From positions 1 to 64,000 of the forward strand of contig MEPB01000024.1 of NCBI GenBank assembly GCA_001769385.1: 64,000 bases of DNA. The letters run 5' to 3'. The notes beneath the pieces were generated by a model. It was given only the letters and a program-made list of their open reading frames with translations. It had not been told where the DNA came from and did no database searches. Both the position numbers and the translations under genes were made by a program. The DNA is from Bacteroidetes bacterium RIFCSPLOWO2_12_FULL_35_15 (lineage in GTDB: Bacteria; Bacteroidota; Bacteroidia; 2-12-FULL-35-15). Of this stretch, positions 1-64,000 are shown piece after piece (the first letter of the stretch is position 1; each line of letters begins with the position of its first letter).

Positions 1-474
1 TGTTCCTAATAAAACATTTGCCAAAATAGTTCCTGTTTTTGATAGTAATCTGCGTTTAAAAGGGGAATCACCCATCGAACCACCGTTGATAAAGCGACTT
101 CCAAAGGCACATTCATTTCCTTCGTTCAACACTCTCAAAAACATGGGTATAGCACGAGGGTCGTGTGAAAGTCCGGCATCCATTTCAATAATTATTTCGT
201 GGCCGGCTTCATAAGCAACCCGTAATCCTTTCACATAAGCATCTACTACATTACGATTTTCGGGAGCCCAAACAGTCACATAGCGAGGGTCTTTGGCAGA
301 TAGTGCCTGACAAAGTTCTAATGTTTTGTCTTTGGATGCATTATCAATAATAAAGTAAACGTTACCGGGATTTAATTCATTGATCACAAAATTTACCATT
401 TCAATAAATGGCTTGAAATCTGCCTCTTCATTTGCCATCGGCACTACTATCGCCCACTTTTTATAGTAAAACAT
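1..474 (-). CDS. Family 2 glycosyltransferase, 3' part outside window (partial)
   Basis: The reading frame starts at the ATG at 474 and stays open to base 1, so only the first 158 residues are present. It starts WAIVVPMANEE, the nucleotide-sugar binding start of a GT-A fold, followed by IIDNASKDKT and then EMDAGLSHDP, the metal-site region of dolichol-phosphate-mannose-synthase-like enzymes. FGSRFINGG and a KRRLLSK segment follow, as in that group. The third position of the usual DxD site is glycine here (DAG). By family, it transfers a sugar from an activated donor to a lipid or polysaccharide acceptor at the inner membrane. The acceptor cannot be told from this part. It starts five bases after the ABC ATPase stop, so the two are probably co-transcribed. 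Confidence 0.85.
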   Translation of the reverse strand, partial: MFYYKKWAIVVPMANEEADFKPFIEMVNFVINELNPGNVYFIIDNASKDKTLELCQALSAKDPRYVTVWAPENRNVVDAYVKGLRVAYEAGHEIIIEMDAGLSHDPRAIPMFLRVLNEGNECAFGSRFINGGSMGDSPFKRRLLSKTGTILANVLLGT

Positions 475-479
475 TATAA

Positions 480-2282
480 TTAATTAAGCAATTGTTTTTT
501 CTTTTCAATAGAAGCTTTAATGTCTTCCAGTTGGCCTTTTGGAATGGCTCCAATTAATCTTTGAGTGTATTCGCTTTGCGGATCATTATATATGGCATCC
601 GCATCGCCCATTTCTTCTATTTTTCCGTTGTTCATCACGATCATTCGGTCGCTCATAAATTTTACAACAGACAGATCATGCGAAATAAAAATATAGGTAA
701 AATTAAATTCACGTTTAAGTTCATTCAGTAAATTTAATACTTGTGCTTGCACAGAAACATCTAATGCAGAAACAGATTCGTCACAAATAATAAATTTAGG
801 TTTTAATGCTAAGGCACGTGCAATACAAATCCGCTGACGCTGTCCTCCGGAAAACTCATGTGGATAGCGGTAAAAATGCGATTCGTTCATATTTACCCGG
901 TGCAATAATTCAATAACACGTTCTTTGCGTTCTTTATCATTTGCAAAAACACCATGTACTTGCATTGGTTCCATAATGGCTTGACCAATGGTGATGCGGG
1001 GATTTAAAGAAGAATAAGGATCTTGAAAAATGATCTGAATATCTTTGCGCAATTTGCGCATCTCTTTGGTACTGATTTTCGTAATGTTTTTTCCTTCAAA
1101 AAAAATCTCTCCGGCAGTCGGCTCAATCAAACGTAAAAGAGTTCTTCCCAAGGTGGTTTTTCCGCAGCCCGATTCCCCAACTAATCCTAGTGTTTCACCG
1201 GGATATACATCAAAACTGACATCATCAACAGCTTTTACAAAATCTGTTGCTTTGCCAAATATTCCTTTGTTAATAGGAAAATAGGTTTTTAAATTTTTTA
1301 TTTGAAGAATAGGTTCTTTTGCATATAATTTTTTGTGTTCTTCAAATCGTTTTTCATTGGTAACAACAAGTTTATCGGTTACTTCACTTACGGTTTGTTT
1401 GCTTTCGATCATTTCACCGGTATCGGTTGTTTTCATGAAATCAGCTACGGTAGGCAACCATGTTAATCGTTTGTTTAATGGTGGGCGGCAAGCCAAAAGC
1501 CCCTTTGTATATGGATGCTGAGGATTCGAGAAAATTTCCAAAACGCTACCCTGTTCCACAATTTTCCCCTTGTACATTACCACCACTTTGTCTGCAAGCT
1601 CAGCAATTACGCCTAAATCGTGAGTAATAAAAAGTATTCCCATCTCATGTTCGCGTTGCAGCTTAAACATCAGATCCAAAATAGTTGCCTGAACAGTAAC
1701 GTCCAAAGCAGTTGTTGGTTCATCTGCAATAAGTATATTAGGCTTACAACTCATAGCCATGGCAATCATTACCCGCTGTTTTTGCCCACCTGATATCTGG
1801 TGAGGATAACTGTCAAAAATGATTTCCGGGCGAGGCAATTGAACTTCTTTAAACAAGCTAACAGTTTTTTCTTTCGCTTCCTTTTTAGAACATTTTTGGT
1901 GCAATAAAATAGCTTCCATTACTTGATCACCGCAGGTAAAAACCGGATTTAAAGAAGTCATTGGCTCCTGAAAGATCATGGCAATATCATTACCTCTTAA
2001 GGCTCGCATTTCCTTTTCAGAAAGTTTGACGATATCAATAGGTCCGTGCTTTTTAGAATGAAAAATAATTTCACCACCGGTAATTCTTCCGGGAGGATTT
2101 GGAATTAATTGCATGATAGACAATGCCGTAACCGATTTCCCGGAACCAGATTCTCCAACAATACCAACAGTTTCGCCATGGGAAAGGGTAAAAGAGATAT
2201 TATTGACAGCTTTTACTGTTTCGTCTTCACCATAAAATTCGGTAACTAAATTCTTAATTTCCAGTAAAATTTCTTTTGCCAT
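480..2282 (-). CDS. Dipeptide/oligopeptide-type ABC transporter ATP-binding protein, two fused ATPase domains
   Basis: The product is 600 residues when started at the ATG at 2282; a TTG two codons upstream is the only alternative. Two complete ATPase domains are fused, like DppD and DppF joined head to tail. Domain 1 has Walker A GESGSGKS (about residues 43-50), signature SGGQKQR and Walker [13 protein letters not shown]. It is followed by the peptide-transporter extension ([16 protein letters not shown]). Domain 2 has Walker A GESGCGKT near residue 370, signature SGGQRQR and Walker [13 protein letters not shown], where serine replaces the usual proline after DE. By family, it powers import of peptides or similar solutes with separate permease and binding proteins, none of which are in view. 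The exact substrate is unknown. The adjoining glycosyltransferase follows within five bases. Confidence 0.9.
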
Positions 2283-2403
2283 CTGCAAACTCGGTTTTTT
2301 CAGAGAGGTTCAAAAGTACATTTTGTTATCGAATTATGCAAAATTCGGTATGTTGAACACTTGCCAAGAAGGAGTGATGTAAAATAAATGAAAAGAAGTA
2401 ATA

Positions 2404-2949
2404 CTATTCCTTGTCAGGGTAGATCCAGATAGAAATTTTTCCGGGAGCCTTTTCAGCAGCAAAATCAGCACTTTCATCACTCAGGTTTATTTTTACGCCA
2501 CCGAATTTTTGAGATCGTACCGACCATACCGTAAAACCCTGATGGCTTTCGCTTTCACCATAATGCTCATCAAAAAAGGTTTTGAATTTTGAAAATATTT
2601 CATCGGATTTTTCGGGATTATTAATGAAAATATCAGATTGTATTTCATTTAATCCTGTTTCGTCAAAATTGTAGGTGATATTGAATGAGCCTTCGCTATC
2701 CAATGGATATTCATAATACAGGTAAGCGCTATCAGATTCAGTTGGTTTTTCAAGTTCTTTTTTTTGAACCAGATCAAGTTTTTCTCCCAGACTAAAACCT
2801 CTAAAAACATTTGTATCAGTGAGCATTACCGATTCGAAAACTGTACCATATTCAGCAAGTTTTGATTTTGGTTTTATGCAGGAAGCAAAAATTACCAAAA
2901 CAATTAAAGTAGCAAATAAATAATTTTGATGTTTTTGAAAAGAAGACAT
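2404..2949 (-). CDS. Small predicted lipoprotein, function unknown
   Basis: I start this at the ATG at 2949, which gives a 181-residue protein with a lipoprotein signal: a short charged start, a hydrophobic run (YLFATLIVLVIF) and a lipobox-like FASC. A longer frame to 3021 would overlap the upstream exonuclease gene and put extra residues before the signal. The mature part is acidic and soluble-looking (LYYEYPLDSEG, FDETGLNEIQSDI, ending KISIWIYPDKE). I do not recognise a family. It lies 22 bases downstream of the exonuclease gene and may share its transcript. It is probably anchored to the inner or outer membrane facing the periplasm. Confidence 0.7.
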   Translation of the reverse strand: MSSFQKHQNYLFATLIVLVIFASCIKPKSKLAEYGTVFESVMLTDTNVFRGFSLGEKLDLVQKKELEKPTESDSAYLYYEYPLDSEGSFNITYNFDETGLNEIQSDIFINNPEKSDEIFSKFKTFFDEHYGESESHQGFTVWSVRSQKFGGVKINLSDESADFAAEKAPGKISIWIYPDKE

Positions 2950-2971
2950 GAGGAAATTTTGAAGGACAAAG

Positions 2972-3691
2972 TTAAGAAGAAAAAACGTTAAGCTCCGCCT
3001 GAATAATATTTTTATCTTCAATTAAAGGTTCGCCCATAAATCGTAATAAAAGTTGGGCAACAGTTAGCACATCTTTTTGGCAATAGGTAACAATACGTTC
3101 CAGGTTTTTTTCTTCCCAATACACACGTGCCACATCAGCTCCATTAATATCATCCTTTGGAGTAGGAATATTAAAAATGGTTGCTAATAAACTTAAGGAA
3201 GAATAATTTTTGTAATCACCGAATTTCCATAGCTCCATCGTATCCAGATGATTTACTTCCCATGGCTTTTTTCCCGAAATATTCAGTGCTTTAGGAAGTT
3301 TAACAGTGTTGATCAACATTCGTCTGCATAAAAAGGGGAAGTCGAATTCTTTGCCGTTATGTGCACAAAGCAGGTTCTCTTTGCGGTTGAAATGGGTGTT
3401 TAATAAAGTAGCGAATTCTTGTAATAGTTGTTTTTCATCATGTCCATAAAACGATTTTATTCGAAAGGTCCCTTCATTAAAAAAACCAACCGAAATGCAA
3501 ATTACTTTTGAAAACTCAGCATAAATCCCCGCTTTCTTATATTGTGTCTCAGGATTTTCTGATTGCTGATAACGAAATTTAGTATCCCACAATTGTTTGA
3601 TATTTTCATCTAAAGCATTATAATTATAAACGACAGGAGCTGTTTCAATATCAAGAAACAGAATTGTTGAGATTTTAATGTTTTCCAGCAT
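2972..3691 (-). CDS. Predicted 3'-5' exonuclease, PolB-like exonuclease family
   Basis: A 239-residue protein with the three motifs of DEDD-type 3'-5' exonucleases. ExoI is FLDIETAP, with the acidic pair at D14 and E16. ExoII is LCAHNGKEFDFPFLCRR. ExoIII is YCQKDVLTVAQLLLRF, with the YxxxD spacing. It matches the stand-alone PolB-type proofreading-domain family that is common in Bacteroidota. By family, it removes nucleotides from 3' ends of DNA using two metal ions. No polymerase domain is attached, so its partner is unknown. The ATG at 3691 fits the start of the fold. It lies 12 bases downstream of the next gene upstream and is followed by the small lipoprotein. Confidence 0.85.
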   Translation of the reverse strand: MLENIKISTILFLDIETAPVVYNYNALDENIKQLWDTKFRYQQSENPETQYKKAGIYAEFSKVICISVGFFNEGTFRIKSFYGHDEKQLLQEFATLLNTHFNRKENLLCAHNGKEFDFPFLCRRMLINTVKLPKALNISGKKPWEVNHLDTMELWKFGDYKNYSSLSLLATIFNIPTPKDDINGADVARVYWEEKNLERIVTYCQKDVLTVAQLLLRFMGEPLIEDKNIIQAELNVFSS

Positions 3692-3703
3692 AATGAAATT
3701 TTA

Positions 3704-4108
3704 TTATTTTATCAACACGCCCTTTTTATTTATAATAGGAATCAGCGTGAAATTTTCTTCTTTAATTGTTTCCGGTAAAAAAATGTATTTTTTATCATAC
3801 ATCTTTTTATTTATGAAAAAACTTACCCAATATTCGTTATTCAAGCCAAATAGGTTTTCGATTATAGGTTCAATTTTTGCAAAACTTTTGGCACTTATAC
3901 TATCTATAAAATGCCTGAGTGTTGAAGTTTTAACTTCTTCATTATTATAAAATCCATATCCTTTTGATGAAACAATAACACCTTCTATCGTTTCGTTTTT
4001 CAAATTTAAAAGATATACATTCCATTCGGCTTCCTGAAATTCGTTTTCTTCTTTAACCACAGCTACTGCAATATCTTCTACTATGGGTGGAGAAATATCT
4101 TTTTTCAT
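3704..4108 (-). CDS. Conserved small Bacteroidota protein, function unknown
   Basis: Started at the ATG at 4108 it is 134 residues. An earlier in-frame ATG at 4177 would overlap the serine-hydrolase gene and is less likely. It has no signal peptide or membrane segment and is predicted cytoplasmic. The pattern KKDISPPIVEDIAVAVVKE, WNVYLLN, VSSKGYG, VKTSTLRHFID, AKSFAKIEPI and a C-terminal PIINKKGVLIK resembles a short family widespread in Bacteroidota. From memory, these are often labelled as a phenylalanyl-tRNA synthetase alpha subunit, but nothing here resembles a synthetase and I do not adopt that name. Close spacing with both neighbours suggests one transcript from 5306 to 2404. Confidence 0.75.
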   Translation of the reverse strand: MKKDISPPIVEDIAVAVVKEENEFQEAEWNVYLLNLKNETIEGVIVSSKGYGFYNNEEVKTSTLRHFIDSISAKSFAKIEPIIENLFGLNNEYWVSFFINKKMYDKKYIFLPETIKEENFTLIPIINKKGVLIK

Positions 4109-4121
4109 TTTGAAAACAAAT

Positions 4122-5306
4122 TTATTTTTGAAAATGATTTTTGCCATACATTTCCAAGGCTGCATCAATGTATGCAAAAATATCAGCAGTATGACTATGC
4201 GGACTTAGTGGTTTTTCACGCTTTTTTCCTAAACGGACCACCACCATTTTCTTATCAGGAATACAGATAATATATTGTCCTAAAATTCCCCGGGCATAAA
4301 AAATATCATGCCCTTTGTAATTTGGCATTAACCACCAGGCATATCCATATTTATCATTTTTATTACCCAAATCATCCACCAGATCAGCTAGTTTAATAGA
4401 GTTTAATACATACTCGGTTGAGATCAACTGAGTGCCGTTCCACTTGCCACTATCAAGAAATAACTCTCCTACACGAGCAAAATCGCGGGCGTTTGAATTG
4501 AAACAACAGTATGCTTTTTCTGTTCCGTCTTTATGATCAAGGCTCCAATAAGCCGGATGTAAGGCACCAAGTGGTTTCCATAGTTTTTCTGAAGCATAAT
4601 CACTTATTGTTTTTCCGGTTGCTTTTTCAAGGATAAAGCCCAGCAGCTCAGAGTTTCCGCTGAGGTAATTAAAAACTTTACCAGGTTCCTCAACTATTTT
4701 GTAGTTGTAAGTAAGTTTTTTCAGATCACTTCCATAATATGCTTGTGCAGGATAAGCAAAGGGACTCACATAATCTTCATCGAAATTAATTCCCGAACTC
4801 ATTGTCAGCAAATGTTTAATAGTCAATTTAGCCTTGCCATCGTCTTTAAATTCAGGTAAAAAATCACTTACAGGTTGGTCAACACTTTTTATTTTGCCCT
4901 CATCAATAGCTGCTCCAACTAAAATACTGACAAATGTTTTTGCCATCGAAAAGGAATTGGTATAGGAGTTTTCGCCAAAACCATCCCAATATTGCTCATG
5001 AATAAGTGAATCGTTCTTAATAATAACATAGGCAACTGTTTCCATATCGGTAAATTCCTTGAGATATGTATCCGGAATTTTTTTTGAGTTCGCATTGTAT
5101 GCTAAATGCCAGGGTTGCGGTGTTCCTGTTTTAACTTCCCGGTTTTCAAAAATAGTATATTCCTCAATACTCGGGCCTTTTCGTCCTTTTAAATAAGTAT
5201 TTGCAATACCTTTATACAAATACCATTTTCCGGAAAAAAGGATAGCAAGATTTAGTATCACCAAAATAATTAATAATCCTTTGCCAATTATTTTAAGAAT
5301 TTTCAT
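4122..5306 (-). CDS. Class C beta-lactamase-like serine hydrolase, membrane-anchored
   Basis: A 394-residue protein with one N-terminal hydrophobic anchor (GLLIILVILNLAILFSG, residues 10-26). The periplasmic domain belongs to the beta-lactamase/penicillin-binding-protein fold. The nucleophile motif SxxK is SMAK (S120, K123), and FNYLSGNSELLG sits where the YxN motif is expected. HLLTMSSGINFDEDY, GKTISDYASEKLWKPLG and YGYAWWL are typical of the esterase/6-aminohexanoate-dimer-hydrolase-like branch. By family, it cleaves an ester or amide through a serine acyl-enzyme; the natural substrate is unknown. It is the first gene of a minus-strand run, divergent from the TPR-caspase gene across a 266-base gap that must hold both promoters. 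Confidence 0.87.
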   Translation of the reverse strand: MKILKIIGKGLLIILVILNLAILFSGKWYLYKGIANTYLKGRKGPSIEEYTIFENREVKTGTPQPWHLAYNANSKKIPDTYLKEFTDMETVAYVIIKNDSLIHEQYWDGFGENSYTNSFSMAKTFVSILVGAAIDEGKIKSVDQPVSDFLPEFKDDGKAKLTIKHLLTMSSGINFDEDYVSPFAYPAQAYYGSDLKKLTYNYKIVEEPGKVFNYLSGNSELLGFILEKATGKTISDYASEKLWKPLGALHPAYWSLDHKDGTEKAYCCFNSNARDFARVGELFLDSGKWNGTQLISTEYVLNSIKLADLVDDLGNKNDKYGYAWWLMPNYKGHDIFYARGILGQYIICIPDKKMVVVRLGKKREKPLSPHSHTADIFAYIDAALEMYGKNHFQK

Positions 5307-5572
5307 GTTTTTATTACTGTAAAGTTTGTAGCGCTTTTAATTTATAATTCATTTAGAGAAGGTTTCAAAGTTAATTTAAAATTATGAATTTGGAGCAATC
5401 AATGAAAAAATTCTTAAAGACTATTTTCTTTTAAAACCTTGAAGAGTTGGTACATTATGGACGGAAACAGTGTTTTTTAGAATAAAAAAATAAAACAAAA
5501 AATCTGTAATTTTAAGAGCGTAATTTCATATTTTTGTTACGAGTTAAATTGGTCATTAATCTGTTATACATA

Positions 5573-7906
5573 ATGAAACGTATTTTTTGTCTTACCGGAT
5601 TGCTGTTTTTGATAGTTAGTAACAGCTCCTGGGCCCAAACCGCAAAAAAATATTTTAGCAGTGGCGAAAAATATCAAACTGCAAAAAGCTATAATGAAGC
5701 AGTGGATAATTTTACCAAGGCAATTGAAATGGATCCCAATTATGTGAAAGCATATATTGCCAGAGCTGAATGTTTTGAAGTGCTGGGGAAGAAATCAGAA
5801 GCGGCAGAAGATTATAAAAGAGCAACAGTGTTTTCTCCCAAAGAGAAAGAATTGTTCTTCAAGGCAGGAAGCTTGTATTTTGATATTCAAAAATACCCGG
5901 ATGCTGATGTGATGCTTAAACAAGCAATAGATAGAGATGATAGTTATACCGAAGCTATTGACATCCGGTTAAAAACGCTCATCCAATTGAATAATTTTCA
6001 GGAAGGATTAAAGGTAGCCGAGTTGGCGCTTGCTATTAAAAAAACAGCAGTAAGCATATTCAATAGAGCCATGATGAATGATAGTTTAAAAAACTATAGT
6101 GCTGCCGAAAAAGATTATAAAGAATCGAAATATTTCGATTCGAAATACATTCCGGCTTATGTTGGTTTGGCACTCGTTCAGATCAAACTTAACAAAACAG
6201 ATGAAGCTCTTGGAATCTGTGAGGCGGCTCTTCTAAAAGTGCCAAACAGTAAAGAAGTTTTTTATGCAAGAAGTCAGGTATATTCTCAAAAAGGAGATTT
6301 TCAAAATGCAGTAAACGATATTACAAAAGTAATTGTAGGTAACGAAAAAAACAGTACAGCTTATTTTATGCGTGCTTCCTACTATCAGAAATTAGGACAA
6401 TGGCAAAATGCAATAAATGACTTTAACAAATGTTTAAGTATCGAACCGAACAGAAATTCTGCAATGATAGGGAGGGCAAATTCATATGAGCAATTAACTA
6501 ATTATTCTGCTGCAATAAAAGATTATGAAACCATATTGAAATCGGCAAGCACTGATGCAGTCAAACAAATGCTAAAAGCTGCCAAAGAAAAACAATTTGA
6601 TCTAAATCGTGAAAGCAATAAACCGGAAGTAGTTTTAACAAATCCGAGATCCGAAGGAACGACTGTAAAAATTGCAGGAAATAAAGCAGAAACAATTATT
6701 AAAGGATTAGTGAAAGATGCAAGTTCAATTAAGTTAATTACGGTGAATGATGTTACAGCAGAGTTTAGTAAAGATTCCATCAATCCGAAATTTGGCGTGA
6801 AATTAAATTTAGCAACACCCAAAGAAATAGTTGTAGTTGCAACAGATGTGTATGACAATACTCAAAAAACTACATTTGTTGTACAACGCACAGAAACAGA
6901 TCCCCCACTCATTGCGCTTACAACGCCTTATACTTCTTTTGATAATGAAGTGTCATTGGATAACACCAATCCTGAATTATACATCGAAGGAAAAGTCAAG
7001 GACGAGAGTTTGATCGAGTCTATCATCATTGATGGTGTTTCTGCCAGCTTCCCGTTACAAGGGTTGAACCCGTCATTTTCAGCTAAGGTTAGTATTGCTA
7101 ACAAGGATAAAATAACAATTGAAGTACGTGATATATATGGAAACGAACTAAAACAGAATTACAAATTGAATCGTGATGGAGCTTTAGCATCGCAAGATAA
7201 TCCGATGGGAAACACGTGGATGATCTTTATTGAAAACACGAACTATCAAAGTTTTCCTGTTTTAGAAGGGCCGGCAAAGGATGTTATTCTTATGAAATCG
7301 GCATTGGCAAATTATAAAGTAAGCAAGATCGTTCATAAGAAAGACATGACAAAAACAGATCTTGAAAAATTCTTTGCCATCGAATTACGCGACCTGGTTA
7401 AGAATAATAAGATCAATTCACTTTTGGTCTGGTATGCCGGTCATGGAAAATTTGTGAATCAAACCGGTTACTGGATTCCTATTGATGCAAAAACAGATGA
7501 CGAGTTTACTTATTTTAATATAAATAATTTGAAGGCATCCATGCAATCTTATTCTAATATTGTTCACACACTTGTGATCACTGATGCTTGCGAATCAGGA
7601 CCTGCGTTTTATTTAGCTATGCGAGATGCGCCAAAAGAAAAACGATGTGAAAATTGGGAAGAAACAAAATTTAAATCAGCACAAATATTTTCATCTGCAG
7701 GGTATGAATTAGCCGCAGATATTTCACAATTCACCAAAACATTCGCAGCAACTTTAAATAACAATCCGGATGGTTGCATCGCAATTGAAAAAATTGCAGA
7801 AAAAGTTTCAATAGCCGTAAAACAAACTGCCGCACAAGCACCTAAATTAGGTAGAATAAGCGGCTTGGAAGATGAAGGCGGAAGTTTCTTTTTTATGAAA
7901 AAGTAG
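5573..7906 (+). CDS. Exported TPR protein with C-terminal caspase-like (peptidase C14) domain
   Basis: A 777-residue protein from the ATG at 5573, chosen because it starts a clean signal peptide (MKRIFCLTGLLFLIVSNSSWAQ). About eight TPR units cover residues 20-340. Two beta-rich segments follow (around 365-455 and 460-545). A caspase p20-type domain starts near NTWMIFIENTNY (about 546). The catalytic dyad is visible as His in WYAGHGK (about 622) and Cys in TDACESGPAF (about 670). The signal peptide places it in the periplasm or at the surface. By family, it would cleave after a specific residue in a protein partner, possibly recruited by the TPRs. It lies 69 bases upstream of the SpoIIE sensor phosphatase and is probably co-transcribed, suggesting a joint signalling role. 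The target is unknown. Confidence 0.88.
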   Translation: MKRIFCLTGLLFLIVSNSSWAQTAKKYFSSGEKYQTAKSYNEAVDNFTKAIEMDPNYVKAYIARAECFEVLGKKSEAAEDYKRATVFSPKEKELFFKAGSLYFDIQKYPDADVMLKQAIDRDDSYTEAIDIRLKTLIQLNNFQEGLKVAELALAIKKTAVSIFNRAMMNDSLKNYSAAEKDYKESKYFDSKYIPAYVGLALVQIKLNKTDEALGICEAALLKVPNSKEVFYARSQVYSQKGDFQNAVNDITKVIVGNEKNSTAYFMRASYYQKLGQWQNAINDFNKCLSIEPNRNSAMIGRANSYEQLTNYSAAIKDYETILKSASTDAVKQMLKAAKEKQFDLNRESNKPEVVLTNPRSEGTTVKIAGNKAETIIKGLVKDASSIKLITVNDVTAEFSKDSINPKFGVKLNLATPKEIVVVATDVYDNTQKTTFVVQRTETDPPLIALTTPYTSFDNEVSLDNTNPELYIEGKVKDESLIESIIIDGVSASFPLQGLNPSFSAKVSIANKDKITIEVRDIYGNELKQNYKLNRDGALASQDNPMGNTWMIFIENTNYQSFPVLEGPAKDVILMKSALANYKVSKIVHKKDMTKTDLEKFFAIELRDLVKNNKINSLLVWYAGHGKFVNQTGYWIPIDAKTDDEFTYFNINNLKASMQSYSNIVHTLVITDACESGPAFYLAMRDAPKEKRCENWEETKFKSAQIFSSAGYELAADISQFTKTFAATLNNNPDGCIAIEKIAEKVSIAVKQTAAQAPKLGRISGLEDEGGSFFFMKK

Positions 7907-7975
7907 CTTGTTCCCATTTGAAGGGGGCAGGGGGATGAAGGAGGAATAATGATTTGCAAAATTCACTATTACATT

Positions 7976-10900
7976 ATGCGAACAAAAAAAATCTTAATAA
8001 GTGCTATTTCCAAATTAATCCTGTTTCTCTTTTTCATATCTTCCAATACATTTTCTCAAACCTATTCCTTCGATAATTATACTGTTCAGAACGGCATTGT
8101 GCAATCCAATGTTGCTGCCATTGTCCAGGATAATAATGGTGATATTTGGTTGGGAACAGGAAGTGGTGTTTCTCGCTTTAATGGAAAAACAGTTCAGAAT
8201 TATTCCACGGATGATGGTTTAGCAGATAACACTGTAACGGCTATGTTACTTGATAACAATGGATTTATTTGGTTTGCCCATGCAAACGGAGCGCTTTCAA
8301 AGTACGATGGTAAAAAAATCGAAGCAGTAAATTCAGAATTCCTTCCAAAAGATAAAAATATTTTTGCCTTGTATCAGGATAAACAAAGCCGAATATGGAT
8401 TTGCACTGAACAATTCGGAGCTATTGCAATAAAAGATCCGCAAGGCGACCTGACAGATAAAAATAATTATTTACACTATGCCAGTAAAGAAGGGTTAAGT
8501 GAATTTTGTTTTTCTGTATTTGAGGATGATCGTGGCAACCTTTTCTTTCTTACAGATATTGGAATTAAAACACTCGATCCTTCAACCGGAAAATTTCAAT
8601 TTTTCAGACCTGATGGTTTGCCTACCGGTTTAATTACCAGTTTTTTTCTTTCAAAAGATGGAAGTATTTGGCTTGGTTTGGCCAATGGTAATATTACCGT
8701 TTTAAATCCTGCTGTGGGCCCTTTGAATTTTTCTTATAAAGATTATTATGTAACACAATCAACTTTTTCAAACACAGGTTCCTGGAGTTTTATAAATGCT
8801 TTTATGCAAGACTCTAAAGGCGATATGTGGGCTGCTGTCTGGGATAGGGGACTTGTTCGCATTCATCTGAATAAAAAACAGGAACCGTCCTTCACTTTTT
8901 TTAATTCAACAAACGGCTTAAGCGTAAATAAAATAAAATGCATTGCTAACGATCGGGAAGGAAATGTGTTGTTTGGCACCATGGGAAATGGCCTTGCAAT
9001 ATTTAAAGGAGAAAAATTCACTTCCTTCACAAAGGAAAATGGCATCATCAACAATCAAATCTGGTCTGTGCTGCAAGATAAAAAAGGAAGGTATTGGTGG
9101 GGCACGAATGAAGGAATAACAATTTACGATCCTTCTGCTGAAAAAGGAAAGACGTTACGGAATATTTCCAAACTGGGAGAATTACCTGTTAATAGCGTTC
9201 GCGCAATGGCAACTGATAATACAGGAAACATCTGGATCGGTACATGGGGCGGAAAATTAGTGATGTATGATATTGAAAAGGAAAAATTTGTGATCAACCA
9301 ACAAGTGAATGATGCAACCTATACACACATCAGTTCAATTGCCACCGATAAACAAGGTAAATTATGGGTTGGAACACCTGAAGGAATTACAGTTTATGAT
9401 GTTTCGAACCGTAGTGTAAAAACTTATCGTACGGTTGACGGATTGAGTAGTAATGATATTACCAGCATTTTTCCGGATAGTAAAGGAAACATTTGGATGG
9501 GAACAAAACAGAAGGGGATCACCAAATTTAAAGATGGGAAATTCACTGTTTATGATAAATCAAAAGGGTTGAGTTATTTAGCAATTTCATGTATTACCGA
9601 AAACAAACATGGTGATATCTGGATTGGAACCGAAGGTGGTGGTGTGTTTTTATTTCACAGTAATTCGTTCTCCAATTATAAAGCAAAGGATGGATTAAAT
9701 TCTGATTTTATTACCTTGTTAAATGTTGATGAAAATAATAATCTTTGGATCGGAAGTAATAATGGGCTTAATAAATTTGATTATTCAAGTAATGTTATTT
9801 CCTCGTATTCAAAATTTGATGGATTCACCGGCATAGAAACCAAGAATAACGCAACCTTTAAAGACAAAGAACAAAACATTTGGTTTGGAACTGTTAATGG
9901 AGTATTTAAATATAGTCCGGCAAATGATACTAAAAACACCTTGGAGCCTATTCTTCGAATTACCCGGCTAAAAATAAATTTAAAAGATCATCCGATAACT
10001 GATACACTTGAACTCTCCTACAAAGAAAACTCATTAAATATTGACTATTCTGCTGTTTGTTTAACCAACCCTGATGCCGTTCAATATTCTGTTAAGCTTG
10101 AAAATTACGATGAAGCCTGGCGTCCGGCAACAAAACAACCATTTGAAATTTATTCAAATCTCTCTCCCGGGAAATATACGTTTAAAGTAATTGCTTGTAA
10201 TAATAGTGGATTATGGACAGCAAAACCGGTTTCAATTTACATTAACATCACCCCTCCTTTTTGGCAAACCGCTTGGTTTTATATAGTGTGCATTGTATTT
10301 GGTGCCTCCCTTATCTTTGGATATATAAAGATCCGTGAACGAAAACTGGTGAATGAAAAGCGTATTCTTGAAGAAAAGGTAGAAGAACGTACTGCAGAAA
10401 TTGCAGAACAGAAAAAAGAAATTGAAGAAAAAAACAATGATATTACCGCCAGTATCCGTTATGCAAAGCGAATACAGGATGCCATCCTTCCACCCGATGC
10501 ATTAGTGAGAACTCATTTGCCAAAAACATTTGTTTTGTTTAAACCAAAAGATATTGTGAGCGGAGATTTTTATTGGCTGGCGCATAAAAAAGATAAAGTT
10601 TTATTTGCGGCAGTCGATTGCACAGGACATGGGGTGCCAGGAGCTTTCATGAGTATTGTAGGACATAATTTACTTGATCAAATTGTTTCAGAACAAGGAT
10701 TAACACAGCCTTCCGAAATATTGGATGCCTTGAATAAGAGTGTTAGTGATACTTTGCGGCAAACATCAACGGAAGAACATGTAAAAGATGGTATGGATAT
10801 TTCATTGTGTTCCTTTGATCATATTACTCAAACCTTTGAGTGGGCGGGAGCTTTCAATCCATTGTATCTGATCCGTAAAGGAGAAATAATTGAAACCAAA

Positions 10901-11194
10901 GCAGATAAATTTCCGATAGGAAATTTAAAAGTCGGTGAACAGAAAAAATTCACAAATCATGTCTTCCCACTTGTAAAAGGGGATACACTTTATGTTTTTT
11001 CCGATGGTTTTGCCGATCAGTTTGGTGGGCCGAAAGGAAAAAAATTAAAATACAGTGTTTTCAAAGAAATGCTTTTAAGTATTCAACAGTTAGATATGGA
11101 AGAACAGGGCTCCTATTTAAATACAGCAATCGAAAAATGGAAAGGCGAATTAGAACAAGTGGATGATATTTTAATTATCGGCACACGATTGTAA
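7976..11194 (+). CDS. Two-component-type propeller sensor fused to SpoIIE/PP2C phosphatase
   Basis: A 1072-residue protein from the ATG at 7976, which gives a good signal peptide ending NTFSQ. An ATG nine codons upstream is possible. The exported part is a long run of Reg_prop blades of the type DNNGDIWLGTGSGVSRFNGK, ending in a Y_Y_Y domain. One membrane helix lies near residues 765-785, followed by a coiled coil (KRILEEKVEERTAEIAEQ) and a cytoplasmic SpoIIE-type PP2C domain from about 855. The metal-site motifs are intact: SGDFYW, VDCTGHGVPGAFMS, DGMDISL, DGFADQFGG and DDILIIG. Family knowledge says such domains remove phosphate from serine or threonine of an anti-sigma-antagonist-like partner. 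The SiaC-like protein encoded nearby is the obvious candidate substrate. The histidine-kinase module usual for Reg_prop proteins is absent. Confidence 0.92.
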   Translation: MRTKKILISAISKLILFLFFISSNTFSQTYSFDNYTVQNGIVQSNVAAIVQDNNGDIWLGTGSGVSRFNGKTVQNYSTDDGLADNTVTAMLLDNNGFIWFAHANGALSKYDGKKIEAVNSEFLPKDKNIFALYQDKQSRIWICTEQFGAIAIKDPQGDLTDKNNYLHYASKEGLSEFCFSVFEDDRGNLFFLTDIGIKTLDPSTGKFQFFRPDGLPTGLITSFFLSKDGSIWLGLANGNITVLNPAVGPLNFSYKDYYVTQSTFSNTGSWSFINAFMQDSKGDMWAAVWDRGLVRIHLNKKQEPSFTFFNSTNGLSVNKIKCIANDREGNVLFGTMGNGLAIFKGEKFTSFTKENGIINNQIWSVLQDKKGRYWWGTNEGITIYDPSAEKGKTLRNISKLGELPVNSVRAMATDNTGNIWIGTWGGKLVMYDIEKEKFVINQQVNDATYTHISSIATDKQGKLWVGTPEGITVYDVSNRSVKTYRTVDGLSSNDITSIFPDSKGNIWMGTKQKGITKFKDGKFTVYDKSKGLSYLAISCITENKHGDIWIGTEGGGVFLFHSNSFSNYKAKDGLNSDFITLLNVDENNNLWIGSNNGLNKFDYSSNVISSYSKFDGFTGIETKNNATFKDKEQNIWFGTVNGVFKYSPANDTKNTLEPILRITRLKINLKDHPITDTLELSYKENSLNIDYSAVCLTNPDAVQYSVKLENYDEAWRPATKQPFEIYSNLSPGKYTFKVIACNNSGLWTAKPVSIYINITPPFWQTAWFYIVCIVFGASLIFGYIKIRERKLVNEKRILEEKVEERTAEIAEQKKEIEEKNNDITASIRYAKRIQDAILPPDALVRTHLPKTFVLFKPKDIVSGDFYWLAHKKDKVLFAAVDCTGHGVPGAFMSIVGHNLLDQIVSEQGLTQPSEILDALNKSVSDTLRQTSTEEHVKDGMDISLCSFDHITQTFEWAGAFNPLYLIRKGEIIETKADKFPIGNLKVGEQKKFTNHVFPLVKGDTLYVFSDGFADQFGGPKGKKLKYSVFKEMLLSIQQLDMEEQGSYLNTAIEKWKGELEQVDDILIIGTRL

Positions 11195-11394
11195 TAATGC
11201 GACCCGGGATAGAAAAGATTAAAAAGAAAGATTATCTTGTCATATAACACTATTCAATAGTATTTAATTTAGTATTAAATAACAAGTCGTAAAGCTTTTG
11301 ATGGTTCAGAAAGTAATGATGTAACATGTTTTTTTTCTAATAGCAACGGAAACTGTTGGAGAGGAACAATCAAAAAAAATTACAAAATTTACAA

Positions 11395-13296
11395 ATGAAA
11401 AATTTACGGTCTATGATAAATAAATTATTTCTTTTTATTATTTCAGTATTATTTTTTTGCTCCTCCACATTTTGCTTTTCCCAGGATAGTGGTGCCGGGA
11501 AACTGATATTAAACGGCCTTGTTTATGGATTTAACCATGATCCCTCAAAGAAATTTCTTCAAAAAGAAAAACAAATTATTCTCGAAGGTACCTTAGAAGG
11601 CGTTTCAATAAATGTGTCCGAAAAAGGGAAATCAATATATACCACACGAACAAATAAAAATGGAGAATTTCTTCTGAAAATTAATCTTGGTAAGACCTAT
11701 AAAGTTGAACTTTCAAAACCCGGGTACACAAAAAATATATTACTAATTGATGTAAAATCAGTCCCTCCGGATATTGCTGCTTATGGCATCAGGTTTAGTG
11801 GTGCGGAACTTATCTTGAATAATTTTCAATCTAAAGATACTTCGCAAATAAATATTCCTTTCGGTAAATTGTATTATAATCCAAAGCTGAAGATTATGGG
11901 TTTTGAGGCAAATAAGGAAATGAGTAAAAAAGGAGTTTTGGCAAGGCGAGATGAAACAAATACCCATGTTTCGCTTATGAAACATGCAGTTTTAAAAAAC
12001 AGAAATGTCATACAGACAGGAAAAAAACAAGTACAGAAAAAAGAAATAGAAAAGGAAAAAGAAAAAAGTTTTTTAACTGACTCAATACTATACAACGAAA
12101 TAAATTCTGAATTTGACTTAAGTCAGGGGATTGAAATTGAAAACGTATCAGTAGATTATATAAAAAGTAGAGAATCAGAAATTCAAAAGGCCAGAGAGCA
12201 GCTTGAGCAAGATAAAATGAACGCAACTACTTTACAGGATAGTTTGATAATAAATGAAAATGAAGCATTGTTGAATTCCGCAGTAGTTGAACTCTCTCTT
12301 GCAAAGAAGGTGATTGAATTTCAAAAAAAGGATATTTCAAACCAGCGAAAATTATTGTTTTTTGCAATTTTTGGTATGTTATTCCTGATCGGCTTTTTGT
12401 TTCTGATCTACAAGAACTACAGAGAAAAAATAAAAACGAATATTCTCCTGAATGAAAAAAACAAAAAAATTACCGATAGCATTAATTATGCAAGCCGCAT
12501 CCAAAAGTCTATTCTATTGCCTGAAAATGAAATTAAAAAATTGTTGCCACAATCATTTATTTATTATCAGCCAAGAGATATCGTAAGTGGGGATTTTTAT
12601 TGGTTCGCTGAAGTAAACGAAGGTCGTGTTACACAAGAGCATATTGAAAAAAAGACATCTTCAGTTCAAACATCCGACTCCAAATTAATCATTATAGCAG
12701 CTGTTGATTGCACCGGACATGGTGTTCCGGGAGCTTTTATGTCATTAGTAGGTAACATATTGTTAAATGAAATAATAAATGAAAAGCATATTATACAACC
12801 TTCTTCCATCTTAAAATTACTGCATATTGGTGTTCTAAAGGCTTTGCATCAAAAAGAAGATGACTCACTCAGCCAGGATGGAATGGAAATGTCTTTATGT
12901 ATAATAAACCTTAAAAAAAATTACATTGAATTTGCCGGTGCCATGAATCCAATTTATGTTGTGAAAGATAATAGCGTGCACATTATTAAACCCGACATAC
13001 ATGGAATTGGCGGAGTGAGCCTGGGGGCACATAAAAATACGGAAGTGGAGTTTACCAACCAGGTTATTCCAATTCAGAAAAACATGTCGGTTTATATGTT
13101 TACGGATGGTTATGTTGATCAATTTGGAGGCACAGACAATAAAAAATTTAATACCAGTCAATTTAAGAGTTTGCTTTTGAGTATCCAATCAATGGAAATG
13201 GAGATGCAAAAAGAGGCAATTGAACAAGCAATGAAAACCTGGAAAGGGGATTACAGACAAACGGATGATATGCTGGTGATCGGATTAAAATTTTAG
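11395..13296 (+). CDS. Membrane SpoIIE/PP2C phosphatase with N-terminal CNA-B/carboxypeptidase-regulatory-like domain
   Basis: A 633-residue protein from the ATG at 11395; the longer frame would need a TTG. A signal peptide ends at CFSQ. A small beta-sandwich follows (about residues 60-122: EGTLEGVSINVSEKGKS, TRTNKNGEFLLKI), like CNA-B/carboxypeptidase regulatory domains. A charged coiled coil (258-318) leads to one membrane helix (about 320-339, LFFAIFGMLFLIGFLFLIY). The cytoplasmic SpoIIE-type domain (about 385-633) keeps SGDFYW, VDCTGHGVPGAFMS, DGMEMSL, DGYVDQFGG and DDMLVIG. It is probably an active Ser/Thr phosphatase controlled by an extracytoplasmic signal that differs from the propeller-type neighbour's. 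It is convergent with the SiaC/SiaB pair, separated by a repeat element. Its own promoter may lie in the 200-base gap upstream. Confidence 0.88.
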   Translation: MKNLRSMINKLFLFIISVLFFCSSTFCFSQDSGAGKLILNGLVYGFNHDPSKKFLQKEKQIILEGTLEGVSINVSEKGKSIYTTRTNKNGEFLLKINLGKTYKVELSKPGYTKNILLIDVKSVPPDIAAYGIRFSGAELILNNFQSKDTSQINIPFGKLYYNPKLKIMGFEANKEMSKKGVLARRDETNTHVSLMKHAVLKNRNVIQTGKKQVQKKEIEKEKEKSFLTDSILYNEINSEFDLSQGIEIENVSVDYIKSRESEIQKAREQLEQDKMNATTLQDSLIINENEALLNSAVVELSLAKKVIEFQKKDISNQRKLLFFAIFGMLFLIGFLFLIYKNYREKIKTNILLNEKNKKITDSINYASRIQKSILLPENEIKKLLPQSFIYYQPRDIVSGDFYWFAEVNEGRVTQEHIEKKTSSVQTSDSKLIIIAAVDCTGHGVPGAFMSLVGNILLNEIINEKHIIQPSSILKLLHIGVLKALHQKEDDSLSQDGMEMSLCIINLKKNYIEFAGAMNPIYVVKDNSVHIIKPDIHGIGGVSLGAHKNTEVEFTNQVIPIQKNMSVYMFTDGYVDQFGGTDNKKFNTSQFKSLLLSIQSMEMEMQKEAIEQAMKTWKGDYRQTDDMLVIGLKF

Positions 13297-13366
13297 CTGC
13301 AAAAAAGCTATTCAATAACAATGAAATAAAATAGTATCAAAGGCAACGATACAATGCTCCTGATAT

Positions 13367-13730
13367 TTAGGGTTCACTTAAAAAGTAAGGTTCCAAATAT
13401 TTGGAATCAATAATGTTTAATTTAAAAAAAAAGTTTGTTGGTTTGATGTGTGCGAGCTATGAGCAAACGCGATGTCGTTTCGCGGTGAACTCAATTTTTC
13501 TTGAAAGTCTTGGAGAGAGCTTTAGCTGCTCTCATAGACATTCAAAAAAATTGGGAGAGGAGTGGGGCAATCGTTTGCTCTTGATTTTTTGTTTCTTTTT
13601 CATTAAGGAAAAAGAAAAAGAGCCGCAAAGAAAAAGATTGTTTTGTGTTTAAATGTTTGCATTAAACACATACGAAATTTCTTGAAAGAGCCTATATTAT
13701 TCTTTTTCGTAATGATTGAGTGAACCCTAT
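13367..13730. repeat. Non-autonomous element with terminal inverted repeats, copy 1
   Basis: The segment starts TAGGGTTCACT (13368-13378) and ends AGTGAACCCTA (13719-13729), perfect 11-base inverted ends. It fills the 434-base gap between the second SpoIIE gene and the SiaC-like gene and directly abuts the SiaC stop codon. A diverged copy in the opposite orientation is at 18512-18909. Shared blocks include GAGCAAACG, GGTGAACT, CATAGACATTCA, AATCGTTTGCTC and AATGTTTGCAT, in the same order when one copy is reversed. An internal 83-codon frame exists, but I regard it as non-coding. The remaining bases, 13297-13366, show no feature. Confidence 0.8.
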
Positions 13731-14108
13731 TTAACAAACAACTAATTCAAAAGGGATCGTCAATATGCTTTTGAATTCACTTCCTTTTATTTCCATTAAA
13801 TCATCGTTTTCGTTATAACACCAGACGATTTTAATTTCATTACCAGTCTTTGTTATTTCTTCAAGCTGAATAAGAAGAACCATAATTTGTTTTACAGAGC
13901 TGGAATTAAAATATTCAAGGTTTATCCTGAATTCAGTGGAAGGATTTGGATTTTTTATATAATTGGCGATCCATGCAATAATTGGTTTATAAAATGATGC
14001 AGCATCTTCTGGCAATGATCTGCCGCTAAGACTAAATTCATTTTTGGATATGTCAAATACTACCTGTGGTGTATCTTCTGTTCCTTCTAATTTAAATATC
14101 TTTTCCAT
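13731..14108 (-). CDS. siaC: SiaC-like regulatory phosphoprotein (DUF1987)
   Basis: A 125-residue cytoplasmic protein without signal or membrane segment. It matches the SiaC/DUF1987 family: GRSLPEDAASFYKPIIAWI, INLEYFNSSSVKQIM, LLIQLEEI, and an acidic tail of the type NENDDLMEIKGSEF. In Pseudomonas SiaC is phosphorylated by the kinase SiaB and dephosphorylated by the SpoIIE-type phosphatase SiaA, and the unphosphorylated form binds its output enzyme. The region around YFNSSS is the conserved phospho-switch region. It starts five bases after the SiaB-like stop, so the two are translationally close. No diguanylate cyclase is in view, so the output partner is unknown. The 3' end touches a repeat element, which may have replaced its native terminator. 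Confidence 0.85.
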   Translation of the reverse strand: MEKIFKLEGTEDTPQVVFDISKNEFSLSGRSLPEDAASFYKPIIAWIANYIKNPNPSTEFRINLEYFNSSSVKQIMVLLIQLEEITKTGNEIKIVWCYNENDDLMEIKGSEFKSILTIPFELVVC

Positions 14109-14113
14109 AATTA

Positions 14114-15211
14114 TTACACAGTAATGCTCAATGAAAAAAATGATAATGAATCAGAATAGGGCGTGAACTGATATTTTAATTTCTCGCTACTATATTTGCT
14201 CATCTCAATTAATCCAATTCCAGCGTTTCCAGCCTGATCCGTTTCCTTGTTTAGGATCCTTTTTTTATAAATTTCAGCTAAGCCATTTTTATCTAGACTT
14301 ACCAGGTTTTCCAATTCGTTTTTCAATGATTCAACATCATTGATATCAACATAGTTGCCTGTATTAAGAGTATATCGGTTGTTTTTTAAAGCGATCATAA
14401 ATATTCCTTCACGTATTCCATTATTTTCTTTTGCGTGTTTGCTTATATTTTGAAGCACTTCAATAAGTAAGTAGAGTGTCTTTTTTTTGAAAGGAGGCAA
14501 TTTTTTATTTAAATCCAGATTACTTTCAATAAGCTCAATAAGTGGGAGAATAGCGTGTTGTGAAAAATCTCCTTTTCGAATCATTAAAATGTTCTCCTGA
14601 ACCATTGCATTATAAAGCTCTTTAGTGCTTTTTAGCGTAACAGTATCAATGTTATCCTCTTTTTCTTCATTAAAAGTCCCAAGTCGAATCTGCATAAAAA
14701 AATTGGAAAGAAAATAATTAATAAATTCAAAATCAAATTCGAGTTTTGAATCTGATTTCCTTGCCATTTCTATGAGGCCGAGACCACCACCTCCTTTTTC
14801 GGTAAATCCGTTATTGGTTAAAGCATTTAAGTAATCTGCTTTCAATTCTTGCGGAGTAAATTTATTTATAGAATTGAGTTTTGATGTTAAGCCGGTGCTT
14901 TTTGAATTTTCAATTAAGTTGGTTGAACCTATATAAAATACATTTCCAATGTTTCGGACCAAAAACATTTTAGGTTTATTGTTTGTAATATTAACTATTT
15001 CAGGTTTATCAGCATGCCGGATAATATTTTGAAAACATTCAGCGATCAGGAAAGATAATCTCTTTTTGAATATTTTAGGATCCCCGATACCGGCTTCACT
15101 TAAACGCATCAGGGTGGATGTTAATTCATCATCAAATTCACCCATATAAATAAGGCTGAAATGGTCATTTCCCAATTTTTTAAAAAACCGATATGATAAT
15201 TCAGGATTCAT
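14114..15211 (-). CDS. siaB: Tandem-duplicated SiaB-like protein kinase (DUF6272), two GHKL-like domains
   Basis: A 365-residue protein, about twice the length expected of a SiaB kinase. The first half has an N-box-like AECFQNIIRHAD and a G-box-like GGGGLGLIEMARKS. The second half repeats both as IEVLQNISKHAKE and NAGIGLIEMSKYS, at matching spacing. So two SiaB-type ATP-binding domains are fused in one chain. By family, SiaB phosphorylates SiaC, opposing a SpoIIE-type phosphatase. Here the SiaC-like gene follows after five bases, and two SpoIIE genes converge on the pair. Both halves keep the Glu, Asn and Gly residues expected to bind Mg-ATP, so both may be active. No membrane segment is seen. 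The ATG at 15211 is preceded by an AT-rich leader. Confidence 0.85.
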   Translation of the reverse strand: MNPELSYRFFKKLGNDHFSLIYMGEFDDELTSTLMRLSEAGIGDPKIFKKRLSFLIAECFQNIIRHADKPEIVNITNNKPKMFLVRNIGNVFYIGSTNLIENSKSTGLTSKLNSINKFTPQELKADYLNALTNNGFTEKGGGGLGLIEMARKSDSKLEFDFEFINYFLSNFFMQIRLGTFNEEKEDNIDTVTLKSTKELYNAMVQENILMIRKGDFSQHAILPLIELIESNLDLNKKLPPFKKKTLYLLIEVLQNISKHAKENNGIREGIFMIALKNNRYTLNTGNYVDINDVESLKNELENLVSLDKNGLAEIYKKRILNKETDQAGNAGIGLIEMSKYSSEKLKYQFTPYSDSLSFFSLSITV

Positions 15212-15531
15212 TTTTCAAAAAAAAAATTAAATTCGATAAATGCAAAGATATAAAATTTGCATAAAAATTTCAATGTTTGCTCGCACGCTTTATAACGATA
15301 TAAAGCATACCTAATTGGCTTTTTTTTGTTTTTTTAGTCCAAAATTTGTGAATAGGTAATCCGCTACTATTTTATGATACTTCCAAAATCGTATTTTTCT
15401 GACAAGGGAATATAAAAATTAAATCTTTGATGTGATCAGAAACCTTTATATTTGTAGCTTGGTTAACATAAACCAACTGTTCTGTTTGCAAATTTTTGCA
15501 AATGGAATTTTTAACTGGATAAATTAATAAT
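15212..15531. other. Divergent intergenic region before tRNA-Ala
   Basis: This 320-base AT-rich gap separates the SiaB-like gene from the divergent tRNA. It must hold both promoters. I see one good -33/-7 pair for the tRNA and a short CGTTTATAACG-like palindrome region near 15287-15304. I see no reading frame that looks like a gene. Confidence 0.5.
15426..15454 (+). promoter_or_regulatory. Putative Bacteroidota promoter for tRNA-Ala
   Basis: TTTG at 15426-15429 and TATATTTG at 15447-15454 match the -33 and TAnnTTTG -7 boxes of the Bacteroidota primary sigma factor, with a 17-base spacer. The tRNA starts about 78 bases downstream. The match is by eye only. Confidence 0.45.
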
Positions 15532-15605
15532 GGGGGATTAGCTCATTTGGCTAGAGCGCTTCGCTGGCAGTGAAGAGGTGGTCGGTTCGAATCCGATATT
15601 CTCCA
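15532..15605 (+). tRNA. tRNA-Ala, anticodon GGC
   Basis: The 74 bases fold as a complete tRNA. The acceptor stem GGGGGAT pairs with ATTCTCC, including two G-U pairs. The D arm is GCTC/GAGC. The anticodon stem CTTCG pairs with TGAAG around the seven-base loop CTGGCAG, giving anticodon GGC. The T arm is GTCGG TTCGAAT CCGAT. The discriminator base is A and the CCA end is not encoded. It decodes GCC and, by wobble, GCU. Confidence 0.95.
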
Positions 15606-15610
15606 CAAAC

Positions 15611-15640
15611 AAAGCTACCGATTGGTAGTTTTGTTTTTTT
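15611..15640 (+). terminator. Rho-independent terminator after tRNA-Ala
   Basis: AAAGCTACC pairs with GGTAGTTTT around a GATT loop and is followed by a run of seven T. It lies six bases after the tRNA end. Confidence 0.85.
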
Positions 15641-15782
15641 AATACGTTTCCAATTTGATTTTTTTTTGTTCAACTTTTTCAGGTACGAATTAAAATTCTG
15701 AGCAATTTCCCATTTAAAACAGGGCTATGAATTTTAAAATATAATAGTATAATTAGCGAAATTTGTTTCAAAACTCTTGAAT

Positions 15783-18476
15783 ATGCCCTCAAAAAAAATT
15801 CATTTTTTAATTGCACTTGCTCTTCTCTTCAATTCCTGTGGAGTATTCAAAAAGTCAGGCAATAACCCAAACAATCTTCAGGTTGTTAATTTAGATACTA
15901 TTGAAACATCGTCTGCAACTGATGAACCACAAGAATACCGTGCTTCAGTTACCCGCATCAACGATATTATTCATACCAAATTAGATGTGAGTTTTAATTG
16001 GGAAAAACAATACATGTATGGAAAAGCTACGCTAACAGTTAAACCTTATTTCTATCCAACATCAACATTGGTACTCGATGCGCGTGGAATGGAAATGAAA
16101 GAAGTTGCTCTTGAATATACAGAGTTTGTAAAAACGGGAACTGATAGCAAAAAGGATCCTTCAGGAAACTATGAAGCAATTGTTTCCCAAATAACCGTAA
16201 AGAAAACACTTGAGTTTAAATACGAAAACGATATCATTACCATACAACTCGATAAAGAATACAAGAACAACGAACAATACACCGTCTTCATGGAATACAT
16301 ATCCAAGCCAAATGAGTTAAAGAAAAAGGGTGGAAGTGCAGCCATTACGGATGATAAAGGCTTGTATTTTATTAATCCGGATGGGAAAGAAAAAGATAAA
16401 CCAAAAGAGATCTGGACACAAGGTGAAACACAATCAAGCTCGGTGTGGTTCCCGACCATTGATGCTCCGAACGAACGGTTTACCCAGGAAATTTATATTA
16501 CTGTTGATAAAAAATACGTTACCCTTTCAAATGGAGAATTAATGTTTTCAACAGATAATAACGACAGTACCCGTACCGATTATTGGAAAATGGACCTGCC
16601 ACATGCTCCTTATTTGGCAATGATGACTGTTGGTGATTTTGCAATTGTGAAAGATAAATGGCGCGATAAAGAAGTAAATTATTATGTTGAAAAGGAATAC
16701 GAACCCTATGCAAAAGTCATATTTGGAAATACTCCGGAAATGATCGAGTTTTTCTCAAAAAAATTAGGAGTGGATTATCCATGGAATAAATATTCGCAAA
16801 TTGTAGTACGTGATTATGTTTCAGGAGCAATGGAAAATACGACTGCAACCATACATAGCGAATATGTTCAACAAACAGATCGGGAATTGATCGATAAAAA
16901 TTATGAAGATTATATTTCTCATGAATTATTTCATCAATGGTTTGGCGATTTAGTTACTTGTGAATCATGGAGCAACTTGCCGCTAAACGAGTCCTTCGCA
17001 ACATATGCTGAATATTTATGGCGCGAATATAAATACGGGATGGATGATGCTGATGAACATAGTGCAGAATCGCGTAGCGGGTATTTTGAAGAAGCAGCAA
17101 ACAAAAAAGTTAATTTGGTCCGGTTTAATTATGATGATAAAGAAGATATGTTCGACCGTCATAGCTACAATAAGGGCGGACAAGTACTTCACATGTTACG
17201 GAAATATATCGGTGATGATGCTTTTTTTGCATCCTTAAAACTCTATCTCGAAACAAATAAGTTTAATTCTGTCGAAATCCATGATCTCCGTTTAGCCTTT
17301 GAAAAAGTAAGCGGGGAAGATCTGAATTGGTTCTTTGGTCAATGGTTCCTATCCTCCGGGCATCCCGAATTAGTTATCAATACCGTTTATGATGGGGTCA
17401 GTAAAAAACAAAAAATAGAAATAAAACAAGTTCAGGATCTTTCAAAAACACCATTGTTTAAACTTCCTTTGGCGATTGATATTTATGTAAATGGCAAACC
17501 TCAACGTCATAAAATTACAGTTACAAAAGCAAAGGAAACGTTTGATATAGATGTTGCAACAATTCCTGATCTGGTGAATGTGGATGCCGAAAAAATGTTG
17601 CTTTGTTCAAAACATGAAAATAAATCAATCAACCAATTGGTGTTTCAGTATTACAATGCACCATTATATTTAGATCGATATGAAGCACTGGAAGGACTTT
17701 ATAAAGAGGCAAAAGATTCACTTGCAACAAAAACGATCATCGATGTATTGAATGATAAGAACTGGAGTTTACGAATGGATGCAATTAGTCTTTTAACAGA
17801 TATTCAATCCGGAAACGAAAAACAAGTAAAAGAAAAATTAATTGAAATGGCACACAAAGATGAAAAATCAATTGTGCGAGCTGCCGCAATTGATTTTTTG
17901 TCAGCTAATTATAAAGATGAAGATTTACAAACTATTTATAAAAATGCATTGAACGAAAAATCATATAGTGTCCTGTCATCAGCGCTTTCTGCCATTGCAA
18001 AGGTTAATCCGAAAGAGGGTTTGAGTTTAGCAAAACAATATGAGAACGAAAAAAATAATGATGTGCTTTACACCATTGCTGCTATTTATTCAAATTATGG
18101 TGCTGATGAAAACAACGATTTCTTTTTAAGAACAGCAGATAAATATATTGGTTTTTCAAAAATTTCTTTCATAACACAATATGAGGCCTTTTTGAAAATT
18201 GTAAAAAAGGATGAAACAGTAAATCAAGGAGTTGAATTGTTTCAGAATATTATTAAAGACCCGGCAACAAATAAATGGGTTTATTATTATGCAAAAAAAG
18301 CGATCAATGATATGGTAATAATGTATGATGACAGAGTAAATTACTATTCTCAAAAATTGAAATTACTTACGAATGGAAATTCAAATGCTGCCGGAACGAA
18401 GGAACTAGAGAGTCAACTGGAAAATGCAAAAGCACAAAAACAAAAGATACTGGATATTTATAACAGTATAAAATAA
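15783..18476 (+). CDS. M1 family zinc aminopeptidase, lipoprotein
   Basis: An 897-residue protein from the ATG at 15783; the frame two codons upstream would need a TTG. It starts with a lipoprotein signal (FLIALALLFNSC), so it is probably membrane-anchored in the periplasm. The M1 hallmarks are present: the exopeptidase motif GAMEN (about residue 348) and the zinc motif HELFHQWFGD (about 379), with the downstream glutamate in NESFATYAEYLW. After the catalytic domain, a helical C-terminal part from about 620 looks like HEAT-type repeats (LRMDAISLLTDIQSG, IVRAAAIDFLS). By family, it removes N-terminal amino acids from peptides. It stands alone between the tRNA and a repeat element, with its own promoter presumably in the 140 bases upstream. 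Confidence 0.92.
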   Translation: MPSKKIHFLIALALLFNSCGVFKKSGNNPNNLQVVNLDTIETSSATDEPQEYRASVTRINDIIHTKLDVSFNWEKQYMYGKATLTVKPYFYPTSTLVLDARGMEMKEVALEYTEFVKTGTDSKKDPSGNYEAIVSQITVKKTLEFKYENDIITIQLDKEYKNNEQYTVFMEYISKPNELKKKGGSAAITDDKGLYFINPDGKEKDKPKEIWTQGETQSSSVWFPTIDAPNERFTQEIYITVDKKYVTLSNGELMFSTDNNDSTRTDYWKMDLPHAPYLAMMTVGDFAIVKDKWRDKEVNYYVEKEYEPYAKVIFGNTPEMIEFFSKKLGVDYPWNKYSQIVVRDYVSGAMENTTATIHSEYVQQTDRELIDKNYEDYISHELFHQWFGDLVTCESWSNLPLNESFATYAEYLWREYKYGMDDADEHSAESRSGYFEEAANKKVNLVRFNYDDKEDMFDRHSYNKGGQVLHMLRKYIGDDAFFASLKLYLETNKFNSVEIHDLRLAFEKVSGEDLNWFFGQWFLSSGHPELVINTVYDGVSKKQKIEIKQVQDLSKTPLFKLPLAIDIYVNGKPQRHKITVTKAKETFDIDVATIPDLVNVDAEKMLLCSKHENKSINQLVFQYYNAPLYLDRYEALEGLYKEAKDSLATKTIIDVLNDKNWSLRMDAISLLTDIQSGNEKQVKEKLIEMAHKDEKSIVRAAAIDFLSANYKDEDLQTIYKNALNEKSYSVLSSALSAIAKVNPKEGLSLAKQYENEKNNDVLYTIAAIYSNYGADENNDFFLRTADKYIGFSKISFITQYEAFLKIVKKDETVNQGVELFQNIIKDPATNKWVYYYAKKAINDMVIMYDDRVNYYSQKLKLLTNGNSNAAGTKELESQLENAKAQKQKILDIYNSIK

Positions 18477-18511
18477 TCAAAGCATAACGCCAATTCTGAT
18501 TATTCCCATTA

Positions 18512-18909
18512 TATAGGGTTCACTCAGACACTAAGAAAAGCAATGTTGTCGGATCATTTAAGCCTTTTTTGCTTTATTTGATGCAAACATTTCTATTAAA
18601 AACATGAAATTTCTTTGCACCTTTTTTCTTTTTTCATGATAAAAAAGAAACAATTCTTCAGAGAAGAACTAGAGCAAACGATTCCTCCTCGCCTCTCTCC
18701 ATTTTTCTGAATGTCTATGTGCGCGTCTAAAGCTCGCACCAAGACCTTCATAAAAAATGAAGTTCACCCCGACTCTGCAGAGCCTGTCCTGAGCAAAGTC
18801 GAAGGGCGTTTGCTCATTCCTCACACGCGTTTTCAAAATAACATTTTTCTGAAAATTATGCACCATTGATTTGCGCTTACTTTGCGGGACTTTTTGAGTG
18901 AACCCTATA
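18512..18909. repeat. Non-autonomous element with terminal inverted repeats, copy 2 (inverted relative to copy 1)
   Basis: It starts ATATAGGGTTCACTCA and ends TGAGTGAACCCTATAT, near-perfect 16-base inverted ends. Its reverse complement aligns with 13367-13730 through most of its length (GAGCAAACG, GGTGAACTT, CATAGACATTCA, AATCGTTTGCTC, AATGTTTGCAT). Relative to copy 1 it carries about 25 extra bases near 18775-18808, containing CTGAGCAAAGTCGAAGGGCG, a nested short repeat. It makes up most of the 609-base gap between the M1 peptidase and the TPR gene. The rest (18910-19033) shows no gene. Confidence 0.8.
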
Positions 18910-19033
18910 TAGACCTGACAGGTTTTACCATGATAAAGATAAAAAAGGATATTGGTTGTACGCCCTAAATGATCGATAAGAATTAATTGAGATAAATTTA
19001 CAAGCAACAAGCGTATCAATTTTTCAATAAAAA

Positions 19034-19064
19034 AAAGCGTCCTGAAGATTATTCAAAACGCTTT
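19034..19064 (-). terminator. Probable terminator of the exbB-TPR operon
   Basis: AAAGCGT (19034-19040) pairs with ACGCTTT (19058-19064), with further TGAA/TTCA pairing inside. On the minus strand the hairpin is followed by a T run. It lies 22 bases past the TPR gene stop. Confidence 0.7.
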
Positions 19065-19085
19065 CTTTTAAATTATAGCCCCATT

Positions 19086-20672
19086 TTATGGACACTTTTT
19101 AGCTTCCGCACTATCCAAAAACTTTTTAGCGTTATTGTTTGCAGGATCTAATTCTGCTATTTTTTTGAAATATGTTTTTGCTGTACACATACCTTTGTTA
19201 TTCATATAATAAACACCTAAATAAGTGTATGCGTCAATCAAATCTTTTTTACTTTTTTCGGTTTCTTCGGGTTTAACTTTAGCGATGAACTGCTCATAAA
19301 AAGGCTTAGCCAACCACTTTTCATTCTTAGGATCCAATTGTGTATTTGTTTTTGCTCTCCATAAATAACCATTTGGAAAATTGGGTTGAGATTTAATAAC
19401 ACTTGCAAAGGATGAATCTGCATTCATAAAATCCTTTGAATAATAATAAGCCCGGCCAATTGCTAATGTGTCATTTGCATTGGATTTTCCTTTTTCCATC
19501 TTGGTTTTGTAAGCGGCAATAGCTTCAGGATATTTCTTCATTTTAAAATACGTAAAAGCGATATCTCCATATATCTCAATATTCTCCGGCTGCAACTCCA
19601 ATGCTTTTTTATAATCAATTATTGCCAGCGAGTCTTTGCCATTCTTTGCTAATAATTTTGCACGGTATTCATAATCCATCGGAATAATTTTCATACCTGT
19701 CTTTGCTTTTGCAAAAAAGGCATCACTGTTCAATAATCCATTAGGATAGTCACCCGTTTCATACTGCGAAAATGCTAAATAACGATTTAAGTAAATATTA
19801 TCGGGATCACATTTTTGGGCTTCTAATGCTGATGTTACTGCCTCCTTGTAATTTTTTGCTTGATATAATATTCCGGCATAACGTCCCATGGTACTGCAAT
19901 CATTATTCAGATCCAAATAACGTTTTGCATTGTAGGCTGCATTCCCGTATTGTCCGGCACGTAAATAAATCTCAGCCAATTCGCGATAAGCGGGAGCAAA
20001 TGTTGAATCAATTAATTTTGCTTTTTTATAGGTCTCAATTGCTAATGTATAATTTTTTGCACGATTCCACACCTGGCCTTGTTTTAATAATGCTCGTGGT
20101 GATGTTGGGTCAAGTGCTCCGGCTTTTTCATAATTATCAACTGCTTTTGTTCCGTCATTTTGTTCTAAATAAGCATCACCGATTGCAATATAAACTTTCG
20201 GATTTTTAGGTTCTAATTTAGCTGCTTGCGCTAACAGGTTAAGTGCTTCAGTAATATCTTTGTTATCAGCATTGGTGTATGCTTCAGCGATTTTAATTAA
20301 TACAGTTGCATTTTTTCCGGCAGCCAGGGTTGTTGCCTTATAAAAGTTCGCTTTTGCTTCTGCTTGTTTTCCTTCGTACCACTGTATTTTTCCAAGGCCA
20401 ACATAACAAAATGGATTGGTAGCATTTACATCAACTCCTTTTTGATAAAACTTATTTGCCATTTCTAAGTTGTCATTTTTAAAATAGTTTTCACCATAGT
20501 AAAAATAAAGCTCCCCATTATTTGGTTGAAATTGGATCAGTGAAGTAAAAACAGCATCTGCTTTTGCAAATTGCTCGTTGGTTGTTAATTTAATGGCATC
20601 AGTTAATGTTTGTGCCATAATGGCTGACGATGCAACAAAAAAGAGTAGAATTGATAATCTTAAGTTTTTCAT
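19086..20672 (-). CDS. Exported TPR-repeat protein of the TonB cluster
   Basis: A 528-residue protein from the ATG at 20672, which starts a signal peptide (MKNLRLSILLFFVASSAIMAQ). Earlier in-frame starts would lengthen the N-terminus needlessly. The mature protein is almost entirely TPR units of about 34 residues, for example AKLEPKNPKVYIAIGDAYLE, AGALDPTSPRALLKQGQV and ALELQPENIEIYGDIAFTYF. By family, it should be a periplasmic scaffold. It is the last gene of a minus-strand run exbB-exbD-exbD-tonB-small-small-pstS-like-TPR. A terminator hairpin follows at 19034. That conserved grouping suggests a part in TonB-dependent outer-membrane energisation, but no direct activity can be read from the sequence. 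Confidence 0.85.
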   Translation of the reverse strand: MKNLRLSILLFFVASSAIMAQTLTDAIKLTTNEQFAKADAVFTSLIQFQPNNGELYFYYGENYFKNDNLEMANKFYQKGVDVNATNPFCYVGLGKIQWYEGKQAEAKANFYKATTLAAGKNATVLIKIAEAYTNADNKDITEALNLLAQAAKLEPKNPKVYIAIGDAYLEQNDGTKAVDNYEKAGALDPTSPRALLKQGQVWNRAKNYTLAIETYKKAKLIDSTFAPAYRELAEIYLRAGQYGNAAYNAKRYLDLNNDCSTMGRYAGILYQAKNYKEAVTSALEAQKCDPDNIYLNRYLAFSQYETGDYPNGLLNSDAFFAKAKTGMKIIPMDYEYRAKLLAKNGKDSLAIIDYKKALELQPENIEIYGDIAFTYFKMKKYPEAIAAYKTKMEKGKSNANDTLAIGRAYYYSKDFMNADSSFASVIKSQPNFPNGYLWRAKTNTQLDPKNEKWLAKPFYEQFIAKVKPEETEKSKKDLIDAYTYLGVYYMNNKGMCTAKTYFKKIAELDPANNNAKKFLDSAEAKKCP

Positions 20673-20696
20673 ATTTATTTTCATTTTAAATCGTAT

Positions 20697-20787
20697 TGTC
20701 ATTTCGAGCTTGTCAAAAGAAATCTTTTTACTTGTTTACAATTATTTTGATAAATATAAAGATTCCTCTGCTACAGTCGGAATGACA
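20697..20787. repeat. Short interspersed repeat with TGTCATT...AATGACA ends
   Basis: It opens TGTCATTTCGAG and closes CGGAATGACA, inverted ends. The interior carries AAGATTCCTCTGCTACAG. It fills the gap between the TPR and PstS-like genes. Related copies are at 21796-21905 and, more distantly, 57108-57240. Confidence 0.65.
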
Positions 20788-20797
20788 CTCAATATTT

Positions 20798-21736
20798 TTA
20801 TTTAGTATTTATTTCTACAAGTCGTACCGGAGCAATAGAAGGAATTAGTCCCGCTTTAAGTATCATTAATTGTCCTTTATCTCCAGCCACAAAAGAAACA
20901 AAGCCCATGCCAAGACCGGCACGTGTTTGTCTGTTAATCATAAATACGTTACGTGTAAACGGGTAATCTTTTGTTTTGATATATGCCTGATATGGTTTTA
21001 CCGGGGTTGAAGCATCATCTTTTGCAACAGCAACAACTTTTACTTTTTTCAAGATATTGGTTGTTGTGGAGTCATCCGTGTCACTGATCCAGTTTACACT
21101 TAATAAACCCAGGGCATTTTTATTATTGGCAACATATTCGATTATTTCAGGATTTGATTTAACAGCAAATACATTGTTAGCGAATTTTTTTCCTTGTAGT
21201 AAAGTGTCTTGCATATAGCGGGCATTTGCTGAGCCGGAATTATCAAAAACAACATTGATTTTTCCTAATGTTGATTTATCATTTAATTGATTCCACAATG
21301 AATCGTTGCCAAGCAAAATGGATTTTAATTTTTCTACAGTAAGTGTCGTGTCAGTATTTTCCGGATTAACAAGTAATACAATTGCGTCTTCAGCAATTTT
21401 GGTAGAAATAGGAAATAAGTTGGAGGCTTCAAATTTTTCGTGTTCCTCTTTTGTGAGGTCCCGGCACATAACAACAACTTTGCAGGAATCATTTATCAAT
21501 CTTAGCAGGGCCTCGTTTTCCGGTAAATAACTTGCATGTATTTTTGCATTTTGATAAATTGATTCGAACGTATAGATCTGAGTATCGAACAGTTTTTGAA
21601 ACGATTCGTCCACCACAATATTTACTTCACCGGATGTTGGTGTATCTGTTGGTTCATTTGGATTTGAACAACCGAGAATACCAAATAAAAAAAGTATCAG
21701 GTTGAATGTTAGAATATTCTTAGTTAGTAGTAACAT
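20798..21736 (-). CDS. PstS-like substrate-binding lipoprotein
   Basis: A 312-residue protein with a lipoprotein signal ending LFGILGC, then a periplasmic binding-protein fold of the phosphate/PBP-like type. EVNIVVDESFQKLFD opens the domain. VVMCRDLTKEE, DAIVLLVNPEN and VVFDNSGSANARYMQ are in the positions used by PstS to bind its ligand, and RNVFMINRQTRAGLGMGFVSFV closes it. By family, PstS binds phosphate for an ABC importer, but no pst permease genes are nearby. Its place after tonB and before a TPR gene is a grouping I know from other Bacteroidota, where its ligand is unproven. I therefore keep the call general. Confidence 0.82.
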   Translation of the reverse strand: MLLLTKNILTFNLILFLFGILGCSNPNEPTDTPTSGEVNIVVDESFQKLFDTQIYTFESIYQNAKIHASYLPENEALLRLINDSCKVVVMCRDLTKEEHEKFEASNLFPISTKIAEDAIVLLVNPENTDTTLTVEKLKSILLGNDSLWNQLNDKSTLGKINVVFDNSGSANARYMQDTLLQGKKFANNVFAVKSNPEIIEYVANNKNALGLLSVNWISDTDDSTTTNILKKVKVVAVAKDDASTPVKPYQAYIKTKDYPFTRNVFMINRQTRAGLGMGFVSFVAGDKGQLMILKAGLIPSIAPVRLVEINTK

Positions 21737-21795
21737 TTTGTTTTTCTTTCTAAAACTATTGCTTTGGTTTAATATAATTTTTTAATCACTCGTGG

Positions 21796-21905
21796 TGTCA
21801 TCTCGAGCGGAGTCGAGAGATCTTTATATTCATAAACATTGCGTCCGACTAACAAGATTCCTCCGCGGAGTTTATGCTGAGCGAAGCCGAAGTAGTCGGA
21901 ATGAC
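21796..21905. repeat. Short interspersed repeat overlapping a gene's 3' end
   Basis: It starts TGTCATCTCGAGCGGAGTCG and ends GTCGGAATGAC, the same ends as the copy at 20697. The interior has GATTCCTCCGCGGAG and TATGCTGAGCGAAG, also seen in the 57-kb repeats. It supplies the last ~20 codons of the small membrane protein at 21849-22163. Confidence 0.65.
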
Positions 21906-22163
21906 TGCCTTGTTAGCAATCTCGATTCTTTTGTTTATTTTTTCTTTTTTGTTTTTATACCTGCGATAAGCAACGTAGAATCGAAACAAGCCAAACAATA
22001 CAAGAAACAACCCAATCAGGCCTCTTCCTTTCGGAAGAAAATCCATCCACATGCTTGTAAATAAAAAAAAGAACCCCAGAATTAAATAAAAAAATAAAAG
22101 TAAAAAACTAAAATAAAAAAGGAGAATGTTCCAGCCCCGTTTTATCTTAATTTTTGTTTTCAT
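21849..22163 (-). CDS. Small membrane protein, paralog of its upstream neighbour
   Basis: A 104-residue protein from the ATG at 22163. Two membrane helices are predicted (ILLFYFSFLLLFFYLILGFFF and LIGLFLVLFGLFRFYVAY), then a basic stretch YRRYKNKKEK. It aligns with the gene just upstream: YFSFL, FYLILGFFFLF, GLIGLFL and GLFRFYVA correspond to YFSFL, IYLVIGLLFLF, GLGIIFT and GFRLFIA. The final ~20 residues (VIPTTSASLSINSAEES) are a translation of an interspersed repeat and are probably not native. The original stop may have been lost. Its function is unknown; it sits in the TonB operon, overlapping the upstream gene by 17 bases. Confidence 0.65.
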   Translation of the reverse strand: MKTKIKIKRGWNILLFYFSFLLLFFYLILGFFFLFTSMWMDFLPKGRGLIGLFLVLFGLFRFYVAYRRYKNKKEKINKRIEIANKAVIPTTSASLSINSAEESC

Positions 22164-22383
22164 TTGTGTTCCTTTTTTGCTTTTTTATGGCTATAAAAAG
22201 CCTGAATCCAGCATAAATAGTAAATATAATACCTAGGCCTGTTCTGTAAAAGGGGAATGTTTCGATGGCAATATCGGAAAATAAAAACAGTAAGCCAATG
22301 ACCAAATAAATTGCTACCATTAAAAAACTAAAGTAATAGCGTATTTTATTTATTGTTGGGTTACTGTTGCTGTCCGAAAACAC
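22147..22383 (-). CDS. Small two-helix membrane protein following tonB
   Basis: A 78-residue protein with a GTG start four bases after the tonB stop. The tight spacing favours this start. Two membrane helices (YYFSFLMVAIYLVIGLLFLF and TGLGIIFTIYAGFRLFIAI) surround a short loop, and the tail is basic (KKQKRNTNENKN). It is paralogous to the next gene downstream. I do not recognise a named family. Its position between tonB and the PstS-like gene suggests an accessory role in the TonB system, but that is only context. Confidence 0.65.
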   Translation of the reverse strand: MFSDSNSNPTINKIRYYFSFLMVAIYLVIGLLFLFSDIAIETFPFYRTGLGIIFTIYAGFRLFIAIKKQKRNTNENKN

Positions 22384-22387
22384 GTAT

Positions 22388-23200
22388 TTATCTTAAAGTA
22401 AACTTAATTGGTAAGTTAAACTGAACCCGAACTTCTCTTCCGTTTTGTTTTCCTGCTTTCCAGTGGGGCATTGCTCCAACAACACGTTTTGCCTCTTTAT
22501 CACAACCGGGACCGCCAGAAACACCTCTTAAAATTTTAACGTCTGTAATGCTGCCATCTTTTTCAACAACGAAGGTAACATAACAAGTACCGGAAATCCC
22601 GGCTTCCTTTTCTACTTGCGGATACTGTACATTTTTTTGAATAAATTTCATCATTTCAGCTTCTCCACCCGGGAAAGCAGGCATTTGTTCCACAATAGTC
22701 AGTGGCGCCTCAATGGTTGGTTCAACAACGTTATTGTTTGTTTCCGGAATAATAATTTCTTCATCACTATTTCCTTCCTGAGTAACGGTGCTGATTTGTG
22801 GTGTTTCTTCTGTTTGCACCGGAGGTGGCTCATCGATCACTTCTTCATCTGTTACAACGGGTGGAGTAAATTTAACTGTTTCCATTACCGGTGGTGGTGG
22901 TGGTGGCGGTGGTGGCGGTTCAGTTTCGTCAAGAGGCGGTGGTGCTGTTAAGTCAACAGGTGTAATATCAACCGGCACAACCACTTCATCCACTCTGTTT
23001 TTGATCCAATCGATAATTGCGGGCATACTTACTGCAAATAAAAATGCGGTACAGGTGATGAGTAATGCTATTGCTACGCTGCGATTATGATTTCTACGCA
23101 ATTGATAAGCGCCATAATTTTTATTTCGCTCCTCAAATACCATGTCGTTACGCACCGGTGCAACAACACTTCCCCAATTATTAATTAATGATTCTGCCAT
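22388..23200 (-). CDS. tonB: Energy transducer TonB
   Basis: A 270-residue protein. The N-terminal VFEERNKNYGAYQLRRNHNRSVAIAL precedes one membrane helix (about residues 43-62), the arrangement of Bacteroidota TonB. The periplasmic span is proline-rich, with a run of ten prolines near residue 97 and several PPPV motifs. The C-terminal TonB domain has FPGGEAEMMKFIQKNVQYP, GTCYVTFVVEKDGSITDVKI and PHWKAGKQNGREVRVQFNLP. It transmits inner-membrane proton-motive force from ExbB/ExbD to outer-membrane receptors. It begins five bases after the second exbD stop and is the fourth gene of the cluster. Confidence 0.95.
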   Translation of the reverse strand: MAESLINNWGSVVAPVRNDMVFEERNKNYGAYQLRRNHNRSVAIALLITCTAFLFAVSMPAIIDWIKNRVDEVVVPVDITPVDLTAPPPLDETEPPPPPPPPPPVMETVKFTPPVVTDEEVIDEPPPVQTEETPQISTVTQEGNSDEEIIIPETNNNVVEPTIEAPLTIVEQMPAFPGGEAEMMKFIQKNVQYPQVEKEAGISGTCYVTFVVEKDGSITDVKILRGVSGGPGCDKEAKRVVGAMPHWKAGKQNGREVRVQFNLPIKFTLR

Positions 23201-23205
23201 TTTGT

Positions 23206-23841
23206 TTATTTGTTTGTTGCGTTTAACAAGTCTAGTTCTTTTTGTCCCATGTCAACAATAGCATATTTACCAACATTACAAATATTCAATTCATCAATAA
23301 CATCAATAATATTCTTGTAAATTGCTTTATCATCAGATTTGACAAGTACGGTTAATGCATCTTTTTTTCCTTTTTCTCCCACTGCCAAACGTTTATAGGT
23401 AGTGTCAGCAATTTCTTTTTTCATCAATTGTTCTTTCAATTTATCTATTGCTGTTATTGTTGGTTTGTTTCTTTCCAATAATAATTTATGTAAGCCTTCA
23501 GAAGAAAAGTCTGTTTTAATTAATGTTGTTGGAGGCACTCCTTTTGCATTTCCTTCCGGATAAAATTCGCCATCATAATAAAAAATACCATTATCTATTG
23601 TCATAATAAAAGTTAAGGCATTATTTACTTTCATTGGCTCTACCCCAGGAGGAGGTTCTGCCGGGAAATTTATCTCCATAGTTTTCGGCTTACTAAAAGT
23701 AGAGGTAAGTACGAAAAACGTAAGGAGTAAGAACGCCAAATCCACCATGGGTGTCATATCTATTCGGGTCGATGATTTCTTGGCGCGTTTCTTATCATGT
23801 TTGCCATGACCTCCGCCATCATCGGTATTTACTTCTGCCAT
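23206..23841 (-). CDS. exbD: Biopolymer transport protein ExbD (second copy)
   Basis: A 211-residue protein with a charged cytoplasmic start (DGGGHGKHDKKRAKKSSTR), then IDMTPMVDLAFLLLTFFVLT, the single ExbD helix with the essential aspartate. The periplasmic part is longer than in Proteobacteria and ends in VVDELNICNVGKYAIVDM, a typical ExbD C-terminus. It forms the proton channel with ExbB and couples to TonB. Two non-identical exbD genes in a row are usual in this phylum and may form a mixed dimer. It lies between the first exbD, 99 bases away, and tonB. Confidence 0.93.
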   Translation of the reverse strand: MAEVNTDDGGGHGKHDKKRAKKSSTRIDMTPMVDLAFLLLTFFVLTSTFSKPKTMEINFPAEPPPGVEPMKVNNALTFIMTIDNGIFYYDGEFYPEGNAKGVPPTTLIKTDFSSEGLHKLLLERNKPTITAIDKLKEQLMKKEIADTTYKRLAVGEKGKKDALTVLVKSDDKAIYKNIIDVIDELNICNVGKYAIVDMGQKELDLLNATNK

Positions 23842-23940
23842 TTCTTTTTTTCTTTAGATGTTAATCGTAGTATTTTTACAATTAAATTTCAATTTTATTA
23901 TACGATGCAATTGAAAATTAAATTCCATACTAATTTTTCA

Positions 23941-24627
23941 TTATTCTGCTGTCGGACCTTGTTCCAGGTCGGTGATTAAATTAAACCGGTAAATATCTAT
24001 ATCGGTAAATACTTTAATAACTTCTTTTACAGCGATATAATTTGTTTTTCCATCCGCTTTTAATGCAAAACGTAACGGTTCGTACTTAAATGGTCTGTCA
24101 AGTTTCTCAGCTTTCTCCTTTTGTGCTTTTGCTTGTTTTGCTGCTTCAATACGACCGAACTGTATCCAGTCACGTAATTGATTGTGAAGTGAATCATGCG
24201 GTATCCCTGCTGATTTTGTGGTAACACGCTTGGAGTCTTCCATATTGATATATTCTTTAAGCAAAACTCCTGTATAACCGGGAACCGGTACGATAGGAAC
24301 TCCAAAACTAGTCATACCACCAAAACGTTTTTTTTCTTCTTCGGTAAAAGTGATATTATATTGTTGTCCCATTTTTTCAAGTGTCCGTTTACGAACATCC
24401 GAATTGTTGATGTTGAAAAAAGATTTTCCAGCAGCATCTATAGAGATCATTATTACATTTTCAGGTAATAATTTATCGGAAATAGATGAGGGCGTATCCA
24501 CAATAACCGGTTCGGTAACTCTTGAAGTAGCGGTGAGCATAAAGAAGGTAACCAAAAGGAAAGCCAAATCCACCATCGGAGTCATATCCAGTGAAGGATT
24601 GCTTTTGGGCATCTTAATTTTAGCCAT
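23941..24627 (-). CDS. exbD: Biopolymer transport protein ExbD (first copy)
   Basis: A 228-residue protein. It starts MAKIKMPKSNPSLDMTPMVD and continues LAFLLVTFFMLT, the membrane helix with the conserved aspartate. The periplasmic domain carries an insert of about 100 residues with many charged positions (KEKAEKLDRPFKYEP) before the final ADGKTNYIAVKEVIKVFTDI. It works with ExbB in proton-driven energisation of TonB. It differs clearly from the second copy in sequence and length, so it is a paralog rather than a recent duplicate. It lies 49 bases after exbB. Confidence 0.93.
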   Translation of the reverse strand: MAKIKMPKSNPSLDMTPMVDLAFLLVTFFMLTATSRVTEPVIVDTPSSISDKLLPENVIMISIDAAGKSFFNINNSDVRKRTLEKMGQQYNITFTEEEKKRFGGMTSFGVPIVPVPGYTGVLLKEYINMEDSKRVTTKSAGIPHDSLHNQLRDWIQFGRIEAAKQAKAQKEKAEKLDRPFKYEPLRFALKADGKTNYIAVKEVIKVFTDIDIYRFNLITDLEQGPTAE

Positions 24628-24676
24628 GTTTTTAAATTTTTAAAAATTATTTTTAAAGTAAAATAGGTTCTAAAAA

Positions 24677-25474
24677 TTATTTAGAAGCTTTTAGTGAATG
24701 TAGAATGCTGAATCCGGCTTCGTCCATGCTATAAGTAATTGCATCCACACGACTTGAAAAATAATTGTAAGCAATAATACCCACAACCGAACCAATGATA
24801 CCAATAGCTGTATTGATAAGTGCCTCAGAAATACCTGTTGCCAATGCTGCAGTATCAGGAGAACCTGCTGCTGACATAGCCGCAAATGAACGAATCATAC
24901 CAAGTACTGTTCCGATCAAACCCCAAAGTGTTGCAATGGTAGCACATGTAGAAATAATGGAAAGATTTTTTGATAACATTGGTAATTCCAAAGAAGTAGC
25001 TTCTTCTAATTCTTTTTGAATCGCTTCAATTTTTTGTTCGTTATCCAAGGAGGTATCGCTATGAACACTTTGAAGCTTTTCAATTCCTGAACGAACAACA
25101 TTTGCCAATGAACCTTGTTGTTTATCACAAGCAGCAATTGCTTCTTCAAATTGACCATTTGCAATTAATGATTTGATGTTACGTAAAAACACATCTGCTT
25201 TTCCTTTTCCTTTCGCTTTTGCAATGGTAAGTAAACGCTCAATAGAAAAAGTTACAATGATCATAAAAATAGCCATTAGGATAGGTACAATAAATCCTCC
25301 GGCATGCATCATTCCTAAATAATTACCTTGTTTTGGATGGCCTTCTGCATCAAAATTGCCTGGTGCACCTAATACAAACAGGTAAATTAGTATTCCTATT
25401 ACAGTACAGATTACAATAGCTAAAAGTGCGGTCATAAAGTTAAATCCGCCCGATGTTGTTTTTTGATTACTCAT
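24677..25474 (-). CDS. exbB: MotA/TolQ/ExbB proton channel family protein
   Basis: A 265-residue protein with membrane segments near residues 12-32, 50-72, 165-190 and 210-232. The last two form the conserved channel core (ATIATLWGLIGTVLGMIRSF and LINTAIGIIGSVVGIIAYNY). The cytoplasmic loop holds IEKLQSVHSDTSLDNEQKIEAIQ. The extra N-terminal helix is usual in Bacteroidota ExbB. It forms the proton channel with ExbD. It is the first gene of the minus-strand TonB operon. Upstream, the 239-base gap to the DedA gene contains a TAAGTTTG on the minus strand (25559-25566) that could be a -7 box, without a clear -33 partner. Confidence 0.93.
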   Translation of the reverse strand: MSNQKTTSGGFNFMTALLAIVICTVIGILIYLFVLGAPGNFDAEGHPKQGNYLGMMHAGGFIVPILMAIFMIIVTFSIERLLTIAKAKGKGKADVFLRNIKSLIANGQFEEAIAACDKQQGSLANVVRSGIEKLQSVHSDTSLDNEQKIEAIQKELEEATSLELPMLSKNLSIISTCATIATLWGLIGTVLGMIRSFAAMSAAGSPDTAALATGISEALINTAIGIIGSVVGIIAYNYFSSRVDAITYSMDEAGFSILHSLKASK

Positions 25475-25713
25475 ATTTGATTGTTTTTTGGTTTTAATTA
25501 TTGATTTTATTACGTTTAATTCAAGTATTGTTTATTAATCTCCTTTAAAACAGGATGCCAAACTTACTAAATCTATTTTAAATGTAAAAATTTTATGGGC
25601 AACATAATCATTTCTTAAAATAGACGTATTGATAACCCAAACTTACCAAATAATATTGTATGGCCGGAAGACGGTTTATTTAATGGCGGCTTTTTAGAAA
25701 TGAACGGCAGGTT

Positions 25714-26352
25714 TTAACCATTAGTGGTTGGGTCATTCTCTTTGTTTTTCTTTTTAAATGCAGAAATAATTGGGAAAATGGTAATTACGATCAGTCCGAT
25801 CACAATGTACTCAACATTTTCCTGCACCCATAAATAGGTTCCTAAATAATAGCCTATGGAGGCTAATAATCCAATCCATGCAAATGCTCCAAGTACATTG
25901 TACACCATAAATTTTTTGAAATCGATTTTTATTACTCCGGCTAAAATGGGTGCAAATGTTCGGATGATGGGCAAAAACCGACCAAGTATTAATGTTTTTC
26001 CGCCATTTTTAGTATAAAATTCACGGGTAACTTCCAGGTATCTTTTTTTAAAAATAAATGAATCTTTTCGATTAAAAAGGGGAGGGCCCACTTTTTTTCC
26101 AAACCAATAACCTACCATATTTCCCAGTATTGCTGCTGCTGACAGTAATAAAATCAGAACCAGAATATTAACTCCTAATAATTCAGGTTTTGAAACGCAG
26201 AACATTCCTGAAATAAAAATTAAGGAATCACCAGGTAGGAAGAATCCGATCAACAGACCGGTTTCGGCAAACACAACAAACAATAGCAAGGCCAAACCAC
26301 CATATTGAATGATGGATTGCGGGTCGGTGAGTTGTTTTAAGAATTCTATCAT
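25714..26352 (-). CDS. DedA family membrane protein
   Basis: A 212-residue integral membrane protein with the DedA (SNARE-associated/VTT) hallmarks: FAETGLLIGFFLPGDSLIFISG near the start and LGRFLPIIRTFAPILAGVIKI in the middle, including the re-entrant glycines and the conserved arginines. Four to five helices follow, and the tail is basic and cytoplasmic (KKKNKENDPTTNG). Recent work on the family points to flipping of undecaprenyl phosphate or phospholipid across the membrane. Which activity this copy has cannot be told. It stands as a single gene between exbB and the symporter. Confidence 0.92.
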   Translation of the reverse strand: MIEFLKQLTDPQSIIQYGGLALLLFVVFAETGLLIGFFLPGDSLIFISGMFCVSKPELLGVNILVLILLLSAAAILGNMVGYWFGKKVGPPLFNRKDSFIFKKRYLEVTREFYTKNGGKTLILGRFLPIIRTFAPILAGVIKIDFKKFMVYNVLGAFAWIGLLASIGYYLGTYLWVQENVEYIVIGLIVITIFPIISAFKKKNKENDPTTNG

Positions 26353-26420
26353 ACTACGAAATACGAATTTATACGAATATACGAAATGGGGGAAATAATT
26401 TCTGTTTACAAATTTAACAC

Positions 26421-26452
26421 ACCCCTGGCTTCTCTCAAGAGGGGAATAGCCT
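26421..26452. repeat. REP-like palindrome (CCCTCTC/GAGAGGG family)
   Basis: ACACCCCTGGCTTCTCTCAAGAGGGGAATAG lies just after the symporter stop and belongs to the family of imperfect CTCTCC/GGAGAG hairpins seen repeatedly in the nuo operon gaps. Confidence 0.5.
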
Positions 26453-26476
26453 CAATAGAAATCGTGAGCATAGCGT

Positions 26477-27721
26477 TTACAATTTCAATTTATCAATATC
26501 AGGTTCTTTTCGATGTTCATGCAATTCACCTTCCCATTTACTTATAACAGCTGTTGCAACAGCATTTCCAACAACATTGGTTGCTGAACGTCCCATATCT
26601 AATATCTGGTCGATGCCTAACAATAATAATAAACCGGCAACAGGAATATTAAAATGTGCCAACATGCCTGCAATTACAACTAATGATGCTCTTGGTATTC
26701 CGGCCATTCCTTTGCTTGTGACCAATAATATTAATAACATAGTAATTTGGTCAGCTGTACTCATTTCAATACCATAAGCCTGAGCAATAAATACAGTTGC
26801 GAAGGTCATGTACATCATGGAGCCATCTAAATTAAACGAATAGCCCAAAGGCAAAACAAAGCTCACGATGCGATTTCCGCAGCCAAAACGTTCCAGGGAT
26901 TCTATTGTTTTTGGCATTGCCGCTTCAGAACTTGCTGTACTAAACGCCAGTAATGTTGGTTCTTTGATGTAACCGAGGAGTTTGAAAAATTTTATTTTCA
27001 TAAAAAAACAGATCAAAAATAAAATTCCGAAAACAAATAAGAATAACCCTAAATAAAAAGTGCTGATCAAATAAATATAGCCGGTAAGTACTCCCAACCC
27101 TTGCTTTGCCACTACTGCCGCCAATGCCCCAAATACTCCAAATGGCGCAAATGCCATCACATAATTGGTTACTTTAAACATGATGTGTGAAATGGAATCA
27201 AAAAAATCAACCACTACTTTCCCTTTATTTCCGGCTGATGCAGCAGCAATGCCAAAAAACAATGCAAAAATTACAATGGGTAAGATCTCATTTTTTGCCA
27301 TTACCTCTACAATGCTCTCGGGGATAATGTGGTTGATGAAATTTTTTGTGTCGAATCCTTTTGATGCTTCAATTCCGACTTCGGCAGTAACAGGAGGCTT
27401 TTCAATCGCCATTATTTTTCCCGGTTTGAAAACATTTACCAATATCAGTCCCAATAGTAAGGAAACAATGGCAAGTGTAGTAAAATATAAAAGCGTTTTT
27501 ATTCCGATGCGTCCAACCGATTTAAAATCTCCAACCTTTGCAACACCCACCACCAAAACAGAAAATACCAATGGAGCAATGATCATTTTGATCAGGCGCA
27601 TAAAAATATCACTCAGGATGTGAAGGCTTGGTGCAGCATCTTTCCAAAAATAACCAACAAAAATTCCCAGGAACATTCCTGAAAATATCTGAACAATTAG
27701 GGAAGGTTTTTTGAATTTCAT
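26477..27721 (-). CDS. Dicarboxylate/amino acid:cation symporter (DAACS family)
   Basis: A 414-residue membrane protein from the ATG at 27721. Upstream in-frame codons lie in a repeat and lack an ATG. It has the fold-defining motifs of the glutamate transporter family: the serine-rich re-entrant loop AFSTASSEAAMPK, the sodium/substrate motif GYSFNLDGSMMYM, and the second hairpin SKGMAGIPRASLVV. The C-terminal ATNVVGNAVATAVISKWEGEL is also typical. It imports glutamate, aspartate or C4-dicarboxylates with H+ or Na+. Its specificity is not readable. It is a single gene with no partners nearby. The upstream gap (27722-27863) has GCGAAGACGCAAAGACGCG, a common short repeat. Confidence 0.93.
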   Translation of the reverse strand: MKFKKPSLIVQIFSGMFLGIFVGYFWKDAAPSLHILSDIFMRLIKMIIAPLVFSVLVVGVAKVGDFKSVGRIGIKTLLYFTTLAIVSLLLGLILVNVFKPGKIMAIEKPPVTAEVGIEASKGFDTKNFINHIIPESIVEVMAKNEILPIVIFALFFGIAAASAGNKGKVVVDFFDSISHIMFKVTNYVMAFAPFGVFGALAAVVAKQGLGVLTGYIYLISTFYLGLFLFVFGILFLICFFMKIKFFKLLGYIKEPTLLAFSTASSEAAMPKTIESLERFGCGNRIVSFVLPLGYSFNLDGSMMYMTFATVFIAQAYGIEMSTADQITMLLILLVTSKGMAGIPRASLVVIAGMLAHFNIPVAGLLLLLGIDQILDMGRSATNVVGNAVATAVISKWEGELHEHRKEPDIDKLKL

Positions 27722-27863
27722 TTTAAAATATTTGCCGCGAAGACGCAAAGACGCGAAGTTTTTTTAAGCAATTTTTTTTAATACCAAATGAAATAAAAAA
27801 TAGTCCATTTAAAATCATCTTCTGTATTATTAAGAAAACAAATATACATATTGTAAAAGAAAA

Positions 27864-27885
27864 AGGTCCCGCAAAAGCGGGACCT
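27864..27885 (-). terminator. Strong terminator of the nuo operon
   Basis: AGGTCCCGC (27864-27872) and GCGGGACCT (27877-27885) form a perfect nine-base-pair stem with an AAAA loop. On the minus strand TTTTTCTTTT follows. It lies 22 bases past the nuoN stop. The plus-strand side has no T run, only AT-rich sequence. Confidence 0.9.
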
Positions 27886-27907
27886 TAAAAATTTCTTTTC
27901 AATAGTA

Positions 27908-29278
27908 TTATAACAATCCGATAAGATAATCAGGGAACAAACCAAGTGCAAGAATAAGCAGTGCAACAAGAGCCAATAGTAATTTGTGATTTGTTTGCAC
28001 TTCAATTACTTCGCCTTTTCCTTCTTTGAAATACATTGCGATGATAATTTTGAAGTAATAATACACACCTACCAATGATGCAATGATTGCAATTAAAACC
28101 AATCCTGCATACCCGGCTTGGAATGCTGCAGTGAAAATATAATACTTCGCAAAGAAACCTGCTGTTGGCGGAATACCTGCTAATGAAAGCAATGCAACAG
28201 TCATTACAAATGCTAAAAAAGGATTTGATTTTCCCAAGCCCTTGAAAGCATCGGTATTGATATTTCCTTTTGCGGTACTTACAATATTTAAAATGCAAAA
28301 TGTTCCGATAGAACCAATTGAATAAGCGGCAGTATAAAATAAAATAGCACTGTTTGAATATTGGTTACCTGCTAACAATGCTAATAACATGTATCCTGCA
28401 TGCGCCACGCTTGAGTAAGCCAACATTCGTTTTGTGTTTGTTTGCAAAACAGCAGTGATATTACCAACCAACAATGTAAGTGCAGCCATTACCCAAAGAA
28501 TATTTACCCAGGTGCTGCTAACTTCAGCAAATGTTGTGGAGAACAAACGTAAAAAAGCTGCAAAAGCTGCTGTTTTAACAATAGTTGCCATTATTGCGGT
28601 GATAACAGTAGGCGCTCCCTGATAAACATCCGGTGCCCAAAAATGAAATGGGGCTGCAGATACTTTAAATGCTAAACCAATCAACATTAATAAAACACCT
28701 GCATAAAAAATTGCCGGAACAGTTCCTTGATGGGATGAAATAAATGTTCTGATCTCCATAAGATCAAAAGAGCCTGTTGAGCCATAGATCAATGCAACAC
28801 CGAACAATAAAAATCCGGTAGCAAAGGAGCCCATTATTAAATATTTGAATGCAGCTTCATTGGAAGCTACATCATCTTTTTTACTGCCTGCTAACACATA
28901 CATGGAGATGGAAAGAATTTCAATGCCTAAAAATAACATGGTCATATTGGTATATGAAACCATTATTACAGCTCCTACTAATGCAAATAAAACTAAAGCA
29001 AAATGGTCGGCCTGACTGGTTTCTTCTTTGAAAAAACTTTCAGACATTAAGAACCAAAGGAATGCAATAACTAAAATCACCGATGTAAATGCAACGGCAT
29101 AATTATCGTATCGCATCATATTAAAATATAACTCATTGGTATCCCAATCAAAAATATTTAATACAAATGTGGTGATCAGTCCGATTAAAACTAAAGGGTA
29201 TAATAATTTCTTAAAGCTGAAAATCTCAGCTAACAATGAAATTACACCTAATGAAGAAAGTAATACTAATGCTTTCAT
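27908..29278 (-). CDS. nuoN: NADH-quinone oxidoreductase subunit N
   Basis: A 456-residue polytopic membrane protein of the antiporter-like family, with about 13-14 helices. Recognisable parts are YVLAGSKKDDVASNEAAFKYL, the discontinuous-helix region KVSAAPFHFWAPDVYQGAP, and NTKRMLAYSSVAHAGYMLLAL, with the conserved lysine and histidine. LSLAGIPPTAGFFAKYYIF follows. It is one of the three proton-pumping subunits in the membrane arm of complex I. It is the last gene of the nuo operon and is followed by a strong terminator. Its length is normal. Confidence 0.95.
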   Translation of the reverse strand: MKALVLLSSLGVISLLAEIFSFKKLLYPLVLIGLITTFVLNIFDWDTNELYFNMMRYDNYAVAFTSVILVIAFLWFLMSESFFKEETSQADHFALVLFALVGAVIMVSYTNMTMLFLGIEILSISMYVLAGSKKDDVASNEAAFKYLIMGSFATGFLLFGVALIYGSTGSFDLMEIRTFISSHQGTVPAIFYAGVLLMLIGLAFKVSAAPFHFWAPDVYQGAPTVITAIMATIVKTAAFAAFLRLFSTTFAEVSSTWVNILWVMAALTLLVGNITAVLQTNTKRMLAYSSVAHAGYMLLALLAGNQYSNSAILFYTAAYSIGSIGTFCILNIVSTAKGNINTDAFKGLGKSNPFLAFVMTVALLSLAGIPPTAGFFAKYYIFTAAFQAGYAGLVLIAIIASLVGVYYYFKIIIAMYFKEGKGEVIEVQTNHKLLLALVALLILALGLFPDYLIGLL

Positions 29279-29353
29279 ATATTTTCCTGCGAATTACGAA
29301 TTTTAACGAATTACGAATCTGTTTAAAATTCTATATTTATTTTTTTCTTTTTC

Positions 29354-29399
29354 TCTCCTATCGCCTTCTCTTCTTTGGAGAGGTGATTAATGGGCGATA
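29354..29399. repeat. REP-like palindrome overlapping the nuoM 3' end
   Basis: TCCTATCGCCTTCTCTTCTTTGGAGAGGTG followed by GGGCGATA forms nested inverted pairs (TATCGCC/GGGCGATA and CTTCTC/GAGAGG). The right side contains the nuoM stop and the codons for its last residues (SIAH). Confidence 0.6.
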
Positions 29400-30841
29400 C
29401 TACTTAACAATTTCTCAATAGCCGGTCCTGAAATATCTAACAATGGTTTTGGATAAATACCAAAAGCAATAATTGCAGCACATAGAATCAGCAATACCGC
29501 TTTTTCACTTCCTGCTAAAGGAGCAAATGTGGATGTGATCGAATTGGTTTCACCCAGCATAATTGATTGATAACTGCGCAACATATAGACAGCTCCTAAA
29601 ATAACTGATAATCCTGCAAATGCTGTTATCCAAACACTGTATTGATAAAGACCGTTCAACAATAAAAATTCTCCGATAAATCCGTTTGTTAATGGTAAGG
29701 CTACACTGCCTAACAATACAAATAAAAACAATACTGCGAATTGAGGGTTCACATTTCTGATACCGCCTAATGATGCTATATCTCTTGTTCCGGTTCGTTT
29801 TTGAATCAGATCTACAATGAAGAACAATCCAACTACATTTACACCATGACTCAACATTTGGATCATTCCACCTTGAAGTCCCTGGATATTCATTGCCAAA
29901 ATACCTGCCGAAATTAAACCAACGTGAGCAATTGAAGAGTATGCGATCAGTCGTTTGAAATCTTTTTGTACAATTGCAATACAGGAAGCATAAACAATTC
30001 CGATCGCGGAAAGGATGATTGCAATATATCCCCATTCACCAACTCCTAATGGTGCTAAGGGCAGCAACCAGCGAATTAAACCATAAGTACCCATTTTAAG
30101 CATGATACCGGAAAGCATCATGGTACCTTGTGTTGGCGCCACCGTGTATGTGTCGGGCTGCCAGGTATGGAAAGGAAATATTGGCATTTTAATAGCAAAA
30201 GCCATAAACATGGCAATAAATACATAGCCTTGATGTGTAGCATCCAACCCTTGTCCTGCTTTGTAAAGTGCAGCAATATTGAATGTGTGAAGTCCTTCGG
30301 TGTGTTGATATAAATAAATGAGGCCCCCAAGCATCACTAAGCTACCAGATAAGGTATAAACAAAAAACTTGAAAGTGATCTTTGCTCTGTTTTCTCCGCC
30401 CCAAAGTAAGCAGATAAAATAAATAGGGATCAATGCTAATTCCCAGAACACATAAAATAAAAATCCATCAAGTGATACGAAAACACCAATCAGTGCCATT
30501 TGCATGGCGAGGATCAAGGAATAAAATAAAGATGGATTTTTGTATTCAGTTTTAAATGAAGTAAGAATAATTATTGGAACAAGGAATGTGGTAAGTAAAA
30601 CCATCAACATGGAAATACCGTCAATGCCAACATAAAAATTAATTCCTAAGGAATTGATCCAGGGAGTATTAAAATCAAATTGAACTTCGGCATTGTGCTG
30701 AAATTGTGTTAGTGCAAAAATTGAAATAATAAATTCAACAATTGCTGCACCAAGTGCAATGTTTTTTACTTGTTCGCCTTTTACCGACAACAGCAATAAT
30801 GCGGCAATCAGAGGGAAAAATATCAGTAGTAGAGTGATCAT
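29387..30841 (-). CDS. nuoM: NADH-quinone oxidoreductase subunit M
   Basis: A 484-residue antiporter-like membrane subunit. The core is clear: INFYVGIDGISMLMVLLTTF, FYVFWELALIPIYFICLLWGG with the key glutamate, KMPIFPFHTWQPDTYTVAPT, and DFKRLIAYSSIAHVGLISAG. PLTNGFIGEFLLLNG follows near the end. It pumps protons in the membrane arm of complex I. The last codons run into a REP-like palindrome. It lies 142 bases after nuoL, a long gap for an operon and one that holds further repeat sequence near 30889. Confidence 0.95.
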   Translation of the reverse strand: MITLLLIFFPLIAALLLLSVKGEQVKNIALGAAIVEFIISIFALTQFQHNAEVQFDFNTPWINSLGINFYVGIDGISMLMVLLTTFLVPIIILTSFKTEYKNPSLFYSLILAMQMALIGVFVSLDGFLFYVFWELALIPIYFICLLWGGENRAKITFKFFVYTLSGSLVMLGGLIYLYQHTEGLHTFNIAALYKAGQGLDATHQGYVFIAMFMAFAIKMPIFPFHTWQPDTYTVAPTQGTMMLSGIMLKMGTYGLIRWLLPLAPLGVGEWGYIAIILSAIGIVYASCIAIVQKDFKRLIAYSSIAHVGLISAGILAMNIQGLQGGMIQMLSHGVNVVGLFFIVDLIQKRTGTRDIASLGGIRNVNPQFAVLFLFVLLGSVALPLTNGFIGEFLLLNGLYQYSVWITAFAGLSVILGAVYMLRSYQSIMLGETNSITSTFAPLAGSEKAVLLILCAAIIAFGIYPKPLLDISGPAIEKLLSSIAH

Positions 30842-30983
30842 ATAAATAAATTCTTAATTCTTAATTATTCTTTTTTTTTCACATCCACAATCCCTCTCAA
30901 GAGGAGAATTGGTTCGGTGCTAATTTTTTCTTTTTCATTGACTTACACGCATTGTATTTTGTGTAATTTCATTATTCGCAAAC

Positions 30984-32882
30984 CTACATTATTCGTGTAA
31001 GTAAGATCAGCACAATGCTTATTACCATCACGAAAATATATAATCCAATATTACCTGTTTGAGCAAGTCGAATAACGCTGCTTGTTCTGTTTACAAGGCT
31101 ACCAACACCATTTACAATTCCATCTACTAATTGATTGTCAACCACATTATGCAATGCTCCTGAAATAAAGTTTAAAGGTTTTGTTATCATGTTTTCATAG
31201 ATTTCATCCACCCAATATTTCTTGTAGATCATGTTGTGTAATGGTTGTAACTCTTCGCCTTCTTCTGCAGGAAGGGTTTTGTTTTGAATATATGTTTTGT
31301 ATGCATAATATATTGCTATTGCCATTACGGTGATAGCAACACCCATTAGTATATATTCTGTTTCGTGAGATAGGTGATGAATAATTCGGAAAGAAGAATC
31401 TTCAAAAACAGGTTTTAAAAATTCTTCCAGAAAATGTGTGCCTCCTAATGCAGCAGGTATTCCAACTAATCCACCAACCACAGAAAGTACTGCTAATATC
31501 ATTAAAGGAATGGTCATGCTTTTTGGTGATTCATGTAAATGATGTTCCTGATCGCGAGTGCCTCTGAAGCTTCCTTTAAAAGTTAAGAAGTATAAACGGA
31601 ACATGTAAAAGGTGGTCATGGCTGCGCCTAATACACCCAAGAACCAAAGTAATTTATTGTGTTCAAAAGCACCGGCTAAAATTTCATCTTTCGAAAAGAA
31701 TCCTGAAAAGCCCGGAAAACCAACAATTGCAAGTGTACCAATTAAGAATGTTAAATGAGTAACAGGTATGTGTTTTTTCAATCCACCCATTCTACGAATA
31801 TCTTGTTCACCGCTCATGGCATGAATTACGCTACCGGCACCAAGGAATAATAGTGCTTTAAAAAATGCATGGGTCATTACATGAAATACAGCTCCTGTAT
31901 ATGCTCCGACACCTAATGCAAGAAACATAAATCCTAATTGGGAGACGGTAGAATACGCTAATACTTTTTTAATATCATTTTGTGCCAAACCAATTGTAGC
32001 TGCGAATAAAGCAGTACACACACCAACAATAGCAACCACTTCCATAGAGAAAGGAGCCAGTGTAAATAAAATGTTTGAACGGGCGATCATATAAATACCT
32101 GCTGTAACCATTGTTGCAGCGTGGATCAATGCAGAAACAGGAGTTGGACCCGCCATTGCATCGGGTAACCAGGTAAACAAAGGAATTTGAGCGCTTTTGC
32201 CAATTGCTCCAACAAATAACAATAATGTAATTGCAGTTAATGTAGGATTGCCTGATGCAAGATTTTTTGCCTGCATGAATACATCGTGGTAACCAATGCT
32301 ACCAAATGTTACAAATATTAAAATGATTCCTAATAAAAAACCTAAGTCGCCAATACGATTCATCACGAATGCTTTTTTTGCAGCATTGTTGTAAGCTGTA
32401 TTTTTGAACCAGAATCCAATCAACAGATAAGAACACAATCCAACGCCTTCCCAACCAACAAACATAATTAAGTAGTTAGAGCCCAGCACTAACAATAACA
32501 TGAAGAAGATGAATAAGTTTAAGTAGGCAAAGAAGCGAGCAAAACCTTCATCGTGACTCATGTATCCAACAGAATAAACATGAATTAAAAATCCGATACC
32601 GGTTACAATTAATAAAAATAAGGAAGATAAGGGGTCAATTAAAAAGGAGAAAGGAATTGAAAGTTTACCTGCTGTGATCCAACTGAATAAGTCGATAGTA
32701 ATTGATTTTTCAACGTTGCCGGTTAATTCTAAAAATATTCCGATGGATATTGCGAATGCTCCCAAAACAGAGCCGCAGCCAATGACACCAACTAATGCTT
32801 TCGATAATTGTTTTCCAAATAAGCCAATAATCACGAAACCGATCACTGGAAGAAGCGGAACTAACCAAACTAAATTTATCAT
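30984..32882 (-). CDS. nuoL: NADH-quinone oxidoreductase subunit L
   Basis: A 632-residue subunit with the antiporter core (FVGWEGVGLCSYLLIGFW, IPLFTWLPDAMAGPTPVSAL, DIKKVLAYSTVSQLGFMFLA, HAFFKALLFLGAGSVIHAM). It also has the C-terminal lateral extension expected of NuoL, including the YKKYWVDEIYENMIT segment before a long amphipathic region and a final helix. It is the distal proton pump of the complex I membrane arm. Its length is normal. It follows nuoK by 40 bases. Confidence 0.96.
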   Translation of the reverse strand: MINLVWLVPLLPVIGFVIIGLFGKQLSKALVGVIGCGSVLGAFAISIGIFLELTGNVEKSITIDLFSWITAGKLSIPFSFLIDPLSSLFLLIVTGIGFLIHVYSVGYMSHDEGFARFFAYLNLFIFFMLLLVLGSNYLIMFVGWEGVGLCSYLLIGFWFKNTAYNNAAKKAFVMNRIGDLGFLLGIILIFVTFGSIGYHDVFMQAKNLASGNPTLTAITLLLFVGAIGKSAQIPLFTWLPDAMAGPTPVSALIHAATMVTAGIYMIARSNILFTLAPFSMEVVAIVGVCTALFAATIGLAQNDIKKVLAYSTVSQLGFMFLALGVGAYTGAVFHVMTHAFFKALLFLGAGSVIHAMSGEQDIRRMGGLKKHIPVTHLTFLIGTLAIVGFPGFSGFFSKDEILAGAFEHNKLLWFLGVLGAAMTTFYMFRLYFLTFKGSFRGTRDQEHHLHESPKSMTIPLMILAVLSVVGGLVGIPAALGGTHFLEEFLKPVFEDSSFRIIHHLSHETEYILMGVAITVMAIAIYYAYKTYIQNKTLPAEEGEELQPLHNMIYKKYWVDEIYENMITKPLNFISGALHNVVDNQLVDGIVNGVGSLVNRTSSVIRLAQTGNIGLYIFVMVISIVLILLTRIM

Positions 32883-32922
32883 ACCTATTTATTTTTTATA
32901 ATCAGAATTTGAATCTGAAAAA

Positions 32923-33240
32923 CTACCACTTTAATTTATTCAAAATATTGATGTCCGTTGATTTTGTATTGCGATACACCATCATCAAAATTGCTAATCC
33001 TACGGCTACTTCAGCAGCAGCTACCGCCATAATGAAGAACACAAAAACCTGTCCTTTGCTATCTGACAAATAGCTTGAAAAAGCTACTAACAAAAGGTTG
33101 ACAGCGTTCAACATTAATTCTATTGACATAAAAATAATAATTGCGTTTCGTCTAAAAAGCACGCCCAACACCCCAATGGTGAAAAGCACTGTGCTTAATA
33201 ACAGGTACCAGTTAATCGGAATTACTTGTATTGCGCTCAT
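32923..33240 (-). CDS. nuoK: NADH-quinone oxidoreductase subunit K
   Basis: A 105-residue three-helix protein. [39 protein letters not shown] with the essential glutamate, and [19 protein letters not shown] with a second one are the conserved helices. Its size is standard. It belongs to the membrane arm near the quinone channel. It follows nuoJ by 140 bases, in a gap filled with repeat sequence. Confidence 0.96.
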
Positions 33241-33324
33241 TTAGATATTAGATTTTAGATTTTAGATAATAGATTTAAACACACTATTTCCCTAAAATTT
33301 TTCTTATTTATTTATTTTTTAAAA

Positions 33325-33378
33325 CTCTCTCACCTAAACCAGCCACTCTTGCGGAGAGGGGATTAAGGGGAAAGGTCT
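33325..33378. repeat. REP-like palindrome after nuoJ
   Basis: ACTCTCTCACCTAAACCAGC, then CACTCTTGCGGAGAGGGG and GATTAAGGGGAAAGGTCTC, an imperfect hairpin of the CTCTCC/GGAGAG family, placed directly before the nuoJ stop on the opposite side. The neighbouring 33241-33270 stretch repeats TTAGAT several times. Confidence 0.6.
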
Positions 33379-33380
33379 CT

Positions 33381-33881
33381 TTATTTTATACTTTTTTTAC
33401 CTAACATTACTGCACCCACCATTGCCACTAACAATAAAATGGATGACACTTCAAATGGTAATAAAAAATCGTTAAACAAACATTGTCCAAGATTTTCAAT
33501 TAATCCAATATTTGCATTAAAAGGGTTGGTGGCAATAATTGTTTCTGCACCTTTTAACGAACCAACTAAAACTATTAACATTAAACCGGAAGCTATTGCT
33601 GCCGAGAATTTCAACCAGGGACTTTTGTGTGGCTCTGTTTCTTTATTCAAATTCATAAGCATGATAACGAAAAGAAAGAGCACCATAATTGCGCCTGCAT
33701 AAACAATAACATGAACCACAGCTAAGAACTGAGCATTCAACAATACATAATGTCCGGCAATGGTGAAAAATGTTAATACCAAATACAAAACGCTGTGTAC
33801 AGGGTTTTTAGAAAGCACTACCATCAATGCGAACATGATCGCTAAAAATGATAAGAAATAAAATAGATACGTTGTAATCAT
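33381..33881 (-). CDS. nuoJ: NADH-quinone oxidoreductase subunit J
   Basis: A 166-residue five-helix membrane protein. LVVLSKNPVHSVLYLVLTFF, NAQFLAVVHVIVYAGAIMVLFLFVIM and a final helix LLLVAMVGAVMLGKKS are the conserved parts; the third helix carries the pi-bulge region. It links the quinone site to the antiporter subunits. It follows nuoI after 87 bases. Its length is normal for the family. Confidence 0.95.
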   Translation of the reverse strand: MITTYLFYFLSFLAIMFALMVVLSKNPVHSVLYLVLTFFTIAGHYVLLNAQFLAVVHVIVYAGAIMVLFLFVIMLMNLNKETEPHKSPWLKFSAAIASGLMLIVLVGSLKGAETIIATNPFNANIGLIENLGQCLFNDFLLPFEVSSILLLVAMVGAVMLGKKSIK

Positions 33882-33968
33882 ATTTTTCGATTTTCGATGT
33901 TGGATGTTGGATGTTTTGGGTCTTGGATTTTATTCCGAAATCAAAATCCGCTCTCCGCCATCTTTTTT

Positions 33969-34544
33969 TTATCTGTTGTGATCAAATTCTTTATGTTTCT
34001 TAAACTCCAATACTTCTGCTGTTTGGCGTCTTGAAATATCAATTCGTTTTTCTTTTTCAACTCCTTCCACTAAAATATCTTTTCCATAAAAAAATGATCC
34101 GCGGTTATTTTCCGGTTTTACCATTCTGTCGGTTAAGAAAATGGCTTCTTTCGGACAAGCATCTTCACAGTCACCACAGAAAATGCAACGCAACATATTT
34201 ATTTCATAGTTAACGGCATATTTTTCTTCACGATATAATTTTTCTTCTCCTTTTTTGCGTTCTCCGGCAATCATTGTAATTGCCTCAGCCGGACAAGCAA
34301 CTGCGCATAATCCGCAAGCAGTACAGCGTTCAGCACCAATTTCATCACGTTTTAAAACATGTTGTCCGCGATAGGTTCCGCTGAATTCCCTTTTTTGTTC
34401 CGGGTATTGAATTGTTGGTTTCTTTCTGAAAAAATGAGAAAATGTAATCATCATTCCAGAAATAATAGCAGGCAGATAAATCTTTTCATACAAAGACATC
34501 TCTTTTTTAACAACAACTTTCGATCTATTTGTTAATGGTTGCAT
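33969..34544 (-). CDS. nuoI: NADH-quinone oxidoreductase subunit I, 2x[4Fe-4S]
   Basis: A 191-residue protein from the ATG at 34544. An ATG nine codons upstream would overlap nuoH. Two ferredoxin motifs bind the N6a and N6b clusters: CTACGLCAVACPAEA and CIFCGDCEDACPKEA. The N-terminal amphipathic part (MSLYEKIYLPAIISGM) contacts the membrane. It carries electrons from NuoG to NuoB. It starts ten bases after the nuoH stop. Confidence 0.95.
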   Translation of the reverse strand: MQPLTNRSKVVVKKEMSLYEKIYLPAIISGMMITFSHFFRKKPTIQYPEQKREFSGTYRGQHVLKRDEIGAERCTACGLCAVACPAEAITMIAGERKKGEEKLYREEKYAVNYEINMLRCIFCGDCEDACPKEAIFLTDRMVKPENNRGSFFYGKDILVEGVEKEKRIDISRRQTAEVLEFKKHKEFDHNR

Positions 34545-34554
34545 TGTTCTTTTC

Positions 34555-35604
34555 TTACTTAATAAATACATTTAAAATTTCGTGACGCATCATCCATGCA
34601 CCTGTCAATACTATATTTAATATCGACAACGGAATCAATACTTTCCAACCTAAATTCATCAATTGATCGTAGCGGAAACGTGGCAATGTCCAGCGAACCC
34701 ACATAAAGAAGAAGATGCCGAAAAATATTTTTGCAAATAAAAATGCTACACCGCAAAGAGCTAACCAATTAGGGTCATGAACAAAGCGGCCGATAAAAGG
34801 CATATTGTAACCACCAAAATAAAATGTAGAAATTACTGTTGCAGAAATAAACATATTGATGTATTCGGCAAACAGATAAAAGCCCATTTTCATGGAACTG
34901 TATTCGGTATGATAACCTCCTACTAACTCTTGTTCACATTCCGGTAAATCGAAAGGCGCGCGGTTGGTTTCAGCAAATGCACAAACAATAAAAATTAATG
35001 CCCCCAATGGTTGAATTAAAATATTCCAGTGCCAACCATGTTGTTGTGCTGCAATTTCACCAACACTTAATGTTCCTGTGGTCATGATCAATGCTATGAT
35101 TGATAAACCCATGGCCACTTCGTAGCTGATCATTTGTGACGATGCACGTATTGCTCCAAGCAATGAATATTTATTGTTGGATGCCCAACCACCTATCATT
35201 ATACCATAAACACCAATGGATACAACGCCAAATAAATAAAGGATACCGATATTTACATCAGCTATTTGTAAGGAAAAGTTTTCACCAAAAAAAGAAAGAG
35301 ATGTTCCCCAAGGGATCACGACACCTGTCATACAAGCAGTAAGCAAGCTTAAGGCAGGTCCTATAATAAACAATGTTTTATTAGATACACTTGGTATTGT
35401 TTCTTCTTTCATAAACAATTTCACTGCATCAGCAACCGGTTGAAGAATTCCAAAAGGTCCTGCTCGGTTAGGCCCCAGACGGTCCTGTAAAAAGCCTGCC
35501 ACTTTTCGTTCAGCATATGTGCTGTACATGGCTATTACCATTGTGATTGCAAATACAAGCACAACTAGTATTAATTTATAAATTATATATGTTTCTAAAG
35601 CCAT
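34555..35604 (-). CDS. nuoH: NADH-quinone oxidoreductase subunit H
   Basis: A 349-residue membrane protein with about eight helices. YAERKVAGFLQDRLGPNRAGP is the NuoH signature, followed by ILQPVADAVKLFMKEE. The glutamate-rich quinone-site loop CAFAETNRAPFDLPECEQEL and GYHTEYSSMKMG are present. The C-terminal WVRWTLPRFRYDQLMNLGWK is standard. It forms the quinone chamber. It lies eight bases after nuoG. Confidence 0.96.
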   Translation of the reverse strand: MALETYIIYKLILVVLVFAITMVIAMYSTYAERKVAGFLQDRLGPNRAGPFGILQPVADAVKLFMKEETIPSVSNKTLFIIGPALSLLTACMTGVVIPWGTSLSFFGENFSLQIADVNIGILYLFGVVSIGVYGIMIGGWASNNKYSLLGAIRASSQMISYEVAMGLSIIALIMTTGTLSVGEIAAQQHGWHWNILIQPLGALIFIVCAFAETNRAPFDLPECEQELVGGYHTEYSSMKMGFYLFAEYINMFISATVISTFYFGGYNMPFIGRFVHDPNWLALCGVAFLFAKIFFGIFFFMWVRWTLPRFRYDQLMNLGWKVLIPLSILNIVLTGAWMMRHEILNVFIK

Positions 35605-35612
35605 AACACTAT

Positions 35613-36587
35613 TTATTTCTTGTCGACTAGTTGTTTTTGTTGTTTAGCAATATCTATTTTCAATTTTGCAACAACATTTTCGTAATGATTTAATGATATT
35701 ACCGAGTGACGATCGATATGGCGAGGGCCTTCGATTACCCAATCTTTTATATTTTTTTTCTCGAAACGACATTCATTACAGATCCACTCTTCTGATTCAC
35801 CCCATTTATCTTTACGGGAAGTAACACGTAATACTTCATTTCCTTTTTCCCAGAGAGCAACTTTGCCGGAGCATTTTTTGCAATCACGGTGTGCATCCAT
35901 TGGTTTTGTAAACCATACACGGCTTTTGAAACGAAATGTTTTATCGGTTAATGCTCCAACCGGACACACATCAATCATATTGCCTGAAAAATCATTGGTA
36001 ATCGCTTTCTCAATATAGGTGCTGATCTCAGAAGCATCGCCACGATTAATCATTCCATGAACACGGTTATCTGTTATCTGGTCTGCCACTTTAACGCAAC
36101 GGAAACACATAATGCAACGAGTCATGTGCATTTTGATATACGGACCGATATCGATCATGTTGAACTTTCTTCTAGGGAAATCGTAGCGGGTTTTTGCTGC
36201 TCCGTTTTCATAACCCAGATCTTGTAAATGGCATTCTCCGGCCTGGTCACATATTGGACAATCCAATGGGTGATTGATCAATAAAAATTCGACAACACCT
36301 CTGCGTGCTTCTAATACTTCTGGTGAAGTATTGTTTTGCACTTCCATTCCGTCCATTACAGTGGTACGACAAGATGGAACAAGTTTTGGCATTGGGCGGG
36401 GATCTTTATCAGAACCTTTCGAAACCTTAACTATACAGGTACGGCAATAACCACCGCTGGTTTTTAATTTTGAATGATAACACATTGCTGGTGGCACATT
36501 ATCTCCGCCAATCATACGTGCAGCTTGCAGGATGGTTGTTCCATCAGGCACTTCAATGCTTTGTCCGTCTATAGTTACTTTTGCCAT
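35613..36587 (-). CDS. nuoG: NADH-quinone oxidoreductase subunit G, short form without molybdopterin-like domain
   Basis: A 324-residue protein holding only the N-terminal iron-sulfur part of NuoG. The 2Fe-2S cluster has CYHSKLKTSGGYCRTC with a later cysteine in VPSCR. HPLDCPICDQAGECHLQD gives the His/Cys ligands of the next cluster. CIMCFRCV and CPVGAL bind another. CKKCSG and CNECRF near the end match the start of the bis-MGD-like fold. The remaining ~500 residues of a full NuoG are absent. I know this short form from other Bacteroidota, so it is probably not a deletion. It relays electrons from NuoE/F to NuoI. It is preceded by an unrelated gene and followed eight bases later by nuoH. Confidence 0.92.
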   Translation of the reverse strand: MAKVTIDGQSIEVPDGTTILQAARMIGGDNVPPAMCYHSKLKTSGGYCRTCIVKVSKGSDKDPRPMPKLVPSCRTTVMDGMEVQNNTSPEVLEARRGVVEFLLINHPLDCPICDQAGECHLQDLGYENGAAKTRYDFPRRKFNMIDIGPYIKMHMTRCIMCFRCVKVADQITDNRVHGMINRGDASEISTYIEKAITNDFSGNMIDVCPVGALTDKTFRFKSRVWFTKPMDAHRDCKKCSGKVALWEKGNEVLRVTSRKDKWGESEEWICNECRFEKKNIKDWVIEGPRHIDRHSVISLNHYENVVAKLKIDIAKQQKQLVDKK

Positions 36588-36663
36588 TTTTAATATTCAA
36601 TTGTAGCTTGCAAATGATAATTGATATCCCAACTATTTTTTTTGAAGCTATTTTTAATTTTTT

Positions 36664-38310
36664 TCATTCAACTTTTATCCACGCTGCATGGGTATTTTCA
36701 TATCCAGGACCATCAAAAACTTTTACTATTACAGTATTACTTTTTTCATCATACAAAGCATTAGCAAAATCGACATATTTATTGCTTTTTTTATTAGCAG
36801 GTTCACCAAACACATAATATTGTTTTATCCCTTCGTTTGTAAGTTCAATCGCCATTGCATTGCAGTCGTCTAATGATTTTGCAACTTCTGGTTTTTGGTC
36901 TAGAGGAAAATTATAGTTTTTAGAAAGATTATTTAAAAAAATAATGTTATTCTTAGATCCTGTTCCAATTAGAAAATTGAAACCCGATTTTACGTTTACT
37001 TCAATTTTCCCTGAGGAAGAAAAGGGTTCTATTGTTCCAGTTGTATTGTATGGAAAAGCCCATGCATTTATTTCGTTTCCTGTTTTATCAAAATAAGAAA
37101 TGCCAATTAGCTCAGGATTTTGAGTGTCGGCATACCCGCTAGCAAAGCCAATCACATTTTTTACTTTTGTTGTAAGTATGTTTCCTTTTTTATCTATTAA
37201 ACAACGATCTAACATTCCACCAACATAACCATCTTTTATTTTACAATTTGTCTTTACAAAGGCATCAAGTTTTTCGGAAGGTAAATAATATGGCTTTTCC
37301 AATTTAAAAGTTTTGGGATCAATTGGTTGAAAAAATATTGAATAAAAAACCTGTGCATCTTTTACAAGGTTTCCGTTACTATTACCTGTTTTAACAGTAA
37401 ATTTTAAATTGAAAATAGATTTATCATAATTTTGAATAATCGTACAATTGTCATAATTAATATCATCCTTAATATCAAATAGTTCTTTATGGGTAAACTT
37501 TTGCGTTGTTAAATCATATTCAGAAAAGCATACTACCCCAACAGCTCCTTTACCTGTATTTGGTCCATCGTATGTGGCTCTATCGGTGACCTTATACATC
37601 TTTGAGACAAAATAAATAATATCATTGTAAAAAACAGTATGAAGGAAACGAATTGCCTGATATTTTTTATCTGCAAAATCAAATGGTATTTTTTTTATTT
37701 CTTTCCCATCTGAATTAAATATTGTAAAGTCGACTGTTGAAATGTCACTGAAATCTGTTCTTGAAAGAGCCTCTTCTTTTTTAAGTTGTTTCCAAGTTTT
37801 ATTTACTTTCAACCTATTTCCAGTAATAGGGTCTATTTGATATTTTTGAATATATTTATGTTCTATTGCCTTACTATTGTAATAAGTGGTATTAACTGTT
37901 CCAACATTTTGAATCTCTATTTCGTCTTCTACGCTTCCTGTTTTTACATTAATAATAACATAGTATGGTTTTAGGTCGGATTCCATGTAAATTTTTGCTT
38001 TACCATTACTTTCCGCCCAAAATGAAACATGAGATGATTGCTGGTATGAAAAATGATAGACATAATTCACTTTTTTAAAATCAACTGCTTTTTTATTTAT
38101 AACAATTTTATGGTCTTTATCGAAAATCGTAATAAGCATTTTTCTCTCTTTAATATCATCGTATTGAAATACAGTACTGCCATCTTTCATTAATAAAACA
38201 GGAACTCCAATATTACTATCAAACGCATCGCTTGTCTCGGTTTTAAATGATTGAGCAAACGTGAAGTTTGTAAATACTAAGAATATCGCAGTGTAAATTA
38301 TTTTTTTCAT
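36664..38310 (-). CDS. Exported protein of unknown function inserted in the nuo operon between nuoF and nuoG
   Basis: A 548-residue protein with a clear signal peptide (MKKIIYTAIFLVFTNFTFAQ). The mature part is rich in aromatic beta-type stretches (NYVYHFSYQQSSHVSFW, YDLTTQKFTHKELF, VKSGFNFLIGTGSKNN), like a periplasmic beta-propeller, but I cannot name a family. It shows no iron-sulfur, membrane or T9SS motif. It starts 28 bases after nuoF and ends 76 bases before nuoG, in the same orientation, so it is likely co-transcribed with complex I. It is not a known complex I subunit. It could be cargo that landed here or a periplasmic partner; the sequence does not decide. Confidence 0.75.
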   Translation of the reverse strand: MKKIIYTAIFLVFTNFTFAQSFKTETSDAFDSNIGVPVLLMKDGSTVFQYDDIKERKMLITIFDKDHKIVINKKAVDFKKVNYVYHFSYQQSSHVSFWAESNGKAKIYMESDLKPYYVIINVKTGSVEDEIEIQNVGTVNTTYYNSKAIEHKYIQKYQIDPITGNRLKVNKTWKQLKKEEALSRTDFSDISTVDFTIFNSDGKEIKKIPFDFADKKYQAIRFLHTVFYNDIIYFVSKMYKVTDRATYDGPNTGKGAVGVVCFSEYDLTTQKFTHKELFDIKDDINYDNCTIIQNYDKSIFNLKFTVKTGNSNGNLVKDAQVFYSIFFQPIDPKTFKLEKPYYLPSEKLDAFVKTNCKIKDGYVGGMLDRCLIDKKGNILTTKVKNVIGFASGYADTQNPELIGISYFDKTGNEINAWAFPYNTTGTIEPFSSSGKIEVNVKSGFNFLIGTGSKNNIIFLNNLSKNYNFPLDQKPEVAKSLDDCNAMAIELTNEGIKQYYVFGEPANKKSNKYVDFANALYDEKSNTVIVKVFDGPGYENTHAAWIKVE

Positions 38311-38338
38311 CTTACGTATTTTATACTTTAGCCATTTT

Positions 38339-39670
38339 TTAACTTACTAATTCCTGTAAATGTTTAACATTTTTTATTCTTTCAGGATGATTGATGTACT
38401 CCTCGAACTCCGCACGAAAATGACGAATAGCACTTGCTACCGGCCATGCAGCTGCATCACCCAACGGACAAATTGTATTTCCTTCTATTTTGCGCTGGAT
38501 ATCAAAAAGCAGATCAGTATCACCATGTTTACCATGTCCTTCAACAATTCGGTGAAGAATTTTTTCCATCCAACCAGTACCTTCACGGCAAGGAGAACAT
38601 TGTCCACAACTTTCGTGATGATAGAAACGTGCGAATGTGTACAGGTTTTTTACGATGCTGGTTGTTTCATCATACACCATAAATCCACCGGAGCCCAGCA
38701 TTGTGCCAGTAGCAAAACCACCATCGCTCAATGATTCGTAACTCATTAAACGGGGTTCGCCTTTTTCTGTTTTTAATATTAAATCAGCAGGAAGAATAGG
38801 TACTGAAGAGCCACCGGCAACCACTGCTTTTAATTTTCTTCCATTCAATATTCCACCACAATATTCTTCTGAGTAAATAAAATCTTCAACAGTAATTCCC
38901 ATTTCAATTTCGTAAACACCAGGTTTATTGATATGTCCGGATGCAGAAATTAATTTTGTTCCTGTACTTCTTCCAATTCCGATTTTTGCATAATCGTCAC
39001 CTCCATTCATTACAATGTAAGGAACAGAAGCAATGGTTTCGACATTATTTACAACAGTCGGACAACCATATAATCCTGCAACGGCAGGGAATGGAGGCTT
39101 GATACGCGGGTTACCACGTTTACCTTCCAGTGATTCGAGTAATGCAGTTTCTTCGCCACAGATATAAGCGCCTGCGCCAACCTGTACAAAAATATCGTGT
39201 GAGAAATTTGTTCCTAAAATGTTTTTCCCTAAAAGTCCCGCTGCATATGCTTCTTCAATTGCAGTTTCAAGAATACGGGCCACATAAAAATATTCACCGC
39301 GAATATAAATGCAAGAAGTTTTAGCGCCTAAAGCAAAACTGGATGTAATCATTCCTTCAAGTAAAATATGAGGAATTTTTTCCATCAAATACCTGTCTTT
39401 GAATGTACCGGGTTCTGATTCATCAGCATTAACAACCAGATAACGTTCAACGCCTTCAGGCTTAGCAAGAAAACTCCATTTCATACCGGTTGGAAAACCT
39501 GCTCCACCACGGCCTCTTAACCCCGATTTTTTAACTTCTTCTACAATCACTTCAGGAGCCATTGTTTTCAAAGCTTTTTCTACAGAAGCATAACCGCCAT
39601 TTTGACGATACACTTCCAGTGTATTGATTCCGGGAACATTAATGTGTTCTAATAATATTTTTTTGCCCAT
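38339..39670 (-). CDS. nuoF: NADH-quinone oxidoreductase subunit F, NADH/FMN-binding
   Basis: A 443-residue protein. [15 protein letters not shown] is the NADH-binding glycine-rich motif. [18 protein letters not shown] contacts FMN, and [19 protein letters not shown] is standard. The N3 cluster ligands are in [15 protein letters not shown] and [12 protein letters not shown]. It oxidises NADH and passes electrons through FMN. It begins 132 bases after nuoE, across a gap with two CTCTCC-type palindromes. Confidence 0.97.
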
Positions 39671-39675
39671 GTTCT

Positions 39676-39720
39676 TGTAACCTCTCCCCCCAGCCCCTCT
39701 CCTTGAAAAAGGAAAGGGGG
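39676..39720. repeat. REP-like palindrome before nuoF
   Basis: TGTAACCTCTCCCCCCAGCC and CCTCTCCTTGAAAAAGGAAAGGGGG form an imperfect hairpin of the same family as the other nuo gaps. It ends close to the nuoF start codon. Confidence 0.6.
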
Positions 39721-39757
39721 GATTTGTTTTTGTAATATTCTTTTTTTCAAGTATCTC

Positions 39758-39801
39758 ACCTATCGCCCCCTCTCTTGTGGAGAGTGGATTCAGGGGTGAG
39801 G
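39758..39801. repeat. REP-like palindrome after nuoE
   Basis: ACCTATCGCCCCCTCTCTTG, then TGGAGAGTGGATTCAGGGGTGAGGT, nested inverted pairs (CCCCCT/AGGGGT and CTCTC/GAGAG). It ends one base before the nuoE stop codon. Confidence 0.65.
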
Positions 39802-39802
39802 T

Positions 39803-40342
39803 CTATAAAGTGTTTTTATAATCTAAATCTGTGTAACTTTTTCTTTTTCCTTCAGTACGGTAATTTTCAACAATATTATCTACTTTATCTAAAGTTAAAT
39901 TTTCGTGGAAGGATGCTCCACATTGCAACATTGGTGCGCCACCACAGCTTCCTAAACACTCAACAGATTTAATGGTAAACATTCCATCTTTTGAAGTTTC
40001 GCCAACTTTTATTCCTAATTTTTTTTCAAGATATTTAATGATATCCTCTGAACCACGCGACCAGCAGGAAGAAGTACGACATACTTCCAGGATGCATTTC
40101 CCCACCGGTTTTAAGTTGTACATCGAATAGAAGGATGCAACTTCATACACTTCAATGGGTTTTAATTTAAGCAAGTAGGCGACATAGTCCATTGTTTCAG
40201 GGCTTAACCACCCATCAAACTCTGCTTGGGCAATGTGCAAAACAGGTAATAATGCTGATTTTTGTTTGCCTTCGGGATAACGCCTGATAATTTTATTTAC
40301 CAGGGCTAAGGTTTCTTCGTTAAATTTTATTTCCTTACTCAT
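39803..40342 (-). CDS. nuoE: NADH-quinone oxidoreductase subunit E, 2Fe-2S
   Basis: A 179-residue thioredoxin-like protein. The 2Fe-2S ligands are in CRTSSCWSRG and CLGSCGGAPM, the usual Cx4C and Cx3C pairs. The helical N-terminal part has PEGKQKSALLPVLHIAQAEFDGW, as in other NuoE. It holds the off-pathway N1a cluster next to NuoF. It starts 37 bases after the unknown exported gene that separates it from nuoD. Confidence 0.95.
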   Translation of the reverse strand: MSKEIKFNEETLALVNKIIRRYPEGKQKSALLPVLHIAQAEFDGWLSPETMDYVAYLLKLKPIEVYEVASFYSMYNLKPVGKCILEVCRTSSCWSRGSEDIIKYLEKKLGIKVGETSKDGMFTIKSVECLGSCGGAPMLQCGASFHENLTLDKVDNIVENYRTEGKRKSYTDLDYKNTL

Positions 40343-40379
40343 TTATTGTTTTCTCGACTTTATTAGTTTTCAAAGTATT

Positions 40380-41270
40380 TTATTGCCCGTATGCTTTGTT
40401 GGTTTTTATCTTTTCAAATTGTTTGGAATCAAAACCACCGGTCCCTCCTAAGAAAAACAAAACTCTATTGTTTTCCGGGTTGTGTACAATAAACATATAT
40501 GCTCCTGCCTGATACTCTGCACGTGCTATATAAACAATGTCCTTTCTCTTTTCAAGGATGGACTTTGCTATTTCTTCTTTGCTTACTATTTTATATTTAT
40601 AAGGATTGTATGCCGATTTCATTTTAGCTTCATCTTCTCCTTTTTTATTTAAATCGGTATCAGCAATCCATAATTCCTTTTTGATTATTTCTTTTTGATT
40701 AAGTGTTGGTATTTTCCATCCTCCAATCTGTTTATCTTGTAGATTCGGAAATGTAAGAATTGCGTTTATTGCACCAACCTGACGAATAAATTCTGCTTGT
40801 TGGCTAATTAAATCCAGATCAGAATCAATAAAGCAATATACCATTGCATCCGTAGGTTTTAATTTTTTAATTTTTTTTAGATTTTGAGTCAATATTAAAC
40901 CATCTCCGACAGTTTTTGTTTGGGTTCTTCCATTCTTATTGGCAGAAGCCGTTTGCGTACTTGTCATTGTAAAAACGCTGCTACTATTATCAACTAAATA
41001 AGTCAATACATAGTTTTCAGGATTTGTTTTTACATAAGCTTCCAGTTCAGATTTTTTAATTACGCTGAACTTACTTGCAGTCCAGTAGGAAGTCAGAATT
41101 TCCTGAACCGATTTATTGGTAGCATCATCGTCACTAATGGCAACCGTAACAGTACCGCTTTGTTTCAGTTTTTCAATTTCTGATACTTTACAATTAGTAA
41201 ATTGAGCAATGGATGCTAAACTTGTTATTGATACAAATAAAAGAGTAAAAAAAATATTTTTTATTTTCAT
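40380..41270 (-). CDS. Exported protein of unknown function inserted in the nuo operon between nuoD and nuoE
   Basis: A 296-residue protein from the ATG at 41270, which starts a signal peptide (MKIKNIFFTLLFVSITSLASIAQ). The longer frame would overlap nuoD. The mature part begins CKVSEIEKLKQSGTVTVAIS and ends with a hydrophobic beta stretch and a glycine turn (NNRVLFFLGGTGGFDSKQFEK). I recognise no family, and it is not similar to the other inserted gene at 36664. It starts 16 bases after nuoD and ends 37 bases before nuoE, so it is in the operon. It is probably periplasmic. No complex I role is known. Confidence 0.75.
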   Translation of the reverse strand: MKIKNIFFTLLFVSITSLASIAQFTNCKVSEIEKLKQSGTVTVAISDDDATNKSVQEILTSYWTASKFSVIKKSELEAYVKTNPENYVLTYLVDNSSSVFTMTSTQTASANKNGRTQTKTVGDGLILTQNLKKIKKLKPTDAMVYCFIDSDLDLISQQAEFIRQVGAINAILTFPNLQDKQIGGWKIPTLNQKEIIKKELWIADTDLNKKGEDEAKMKSAYNPYKYKIVSKEEIAKSILEKRKDIVYIARAEYQAGAYMFIVHNPENNRVLFFLGGTGGFDSKQFEKIKTNKAYGQ

Positions 41271-41286
41271 GTTTATGTTTTGTAAA

Positions 41287-42537
41287 CTATGCATCCAATT
41301 CTCCTGCAATCACATTCATACTACTCATGGTAAGAATAGCATCCGATAAAAATGCTCCTTTAATCATTTCAGTGTAAGCCTGATAATAAATAAAGCATGG
41401 TCTGCGAATATGCATACGGTATGGAGTGCGGCCTCCATCACTAATTATATAATAACCAAGCTCGCCATTTCCGCCTTCTACTGCATGGTATATTTCTCCT
41501 TTAGGAATATTTGTTTCGCCCATCACAATTTTAAAATGATAGATCAATGCTTCCATGTTGTTATATACTTCTTCTTTTGGAGGAAGGAAAAAATCAGGAA
41601 CATCAGCATGAAAAATTCCGGCAGGTTCTTTTTTAAGTTTTACAATTGCTTGTTGAATGATACTCAAACTTTGCCACATCTCTTCTTCACGAACCATGAA
41701 ACGATCATAGGTATCACCGTTTGTTCCAACAGGAATTATGAAATCAAATTCTTCGTAAGATGAATACGGATTCATGGCACGAACATCGTAATCAACACCC
41801 GCAGCTCTTAAATTGGGTCCGGAGAAACTGTATTGTAATGCTTTTTCAGCTGATATGGGACCACAACCAATAGTGCGATCCATAAAAATGCGGTTGCGTA
41901 CCAATAGGTTTTCGAATTCTTTTAATGCCGGTGGAAGTTCTTTCATAAAAACATCCAAAGTTGCCCAGGCTTTAGGAGAAAAATCACGTTCCATGCCACC
42001 AATACGACCTATATTGGTTGTTAAGCGGGCACCACAAATTTCCTCGAATATTTCATAAATGCGTTCACGTAAACTGAAAATATAAAAATAAACGGTCAGA
42101 GCTCCGGTATCAACACCGATAACACTATTACAGATAAGGTGGTCGGCAATACGGGATAATTCCATAATGATGACACGTAGATATTGTGCACGTTTTGGAA
42201 CTTCGATATTAAATAATTTTTCAACTGCCATGTGCCAACCCATGTTATTGATTGGTGATGAACAGTAATTCAAACGGTCGGTAAGGGTAGTGATCTGATA
42301 GTAATTCCGGTGTTCTGCAATTTTTTCAAATGCGCGGTGAATGTATCCAACTGTTGATTCAGCTTCAACAATTATTTCACCATCCATTTTCAACACGTTC
42401 TGAAAAATACCATGTGTTGCAGGATGTGTAGGACCTAAGTTGAGTGTAGTATATTCTTTGGTATCTCCGTGCCCTTCTCCAACGGAGAGGCAAGCCTCTG
42501 CTTTATTAATTTTTTCTATTTTAGTTTTACGATCCAT
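41287..42537 (-). CDS. nuoD: NADH-quinone oxidoreductase subunit D
   Basis: A 416-residue protein of the [NiFe]-hydrogenase large-subunit fold. The signature NLGPTHPATHG begins near residue 33 and includes the quinone-site histidine. IGYIHRAFEKIAEHRNYYQ-type sequence, DTGALTVYFYIFSLRE and RPCFIYYQAYTEMIKG follow. With NuoB it forms the quinone-reduction site. The first ~30 residues are unusual: codons 13-21 (EACLSVGEG) lie inside a CTCTCC/GGAGAG palindrome of the repeat family seen in the operon gaps. It starts 32 bases after nuoC. Confidence 0.96.
   Translation of the reverse strand: MDRKTKIEKINKAEACLSVGEGHGDTKEYTTLNLGPTHPATHGIFQNVLKMDGEIIVEAESTVGYIHRAFEKIAEHRNYYQITTLTDRLNYCSSPINNMGWHMAVEKLFNIEVPKRAQYLRVIIMELSRIADHLICNSVIGVDTGALTVYFYIFSLRERIYEIFEEICGARLTTNIGRIGGMERDFSPKAWATLDVFMKELPPALKEFENLLVRNRIFMDRTIGCGPISAEKALQYSFSGPNLRAAGVDYDVRAMNPYSSYEEFDFIIPVGTNGDTYDRFMVREEEMWQSLSIIQQAIVKLKKEPAGIFHADVPDFFLPPKEEVYNNMEALIYHFKIVMGETNIPKGEIYHAVEGGNGELGYYIISDGGRTPYRMHIRRPCFIYYQAYTEMIKGAFLSDAILTMSSMNVIAGELDA
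42470..42495. repeat. REP-like palindrome inside the nuoD 5' coding region
   Basis: GCCCTTCTCCAACGGAGAGGC forms a hairpin with an AAC loop, the same family as the nuo gap repeats, but in frame within nuoD. Confidence 0.6.
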
Positions 42538-42569
42538 TCTATTGTTTTTTTACACCTTAGTGTCTATGT

Positions 42570-43079
42570 CTATCGTCCGAACATTGTATCATCTTTATCT
42601 TCACGCGTTCCATCTTCCAATGGATATTCCTTACGCATTGGATAATAACCCAGATCATCCATGTTCAAAATTCGTTTTAAGTTCGGGTGACCTTTAAAAA
42701 TGATTCCAAAAAAGTCGAATTCCTGGCGTTCCATCCAGTTTGCTCCTTTGAAAACGGGAGTAATAGAAGGGACATTCGGATCATTTATACTAAAAAATAC
42801 TTTTAACCGGATTCTGAAATTTTTTGTCAGGCTATGTAATTGATACATCACACCAAGCTCTTGTCCTTTGTTTTCGGGATAATGCAGGCCAGCCATTGTG
42901 GTCAGATATTGAAAAGATAAGTCTTCGTTATCATAAAGAAACTTAACCACATCACAAATGATATCTCTTCTGAGGGTAAAAACAGGATAATCGGCTATCA
43001 TTTCGGAGGAGATGAGTCCATCGCCAAATTGAGCTTTTAATTTTTCCTGTACGGTTGTTAATAATGTTTCTTTGTCCAT
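42570..43079 (-). CDS. nuoC: NADH-quinone oxidoreductase subunit C
   Basis: A 169-residue soluble subunit, separate from NuoD (fused in E. coli). FQYLTTMAGLHYPENKGQE, NWMERQEFDFFGIIFKGHPNLKRILN and YPMRKEYPLEDGTREDKDD are the conserved core and tail. It supports assembly of the connecting fragment with NuoB, D and I. It begins one base after the nuoB stop. Confidence 0.95.
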   Translation of the reverse strand: MDKETLLTTVQEKLKAQFGDGLISSEMIADYPVFTLRRDIICDVVKFLYDNEDLSFQYLTTMAGLHYPENKGQELGVMYQLHSLTKNFRIRLKVFFSINDPNVPSITPVFKGANWMERQEFDFFGIIFKGHPNLKRILNMDDLGYYPMRKEYPLEDGTREDKDDTMFGR

Positions 43080-43080
43080 A

Positions 43081-43638
43081 TTATTCCATTCCGTATTTTT
43101 CCATTAGTGCTTTGTATTCAGGTTGATTTCTTCTTCTGGTTGTTTCTTTTGCCGCAAGCTCTTGAATTTGCATCAATCCATCAATCACCTGTTCAGGACG
43201 AGGAGGGCATCCGGGAATATAAACATCAACAGGTATTATTCTATCAATTCCTTGTAAAACGCTGTAGGTATCAAATATTCCACCACTTGATGCGCAGGCA
43301 CCCATCGCTAAAACCCATCTTGGTTCTGCCATTTGCTGATATACCTGGCGCACAACAGGGATCATTTTTTTGGAGATGGTTCCCATCACCATTAATAAAT
43401 CTGCCTGACGAGGTGAAAAGCTTAAACGTTCTGCACCGAATCGTCCTAAGTCATAAGTAGCTGCTGCAGTTGCCATGAATTCAATTCCGCAACAAGATGT
43501 TGCAAAAGGCAATGGCCATAAGGAATTTTTACGTCCTAAACCAACCGCTTTATCCATGACAGTTGCAAAAAAACCAGGTCCTTCAACTCCGTCAGGCGCT
43601 TGAACTATATTAATTTTTGATTTTTCTATTTCACTCAT
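43081..43638 (-). CDS. nuoB: NADH-quinone oxidoreductase subunit B, [4Fe-4S] N2
   Basis: A 185-residue protein. The N2 cluster ligands are in ATSCCGIEFMA (the adjacent cysteine pair), MGACASSGG and IPGCPPRPE. The tail is longer than the minimum (KALMEKYGME). It passes electrons to quinone at the NuoD interface. It follows nuoA by 43 bases. Confidence 0.97.
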   Translation of the reverse strand: MSEIEKSKINIVQAPDGVEGPGFFATVMDKAVGLGRKNSLWPLPFATSCCGIEFMATAAATYDLGRFGAERLSFSPRQADLLMVMGTISKKMIPVVRQVYQQMAEPRWVLAMGACASSGGIFDTYSVLQGIDRIIPVDVYIPGCPPRPEQVIDGLMQIQELAAKETTRRRNQPEYKALMEKYGME

Positions 43639-43681
43639 TTTTTTCGATTCGTATATTCGTATTAATTCGTATTTCGTTGAT

Positions 43682-44059
43682 CTACTCCCACTTCAAGGCG
43701 CCTTTTTTAATGATGTAGTAAAAGCCTACTAATAAAAGTGAAACAAATGTGAGCATTTCAACGAATCCAAGTAATCCTAAACTTTTAAAATTTACTGCCC
43801 ATGGATACATAAAAATTACCTCCACATCAAACAACACGAATAAAATAGCAACTAAAAAATATTTAATGGAGAAGGGAACACGGGCATTTCCCTGGACTTC
43901 GATACCACACTCAAATGTATCGTCTTTAATTTTAGTTTTTCTTTTTGGCCCCAACCAATGTGTTACTATCAAAAGGGCAACAACTACAGCCAAGGCGACA
44001 ATAAACATTAATGCAATAGGGAAAAAATCTTGAGGAGAACTTGCAACTGCTAGTAGCAT
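43682..44059 (-). CDS. nuoA: NADH-quinone oxidoreductase subunit A
   Basis: A 125-residue three-helix membrane protein. KDDTFECGIEVQGNARVPFSI is the signature loop, followed by KYFLVAILFVLFDVEVIFMYPW with the conserved acidic pair. It is the first gene of the operon nuoABCD-orf-EF-orf-GHIJKLMN. The upstream gap carries a candidate promoter. Confidence 0.96.
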   Translation of the reverse strand: MLLAVASSPQDFFPIALMFIVALAVVVALLIVTHWLGPKRKTKIKDDTFECGIEVQGNARVPFSIKYFLVAILFVLFDVEVIFMYPWAVNFKSLGLLGFVEMLTFVSLLLVGFYYIIKKGALKWE

Positions 44060-44133
44060 AAGAAGATAATTTATAATTTTTTATTCGGATTCAATTTTAG
44101 TTATTTCTTTTTAAACAACCTAAATTTTCGGTT

Positions 44134-44141
44134 CAAATTTA
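44134..44141 (-). promoter_or_regulatory. Candidate -7 box of the nuo operon
   Basis: On the minus strand TAAATTTG matches the Bacteroidota TAnnTTTG -7 consensus, 75 bases upstream of the nuoA start. No clear TTG -33 box is visible at the right distance, so this is weak. Confidence 0.3.
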
Positions 44142-44310
44142 ATGTTTTATAAATATAAAAAACGAATAAAAAATTAGATGTTTTTCATCTAAATAATAAT
44201 GCGCAAAGAAAGTCGAGAAATTGAAATAAAAAAATGATTTTGATTATTTATTGAAATGATACTAATCATGAATTCGGTTGATTCATTTCATTACCTAATA
44301 AAAACAAAAT

Positions 44311-44334
44311 AGTCCAATGAAATTTCATCGGACT
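44311..44334 (-). terminator. Terminator of the giant T9SS gene
   Basis: AGTCC-A-ATGAAA pairs with TTTCAT-C-GGACT, a near-perfect stem with one mismatch, 22 bases past the stop at 44356. On the minus strand ATTTTGTTTTTATT follows. Confidence 0.75.
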
Positions 44335-44355
44335 GTTTTGTTAAGGGATCTAAAC

Positions 44356-47300
44356 TTAATAAACTATGATCTTTTTTACTGTTTCATTTTTTGAATTTGT
44401 TAAACGGATGGTGTAAACACCTTTACCATAATCAACTACACTTAATTGTTTTGAATAACTTCCGGTGTAATCATTTAACACTTCTTTAAATATTTGTTGA
44501 CCCAGAGCATTGAATAGTTCAATTCTATAGGTAGATTTTACGGTACTATTAAATGAAATAGTAAAGAAGCCATCGCTCGGATTAGGATAAATAGTCAATA
44601 AATCAGGATTGTCAGTATCCGAAATTCCAACGGTGGTAATGCTTGTAGGAGAAGAGGCTGGCGAAGAGCAACTACCTGAGGTAACAATAACGGTATAGTT
44701 CCCATTTGTTGTAAACGTGTAGTTTTGATTAATTTCTCCCGGAATAATTGTTCCGTTTAAATACCACTGATTACCCGTTGCTGAACTAGATGTTAACACA
44801 GAACCTGCTTGAGAAATTATTGGAGTTGTGGGTGAAGGATCAATAGTTACTGTTACAGGATTTATATCAATGCATCCTGCGACTGTTGTCGATTTGATAT
44901 AATAGGTGCCACTTGTGCAAACCGTGTTAGGAGTTGTTAAAGCAGCTGTCGCTGCTGCATCTGTCCAATACGTTAATGTTCCACCACCCGTACTTCCTGC
45001 GGTAACAGCAGATGCGGTAAGATCAAGACATGAAGGAGAACAAACCGCAGCAGGGTTTGTAATTAAAAGAGATGGCGAACTATTAATAGTTACTGTAACC
45101 GGTTTAATATCAGTACAGCCACCGGAAGTGGTTGTTTTAATATAATATGTGCCGCTTGTATTTAAAGCGTTTGGAGATGTTAAGCTAATTGTAGCTCCTG
45201 CATTTGTCCAATACGTTAATGTTCCACCACCAGTGCTTCCTGCAGTAACAGCAGCAGCCGTAATATTAATTGTTGATGGTGAGCAAACTGCAGCAGGGTT
45301 TGTAATTGAAAGCACAGGTAAACTGTTAATAGTAACAATAACAGGTTTAATATCGATGCATCCTGCAGTTGATGTGGATTTGATATAATAGGTGCCACTT
45401 GTGCAAACCGTGTTAGGAGTTGTTAAAGCAACGGTTGCTGCTGCATCTGTCCAATACGTTAATGTTCCGCCACCTGTACTTCCCGCAGTAACCACAGGTG
45501 CTGTGATATTAACACATGAAGGAGAGCAAACAGCAGCAGGGTTTGTAATTAAAAGTGAAGGTTTGGTATTAATAGTTATAGTTACCGGTTTAATATCAAT
45601 ACAGCCACCGGAAGTAGTTGATTTAATATAATAGGTTCCGCTAGTACTTAAAGCATTTGGAGATGTTAAAGTAACTGTAGCTCCAGCATTTGTCCAATAC
45701 GTTAATGTTCCGCCACCTGTACTTCCAGCAGTAACAGCCGCAGCCGTAATGTCAATTGTTGATGGGGAACAAACCGCAGCAGGATCTGTAATTGAAAGTA
45801 CAGGTAAACTGTTAATAGTAACAATAACCGGTTTAATATCAACACATCCAGCAGCTGTTGTCGATTTGATATAATAGGTGCCACTTGTGCAAACCGTGTT
45901 AGGAGTAGTTAAAGTAACTGTCGCTGCAGCATCTGTCCAATATGTTAATGTGCCACTGCCTGTACTTCCTGCAGTAACCGCAGGTGCTGTGATATTTATA
46001 CATGAAGGAGAACAAACCGCAGCAGGGTTTGTAATTAAAAGTGAAGGTTTGGTATTAATAGTTACAGTTACCGGTTTAATATCGATACAGCCACCAGAAG
46101 TAGTTGATTTAATATAATAGGTTCCGCTAGTACTTAATGCGTTTGGAGAAGTTAAGCTAATTGTAGCTCCTGCATTTGTCCAATACGTTAATGTTCCACC
46201 ACCAGTGCTTCCTGCAGTAATAGCTGCAGCCGTAATGTCGATTGTTGATGGGGAGCAAACGGCTGTTGGATTTGTAACAGATAAAACAGGCATTGGGTTA
46301 ACTGTCATCGTAATCGCATTAGAAGTAGCTGTTGTAGGTGAAGCACAAGAAGAACTTGATGTTAAAATACATGTAATCAGTTGCCCGTTAGTCAATGTTG
46401 TTGTAGTAAAGGTTGTTGCTGTTGCAGCACCAACATCCACTCCATTTATTTGCCATTGGTAACCAGGTGTTGTTCCACCACCACCAGCTGTAGCAGTAAA
46501 TGTAACAGATGCTCCTGCACAAATAGCTCCACTTGGACTTGCTACGATGCTATTGGTTGGTACAACGCTTCCACTAACAGCTACTGTAGTTGTTCCAACT
46601 AAACTCGTACAACCAGAAACGGTTACCGTAATGCTATATGTTCCTGCCATACCAGCCGTTGCAGCTGGAAGAGAAGGGTTTTGCAATGCAGAAGCAAATG
46701 CACCCGGTCCTGTCCAGCTGTAAGTTGCTGTTCCAACTGCAGGCGTTGTTAATAGTATTGTTGATCCCAAACAAACAGGAGAGTTGCTACCAGCAGATGG
46801 GGTTGCAGGAATTGGGTTTACAACAACAATTGTTGTTCCGGCCAAACTAGTACAACCTCCAGTTGTGATCGTAACAGAATATGTTCCGGCCATTGCAACT
46901 GTAGAAGCAGGACGAGTAGGGTTTTGCAGAGCTGAAGCAAAAGCACCTGGTCCTGTCCATGCATAGGTTGCTCCGGCTACAGTGGGCGTTGCTAAAGTGA
47001 TGGTTGCTCCGGCACAATATGCTCCTGTGTTAGTTGCGGTTGGGGTTGCAGGTGTTGCATTAACAACAACAGTTGTCGTTCCTACTAAACTGGTACATCC
47101 GGCTACAGTCACAGTCACAGAATATGTTCCGGCCATTGCTAGTGTTGAAGCCGGACGGGTAGGGTTTTGCACTGCTGAAGCAAAAGCACCTGGTCCTGTC
47201 CAGGAATAGGTTGCACCTGCCACAGTGGGCGTTGCTAAAGTAATGGTTGCTCCCGTGCAATATGCTCCTGTATTGGTAGCTGTTGGCATTGCAGGAGTTG

Positions 47301-50300
47301 CGTTTACAACAACATTTGTTGTTCCGGCCAAACTAGTACAACCTCCAGTTGTGATTGTCACAGAATAGGTTCCGGTCATTGCAACTGTAGAAGCAGGACG
47401 GGTAGGGTTTTGCAATGCTGAAGCAAAAGCACCAGGTCCTGTCCAGGAATAGGTTGCACCTGCAACAGCAGGCGTAGCTAAAGTAATGGTTGCTCCGGCA
47501 CAATATGCTCCTGTGTTAGTTGCTGTTGGCGTTGCAGGTGTTGCGTTTACCACAACAGCTGTGGTACCGGCTAAACTGGTACATCCTGCCACAGTAACGG
47601 TAACAGAATATGTTCCTGCCATTGCAAGTGTTGAAGCTGGGCGGGTAGGATTTTGCAGAGCAGAAGCAAAAGCACTTGGTCCTGTCCATGCATATGTTGC
47701 ACTAGCTACAGCAGGGGTTGCTAAAGTAATAGTTGCTCCGGCACAATATGCTCCTGTATTGGTAGCTGTTGGCGTTGCTGGAGTTGCATTAACAACAACA
47801 GCTGTGGTACCGGCTAAACTAGTACATCCTGCCACAGTAACAGTAACAGAATATGTTCCGGCCATGGCAAGTGTTGAAGCTGGGCGGGTAGGGTTTTGCA
47901 GAGCGGAAGCAAATGCACCTGGTCCTGTCCAGGCATACGTTGCACCGGCTACAGCAGGGGTTGCTAAAGTAATGGTTGCTCCCGCGCAATATGCTCCTGT
48001 ATTTGTAGCAGTTGGTGTAGCAGGTAATGCATTTACCACAACAGCTGTGGTACCGGCTAAACTCGTACATCCTGCCACAGTAACAGTAACAGAATAGGTT
48101 CCGGCCATTGCAACTGTAGAAGCAGGACGGGTAGGGTTTTGCAATGCTGAAGCAAAAGCACCTGGTCCTGTCCAGGAATAGGTTGAACCGGCTACTGCGG
48201 GTGTTGCTAACATAATAGTTGTTCCGGTACAATAGGGTCCGGTATTGCTTGCCGTAGGTGTTGCAGGAGTTGTATTGACAACAACCAAAGTTGTTCCGGC
48301 TAAACTGGTACATCCGGCTACAGTAACAGTCACAGAATAGGTTCCGGCCATGGCAACTGTAGAGGCAGGGCGGGTAGGGTTTTGCACTGCTGAAGCAAAT
48401 GCACCCGGTCCTGTCCATGCATAGGTTGCACCTGCTATAGTGGGCGTTGCTAAAGTAATAGTTGCACCTGCACAATATGCCCCTGTATTGGTTGCAGTTG
48501 GCGTTGCAGGTGTAGTATTCACAACCACCAAAGTTGTTCCGGCTAAACTAGTACATCCGGCAACAGTAACGGTCACAGAGTATGTTCCGGCCATTGCAAG
48601 TGTTGAAGAAGCAATAGTCGGGTTTTGGAGTGCGGATGAAAATGTGTTAGGTCCTGTCCAGGAATAGGTTGCACCTGCAACTGCGGGCGTTGCTAATGTA
48701 ATGGTTGTTCCTGTACAATATGGTCCTGTATTGGAAGCTGTTGGCGTTGCAGGAGTCGTATTCACAACCACCAAAGTTGTTCCGGCTAAACTGGTACAAC
48801 CTGCCACAGTAATTGTCACAGAATATGTTCCGGCCATTGCAACAGTTGCTCCTGCTCTTGTTGGGTTTTGCAAAGCTGATACAAAAGCGCTTGGTCCTGT
48901 CCAGGAATAGGTTGCTCCGGCTACCGTTGGGGTTGCCAAAGCAATAGTAGCTCCGGCACAATATGCTCCTGTATTGGTAGCTGTTGGCGTTACAGGAACA
49001 GCATTAACTGTCATTGTAATTGCATTGGATGTAGCCGGACTTCCGGTAACACCTGCTAAATTAGATGTCATAACACAGGTAACAATTTGTCCTGTAGTTA
49101 ATGTAGTGGTAGTATAAGTTGTGCTGTTCGTGCCAACATTAGCTCCATTCACTTTCCATTGATAAACAGGAGTTGTTCCTCCATTTGTTGGTGTTGCAGT
49201 GAATGTTGCGGATTGTCCTGCACACATTGGATTGGTTCCTGTTGTTTGTGCAATAATAACACTTGCTACAGCAGCACCAGCACCTGTTATATTTATATTA
49301 TCCAAATAAAGCAGTTGCCCCCATCCGGAATAATTTTGAAATTTCACCATCACATTAGCTAATCCTGCATAAGGTGTTAAACTCACAGTTTCTGTTCTCC
49401 ATTGTGCTGCTGTTGGCACAAAGGCGGATAATGCATTGTCCGGTGCTGTTTGTAATCCTGTGAAACCGCCCTTGTTATAAACTGTTGTCCAGGTGGTTCC
49501 ACAATCTGTGCTTACAAAAACCCGTAAAGAATCTTTATATGTTGCATTGTATCTGGCATAAGCAACATCAAAAGTTAGTGTTGCTGTTGAAAATCCTGAA
49601 AATGAATATTTGGGAGTCAACAGTTCATCAATTGTTCCGGCAATTGTTGTGGCCGGACTGTAATTGTCCATTAATGCACTTGATGTACTTGTTCCAAAAC
49701 CTCCTGCGGTGGCTGTTTGCGCCCAGGTATTGTCAACTTCCGGGTTATTTAGGATCCATCCTGTAGGAACAAAAGTTGCCTGAAATCCTTCGGTCAAAGG
49801 CAACACATTTGTACCGGAAACAGTAATATAAGCTGTTTTGGTCATGGTGTTGCCGCCATTAGCATTTGTTGCAATCAAGGTAACATTATAAGTTCCTGCG
49901 GTATTATAACAAATATTTGTTGGATTTTGGACTGTTGAAGTTGTTGTTGCTGCGCCAGTGAATGACCAGCTCCATGAAGTTGGTGTTCCACTGGAAATAT
50001 CGGTAAATGAAATACATTGTCCAATACAAATATTTGTTTGACTTGCAGTAAAGTCAGCTATAGGAGGAGATGTCCCGGGTGTATTTAAATCTGATTGCCA
50101 GATCCCTCTTCCAAATGTTGCTGCTCTAAGTTTAAGCGCTGTATATTGAATTTCTAATTCCCGTACAGAAACATTTGGTAAGCCTGTATTGTATGCTGTC
50201 CAGGAAGCGGCAGTATTATCACGATAATAAACACCCACATCGGTTCCGACATATAAAGCCTCGTTTGCTGAATTGTCTTGATAAACAATGCAGTTTGCAG

Positions 50301-52524
50301 GTAAGTTAGGTAATCCGGTTGAGTAGTTGGTCCAGGTAGCTCCTGCATCAGCGGAGTACCAAACTTTGTTTGCAGCTGAGTATCCTGAGAAGGTTACCCA
50401 AACTCTACTTGGATTTGTCGGGTGAACAGCAATATAAGTGATTGCTGCCGATGCGGTTGGTAAACCAACAGTACGATCAGTAAAAGATGTTCCATTAATG
50501 GAAGCATAGAACTTATCAATTTTTGCGGCATAAATATAATTGATATTTGATGCGGCATTAGCTAATGCAATAACGTTTCCTGTTCCACCGGAAATTGTCC
50601 CGACCTGGGCCCAACTGGTCCCGCTGGTGGTACTTTTATAGATTTGCGCTTTGCCAACGAATAATGTTGCTGCATTTGAAGGAGCTTCGATATAAGGAGT
50701 TACCCAATCGCCATCAGCATTAACGCCAGTTCCGCCACTTGCAACAATGGAGGTTGTCATATTTCCACCGGTAGTGGTTTTTCTTATTTCACCATAATAT
50801 AATTCACCATATTGAATGCTTGCATTTGACCAGTCAACAATCGCTTCCATTCCATCGCCTCCAAGGGGTCTTGCCCATGCAGCTGTTCCGCTCCATCTGT
50901 TGGTTCCGTTATCTTGCCAGCCTGTAACTAAAAGATTAGCATTTGTTTTAGATAATCCTATTCGATAAGCTTGAGAAATTTGAAGGCCATTACTAAGATC
51001 AGACCAGGCTCCTCCTGCATTTGATGTTGTAAAACAACCTCCATCGCAACCGGCATAATATGTTGTTGCACTTGCAGGTAAAAACTCCAAAGCATGTATA
51101 TCGGCATGCACATAAGGTGCTCCAGAGCCTGTCCAGTGAGCATTGATTGTCCAGCTCGTACCTCCGGTGATTGATTTCCAAATGTTTACACCACCGACAA
51201 CAATTAATTCGGCATTAGAAGGAGAAGCCGCAATTGAAAGATCGTACCAACCTTGTCCTCCTGTATCGTTACCGGCACTTGCCCAACCCAGCACGTTAGG
51301 AGTTGTAGAACGAACAGTAAAAGATGCTCCGCTATTAGCTGAGCGATATAGGCCCAGAAAACCATAAGCTGTGTTGGAAGCTAAAATATAAACATAATTT
51401 ACATTGGCAGCAGTAACTGCAATTGCTAATCTGGAAAGAGAAGAAGCAGCAGGCAATCCTGTTGCTGTTGTTACAAATGATGTTCCTCCATTTGTTGATT
51501 TGTAGAACAAAGTAGTACTACAGGCATATACCACAGTAGTATCACCGGGTTTATATTCGATATCTTTTAAATTTGCAACAGCACTTGCAATTTGAGTCCA
51601 GGAAGTTCCTGAATTTAACGTTCTGTAAAGTCCATTGCTTGTTGCTGCAAAAAGTGTTCTTGGGTTTTGAGGATTTATTAACAAACGGCTTATCGTTCGG
51701 CCATTTGTTACCGTCCAGGTTAATCCGGATGGACTCCAGGAAGTTCCGCCATTTGTTGATTTTAAAACACCGATAGAATAGGTGTCCTGAGCCTCCCCAT
51801 CACCCGTTGCCAAATACATTATTTGGGTATTTGCAGGATTTATTGCTAAATCGGTACAACCAATTACCGCTAGATTATCTGTATTTGTTGTCCATGCAGT
51901 ACCACCGGTGGTACTTTTCCATAAACCTCCACCCGGAGAACCCACATAAATAGTGTTTGTATTGGTTGGATCAAAGCGAACAAAATTAACACGACCTGCA
52001 CCTCCGCCTCCTGATGGAACTGTTGTTGTGGGGCCAATTATGGTCCAATTAGCAGCTTGAATGCCTAACAAAGCATTTGCTTGTGAGATGGCCTGTTTGT
52101 TTCCTGAAGGGGTGGTTGTTGAATGATAATTGTCCAAATATTCGTTCCAGGCATTAATCATTACTGATCGATCTCCGGAAGGATATAAGCGGGGCTCCAT
52201 ATAATTTTCCCAGCGTTTGTATGCTTTCCAGCCACCGGACATTTTTGCTTTTTCGGGTGCACCTGCAACAGAAGGAACCACTCCTCCTTTTGTCGGCATG
52301 TAAGGACTTGGAGAGTTAGGCTGTTTTGCAGCAGCAGCTTGTTTTAGCTTTTCAGCTTCCCTGAATTTTGGCTCAGTATCTTTAAAATAATCCTTAAAAG
52401 CTTTTTGAACTTCGTAAAAATTTACCGAAGGATCCTGCATTTTATCAACCCAGCTTTGCGAAAATGCAGTGTTTGCCAGTATTGCGAATACAAGAGAGAG
52501 AGAAAAAATAGTAATTTTTTTCAT
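44356..52524 (-). CDS. Giant T9SS-secreted repeat protein (2722 residues)
   Basis: A signal peptide (MKKITIFSLSLVFAILANTAFSQ) opens the protein. Residues ~150-830 are BNR/sortilin-like propeller units (YVGSPGGGLWKSTTGGTAW, IGVLKSTNGGTSW). A PKD domain follows (CISFTDISSGTPTSWSWSF, TYNVTLIATN), then a MAM-like jelly roll (PLTEGFQATFVPTGWILNN) and an Ig-like unit. Ten 81-residue repeats (46558-48984) and six more of another sequence (44830-46287), separated by an Ig-like domain, make the stalk. The end is a type A sorting domain: TIYPNPSDGFFTISFN, LFNALGQQIF, KGVYTIRLTNSKNETVKKI. T9SS would export it and anchor it to LPS at the surface. A role in adhesion or motility is inference. Confidence 0.92.
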   Translation of the reverse strand: MKKITIFSLSLVFAILANTAFSQSWVDKMQDPSVNFYEVQKAFKDYFKDTEPKFREAEKLKQAAAAKQPNSPSPYMPTKGGVVPSVAGAPEKAKMSGGWKAYKRWENYMEPRLYPSGDRSVMINAWNEYLDNYHSTTTPSGNKQAISQANALLGIQAANWTIIGPTTTVPSGGGGAGRVNFVRFDPTNTNTIYVGSPGGGLWKSTTGGTAWTTNTDNLAVIGCTDLAINPANTQIMYLATGDGEAQDTYSIGVLKSTNGGTSWSPSGLTWTVTNGRTISRLLINPQNPRTLFAATSNGLYRTLNSGTSWTQIASAVANLKDIEYKPGDTTVVYACSTTLFYKSTNGGTSFVTTATGLPAASSLSRLAIAVTAANVNYVYILASNTAYGFLGLYRSANSGASFTVRSTTPNVLGWASAGNDTGGQGWYDLSIAASPSNAELIVVGGVNIWKSITGGTSWTINAHWTGSGAPYVHADIHALEFLPASATTYYAGCDGGCFTTSNAGGAWSDLSNGLQISQAYRIGLSKTNANLLVTGWQDNGTNRWSGTAAWARPLGGDGMEAIVDWSNASIQYGELYYGEIRKTTTGGNMTTSIVASGGTGVNADGDWVTPYIEAPSNAATLFVGKAQIYKSTTSGTSWAQVGTISGGTGNVIALANAASNINYIYAAKIDKFYASINGTSFTDRTVGLPTASAAITYIAVHPTNPSRVWVTFSGYSAANKVWYSADAGATWTNYSTGLPNLPANCIVYQDNSANEALYVGTDVGVYYRDNTAASWTAYNTGLPNVSVRELEIQYTALKLRAATFGRGIWQSDLNTPGTSPPIADFTASQTNICIGQCISFTDISSGTPTSWSWSFTGAATTTSTVQNPTNICYNTAGTYNVTLIATNANGGNTMTKTAYITVSGTNVLPLTEGFQATFVPTGWILNNPEVDNTWAQTATAGGFGTSTSSALMDNYSPATTIAGTIDELLTPKYSFSGFSTATLTFDVAYARYNATYKDSLRVFVSTDCGTTWTTVYNKGGFTGLQTAPDNALSAFVPTAAQWRTETVSLTPYAGLANVMVKFQNYSGWGQLLYLDNINITGAGAAVASVIIAQTTGTNPMCAGQSATFTATPTNGGTTPVYQWKVNGANVGTNSTTYTTTTLTTGQIVTCVMTSNLAGVTGSPATSNAITMTVNAVPVTPTATNTGAYCAGATIALATPTVAGATYSWTGPSAFVSALQNPTRAGATVAMAGTYSVTITVAGCTSLAGTTLVVVNTTPATPTASNTGPYCTGTTITLATPAVAGATYSWTGPNTFSSALQNPTIASSTLAMAGTYSVTVTVAGCTSLAGTTLVVVNTTPATPTATNTGAYCAGATITLATPTIAGATYAWTGPGAFASAVQNPTRPASTVAMAGTYSVTVTVAGCTSLAGTTLVVVNTTPATPTASNTGPYCTGTTIMLATPAVAGSTYSWTGPGAFASALQNPTRPASTVAMAGTYSVTVTVAGCTSLAGTTAVVVNALPATPTATNTGAYCAGATITLATPAVAGATYAWTGPGAFASALQNPTRPASTLAMAGTYSVTVTVAGCTSLAGTTAVVVNATPATPTATNTGAYCAGATITLATPAVASATYAWTGPSAFASALQNPTRPASTLAMAGTYSVTVTVAGCTSLAGTTAVVVNATPATPTATNTGAYCAGATITLATPAVAGATYSWTGPGAFASALQNPTRPASTVAMTGTYSVTITTGGCTSLAGTTNVVVNATPAMPTATNTGAYCTGATITLATPTVAGATYSWTGPGAFASAVQNPTRPASTLAMAGTYSVTVTVAGCTSLVGTTTVVVNATPATPTATNTGAYCAGATITLATPTVAGATYAWTGPGAFASALQNPTRPASTVAMAGTYSVTITTGGCTSLAGTTIVVVNPIPATPSAGSNSPVCLGSTILLTTPAVGTATYSWTGPGAFASALQNPSLPAATAGMAGTYSITVTVSGCTSLVGTTTVAVSGSVVPTNSIVASPSGAICAGASVTFTATAGGGGTTPGYQWQINGVDVGAATATTFTTTTLTNGQLITCILTSSSSCASPTTATSNAITMTVNPMPVLSVTNPTAVCSPSTIDITAAAITAGSTGGGTLTYWTNAGATISLTSPNALSTSGTYYIKSTTSGGCIDIKPVTVTINTKPSLLITNPAAVCSPSCINITAPAVTAGSTGSGTLTYWTDAAATVTLTTPNTVCTSGTYYIKSTTAAGCVDIKPVIVTINSLPVLSITDPAAVCSPSTIDITAAAVTAGSTGGGTLTYWTNAGATVTLTSPNALSTSGTYYIKSTTSGGCIDIKPVTITINTKPSLLITNPAAVCSPSCVNITAPVVTAGSTGGGTLTYWTDAAATVALTTPNTVCTSGTYYIKSTSTAGCIDIKPVIVTINSLPVLSITNPAAVCSPSTINITAAAVTAGSTGGGTLTYWTNAGATISLTSPNALNTSGTYYIKTTTSGGCTDIKPVTVTINSSPSLLITNPAAVCSPSCLDLTASAVTAGSTGGGTLTYWTDAAATAALTTPNTVCTSGTYYIKSTTVAGCIDINPVTVTIDPSPTTPIISQAGSVLTSSSATGNQWYLNGTIIPGEINQNYTFTTNGNYTVIVTSGSCSSPASSPTSITTVGISDTDNPDLLTIYPNPSDGFFTISFNSTVKSTYRIELFNALGQQIFKEVLNDYTGSYSKQLSVVDYGKGVYTIRLTNSKNETVKKIIVY
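44830..46287 (-). repeat. Six tandem 243-bp coding repeats (S block), alternating A/B types
   Basis: Six units of exactly 81 codons, starting VLSVTNPTAVCSPS at 46287. Odd units begin VLS(I/V)T(N/D)P and contain WTNAGAT and PNAL; even units begin SLLITNP and contain CSPSC, WTDAAAT and PNTVCTSG. The true period is therefore a 486-bp dimer, amplified three times. Even units hold four cysteines, odd units two. Confidence 0.93.
46558..48984 (-). repeat. Ten tandem 243-bp coding repeats (R block)
   Basis: Ten units of 81 codons (the last has 80), each of the type TATNTGAYCAGATITLATP, then WTGPGAFASALQNPTRP, MAGTYSVTVTVAGCTSLAG and a short linker ATPATP. Units 5, 6 and 9 are nearly identical, and units 2 and 4 share the variant TASNTGPYCTGTTI. 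Each unit has two cysteines. The last unit, next to the Ig-like separator, is the most diverged. Confidence 0.93.
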
Positions 52525-52642
52525 ATAGAAAATTTTTTAACCTAGCTAATGTAATTTATCCTGCTGTGAAAATCAAGTTTAGTTGAGTGTTTTAGACGAA
52601 TGTGAATTTTAGGGGGGCGAAATTTGCTCTGAGAAAAGGGAA

Positions 52643-52749
52643 TAATACCATTAGCTTATATAAAACAGTTTTTTTTCTGACCACACCCTTAACCCCTCTC
52701 CGAAAGAAAGGGAAATAATTGGTATATTTTATATTGGCTAATGGTATTC
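52643..52749. repeat. ~107-bp element with AATACCATTAGC inverted ends
   Basis: The left end AATACCATTAGCTTATATAAAA and right end TTTTATATTGGCTAATGGTATT are inverted copies. The interior includes a CTCTCC-type palindrome (52692-52711). It lies in the 279-base gap between the divergent giant T9SS gene and sixA; the rest of the gap shows nothing else. Confidence 0.65.
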
Positions 52750-52803
52750 TAAAAAATAAATTATATTTATACTGAAAAAAAAATTGTTTTAACCCTTGTA
52801 ACT

Positions 52804-53310
52804 ATGAAATCGCTTTATCTGATAAGACATGCAAAATCCGATTGGGGGAAAGCCGAACTCAGGGATATCGACAGGCCTTTAAATGCCCGTGGATATTCTG
52901 ATGCTTACAAAATGAGTTCGATTCTAAAAGCACAAAAGATAATACCTGATCTGGTAATTACAAGTCCTGCTATACGAGCAATCTCAACAGCTTTGATCTT
53001 TTGCCGAAATCTTCAATCAGATGCCTCTGATATAATTATTAATTCTGATCTGTATGATTCATCTTTAAAAGAGTATAAAAATTGCATTTCAAAAATTGAC
53101 AATAAATTTACACATGTATTGCTTTTTGGACACAACCCAACCATTACTGAGTGTGCAAAAAAATTACTGGGATCATTTCCCGAAGAAATGCCTACCTGTA
53201 GTATTGCCGGAATAAGATCGGATGAAGATGACTGGAATAATTTTACGTTAAAAAAGTGTGAATTATTATTTTTTGATTTCCCAAAAAATCAAACGAGCCA
53301 GAAGGAATAA
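52804..53310 (+). CDS. SixA-type histidine phosphatase
   Basis: A 168-residue protein with the phosphoglycerate-mutase-like core. The catalytic motif LIRHAKSDWG (R8, H9) starts the fold, DRPLNARGY follows, TSPAIRAISTA holds the second arginine, and LLFGHNPTITE has the second catalytic histidine. The short form without extra lid domains matches SixA. By family, it removes phosphate from phosphohistidine proteins; in Escherichia coli that is the PTS-type carrier NPr. No such gene is in view here. It stands alone between two small repeat elements. The stop codon TAA is the first triplet of the downstream element, so the native C-terminus (KNQTSQKE) may have been altered. Confidence 0.9.
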   Translation: MKSLYLIRHAKSDWGKAELRDIDRPLNARGYSDAYKMSSILKAQKIIPDLVITSPAIRAISTALIFCRNLQSDASDIIINSDLYDSSLKEYKNCISKIDNKFTHVLLFGHNPTITECAKKLLGSFPEEMPTCSIAGIRSDEDDWNNFTLKKCELLFFDFPKNQTSQKE

Positions 53311-53415
53311 TACCAATTACAAATATATTTTGGTCCAACAAATTCCCGCGCACAGTCTTCGACAAACTCTGACGGACTTCACGCATTGGACCATTTTATA
53401 AATATAATTGGTATA
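53308..53415. repeat. ~108-bp element with TAATACCAATTA inverted ends
   Basis: The left arm (53308-53338) runs TAATACCAATTACAAATATA to TGGTCCAA. The right arm (53386-53415) runs TTGGACCATTTTATAAATATA to GGTATA, an imperfect ~31-base inverted repeat. The ends resemble those of the element at 52643-52749 (ATACCA). The interior has TCTTCGACAAACTCTGACGG. Confidence 0.65.
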
Positions 53416-53737
53416 ATATTTATAATGAATTCAGAAGCTGTATAAATTTTATAGAAGAGATGCTTCATTTCATTCAGAATGACAAAAGCAATTTCTAACA
53501 ATTGAGGGAAAAACACTAGCGTCCTAAGGTTTTAAATTAAAGTTATTTGAAATTCCTGATAGATAATAGTTGCAGCGTTTTTTTAGGCTTGAACGATTTG
53601 AATTGATTTCATCTTTCTTGTTATAATTTTGGCTTTAAAAGTCAATGAATTCAGGAAAATATGTTTTCTCTCCAATTTACTTCGTTTCGCTCAGCAAACG
53701 ATTTCAATAAATGTGTTGAACAATTGATGTGTATGAT
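53416..53737. other. Intergenic DNA, no gene
   Basis: This stretch has no convincing reading frame on either strand. At 53458-53486 AGATGCTTCATTTCATTCAG recurs, slightly changed, at 57941-57960, both followed by ACGACAAAA-like or AATGACAAAA sequence. A 53520-53690 segment is AT-rich without recognised features. Confidence 0.4.
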
Positions 53738-53816
53738 GTTCGGGCAAAAGAAAAAAAAATTACTAATACAAACGATGAATCCTCCATGGAAAGATTTATT
53801 TGAAAGCTTTACTTAG
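53738..53816 (+). pseudogene. Relic of the 3' end of a GIY-YIG nuclease gene
   Basis: About 79 bases align with the last codons of the intact GIY-YIG gene at 57263-57553. Shared runs include CGATGAATCCTC, ATGGAAAGATTTATTTGAAA and GCTTTACTTAGAG; the latter includes the stop codon TAG (53814-53816). The 5' part of the gene is absent. The relic is followed directly by the same GATTGCTTCAG palindrome that follows the intact gene. Confidence 0.8.
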
Positions 53817-53947
53817 AGATTGCTTCAGCCTTTCTGCGAAGAGGGTTCGCAATGACGGAACCGAACAGTTGCGAGCGAGAGCGAAGTAATCTCCAAGCAA
53901 ACAAGTAAATGAAAGATTGCTTCGGTCGTGCCTCCCTCGCAATGAAA
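53817..53947. repeat. REP-like palindromes (ATTGCTTC...CGCAATGA family)
   Basis: GATTGCTTCAGCCTTTCTGC to CGCAATGACGG, then GCGAGAGCGAAGTAATCTCC, then GATTGCTTCGGTCGTGCCTC and CCTCGCAATGAAAC. These are three half or whole units of the palindrome found around the GIY-YIG gene. They end close to the tadA stop. Confidence 0.7.
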
Positions 53948-53961
53948 CTTCCGGACTTCAA

Positions 53962-54408
53962 TCACCGTTTTTTTTGGAAAAATGTTTTGATCAGATCAGC
54001 ACATTCTTTATCCAAAATTCCTGATATCACTTCTGTTTTAGGATGCAAGATTTTATTCTCTTTCAATAAATTAAACCCACGTTTTGTATCCGGAGCGCCA
54101 TAAATCAGTTTTCCTAACTGTGCCCAGGCAATAGCGCCTGCACACATCACACAAGGTTCAAGGGTTATGTACATGGTACATTCATTCAAATATTTTCCAT
54201 TTAAATAATTTGCTGCTGCGGTAATGGCTTGCATTTCGGCATGTGCCGTAACATCATTCAGGCGCTCCGTTAAATTATGAGCCCGTGCAATTATTTTATT
54301 GTTGCATACCACAATTGCGCCAACAGGAACTTCATCAGCATCAAAGGCCTTTTGAGCTTCTTTTAATGCTTCACGCATAAAGGTTTCATCTGAAATGATT
54401 GTATCCAT
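53962..54408 (-). CDS. tadA: tRNA-specific adenosine deaminase (A34 to inosine)
   Basis: A 148-residue zinc deaminase. The metal and catalytic motif is HAE (H56, E58), and PCVMC (C86, C89) completes the zinc site. DEVPVGAIVV and ITLEPCVMCAGAI are typical of TadA rather than free-base deaminases. It converts A34 of tRNA-Arg(ACG) to inosine. It stands alone. The 3' side runs into a field of palindromic repeats, and the 250 bases upstream hold no gene. Confidence 0.93.
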   Translation of the reverse strand: MDTIISDETFMREALKEAQKAFDADEVPVGAIVVCNNKIIARAHNLTERLNDVTAHAEMQAITAAANYLNGKYLNECTMYITLEPCVMCAGAIAWAQLGKLIYGAPDTKRGFNLLKENKILHPKTEVISGILDKECADLIKTFFQKKR

Positions 54409-54574
54409 ATTGATATCAAAGGTATTTTATTTTTTGAGAAAAATTCGATGCTTTAAGTTTCAAAAAAAGAAAGGCTAAAATAAAAACACAAATCACTTTC
54501 AAATAAATGTTTTGATTTAGTGAAAATGTTTTGATTTTTTTGAACTATATTCGGCAAGATGCCGGTTAAAGAAA

Positions 54575-54593
54575 GCAGAGCGGGACGCTCTGC
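54575..54593. repeat. Short perfect palindrome
   Basis: GCAGAGC and GCTCTGC flank a GGGAC loop, a seven-base-pair hairpin immediately 5' of the truncated T9SS fragment. Confidence 0.5.
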
Positions 54594-54601
54594 TCAACGA
54601 G

Positions 54602-55090
54602 GGCAATGACACAATAATAATCCCAGGAGACAGCGTATTTATAGGTCGCACACCAGAAGTGGGTTTAAATGAAGATTGTATTTGGTTTGTAAATAACCAA
54701 CCAATAGATACTGTTGCAGGTTTGTGGGTAAAGCCTGTAATACCTACAACCTATGTGTTACAACAAAATATATGTGGTACTGTTACTTATGACTCTGTAA
54801 AGGTTAATATTTCGGGAGTTGGGGTAAATGAATTGAGTAATAATGAAGGATTAAAGATTTATCCGAACCCTGCAAACACATCTATTAATTTAGAATTTAA
54901 AAACAGTAACATTAATAATTATAGTATTGAATTAACCAATGTTCTTGGTCAGTTACAATTAGTAAATTCAGAAATAAGAAACAGCACCATCACTATATAT
55001 ATAGAAAATTTACTGGCGGGAATTTATTTTGTAAAAGCTATTTCAAAAGAAGATCACTCCATTTCTGTTATGAAGTTTGTGAAGGAATAA
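54602..55090 (+). pseudogene. 5'-truncated T9SS protein fragment with sorting domain
   Basis: The frame is open from 54524 but has no ATG before the conserved part. The only internal start is GTG at 54659, which would give 143 residues without a signal peptide. The segment GNDTIIIPGDSVF, EDCIWFVNNQPIDTVAG and YVLQQNICGTVTYDSV looks like the last beta domain of a large surface protein. A complete type A sorting domain follows (LKIYPNPANTSINLEF, LTNVLGQLQL, LLAGIYFVKAI). Without an N-terminal signal it could not be exported, so I call it a remnant of a larger gene. A short palindrome sits at its 5' edge. Confidence 0.75.
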
Positions 55091-55156
55091 AATACCTGCC
55101 ACTTTAGCTAAGTCTCCATTTCATTAATAAAACAGTTATTTAATATACGACACTCC

Positions 55157-55252
55157 GCGTTAGGGATTGCAGTGGAAAGCCCACAGTGTAGCGCAGCGAA
55201 ACGAGGACTTGTAACGGAAAGCCCGGCCCGCAGGGAACGCCCAAAATAATTT
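55157..55252. repeat. Interspersed repeat with GGAAAGCCC motifs
   Basis: CGCGTTAGGGATTGCAGTGG, AAAGCCCACAG, then CGAGGACTTGTAACGGAAAG and CCCGGCCCGCAGGGAACGCC. The two GGAAAGCCC copies and the GGGCTTTCC-type folding match a repeat family I know from other Bacteroidota genomes. It lies between two gene relics. Confidence 0.65.
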
Positions 55253-55297
55253 ACCTATTTATAAGACACATTGGCAGCGCAAGCAGTTGGTGTATAA

Positions 55298-55483
55298 AAT
55301 AGCACTGAGTTAAACATACACAGTAACTTGAATAGCGGTGTTTATTTTTATCAGATCAGTAATAATGATCGTGTTGTAAAAAGTGATAAGATGGTTATTT
55401 TTAAACAACAAGCACCCCGTTTACCGCCATCCTGCCGTATATCCCTGCTAATAAGCATTTCAACAAACAAGAATAAGGCATAA
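55298..55483 (+). pseudogene. Relic of a second T9SS sorting domain
   Basis: In frame from 55298 the translation reads STELNIHSNLNSGVYFYQIS then NNDRVVKSDKMVIFKQ, the last strands of a type A sorting domain. A stop precedes it and the true end is overrun to a TAA at 55481. No upstream part of the gene remains. The sequence between it and glyS shows no further gene. Confidence 0.75.
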
Positions 55484-55537
55484 TTTTACCCAATAACAAA
55501 GTTTTAAATTCTTTTTTTCAAAATCAGTAATAACCTT

Positions 55538-55545
55538 TACTTTTG
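55538..55545 (+). promoter_or_regulatory. Candidate -7 box of glyS
   Basis: TACTTTTG fits the TAnnTTTG consensus eight bases before the glyS ATG, which would give a very short leader. No good -33 box is visible. Confidence 0.3.
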
Positions 55546-55553
55546 CATCCATT

Positions 55554-57098
55554 ATGGCAAATCAAGAAGATATTTTTAAAAACATTATTTCGCACTCCAA
55601 AGAGTACGGATTTATTTTTCAGAGTTCCGAAATATATGATGGCTTAAGCGCTGTGTATGACTACGGACAAATGGGTGCAGAGCTTAAAAAAAATCTGCGC
55701 GACTATTGGTGGAAAGCAATGGTGCAAATGCACGAAAACATTGTGGGTATTGATGCCTCCATCTTTATGCATCCTACCACCTGGAAAGCATCAGGTCACG
55801 TGGATGCTTTCAACGACCCTTTGATTGATAACAAGGATAGTAAAAAGCGTTATCGTGCAGATGTTTTAATTGAAGAACATGTGGCAAAAATTGAAGCAAA
55901 AATTCAGAAAGAAGTTGATAAAGCAAAGGAACGTTTTGCTGAATCATTTAATGAAGAAACTTTTCGTGCCACCAATGCACGTGTATTGGAAAATCAAGCG
56001 AAAGCGGATGACATACTTTCAAAATTTAAAGAGGCCTTAGAAAAAAATGATCTCGAAGCAGTTCGTCAGATCATTATCGATTGCGAAATTGTTTGTCCGG
56101 TTTCGGGAACAAAAAACTGGACAGAAGTGCGTCAGTTTAATTTGATGTTCAGCACCTCCATGGGTGCCGTTAGTGAAGATTCAAATCTTATTTATTTGCG
56201 TCCTGAAACGGCTCAGGGAATTTTTGTTAATTTTTTAAATGTGCAGAAATCAGGAAGAATGAAAATTCCTTTTGGAATTGCACAAACCGGAAAAGCGTTC
56301 CGTAATGAGATTGTGGCGCGTCAGTTTATTTTCCGGATGCGCGAATTTGAACAAATGGAAATGCAATTTTTTGTACGCCCCGGAACAGAAATGGAATGGT
56401 ATAACCATTGGAAAGCAACTCGCATGAAATGGCATAACTCATTAGGTTTTGGTGCTGAAAATTATCGTTTCCATGATCATTTAAAATTAGCACATTATGC
56501 CAACGCTGCCTGTGATATCGAATTTAACTTCCCTTTCGGATTTAAAGAATTAGAAGGAATTCATTCGCGTACTGATTTTGATCTGAAAGCACATGAACAA
56601 CATTCGGGAAAAAAATTACAATATTTTGATCCGGAAATAAATCAGAATTATGTGCCGTATGTAGTGGAAACATCAGTAGGATTAGATCGTTTGTTCTTAG
56701 CGGTAATGTCGAAAGCATATATTGAAGAAAAACTGGAAGATGGCACCACACGTGTTGCATTGAACCTTCCGGCATTTTTAGCTCCAATAAAAGTTGCGGT
56801 GTTACCTCTCTTGAAAAAAGATGGTTTGCCTGAAAAAGCACGCGAGATAATGGATCTGTTGAAATATGATAATGCCTGTACGTATGATGAAAAAGACACC
56901 ATCGGGAAACGTTACCGAAGACAAGATGCCATTGGGACTCCTTTTTGTGTGACCATTGATCACCAATCATTGGAAGATAACACCGTTACTATTCGTTACC
57001 GCGACACCATGTTACAAGAACGAGTAAACATTGATGCACTTGCAAAGATCATTGATGATAAAGTAAGTTTTAAGAAAGCGTTGATGGGATTGAAGTGA
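55554..57098 (+). CDS. glyS: Glycine--tRNA ligase, dimeric class II type
   Basis: A 514-residue single-chain enzyme of the alpha2 (eukaryote/archaea-like) glycyl-tRNA synthetase family. YDYGQMGAELKKNLRDYWWK opens the catalytic domain. RPETAQGIFVNFLNVQKSGR is characteristic. Motif 2 is FRNEIVARQFIFRMREFEQME and motif 3 is VGLDRLFLAVM. The C-terminal anticodon-binding domain covers about residues 405-514 (IKVAVLPLLKKDGLPEKAR, YRRQDAIGTPFCVTIDH). It charges tRNA-Gly. It stands alone and is followed by repeat sequence. Confidence 0.95.
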   Translation: MANQEDIFKNIISHSKEYGFIFQSSEIYDGLSAVYDYGQMGAELKKNLRDYWWKAMVQMHENIVGIDASIFMHPTTWKASGHVDAFNDPLIDNKDSKKRYRADVLIEEHVAKIEAKIQKEVDKAKERFAESFNEETFRATNARVLENQAKADDILSKFKEALEKNDLEAVRQIIIDCEIVCPVSGTKNWTEVRQFNLMFSTSMGAVSEDSNLIYLRPETAQGIFVNFLNVQKSGRMKIPFGIAQTGKAFRNEIVARQFIFRMREFEQMEMQFFVRPGTEMEWYNHWKATRMKWHNSLGFGAENYRFHDHLKLAHYANAACDIEFNFPFGFKELEGIHSRTDFDLKAHEQHSGKKLQYFDPEINQNYVPYVVETSVGLDRLFLAVMSKAYIEEKLEDGTTRVALNLPAFLAPIKVAVLPLLKKDGLPEKAREIMDLLKYDNACTYDEKDTIGKRYRRQDAIGTPFCVTIDHQSLEDNTVTIRYRDTMLQERVNIDALAKIIDDKVSFKKALMGLK

Positions 57099-57107
57099 TT
57101 TATTCAT

Positions 57108-57240
57108 TGTCATTCCAACCACTTCGGCTTCGCTCAGTATAAACTCTGCGGTGGTATCTCCAAACTAACACGTAATTGAAAGACAATTTTTAATGGTTGG
57201 AGTCGGTCATTGCGAGCGATAGCGAAGCAATCCCTAACAA
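57108..57240. repeat. Repeat block upstream of the GIY-YIG gene
   Basis: It joins a TGTCATTCCAACCACTTCGG unit (with TCGCTCAGTATAAACTCTGC and GGTATCTCCAAACTAACACG) to the palindrome half CATTGCGAGCGATAGCGAAG-CAATCC (57209-57232). The latter is in the opposite orientation to the palindrome directly after the GIY-YIG stop. Confidence 0.75.
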
Positions 57241-57262
57241 TTGAAAAAAAACAGAACGTCAA

Positions 57263-57553
57263 ATGATTTTACGTTACTTTGTTTATATATTGACAAACGC
57301 CAACAATACGGTACTTTATACCGGAATGACAAACAATCTTGAAAGAAAAACTTTACAGCATAAAGAAAAAATATATGCAGGATTTACTACTAAATACAAT
57401 ATCAGTAAACTTGTTTACTATGAATTTTTTTCTAATGCTAATGATGCAATAAAGAGAGAAAAGCAAATTAAAGGCGGTTCACGAAAGAAAAAAGAATTAT
57501 TAATATGGTCGATGAATCCTCAATGGAAAGATTTATTTGAAAGCTTTACTTAG
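57263..57553 (+). CDS. Small GIY-YIG nuclease-domain protein (YhbQ/UPF0213-like)
   Basis: A 96-residue protein. FVYILTNANNTVLYTGMTNN holds the GIY-YIG core, where the two motifs appear as VYI and YTG. The catalytic arginine is in NLERKTLQHK and the glutamate in AIKREKQIKGGSRKKKE. The end NPQWKDLFESF is standard for the family. By family, it is a single-domain metal-dependent DNA nuclease whose role is unclear. It lies between inverted palindromic repeats. Its 3' end plus the adjoining palindrome occurs again as a relic at 53738-53850. This suggests that gene and repeat have been copied together. Confidence 0.9.
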   Translation: MILRYFVYILTNANNTVLYTGMTNNLERKTLQHKEKIYAGFTTKYNISKLVYYEFFSNANDAIKREKQIKGGSRKKKELLIWSMNPQWKDLFESFT

Positions 57554-57920
57554 AGCTTGCTTCAGTCGTGCCTCCCTCGCAATGACCGACTCGAAATGTC
57601 ATTCCAACCACTTCGGCTTCGCTCAGTATAAATTCCGCGGTGGAATCTCCAAACTAACAAGTAATTGAAAAAAATTTTAATGGCTTTACGTAGAGCTTGC
57701 TTCGGTCGTGCCTCCCTCGCAATGACCGACTCGAAATTTCATTCCAACACTTCGGCTTCGCTCAGTATAAATTCCGCGGTGGAATCTCCAAACTAACAAG
57801 TAATTGAAAAAAATTTTTAATGGCTTTACGTAGAGATTGCTTCGGTCGTGCCTCCCTCGCAATGACCGACTCGAAATGTCATTCCAACCACTTCGGCTGC
57901 GCTCAGGATAAACTCTGCGA
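57543..57920. repeat. 140-bp tandem repeat, about 2.7 copies
   Basis: Units begin GCTTTAC at 57543, 57683 and 57823, an exact 140-base period. Each runs GCTTTACKTAGAGMTTGCTT, CGGTCGTGCCTCCCTCGCAA TGACCGACTCG, then TGTCATTCCAACCACTTCGG and CGGTGGAATCTCCAAACTAA. The first copy's start is the last codons of the GIY-YIG gene, so the unit includes a gene fragment. The third copy diverges at about 57910. The following ~140 bases hold a GATGCTTCATTCCATTCAGC repeat and no gene. Confidence 0.85.
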
Positions 57921-58057
57921 AAAATCTTTTTTACTAGCAAGATGCTTCATTCCATTCAGCACGACAAAACAACAAACACATGATTTCATAAATAGCTCTG
58001 TTTGTTTGTATTTTCGAGGCAATATTAATCGAACTCAGGTTATTACACAAATTCCTT

Positions 58058-61000
58058 TTAAAACCGAACTCCGATCACTAAAATATCATCCACCTGTTCA
58101 ACATCTTTTTTCCAATCTTCAATAATTTCACTTAGTTTTTTGCCTTGCTCCTGAAGCGATAAATTTTGTAATTCGGTTAATGTATCTCTTAAACGTTTGC
58201 TTGAAAACTTTTTGCCTTTCTCTCCACCAAACTGGTCAACAAATCCATCCGTAAATAAATAAAAGGTATCGCCTTTTTGCAGGTTAACTACATTGTTTGT
58301 GAACTCAAATTCTTCTTCTAATTGAAGTCCGCCAATAGATTGTTTGTCTGCTTTTATTTCTTCAAAAACATACCCTTCTTCTTTTTTTCTAAAAAGATAT
58401 AATGGTCGTTTTGCACCGGAATATTCCAATGTATTATCGGTAAAATCAACAACAGCTAAAGCCAGGTCCATTCCATCTCTTGACTCGTTGGAATCGGTAT
58501 CCTGTTTTAATGATTTCCGGATTCCTTTATGTAATTTTTTAAGGACCGTAGCGGCATTGTTTAATCCTTTTTTACCCACAATTTCATTTAACAAGGAACT
58601 TCCGATCATACTCATAAAAGCTCCCGGAACACCATGCCCTGTACAATCTACTGCTGCAATATAAATTTTTTCGTTCTTTTTATTGAACCAATAGAAATCC
58701 CCGCTTACCACATCACGGGGTTTAAACAAAACAAATGAATGTGGAAAAGCTTTTTTAATATCTTTATTTAATGGAAGTATTGCTTCCTGAATTTTTTTGG
58801 CATAATTGATACTGTCTTTAATATCTGTAAAAGCAACCGAAAGCTGATCATTGGCTCCTTTCAATTCAACGGTACGCTCTGTAACTTTTTCTTCGAGAAC
58901 TTTCTTATCCTTTGCTAATTGAGCAGTTTGGTAATTTATATATCCAAAAACTGAAACTACTACAATTAAAATAGACAGTGTATAAAACCACCAGGTTTTC
59001 CACCAGGGCGGTTTTATTGTAAATGAAAAATTCACCACATCATTGCTCCAGACACTATTACTATTTACTGCTTTCACCTTAAATGTATATGACCTGCCCG
59101 GATCGATATTTGTATAAGCGGCCTCTGTATTTGTTGATAATGGCGACCAGTCTTCATCCTGACCCTCGAGAATAAAAGTATATTTTACATTGTCGGTAGT
59201 GAATGCCTGAAAATCAAATGTCAGGTTATTATTTTTATGTGAAAGAATTAAATCTACAGGCAAGTTGGTCATTGGGTCTATTGAGTCTGAAAAATTCTTC
59301 CAGTCAACAGTTTGATATGCCATACGAATACTGTTTAAATGCAGTTTAGGTGAAGTACGATTCGGAACATCATATTTCCTATAGTACCTGCATAAACCAT
59401 TTTGTGTTCCAAACCAAACAGTGCCTTCGCTGTCCTGGGAAATAGCATTTTGATTTATTTCATTTCCTTTGTATCCCTCTTGTTCACCATAATAGCGTAG
59501 CGATTCTATTTCAAAATTTTGCTTGAGCTTTAGTTTGTTAACCCCTTTATCGGTTCCTACCCAAATGCTATTATTGTGTTCATCAAATAATAATGCAGGG
59601 ATATAGTTGGAGCAAAGTCCATCTTTTATGGAGATGGATTTAAAAGTTTTTCCATCAAAACAAGATAAACCACTTTCACCGGTTCCAAAAAACATGTTAC
59701 CATTTTTATCTTCCGAAATTGACCAAATGGTTTTATCTGAAAGTCCATCCTTTTCTGTATAATTCACAAAATTTGTCCCATCGTATTTTACAACTCCTGC
59801 ATCCTTTGTCCCAATCCATATATTTGATTTCGAGTCTTCAAAAACTGACATGATGTTATCAGTAACGAAGCCATTTTTTTTATTAAAGGTTGTTACTTTA
59901 CCATTATTTATTTTAAATATTCCTGAACCATAAGAAGCGATCCAGATATTGTTCTTTTTATCCTGAATAATTTTTAATACAGCAACCAGTTTTGTGCTAT
60001 CAAAAGAAGTGTATTCTTTTATGATCTTATAATTATCCTTAACTTTTTGCAATACAAAAATACCTTCCTGCGTTCCTATCCAAATATTTTTTTCGTTATC
60101 AGAAAGAATTGTATAAACAACACTCTGATCGATCTTTTTTAGATCAGGTGAAACGTAGAACTGATTGGTTTTCGAATTGAAAAAATTTAATCCTTGCCCT
60201 GTGGTACCGATAATGTAATTTTCATTATCGTATTGATAAATATCGCTGATGCTCTTGCTGGTTAATCCATCTTTATCATTATAATTTACAAATGATTCGT
60301 TGTTGAATAAATTTACTCCGCCACCTTGTGTACCTGCCCAAATGTTATCTTCATAATCAACACTTATTGAATTAACTCCATTAGAGGACAATCCTTCTTT
60401 TTCAGTAAAGAGATGAAATTTATTGCCTTCAATTTTTAACATTCCATGTAAGGTGGCTAACCAAAGATTTCCTTTTTTATCTTCGGCAATGCTACCGAGA
60501 AAATCATTTTGAACGCTTTCCGGTAATATTATTTTTTGAAAGGATGTCCCGTTGTAACGTACAAGTCCATCTCCAATGGAGCCAAACCAAACATTACCTC
60601 TGGAGTCGGTATAAGAACAAAAAAATATTTTTTTATTTATAAAATCTATATTATCAATAGTTGTTATTTTTTTTCCATCATATTTTGCAATACCATTTTC
60701 AAGACTAAACCACAAATTTCCTTTTTTATCTTCTGAAATACTAAATACCAGATTGGAGGACAAGCCTTCGTTTGTTGTCAGGTAGGTAAAATCAGGATTA
60801 GTTCCTTTTGCTTTGTTCAAGTCAAGCCTTGCAACTCCGCCCCCTCTTATTGCTATCCATAACACATTTTTACTGTCAACATGCAACCAATAAATACCAT
60901 CATTAACATGCAAACCTTCTTTTTCAGAAAAATTAATAAAGTTTAATCCATCAAATTTTGAAATCCCTGCTGAAGTAGCAATCCAAATATTACCATGCTT

Positions 61001-61270
61001 ATCTTCTTCAACACAGGTAACTTCATTTGCAATTAAGCCATCATCTTTCGAATAATTTTTAAATGTTTTTCCGTTGAATTTACTTACACCTCCACCTTGC
61101 GTTGCAAACCACATATATCCTTTACTATCCTGAAAAATATTATTTACCGTAGAGTTGGCAAGGCCGTTTTTTGTGGAGAAATTCTTGAAATTATATTGCT
61201 GGGCAACAGACAGATTTATCTGAAAAAAAGAAAGAAAAAGGAGAAATAGTATTTGTTTTAAAAACTTCAT
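58058..61270 (-). CDS. Propeller sensor fused to SpoIIE/PP2C phosphatase (third copy)
   Basis: A 1070-residue protein of the same plan as that at 7976. The signal peptide ends NLSVAQ. A long Reg_prop propeller follows (FQDSKGYMWFATQGGGVSKF, EDKHGNIWIATSAGISKFDG), then a Y_Y_Y domain (FILEGQDEDWSPLST), one helix (about residues 761-780), a coiled coil (KKVLEEKVTERTVELKGAND) and a SpoIIE-type phosphatase from about 847. The metal motifs are intact: SGDFYW, VDCTGHGVPGAFMS, DGMDLAL, DGFVDQFGG and DDILVIG. It probably dephosphorylates a SiaC-like or related partner in response to an external signal. No kinase or partner gene is adjacent. The next gene upstream is a T9SS protein in the same orientation. 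Confidence 0.92.
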   Translation of the reverse strand: MKFLKQILFLLFLSFFQINLSVAQQYNFKNFSTKNGLANSTVNNIFQDSKGYMWFATQGGGVSKFNGKTFKNYSKDDGLIANEVTCVEEDKHGNIWIATSAGISKFDGLNFINFSEKEGLHVNDGIYWLHVDSKNVLWIAIRGGGVARLDLNKAKGTNPDFTYLTTNEGLSSNLVFSISEDKKGNLWFSLENGIAKYDGKKITTIDNIDFINKKIFFCSYTDSRGNVWFGSIGDGLVRYNGTSFQKIILPESVQNDFLGSIAEDKKGNLWLATLHGMLKIEGNKFHLFTEKEGLSSNGVNSISVDYEDNIWAGTQGGGVNLFNNESFVNYNDKDGLTSKSISDIYQYDNENYIIGTTGQGLNFFNSKTNQFYVSPDLKKIDQSVVYTILSDNEKNIWIGTQEGIFVLQKVKDNYKIIKEYTSFDSTKLVAVLKIIQDKKNNIWIASYGSGIFKINNGKVTTFNKKNGFVTDNIMSVFEDSKSNIWIGTKDAGVVKYDGTNFVNYTEKDGLSDKTIWSISEDKNGNMFFGTGESGLSCFDGKTFKSISIKDGLCSNYIPALLFDEHNNSIWVGTDKGVNKLKLKQNFEIESLRYYGEQEGYKGNEINQNAISQDSEGTVWFGTQNGLCRYYRKYDVPNRTSPKLHLNSIRMAYQTVDWKNFSDSIDPMTNLPVDLILSHKNNNLTFDFQAFTTDNVKYTFILEGQDEDWSPLSTNTEAAYTNIDPGRSYTFKVKAVNSNSVWSNDVVNFSFTIKPPWWKTWWFYTLSILIVVVSVFGYINYQTAQLAKDKKVLEEKVTERTVELKGANDQLSVAFTDIKDSINYAKKIQEAILPLNKDIKKAFPHSFVLFKPRDVVSGDFYWFNKKNEKIYIAAVDCTGHGVPGAFMSMIGSSLLNEIVGKKGLNNAATVLKKLHKGIRKSLKQDTDSNESRDGMDLALAVVDFTDNTLEYSGAKRPLYLFRKKEEGYVFEEIKADKQSIGGLQLEEEFEFTNNVVNLQKGDTFYLFTDGFVDQFGGEKGKKFSSKRLRDTLTELQNLSLQEQGKKLSEIIEDWKKDVEQVDDILVIGVRF

Positions 61271-61346
61271 TAAAATAGATGCCAGATTTTTGATTCAGGC
61301 AAATTTAATATATTAGATTGATTGGTTACGAATAAACGAATAAAAA

Positions 61347-61394
61347 AACGAATTTACGAATTGGGGTGCTAATACCTTGCTTCGTAAATTCGTT
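61347..61394 (-). terminator. Probable terminator of the T9SS PKD-protein gene
   Basis: AACGAATTTACGAA (61347-61360) and TTCGTAAATTCGTT (61381-61394) make a perfect 14-base-pair stem with a 20-base loop. On the minus strand TTTTTTTA follows. It lies about 50 bases past the stop at 61443. Confidence 0.6.
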
Positions 61395-61442
61395 ATTTTG
61401 TTATCTGTAACCACCAGTTACTGCCGGTTGTTAATCTTAATT

Positions 61443-64000
61443 CTAGTTTATTACCAATTTTTTAAACGTTTTAGCCGTATTGCTTTCTATAACTATTGTA
61501 TAGATTCCTTTTGCGAAAGTGGAGGTGTTTATTTGTTTTATTGTTTTTGAATTTCCTGATGATATTACTGTTTGTTCAACTATAATTTGTCCGATCGAAT
61601 TCATGATTCTGATAGTTGCATTTTGAATCGACTCAGGTAATTCAATATTTACATACTCGTTTGCCGGATTTGGATAAATGATTGTTGCATCCAAGCCTTC
61701 CTGAGAATTTATTCCTGTTACCATGGAAGTGTGTTTGATGTTGGAGCGTGTGGTGTTTACCGATACGCGTGTTGGTGTACATGAAATACTCCATGCTACA
61801 TCCACCCTGTAGTTTGCATTGGAATAAAGTGCACTATTTACATCGGTAAACGTTGAATTTCCTCCGGGAATAGTTGAACTTATTGGTAAAAAGTTTCCTG
61901 TATTGTTATCATCTCTGTAAACACGATAATACGTAACAGGGTTTCCTGCATTTTCAATATCATACAAGGTCCATTGTAAATTACCATTCCCTAAATTCTG
62001 CAAATGTATCGTACTGTGAAAATTGCTCCAGTCTGTTGCTCCTGATTCATTCCCACAACTATCAATTACCGTAAGTTTATACTTATACGATGTAACATTT
62101 GGATCTGCTCCATAATCGTGATATTCACTTAATGAATCATAATGTACAGAACCCAAGTGTGAATAAACACCTGTAGTTACTTCACGATAAACCCGGAAGC
62201 TATCAATGTCTAATACAGCCGGTTTTTCCCAATAAATAATTGTATGCGTGGACATCGTATCAACAGTTACCAGGCATATTTCCTGATTCATAATTGTTGA
62301 ACAAAATGTTGTTACCGATTTGCAAAGTGTATCCGAACCACAATCATTGCTCACATTTAAACAAACATTGTAGGTCCCTGAAGCAGGATAATTATAACCT
62401 GGCGACACCTGATTGGTAGCATACCCATTACCATAGGTCCAATAGGAACTCGCTCCGTTTGAACTTGTATTAGTAAAATTAACTGTTGTTCCGCTTGTAG
62501 CACTCGTGAAATTGGCTGTTGGAGAAGTACATACACTTATTGTTTGACAAATGCTATCGGAACCGCAAGAATTGGTGCCTATTAAACATACCGTGTAAAT
62601 CCCTGTTGCTGCAAAAATGTGGGTTGGATTTTTTAAGGTACTTTGTGTGTTATCACCAAACTTCCATAAATAACTTGTACCATTTACCGTATTGTTTTCA
62701 AACTCCGCAATTAACCCATCTGTAAAGGAATTATATGCAAGTGTAGGACGTGTACAATTTACATCAACTATATAAATCAATGAATCGGAACCGCAGCCAT
62801 TTGTAACTTTTAACTTCACATTGAAAGAACCTGCGTTTACATATTGATGGACTTCATTATATTGTGTAGAAGTTTGTCCATCGCCAAAATCCCACAATAT
62901 GCCTGCTGCATTAGAGCTGGAATTGGTAAATGTTACGGTTTGGCCATTTATGGTTCTTGAAAAAAGTGCGGTTGGTATTGCACAGGTTACACTTACCGGA
63001 TTGCATTTTTGATTTGTACCGCAACCATTTGTTGCAACAAGGCAAACATTATAAGTGCCTGTATTTTGAAAGGTGTGGCTTGGTATTGCCTGTGTGCTTG
63101 TCGCACCATCTCCAAAGTTCCATGAATAACTATTTCCTCCGGAAGAGGTATTTGTAAATGCTACATTCAGATTATTTATGGAAGAAGTAAAGTTAGCGGT
63201 TGGTGTTGTGCAATTAAAAGAAACCGTTTGGCAAATTGTATCGGAGCCGCATCCACTTGTAGCTATTAAACATGCATTAAAAGTTCCTGCATTGGCATAA
63301 TTATGAACAGGTGCTACAATTGCAGAACTTGCTCCATCACCAAAATTCCAATTATAGGCATATGCATCTGATGAAGAGGTGTTGGTAAAGGTCACCTGAT
63401 TACCACTGGCAGTAAATGAATACGCAGCTGAAGGACCTTGATTACAAACTACGATTTCACGCCCTTCGTACAAACTCCATTTGCCATTTGCATCTTTTAC
63501 TCTTGTGAATAAATTATGTATTCCCTGCGACAAGCCTGTTGTTGGAATTGCTGAGGTATAAATTAAACTATCAGCCGGAGAAAAGCTTATTTGAAATCCA
63601 TTTCCAATACCAGGGTCGGTATCAAAAAAAGCTTCCGCTTTAACAAGTGTTGCAGCTATTTGAATGGCATCTGCCACATAAACGGTGCGGCCTTCATAAA
63701 GGCTCCATTTGTTTGATAAATCTTTAAAGCGAATAAATAAATTATGAAAGCCCTGGGAAATTCCTGTTGTTGGTATATTCAAATTTGCTACGACCGAATC
63801 GCCTGTTGTTGCGGCAATTGGAGCACCAAGCCCTATTCCGGGGTCGGTATCAAAAAAAGCTTCTGCTGCTGTAATTTGTGTAGCTATTGCTGAGGCAGCA
63901 CTGTTGACAAAAATCGTTCTTCCTTCGTATAAGCTCCACTTACTGTCAGCATCTCTGAAACGAATAAATAAATGATGGAAGCCTGACGATAATCCGCTGG
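61443..64000 (-). CDS. Large T9SS-secreted PKD-repeat protein, 5' end outside window (partial)
   Basis: The frame is open to the right edge, so at least 852 residues are present and the signal peptide is not seen. Near the edge, a ~95-residue module recurs at least three times, each with HNLFIRFKDLSNKWSLYEGR or a variant and AEAFFDTDPGIG. Six PKD domains follow, of the type YSWNFGDGATSTQAIPSHTF and TYNVCLVATNGCGTN. Then come two fibronectin-like parts (DSFRVYREVTTGVYSHLGS, VTYYRVYRDDNNTGNF). A type A sorting domain ends it (ATIIYPNPANEYVNIELP, IMNSIGQIIVEQ, AKGIYTIVIES). It would be exported by T9SS and attached at the cell surface. Its ligand is unknown. Confidence 0.9.
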   Translation of the reverse strand, partial: SGLSSGFHHLFIRFRDADSKWSLYEGRTIFVNSAASAIATQITAAEAFFDTDPGIGLGAPIAATTGDSVVANLNIPTTGISQGFHNLFIRFKDLSNKWSLYEGRTVYVADAIQIAATLVKAEAFFDTDPGIGNGFQISFSPADSLIYTSAIPTTGLSQGIHNLFTRVKDANGKWSLYEGREIVVCNQGPSAAYSFTASGNQVTFTNTSSSDAYAYNWNFGDGASSAIVAPVHNYANAGTFNACLIATSGCGSDTICQTVSFNCTTPTANFTSSINNLNVAFTNTSSGGNSYSWNFGDGATSTQAIPSHTFQNTGTYNVCLVATNGCGTNQKCNPVSVTCAIPTALFSRTINGQTVTFTNSSSNAAGILWDFGDGQTSTQYNEVHQYVNAGSFNVKLKVTNGCGSDSLIYIVDVNCTRPTLAYNSFTDGLIAEFENNTVNGTSYLWKFGDNTQSTLKNPTHIFAATGIYTVCLIGTNSCGSDSICQTISVCTSPTANFTSATSGTTVNFTNTSSNGASSYWTYGNGYATNQVSPGYNYPASGTYNVCLNVSNDCGSDTLCKSVTTFCSTIMNQEICLVTVDTMSTHTIIYWEKPAVLDIDSFRVYREVTTGVYSHLGSVHYDSLSEYHDYGADPNVTSYKYKLTVIDSCGNESGATDWSNFHSTIHLQNLGNGNLQWTLYDIENAGNPVTYYRVYRDDNNTGNFLPISSTIPGGNSTFTDVNSALYSNANYRVDVAWSISCTPTRVSVNTTRSNIKHTSMVTGINSQEGLDATIIYPNPANEYVNIELPESIQNATIRIMNSIGQIIVEQTVISSGNSKTIKQINTSTFAKGIYTIVIESNTAKTFKKLVIN

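Follow-up and report, generated by a model that had tools for sequence, protein, structure and literature searches.

Two probably independent signalling modules, a caspase-phosphatase pair and a fused SiaABC-type switch, adjoin in a Bacteroidota genome

Five neighbouring genes in the window (the whole stretch of 64,000 nucleotides that was analysed) encode an exported caspase, two SpoIIE-type phosphatases, SiaC and a double SiaB protein (Table 1), and they raise the question of whether we are looking at one signalling system or two. A preliminary description had joined the caspase, both phosphatases and SiaC into a single system. Based on gene content, module separability, conservation, catalytic motifs and topology signals, we find it probable that the region instead holds two independent modules, A (5573-11194) and B (11395-15211); the reactions set out below for each of them, with their direction and outputs, are predictions. 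Domain searches confirmed the positions and domains of all five genes as first described, as well as the gap of 69 bases between the caspase and propeller-SpoIIE genes and the different sensor of the second phosphatase (SpoIIE2), where a short carboxypeptidase-regulatory-like region replaces the propeller. The SiaC and SiaB genes had been called a convergent pair; they are in fact co-directional and 5 bases apart, and it is on SpoIIE2 that both converge. Promoter and terminator scans gave results at chance level, and no clear insertion repeats were found at the flanks of module B.

Table 1. Features of the five-gene region, with related genes at other loci
Feature	Position	Strand	Remarks
Exported TPR-caspase, module A	5573..7906	+	777 aa; signal peptide; caspase domain at about residues 540-777
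Propeller sensor phosphatase, module A	7976..11194	+	1072 aa; Reg_prop, Y_Y_Y, one TM helix, SpoIIE/PP2C
SpoIIE2, module B	11395..13296	+	signal peptide, carboxypeptidase-regulatory-like region, TM helix at about residues 320-338, SpoIIE/PP2C
MITE-like repeat between SpoIIE2 and SiaC	13364..13734		probably incidental
SiaC (DUF1987), module B	13731..14108	-	predicted phosphosite Ser69 in YFNSSS
Double SiaB (SiaBB), module B	14114..15211	-	365 aa; two DUF6272 kinase-type domains
tRNA-Ala(ggc), boundary marker	15532..15606	+	directly 3' of module A in G023
TerB-like/ABC_tran/ABC2_membrane protein	L121:11511-14603; L143:9941-13036; L052:2523-5588		adjoining SiaC genes

The caspase assignment is the weakest by eye, and we judge it sound. 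The domain alone matched PF00656 with an E-value of 6e-15 and 56 bits (cut-off 21.4). The motifs YAGHG and DACESG are both present, and their His and Cys residues (H94 in YAGHG and C143 in DAC.SG) are invariant across 18 relatives, and the dyad is intact; proteolytic activity is predicted from these motifs. The predicted structure is weak (pLDDT 52), yet a fold search with it still matched caspases; being unfit for geometry, the model was used for this fold-level match alone. Against the model for EACC1-associated caspases (NF047832) the protein scored 42 bits, well below the cut-off of 140. Its signal peptide was taken from the sequence MKRIFCLTGLLFLIVSNSSWAQ. Since a genome-wide PF00656 search missed the window's own caspase, relatives were sought by alignment instead. 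Their N-terminal regions vary, with TPR repeats here and shorter or unassigned regions elsewhere. TPR-only relatives (L127-L137) have neither a caspase domain nor SpoIIE neighbours and were set aside. One genome (G166, L241) carries eight tandem genes of the window-caspase family.

The partner of the caspase has 11 Reg_prop repeats, a Y_Y_Y domain and a SpoIIE match at E 5e-19. A caspase-domain scan showed that a propeller-SpoIIE gene lies directly downstream on the same strand in 17 of 27 caspase-related loci, the window not counted, a figure biased by the use of peptide patterns taken from caspase-linked members. The spacing in these 17 loci is usually 4-90 bp, with one locus cut by a contig end. 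The paired loci come from 16 genomes besides our own, including MAGs titled Bacteroidales and Chlorobiota, so that the same-strand pair is found in 17 Bacteroidota/Chlorobiota genomes. By chance, such pairing is expected in about 1% of cases, as calculated from 52 SpoIIE in a genome as large as ours, with the gene number estimated. The paired caspases are only about 30% identical and their neighbours otherwise differ, with gene order and short spacing kept; likewise, the size of the propeller-SpoIIE is constant while the N-terminal parts of its partner caspases vary. When 394 genomes were sampled evenly over the phylum, the strongest caspase relatives examined outside the genus had no adjacent propeller-SpoIIE. 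This indicates that the pair, real and conserved beyond the window, belongs to some lineages and is no general rule for caspases. In one related lineage (L156:4616-7126, with its relatives L157, L160, L164 and L166), two conserved genes, one Kelch-like and one unassigned, lie upstream of the pair. The window itself holds a further propeller-SpoIIE gene (58058-61270) with neither a caspase nor a Sia gene beside it.

Module B is a SiaABC partner switch in a variant, fused form. In the SiaABCD system of Pseudomonas aeruginosa, which consists of the phosphatase SiaA, the kinase SiaB, SiaC and the cyclase SiaD, biochemical work on the first three components has shown that SiaC is phosphorylated at Thr68 (PMC7647112, PMC8457831). 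The SiaC of module B matched PF09345 at E 6e-38 and had the solved P. aeruginosa SiaC as its best match; its score of 86 bits against the NF038265 equivalog (cut-off 150) makes it a family member and does not imply orthology. Its Ser69 aligns with Thr68, and of the 20 SiaC proteins in the alignment, 19 have S or T here. SpoIIE2 has a SpoIIE match at E 6e-16 with the motifs DCTGHG, FTDG and DD. DCTGHG, F(S/T)DG and DD are retained in both SpoIIE proteins of the region, with a difference in one inner motif, which is DGMD in the propeller protein and DGME in SpoIIE2. The neighbouring kinase matched DUF6272/SiaB twice (E 5e-56) and scored 208 bits against NF038262 (cut-off 85), as a SiaB-family kinase does. 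Its C-terminal half matched the solved SiaB 6kko, which was also the best fold match of the predicted model. Both halves contain E..QN, and the stricter glycine box is in the N-terminal half. A search with HATPase_c_2 brought up no other kinase with a link to the locus.

The arrangement of module B recurs. Among the 20 double SiaB genes that were read, 19 loci could be assessed, and in 17 of these, including one from another family of the class (G089), a SpoIIE gene faces SiaC on the opposite strand. In a tree of SiaB halves, all 20 N-terminal halves formed one group (support 99), the C-terminal halves formed two, and single-domain SiaB proteins fell outside, from which we conclude that the double SiaB is an old and stable fusion. 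Among the 394 phylum genomes only one besides our own had a full-length double SiaB at threshold, so this variant is largely confined to the window's lineage. A SpoIIE/SiaC/SiaB partner switch lacking SiaD is thus present as first proposed, with the double SiaB as its kinase, and it is likely to work as a SiaABC-like cycle. A 79% copy of the MITE-like repeat (about 371 nt, inverted ends AGGGTTCACTTAA) sits on contig 22, flanked by a SpoIIE gene and a SiaB gene (L055:4420-4791), and the window has a further, partial copy at 18509-18772.

Whether A and B belong together was judged mainly by looking for each without the other. The closest genome with the locus, G023, has a caspase 89% identical and a propeller-SpoIIE 82% identical to those of the window, with the flanking genes in the same order. 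There, the tRNA-Ala and the next gene follow module A directly, at 41 bp against the window's 4,334 bp, which hold SpoIIE2, SiaC and SiaBB. The difference may be either a gain in the window or a loss in G023, and as the locus is common to these two genomes only, separability at the exact site rests on one comparison. Elsewhere, the caspase-propeller pair occurs without a SiaC/SiaBB module in L107 as well, and SpoIIE2-SiaC-SiaBB occurs in other surroundings without a caspase in G017 (71/72/74% identity), G004, G006 and others, as well as on contig 40 of our own genome, where a second such block is found. Unlinked occurrence in relatives, which the preliminary description had named as evidence against its proposal, is therefore largely what was observed. 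The reading in which both SpoIIE sensors act as phosphatases of one SiaC, with the caspase in the pathway, draws on the adjacency of the five genes in the window and on how well the propeller-SpoIIE scores against the SiaA profile (218 bits; cut-off 700). It also draws on propeller-SpoIIE genes of similar size upstream of single SiaB-SiaC in L051, L121, L122 and L143, and on one distant MAG (L169, 2207-4589) in which 172 bp separate a SiaC gene from a divergent caspase gene of the window-caspase family, an arrangement that its relatives L168 and L170 do not show. Against it stand the G023 locus, the lack of a caspase beside the SiaBB module at every other place read, and the tree placement of the two phosphatases. 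Their catalytic domains fall in different groups: three SiaBB loci supply the phosphatases that group with SpoIIE2 (support 99), and the propeller protein groups with its G023 ortholog alone (support 100). We therefore regard a single integrated system as very unlikely, although two modules could cooperate, or make contact in trans, without conserved linkage.

Within module A, the caspase could alternatively be an effector, a killing or degradative enzyme merely co-expressed with the propeller phosphatase. Its intact dyad would suit this role, and its relatives often lack SpoIIE, including those in tandem arrays. We nevertheless consider it unlikely, since the same large partner is kept while the caspase N-terminal parts differ, and since the protein is exported with no obvious secretion domain and no link to a cytoplasmic output. 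The linkage might also reflect no more than common descent of a few loci, with no functional coupling behind it. Caspase-linked SpoIIE domains do sit in few tree groups (3 changes needed against a shuffled mean of 15.7), and a single common clade was not rejected (p-AU 0.18); the pattern bias of the scan and the absence of linkage from the even phylum sample point the same way. However, caspases this divergent keep order and short spacing across 17 genomes with otherwise different neighbours, and descent alone appears an improbable explanation.

The signal sequences at the N-termini, together with single TM helices, place the PP2C domain on the inner side of the inner membrane and both the caspase and the propeller on its outer side, where the caspase can reach the sensor but not SiaC. 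It had been offered as an output or a sensor-processing protease; as an exported protein it is unlikely to be the output of a switch with cytoplasmic SiaC, and it most likely belongs to the input side. Gene order and topology suggest that it could act on the phosphatase: it may cleave or bind the propeller sensor, or make its signal, and the cytoplasmic activity of SpoIIE would change as a result. That the caspase acts directly on the propeller is possible, at somewhat less than even chances. In module B, the double SiaB kinase would phosphorylate SiaC at Ser69, SpoIIE2 would dephosphorylate it once its own sensor is triggered, and unphosphorylated SiaC would then bind a partner other than a diguanylate cyclase. 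SiaC occurs somewhere in each of the 16 caspase-pair genomes that were tested; this allows SiaC as a target of the propeller-SpoIIE and is weak evidence, given that SiaC is common in the group.

With regard to output, our genome has 52 SpoIIE matches, 15 SiaC matches (about 13 intact domains) and 12 DUF6272 domains by profile search. Most of its Sia genes cluster with SpoIIE, some in SpoIIE-SiaB-SiaC rows, and these clusters include SiaB-SiaC (L059:6605-7567) and SiaC-SiaC (L057:10428-11249) fusions and two double SiaB genes. A genome-wide search detected no GGDEF protein, and 34 of the 36 genomes in the genus likewise gave none. The lack of SiaD noted in the preliminary description thus extends to the whole genome, and the Pseudomonas output is unavailable here; with about 13 SiaC domains present, there must be other outputs for SiaC. 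Beside the SiaC of single-SiaB modules lies a gene for a protein of about 1,030 aa that combines an ABC ATPase and an ABC-2 membrane domain with a weak match to TerB. In four genomes outside the genus (L183, L184, L185 and L191) this gene is convergent with SiaC at a distance of 8-81 bp. The distance is 236-1,560 bp in four genomes belonging to the genus, and in our own genome the gene is 271 bp from one that encodes a SiaC fusion; it is not near module B. This transporter is a candidate output for other SiaC copies. The phosphatase set of the genome is unusually large for its few known phosphoprotein partners, and one SiaC is fused to an unassigned region of 245 aa (L052:5859-6962).

Propeller sensors of the Reg_prop/Y_Y_Y type are periplasmic parts of Bacteroidota hybrid two-component systems, whose output is a histidine kinase and regulator. 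Module A has the same sensor type, but its output is a SpoIIE phosphatase. Its caspase shares the Peptidase_C14 domain and His/Cys dyad with orthocaspases and EACC1-associated caspases, and differs from other bacterial caspases in its export, TPR repeats and propeller-phosphatase partner. Module B resembles SiaABCD in its SpoIIE/PP2C phosphatase, SiaB-type kinase and SiaC with Ser/Thr at the phosphosite, with solved SiaC and SiaB as best matches. In contrast to SiaABCD, it has two SiaB domains per chain, no SiaD, and a phosphatase with another sensor facing SiaC from the opposite strand. Phosphorylation and dephosphorylation of its SiaC are predicted by analogy. The logic of phosphatase, GHKL-type kinase and STAS-like phosphoprotein is also that of RsbU/RsbW/RsbV and SpoIIE/SpoIIAB/SpoIIAA, and SpoIIAB chains were among the fold-search matches of the double SiaB; here, however, SiaC/DUF1987 replaces STAS and no sigma factor is linked.

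No description of either module or of the five-gene combination was found in the open-access literature searched, and in this sense both of the conserved modules are apparently undescribed. The SiaC papers found there concern one bacterium and one output, a diguanylate cyclase. As a speculative and rather unlikely extension, the exported caspase might directly gate the transmembrane propeller phosphatase. Signals would then cross the membrane from protease to phosphatase and enter one of many SiaC switches with an output other than c-di-GMP, for some SiaC copies perhaps the TerB-like ABC-2 transporter. With the caspase/propeller-SpoIIE pair, one can test directly whether phosphatase signalling can be driven by a caspase of the envelope, which, if true, would be a role for a bacterial caspase other than cell death.
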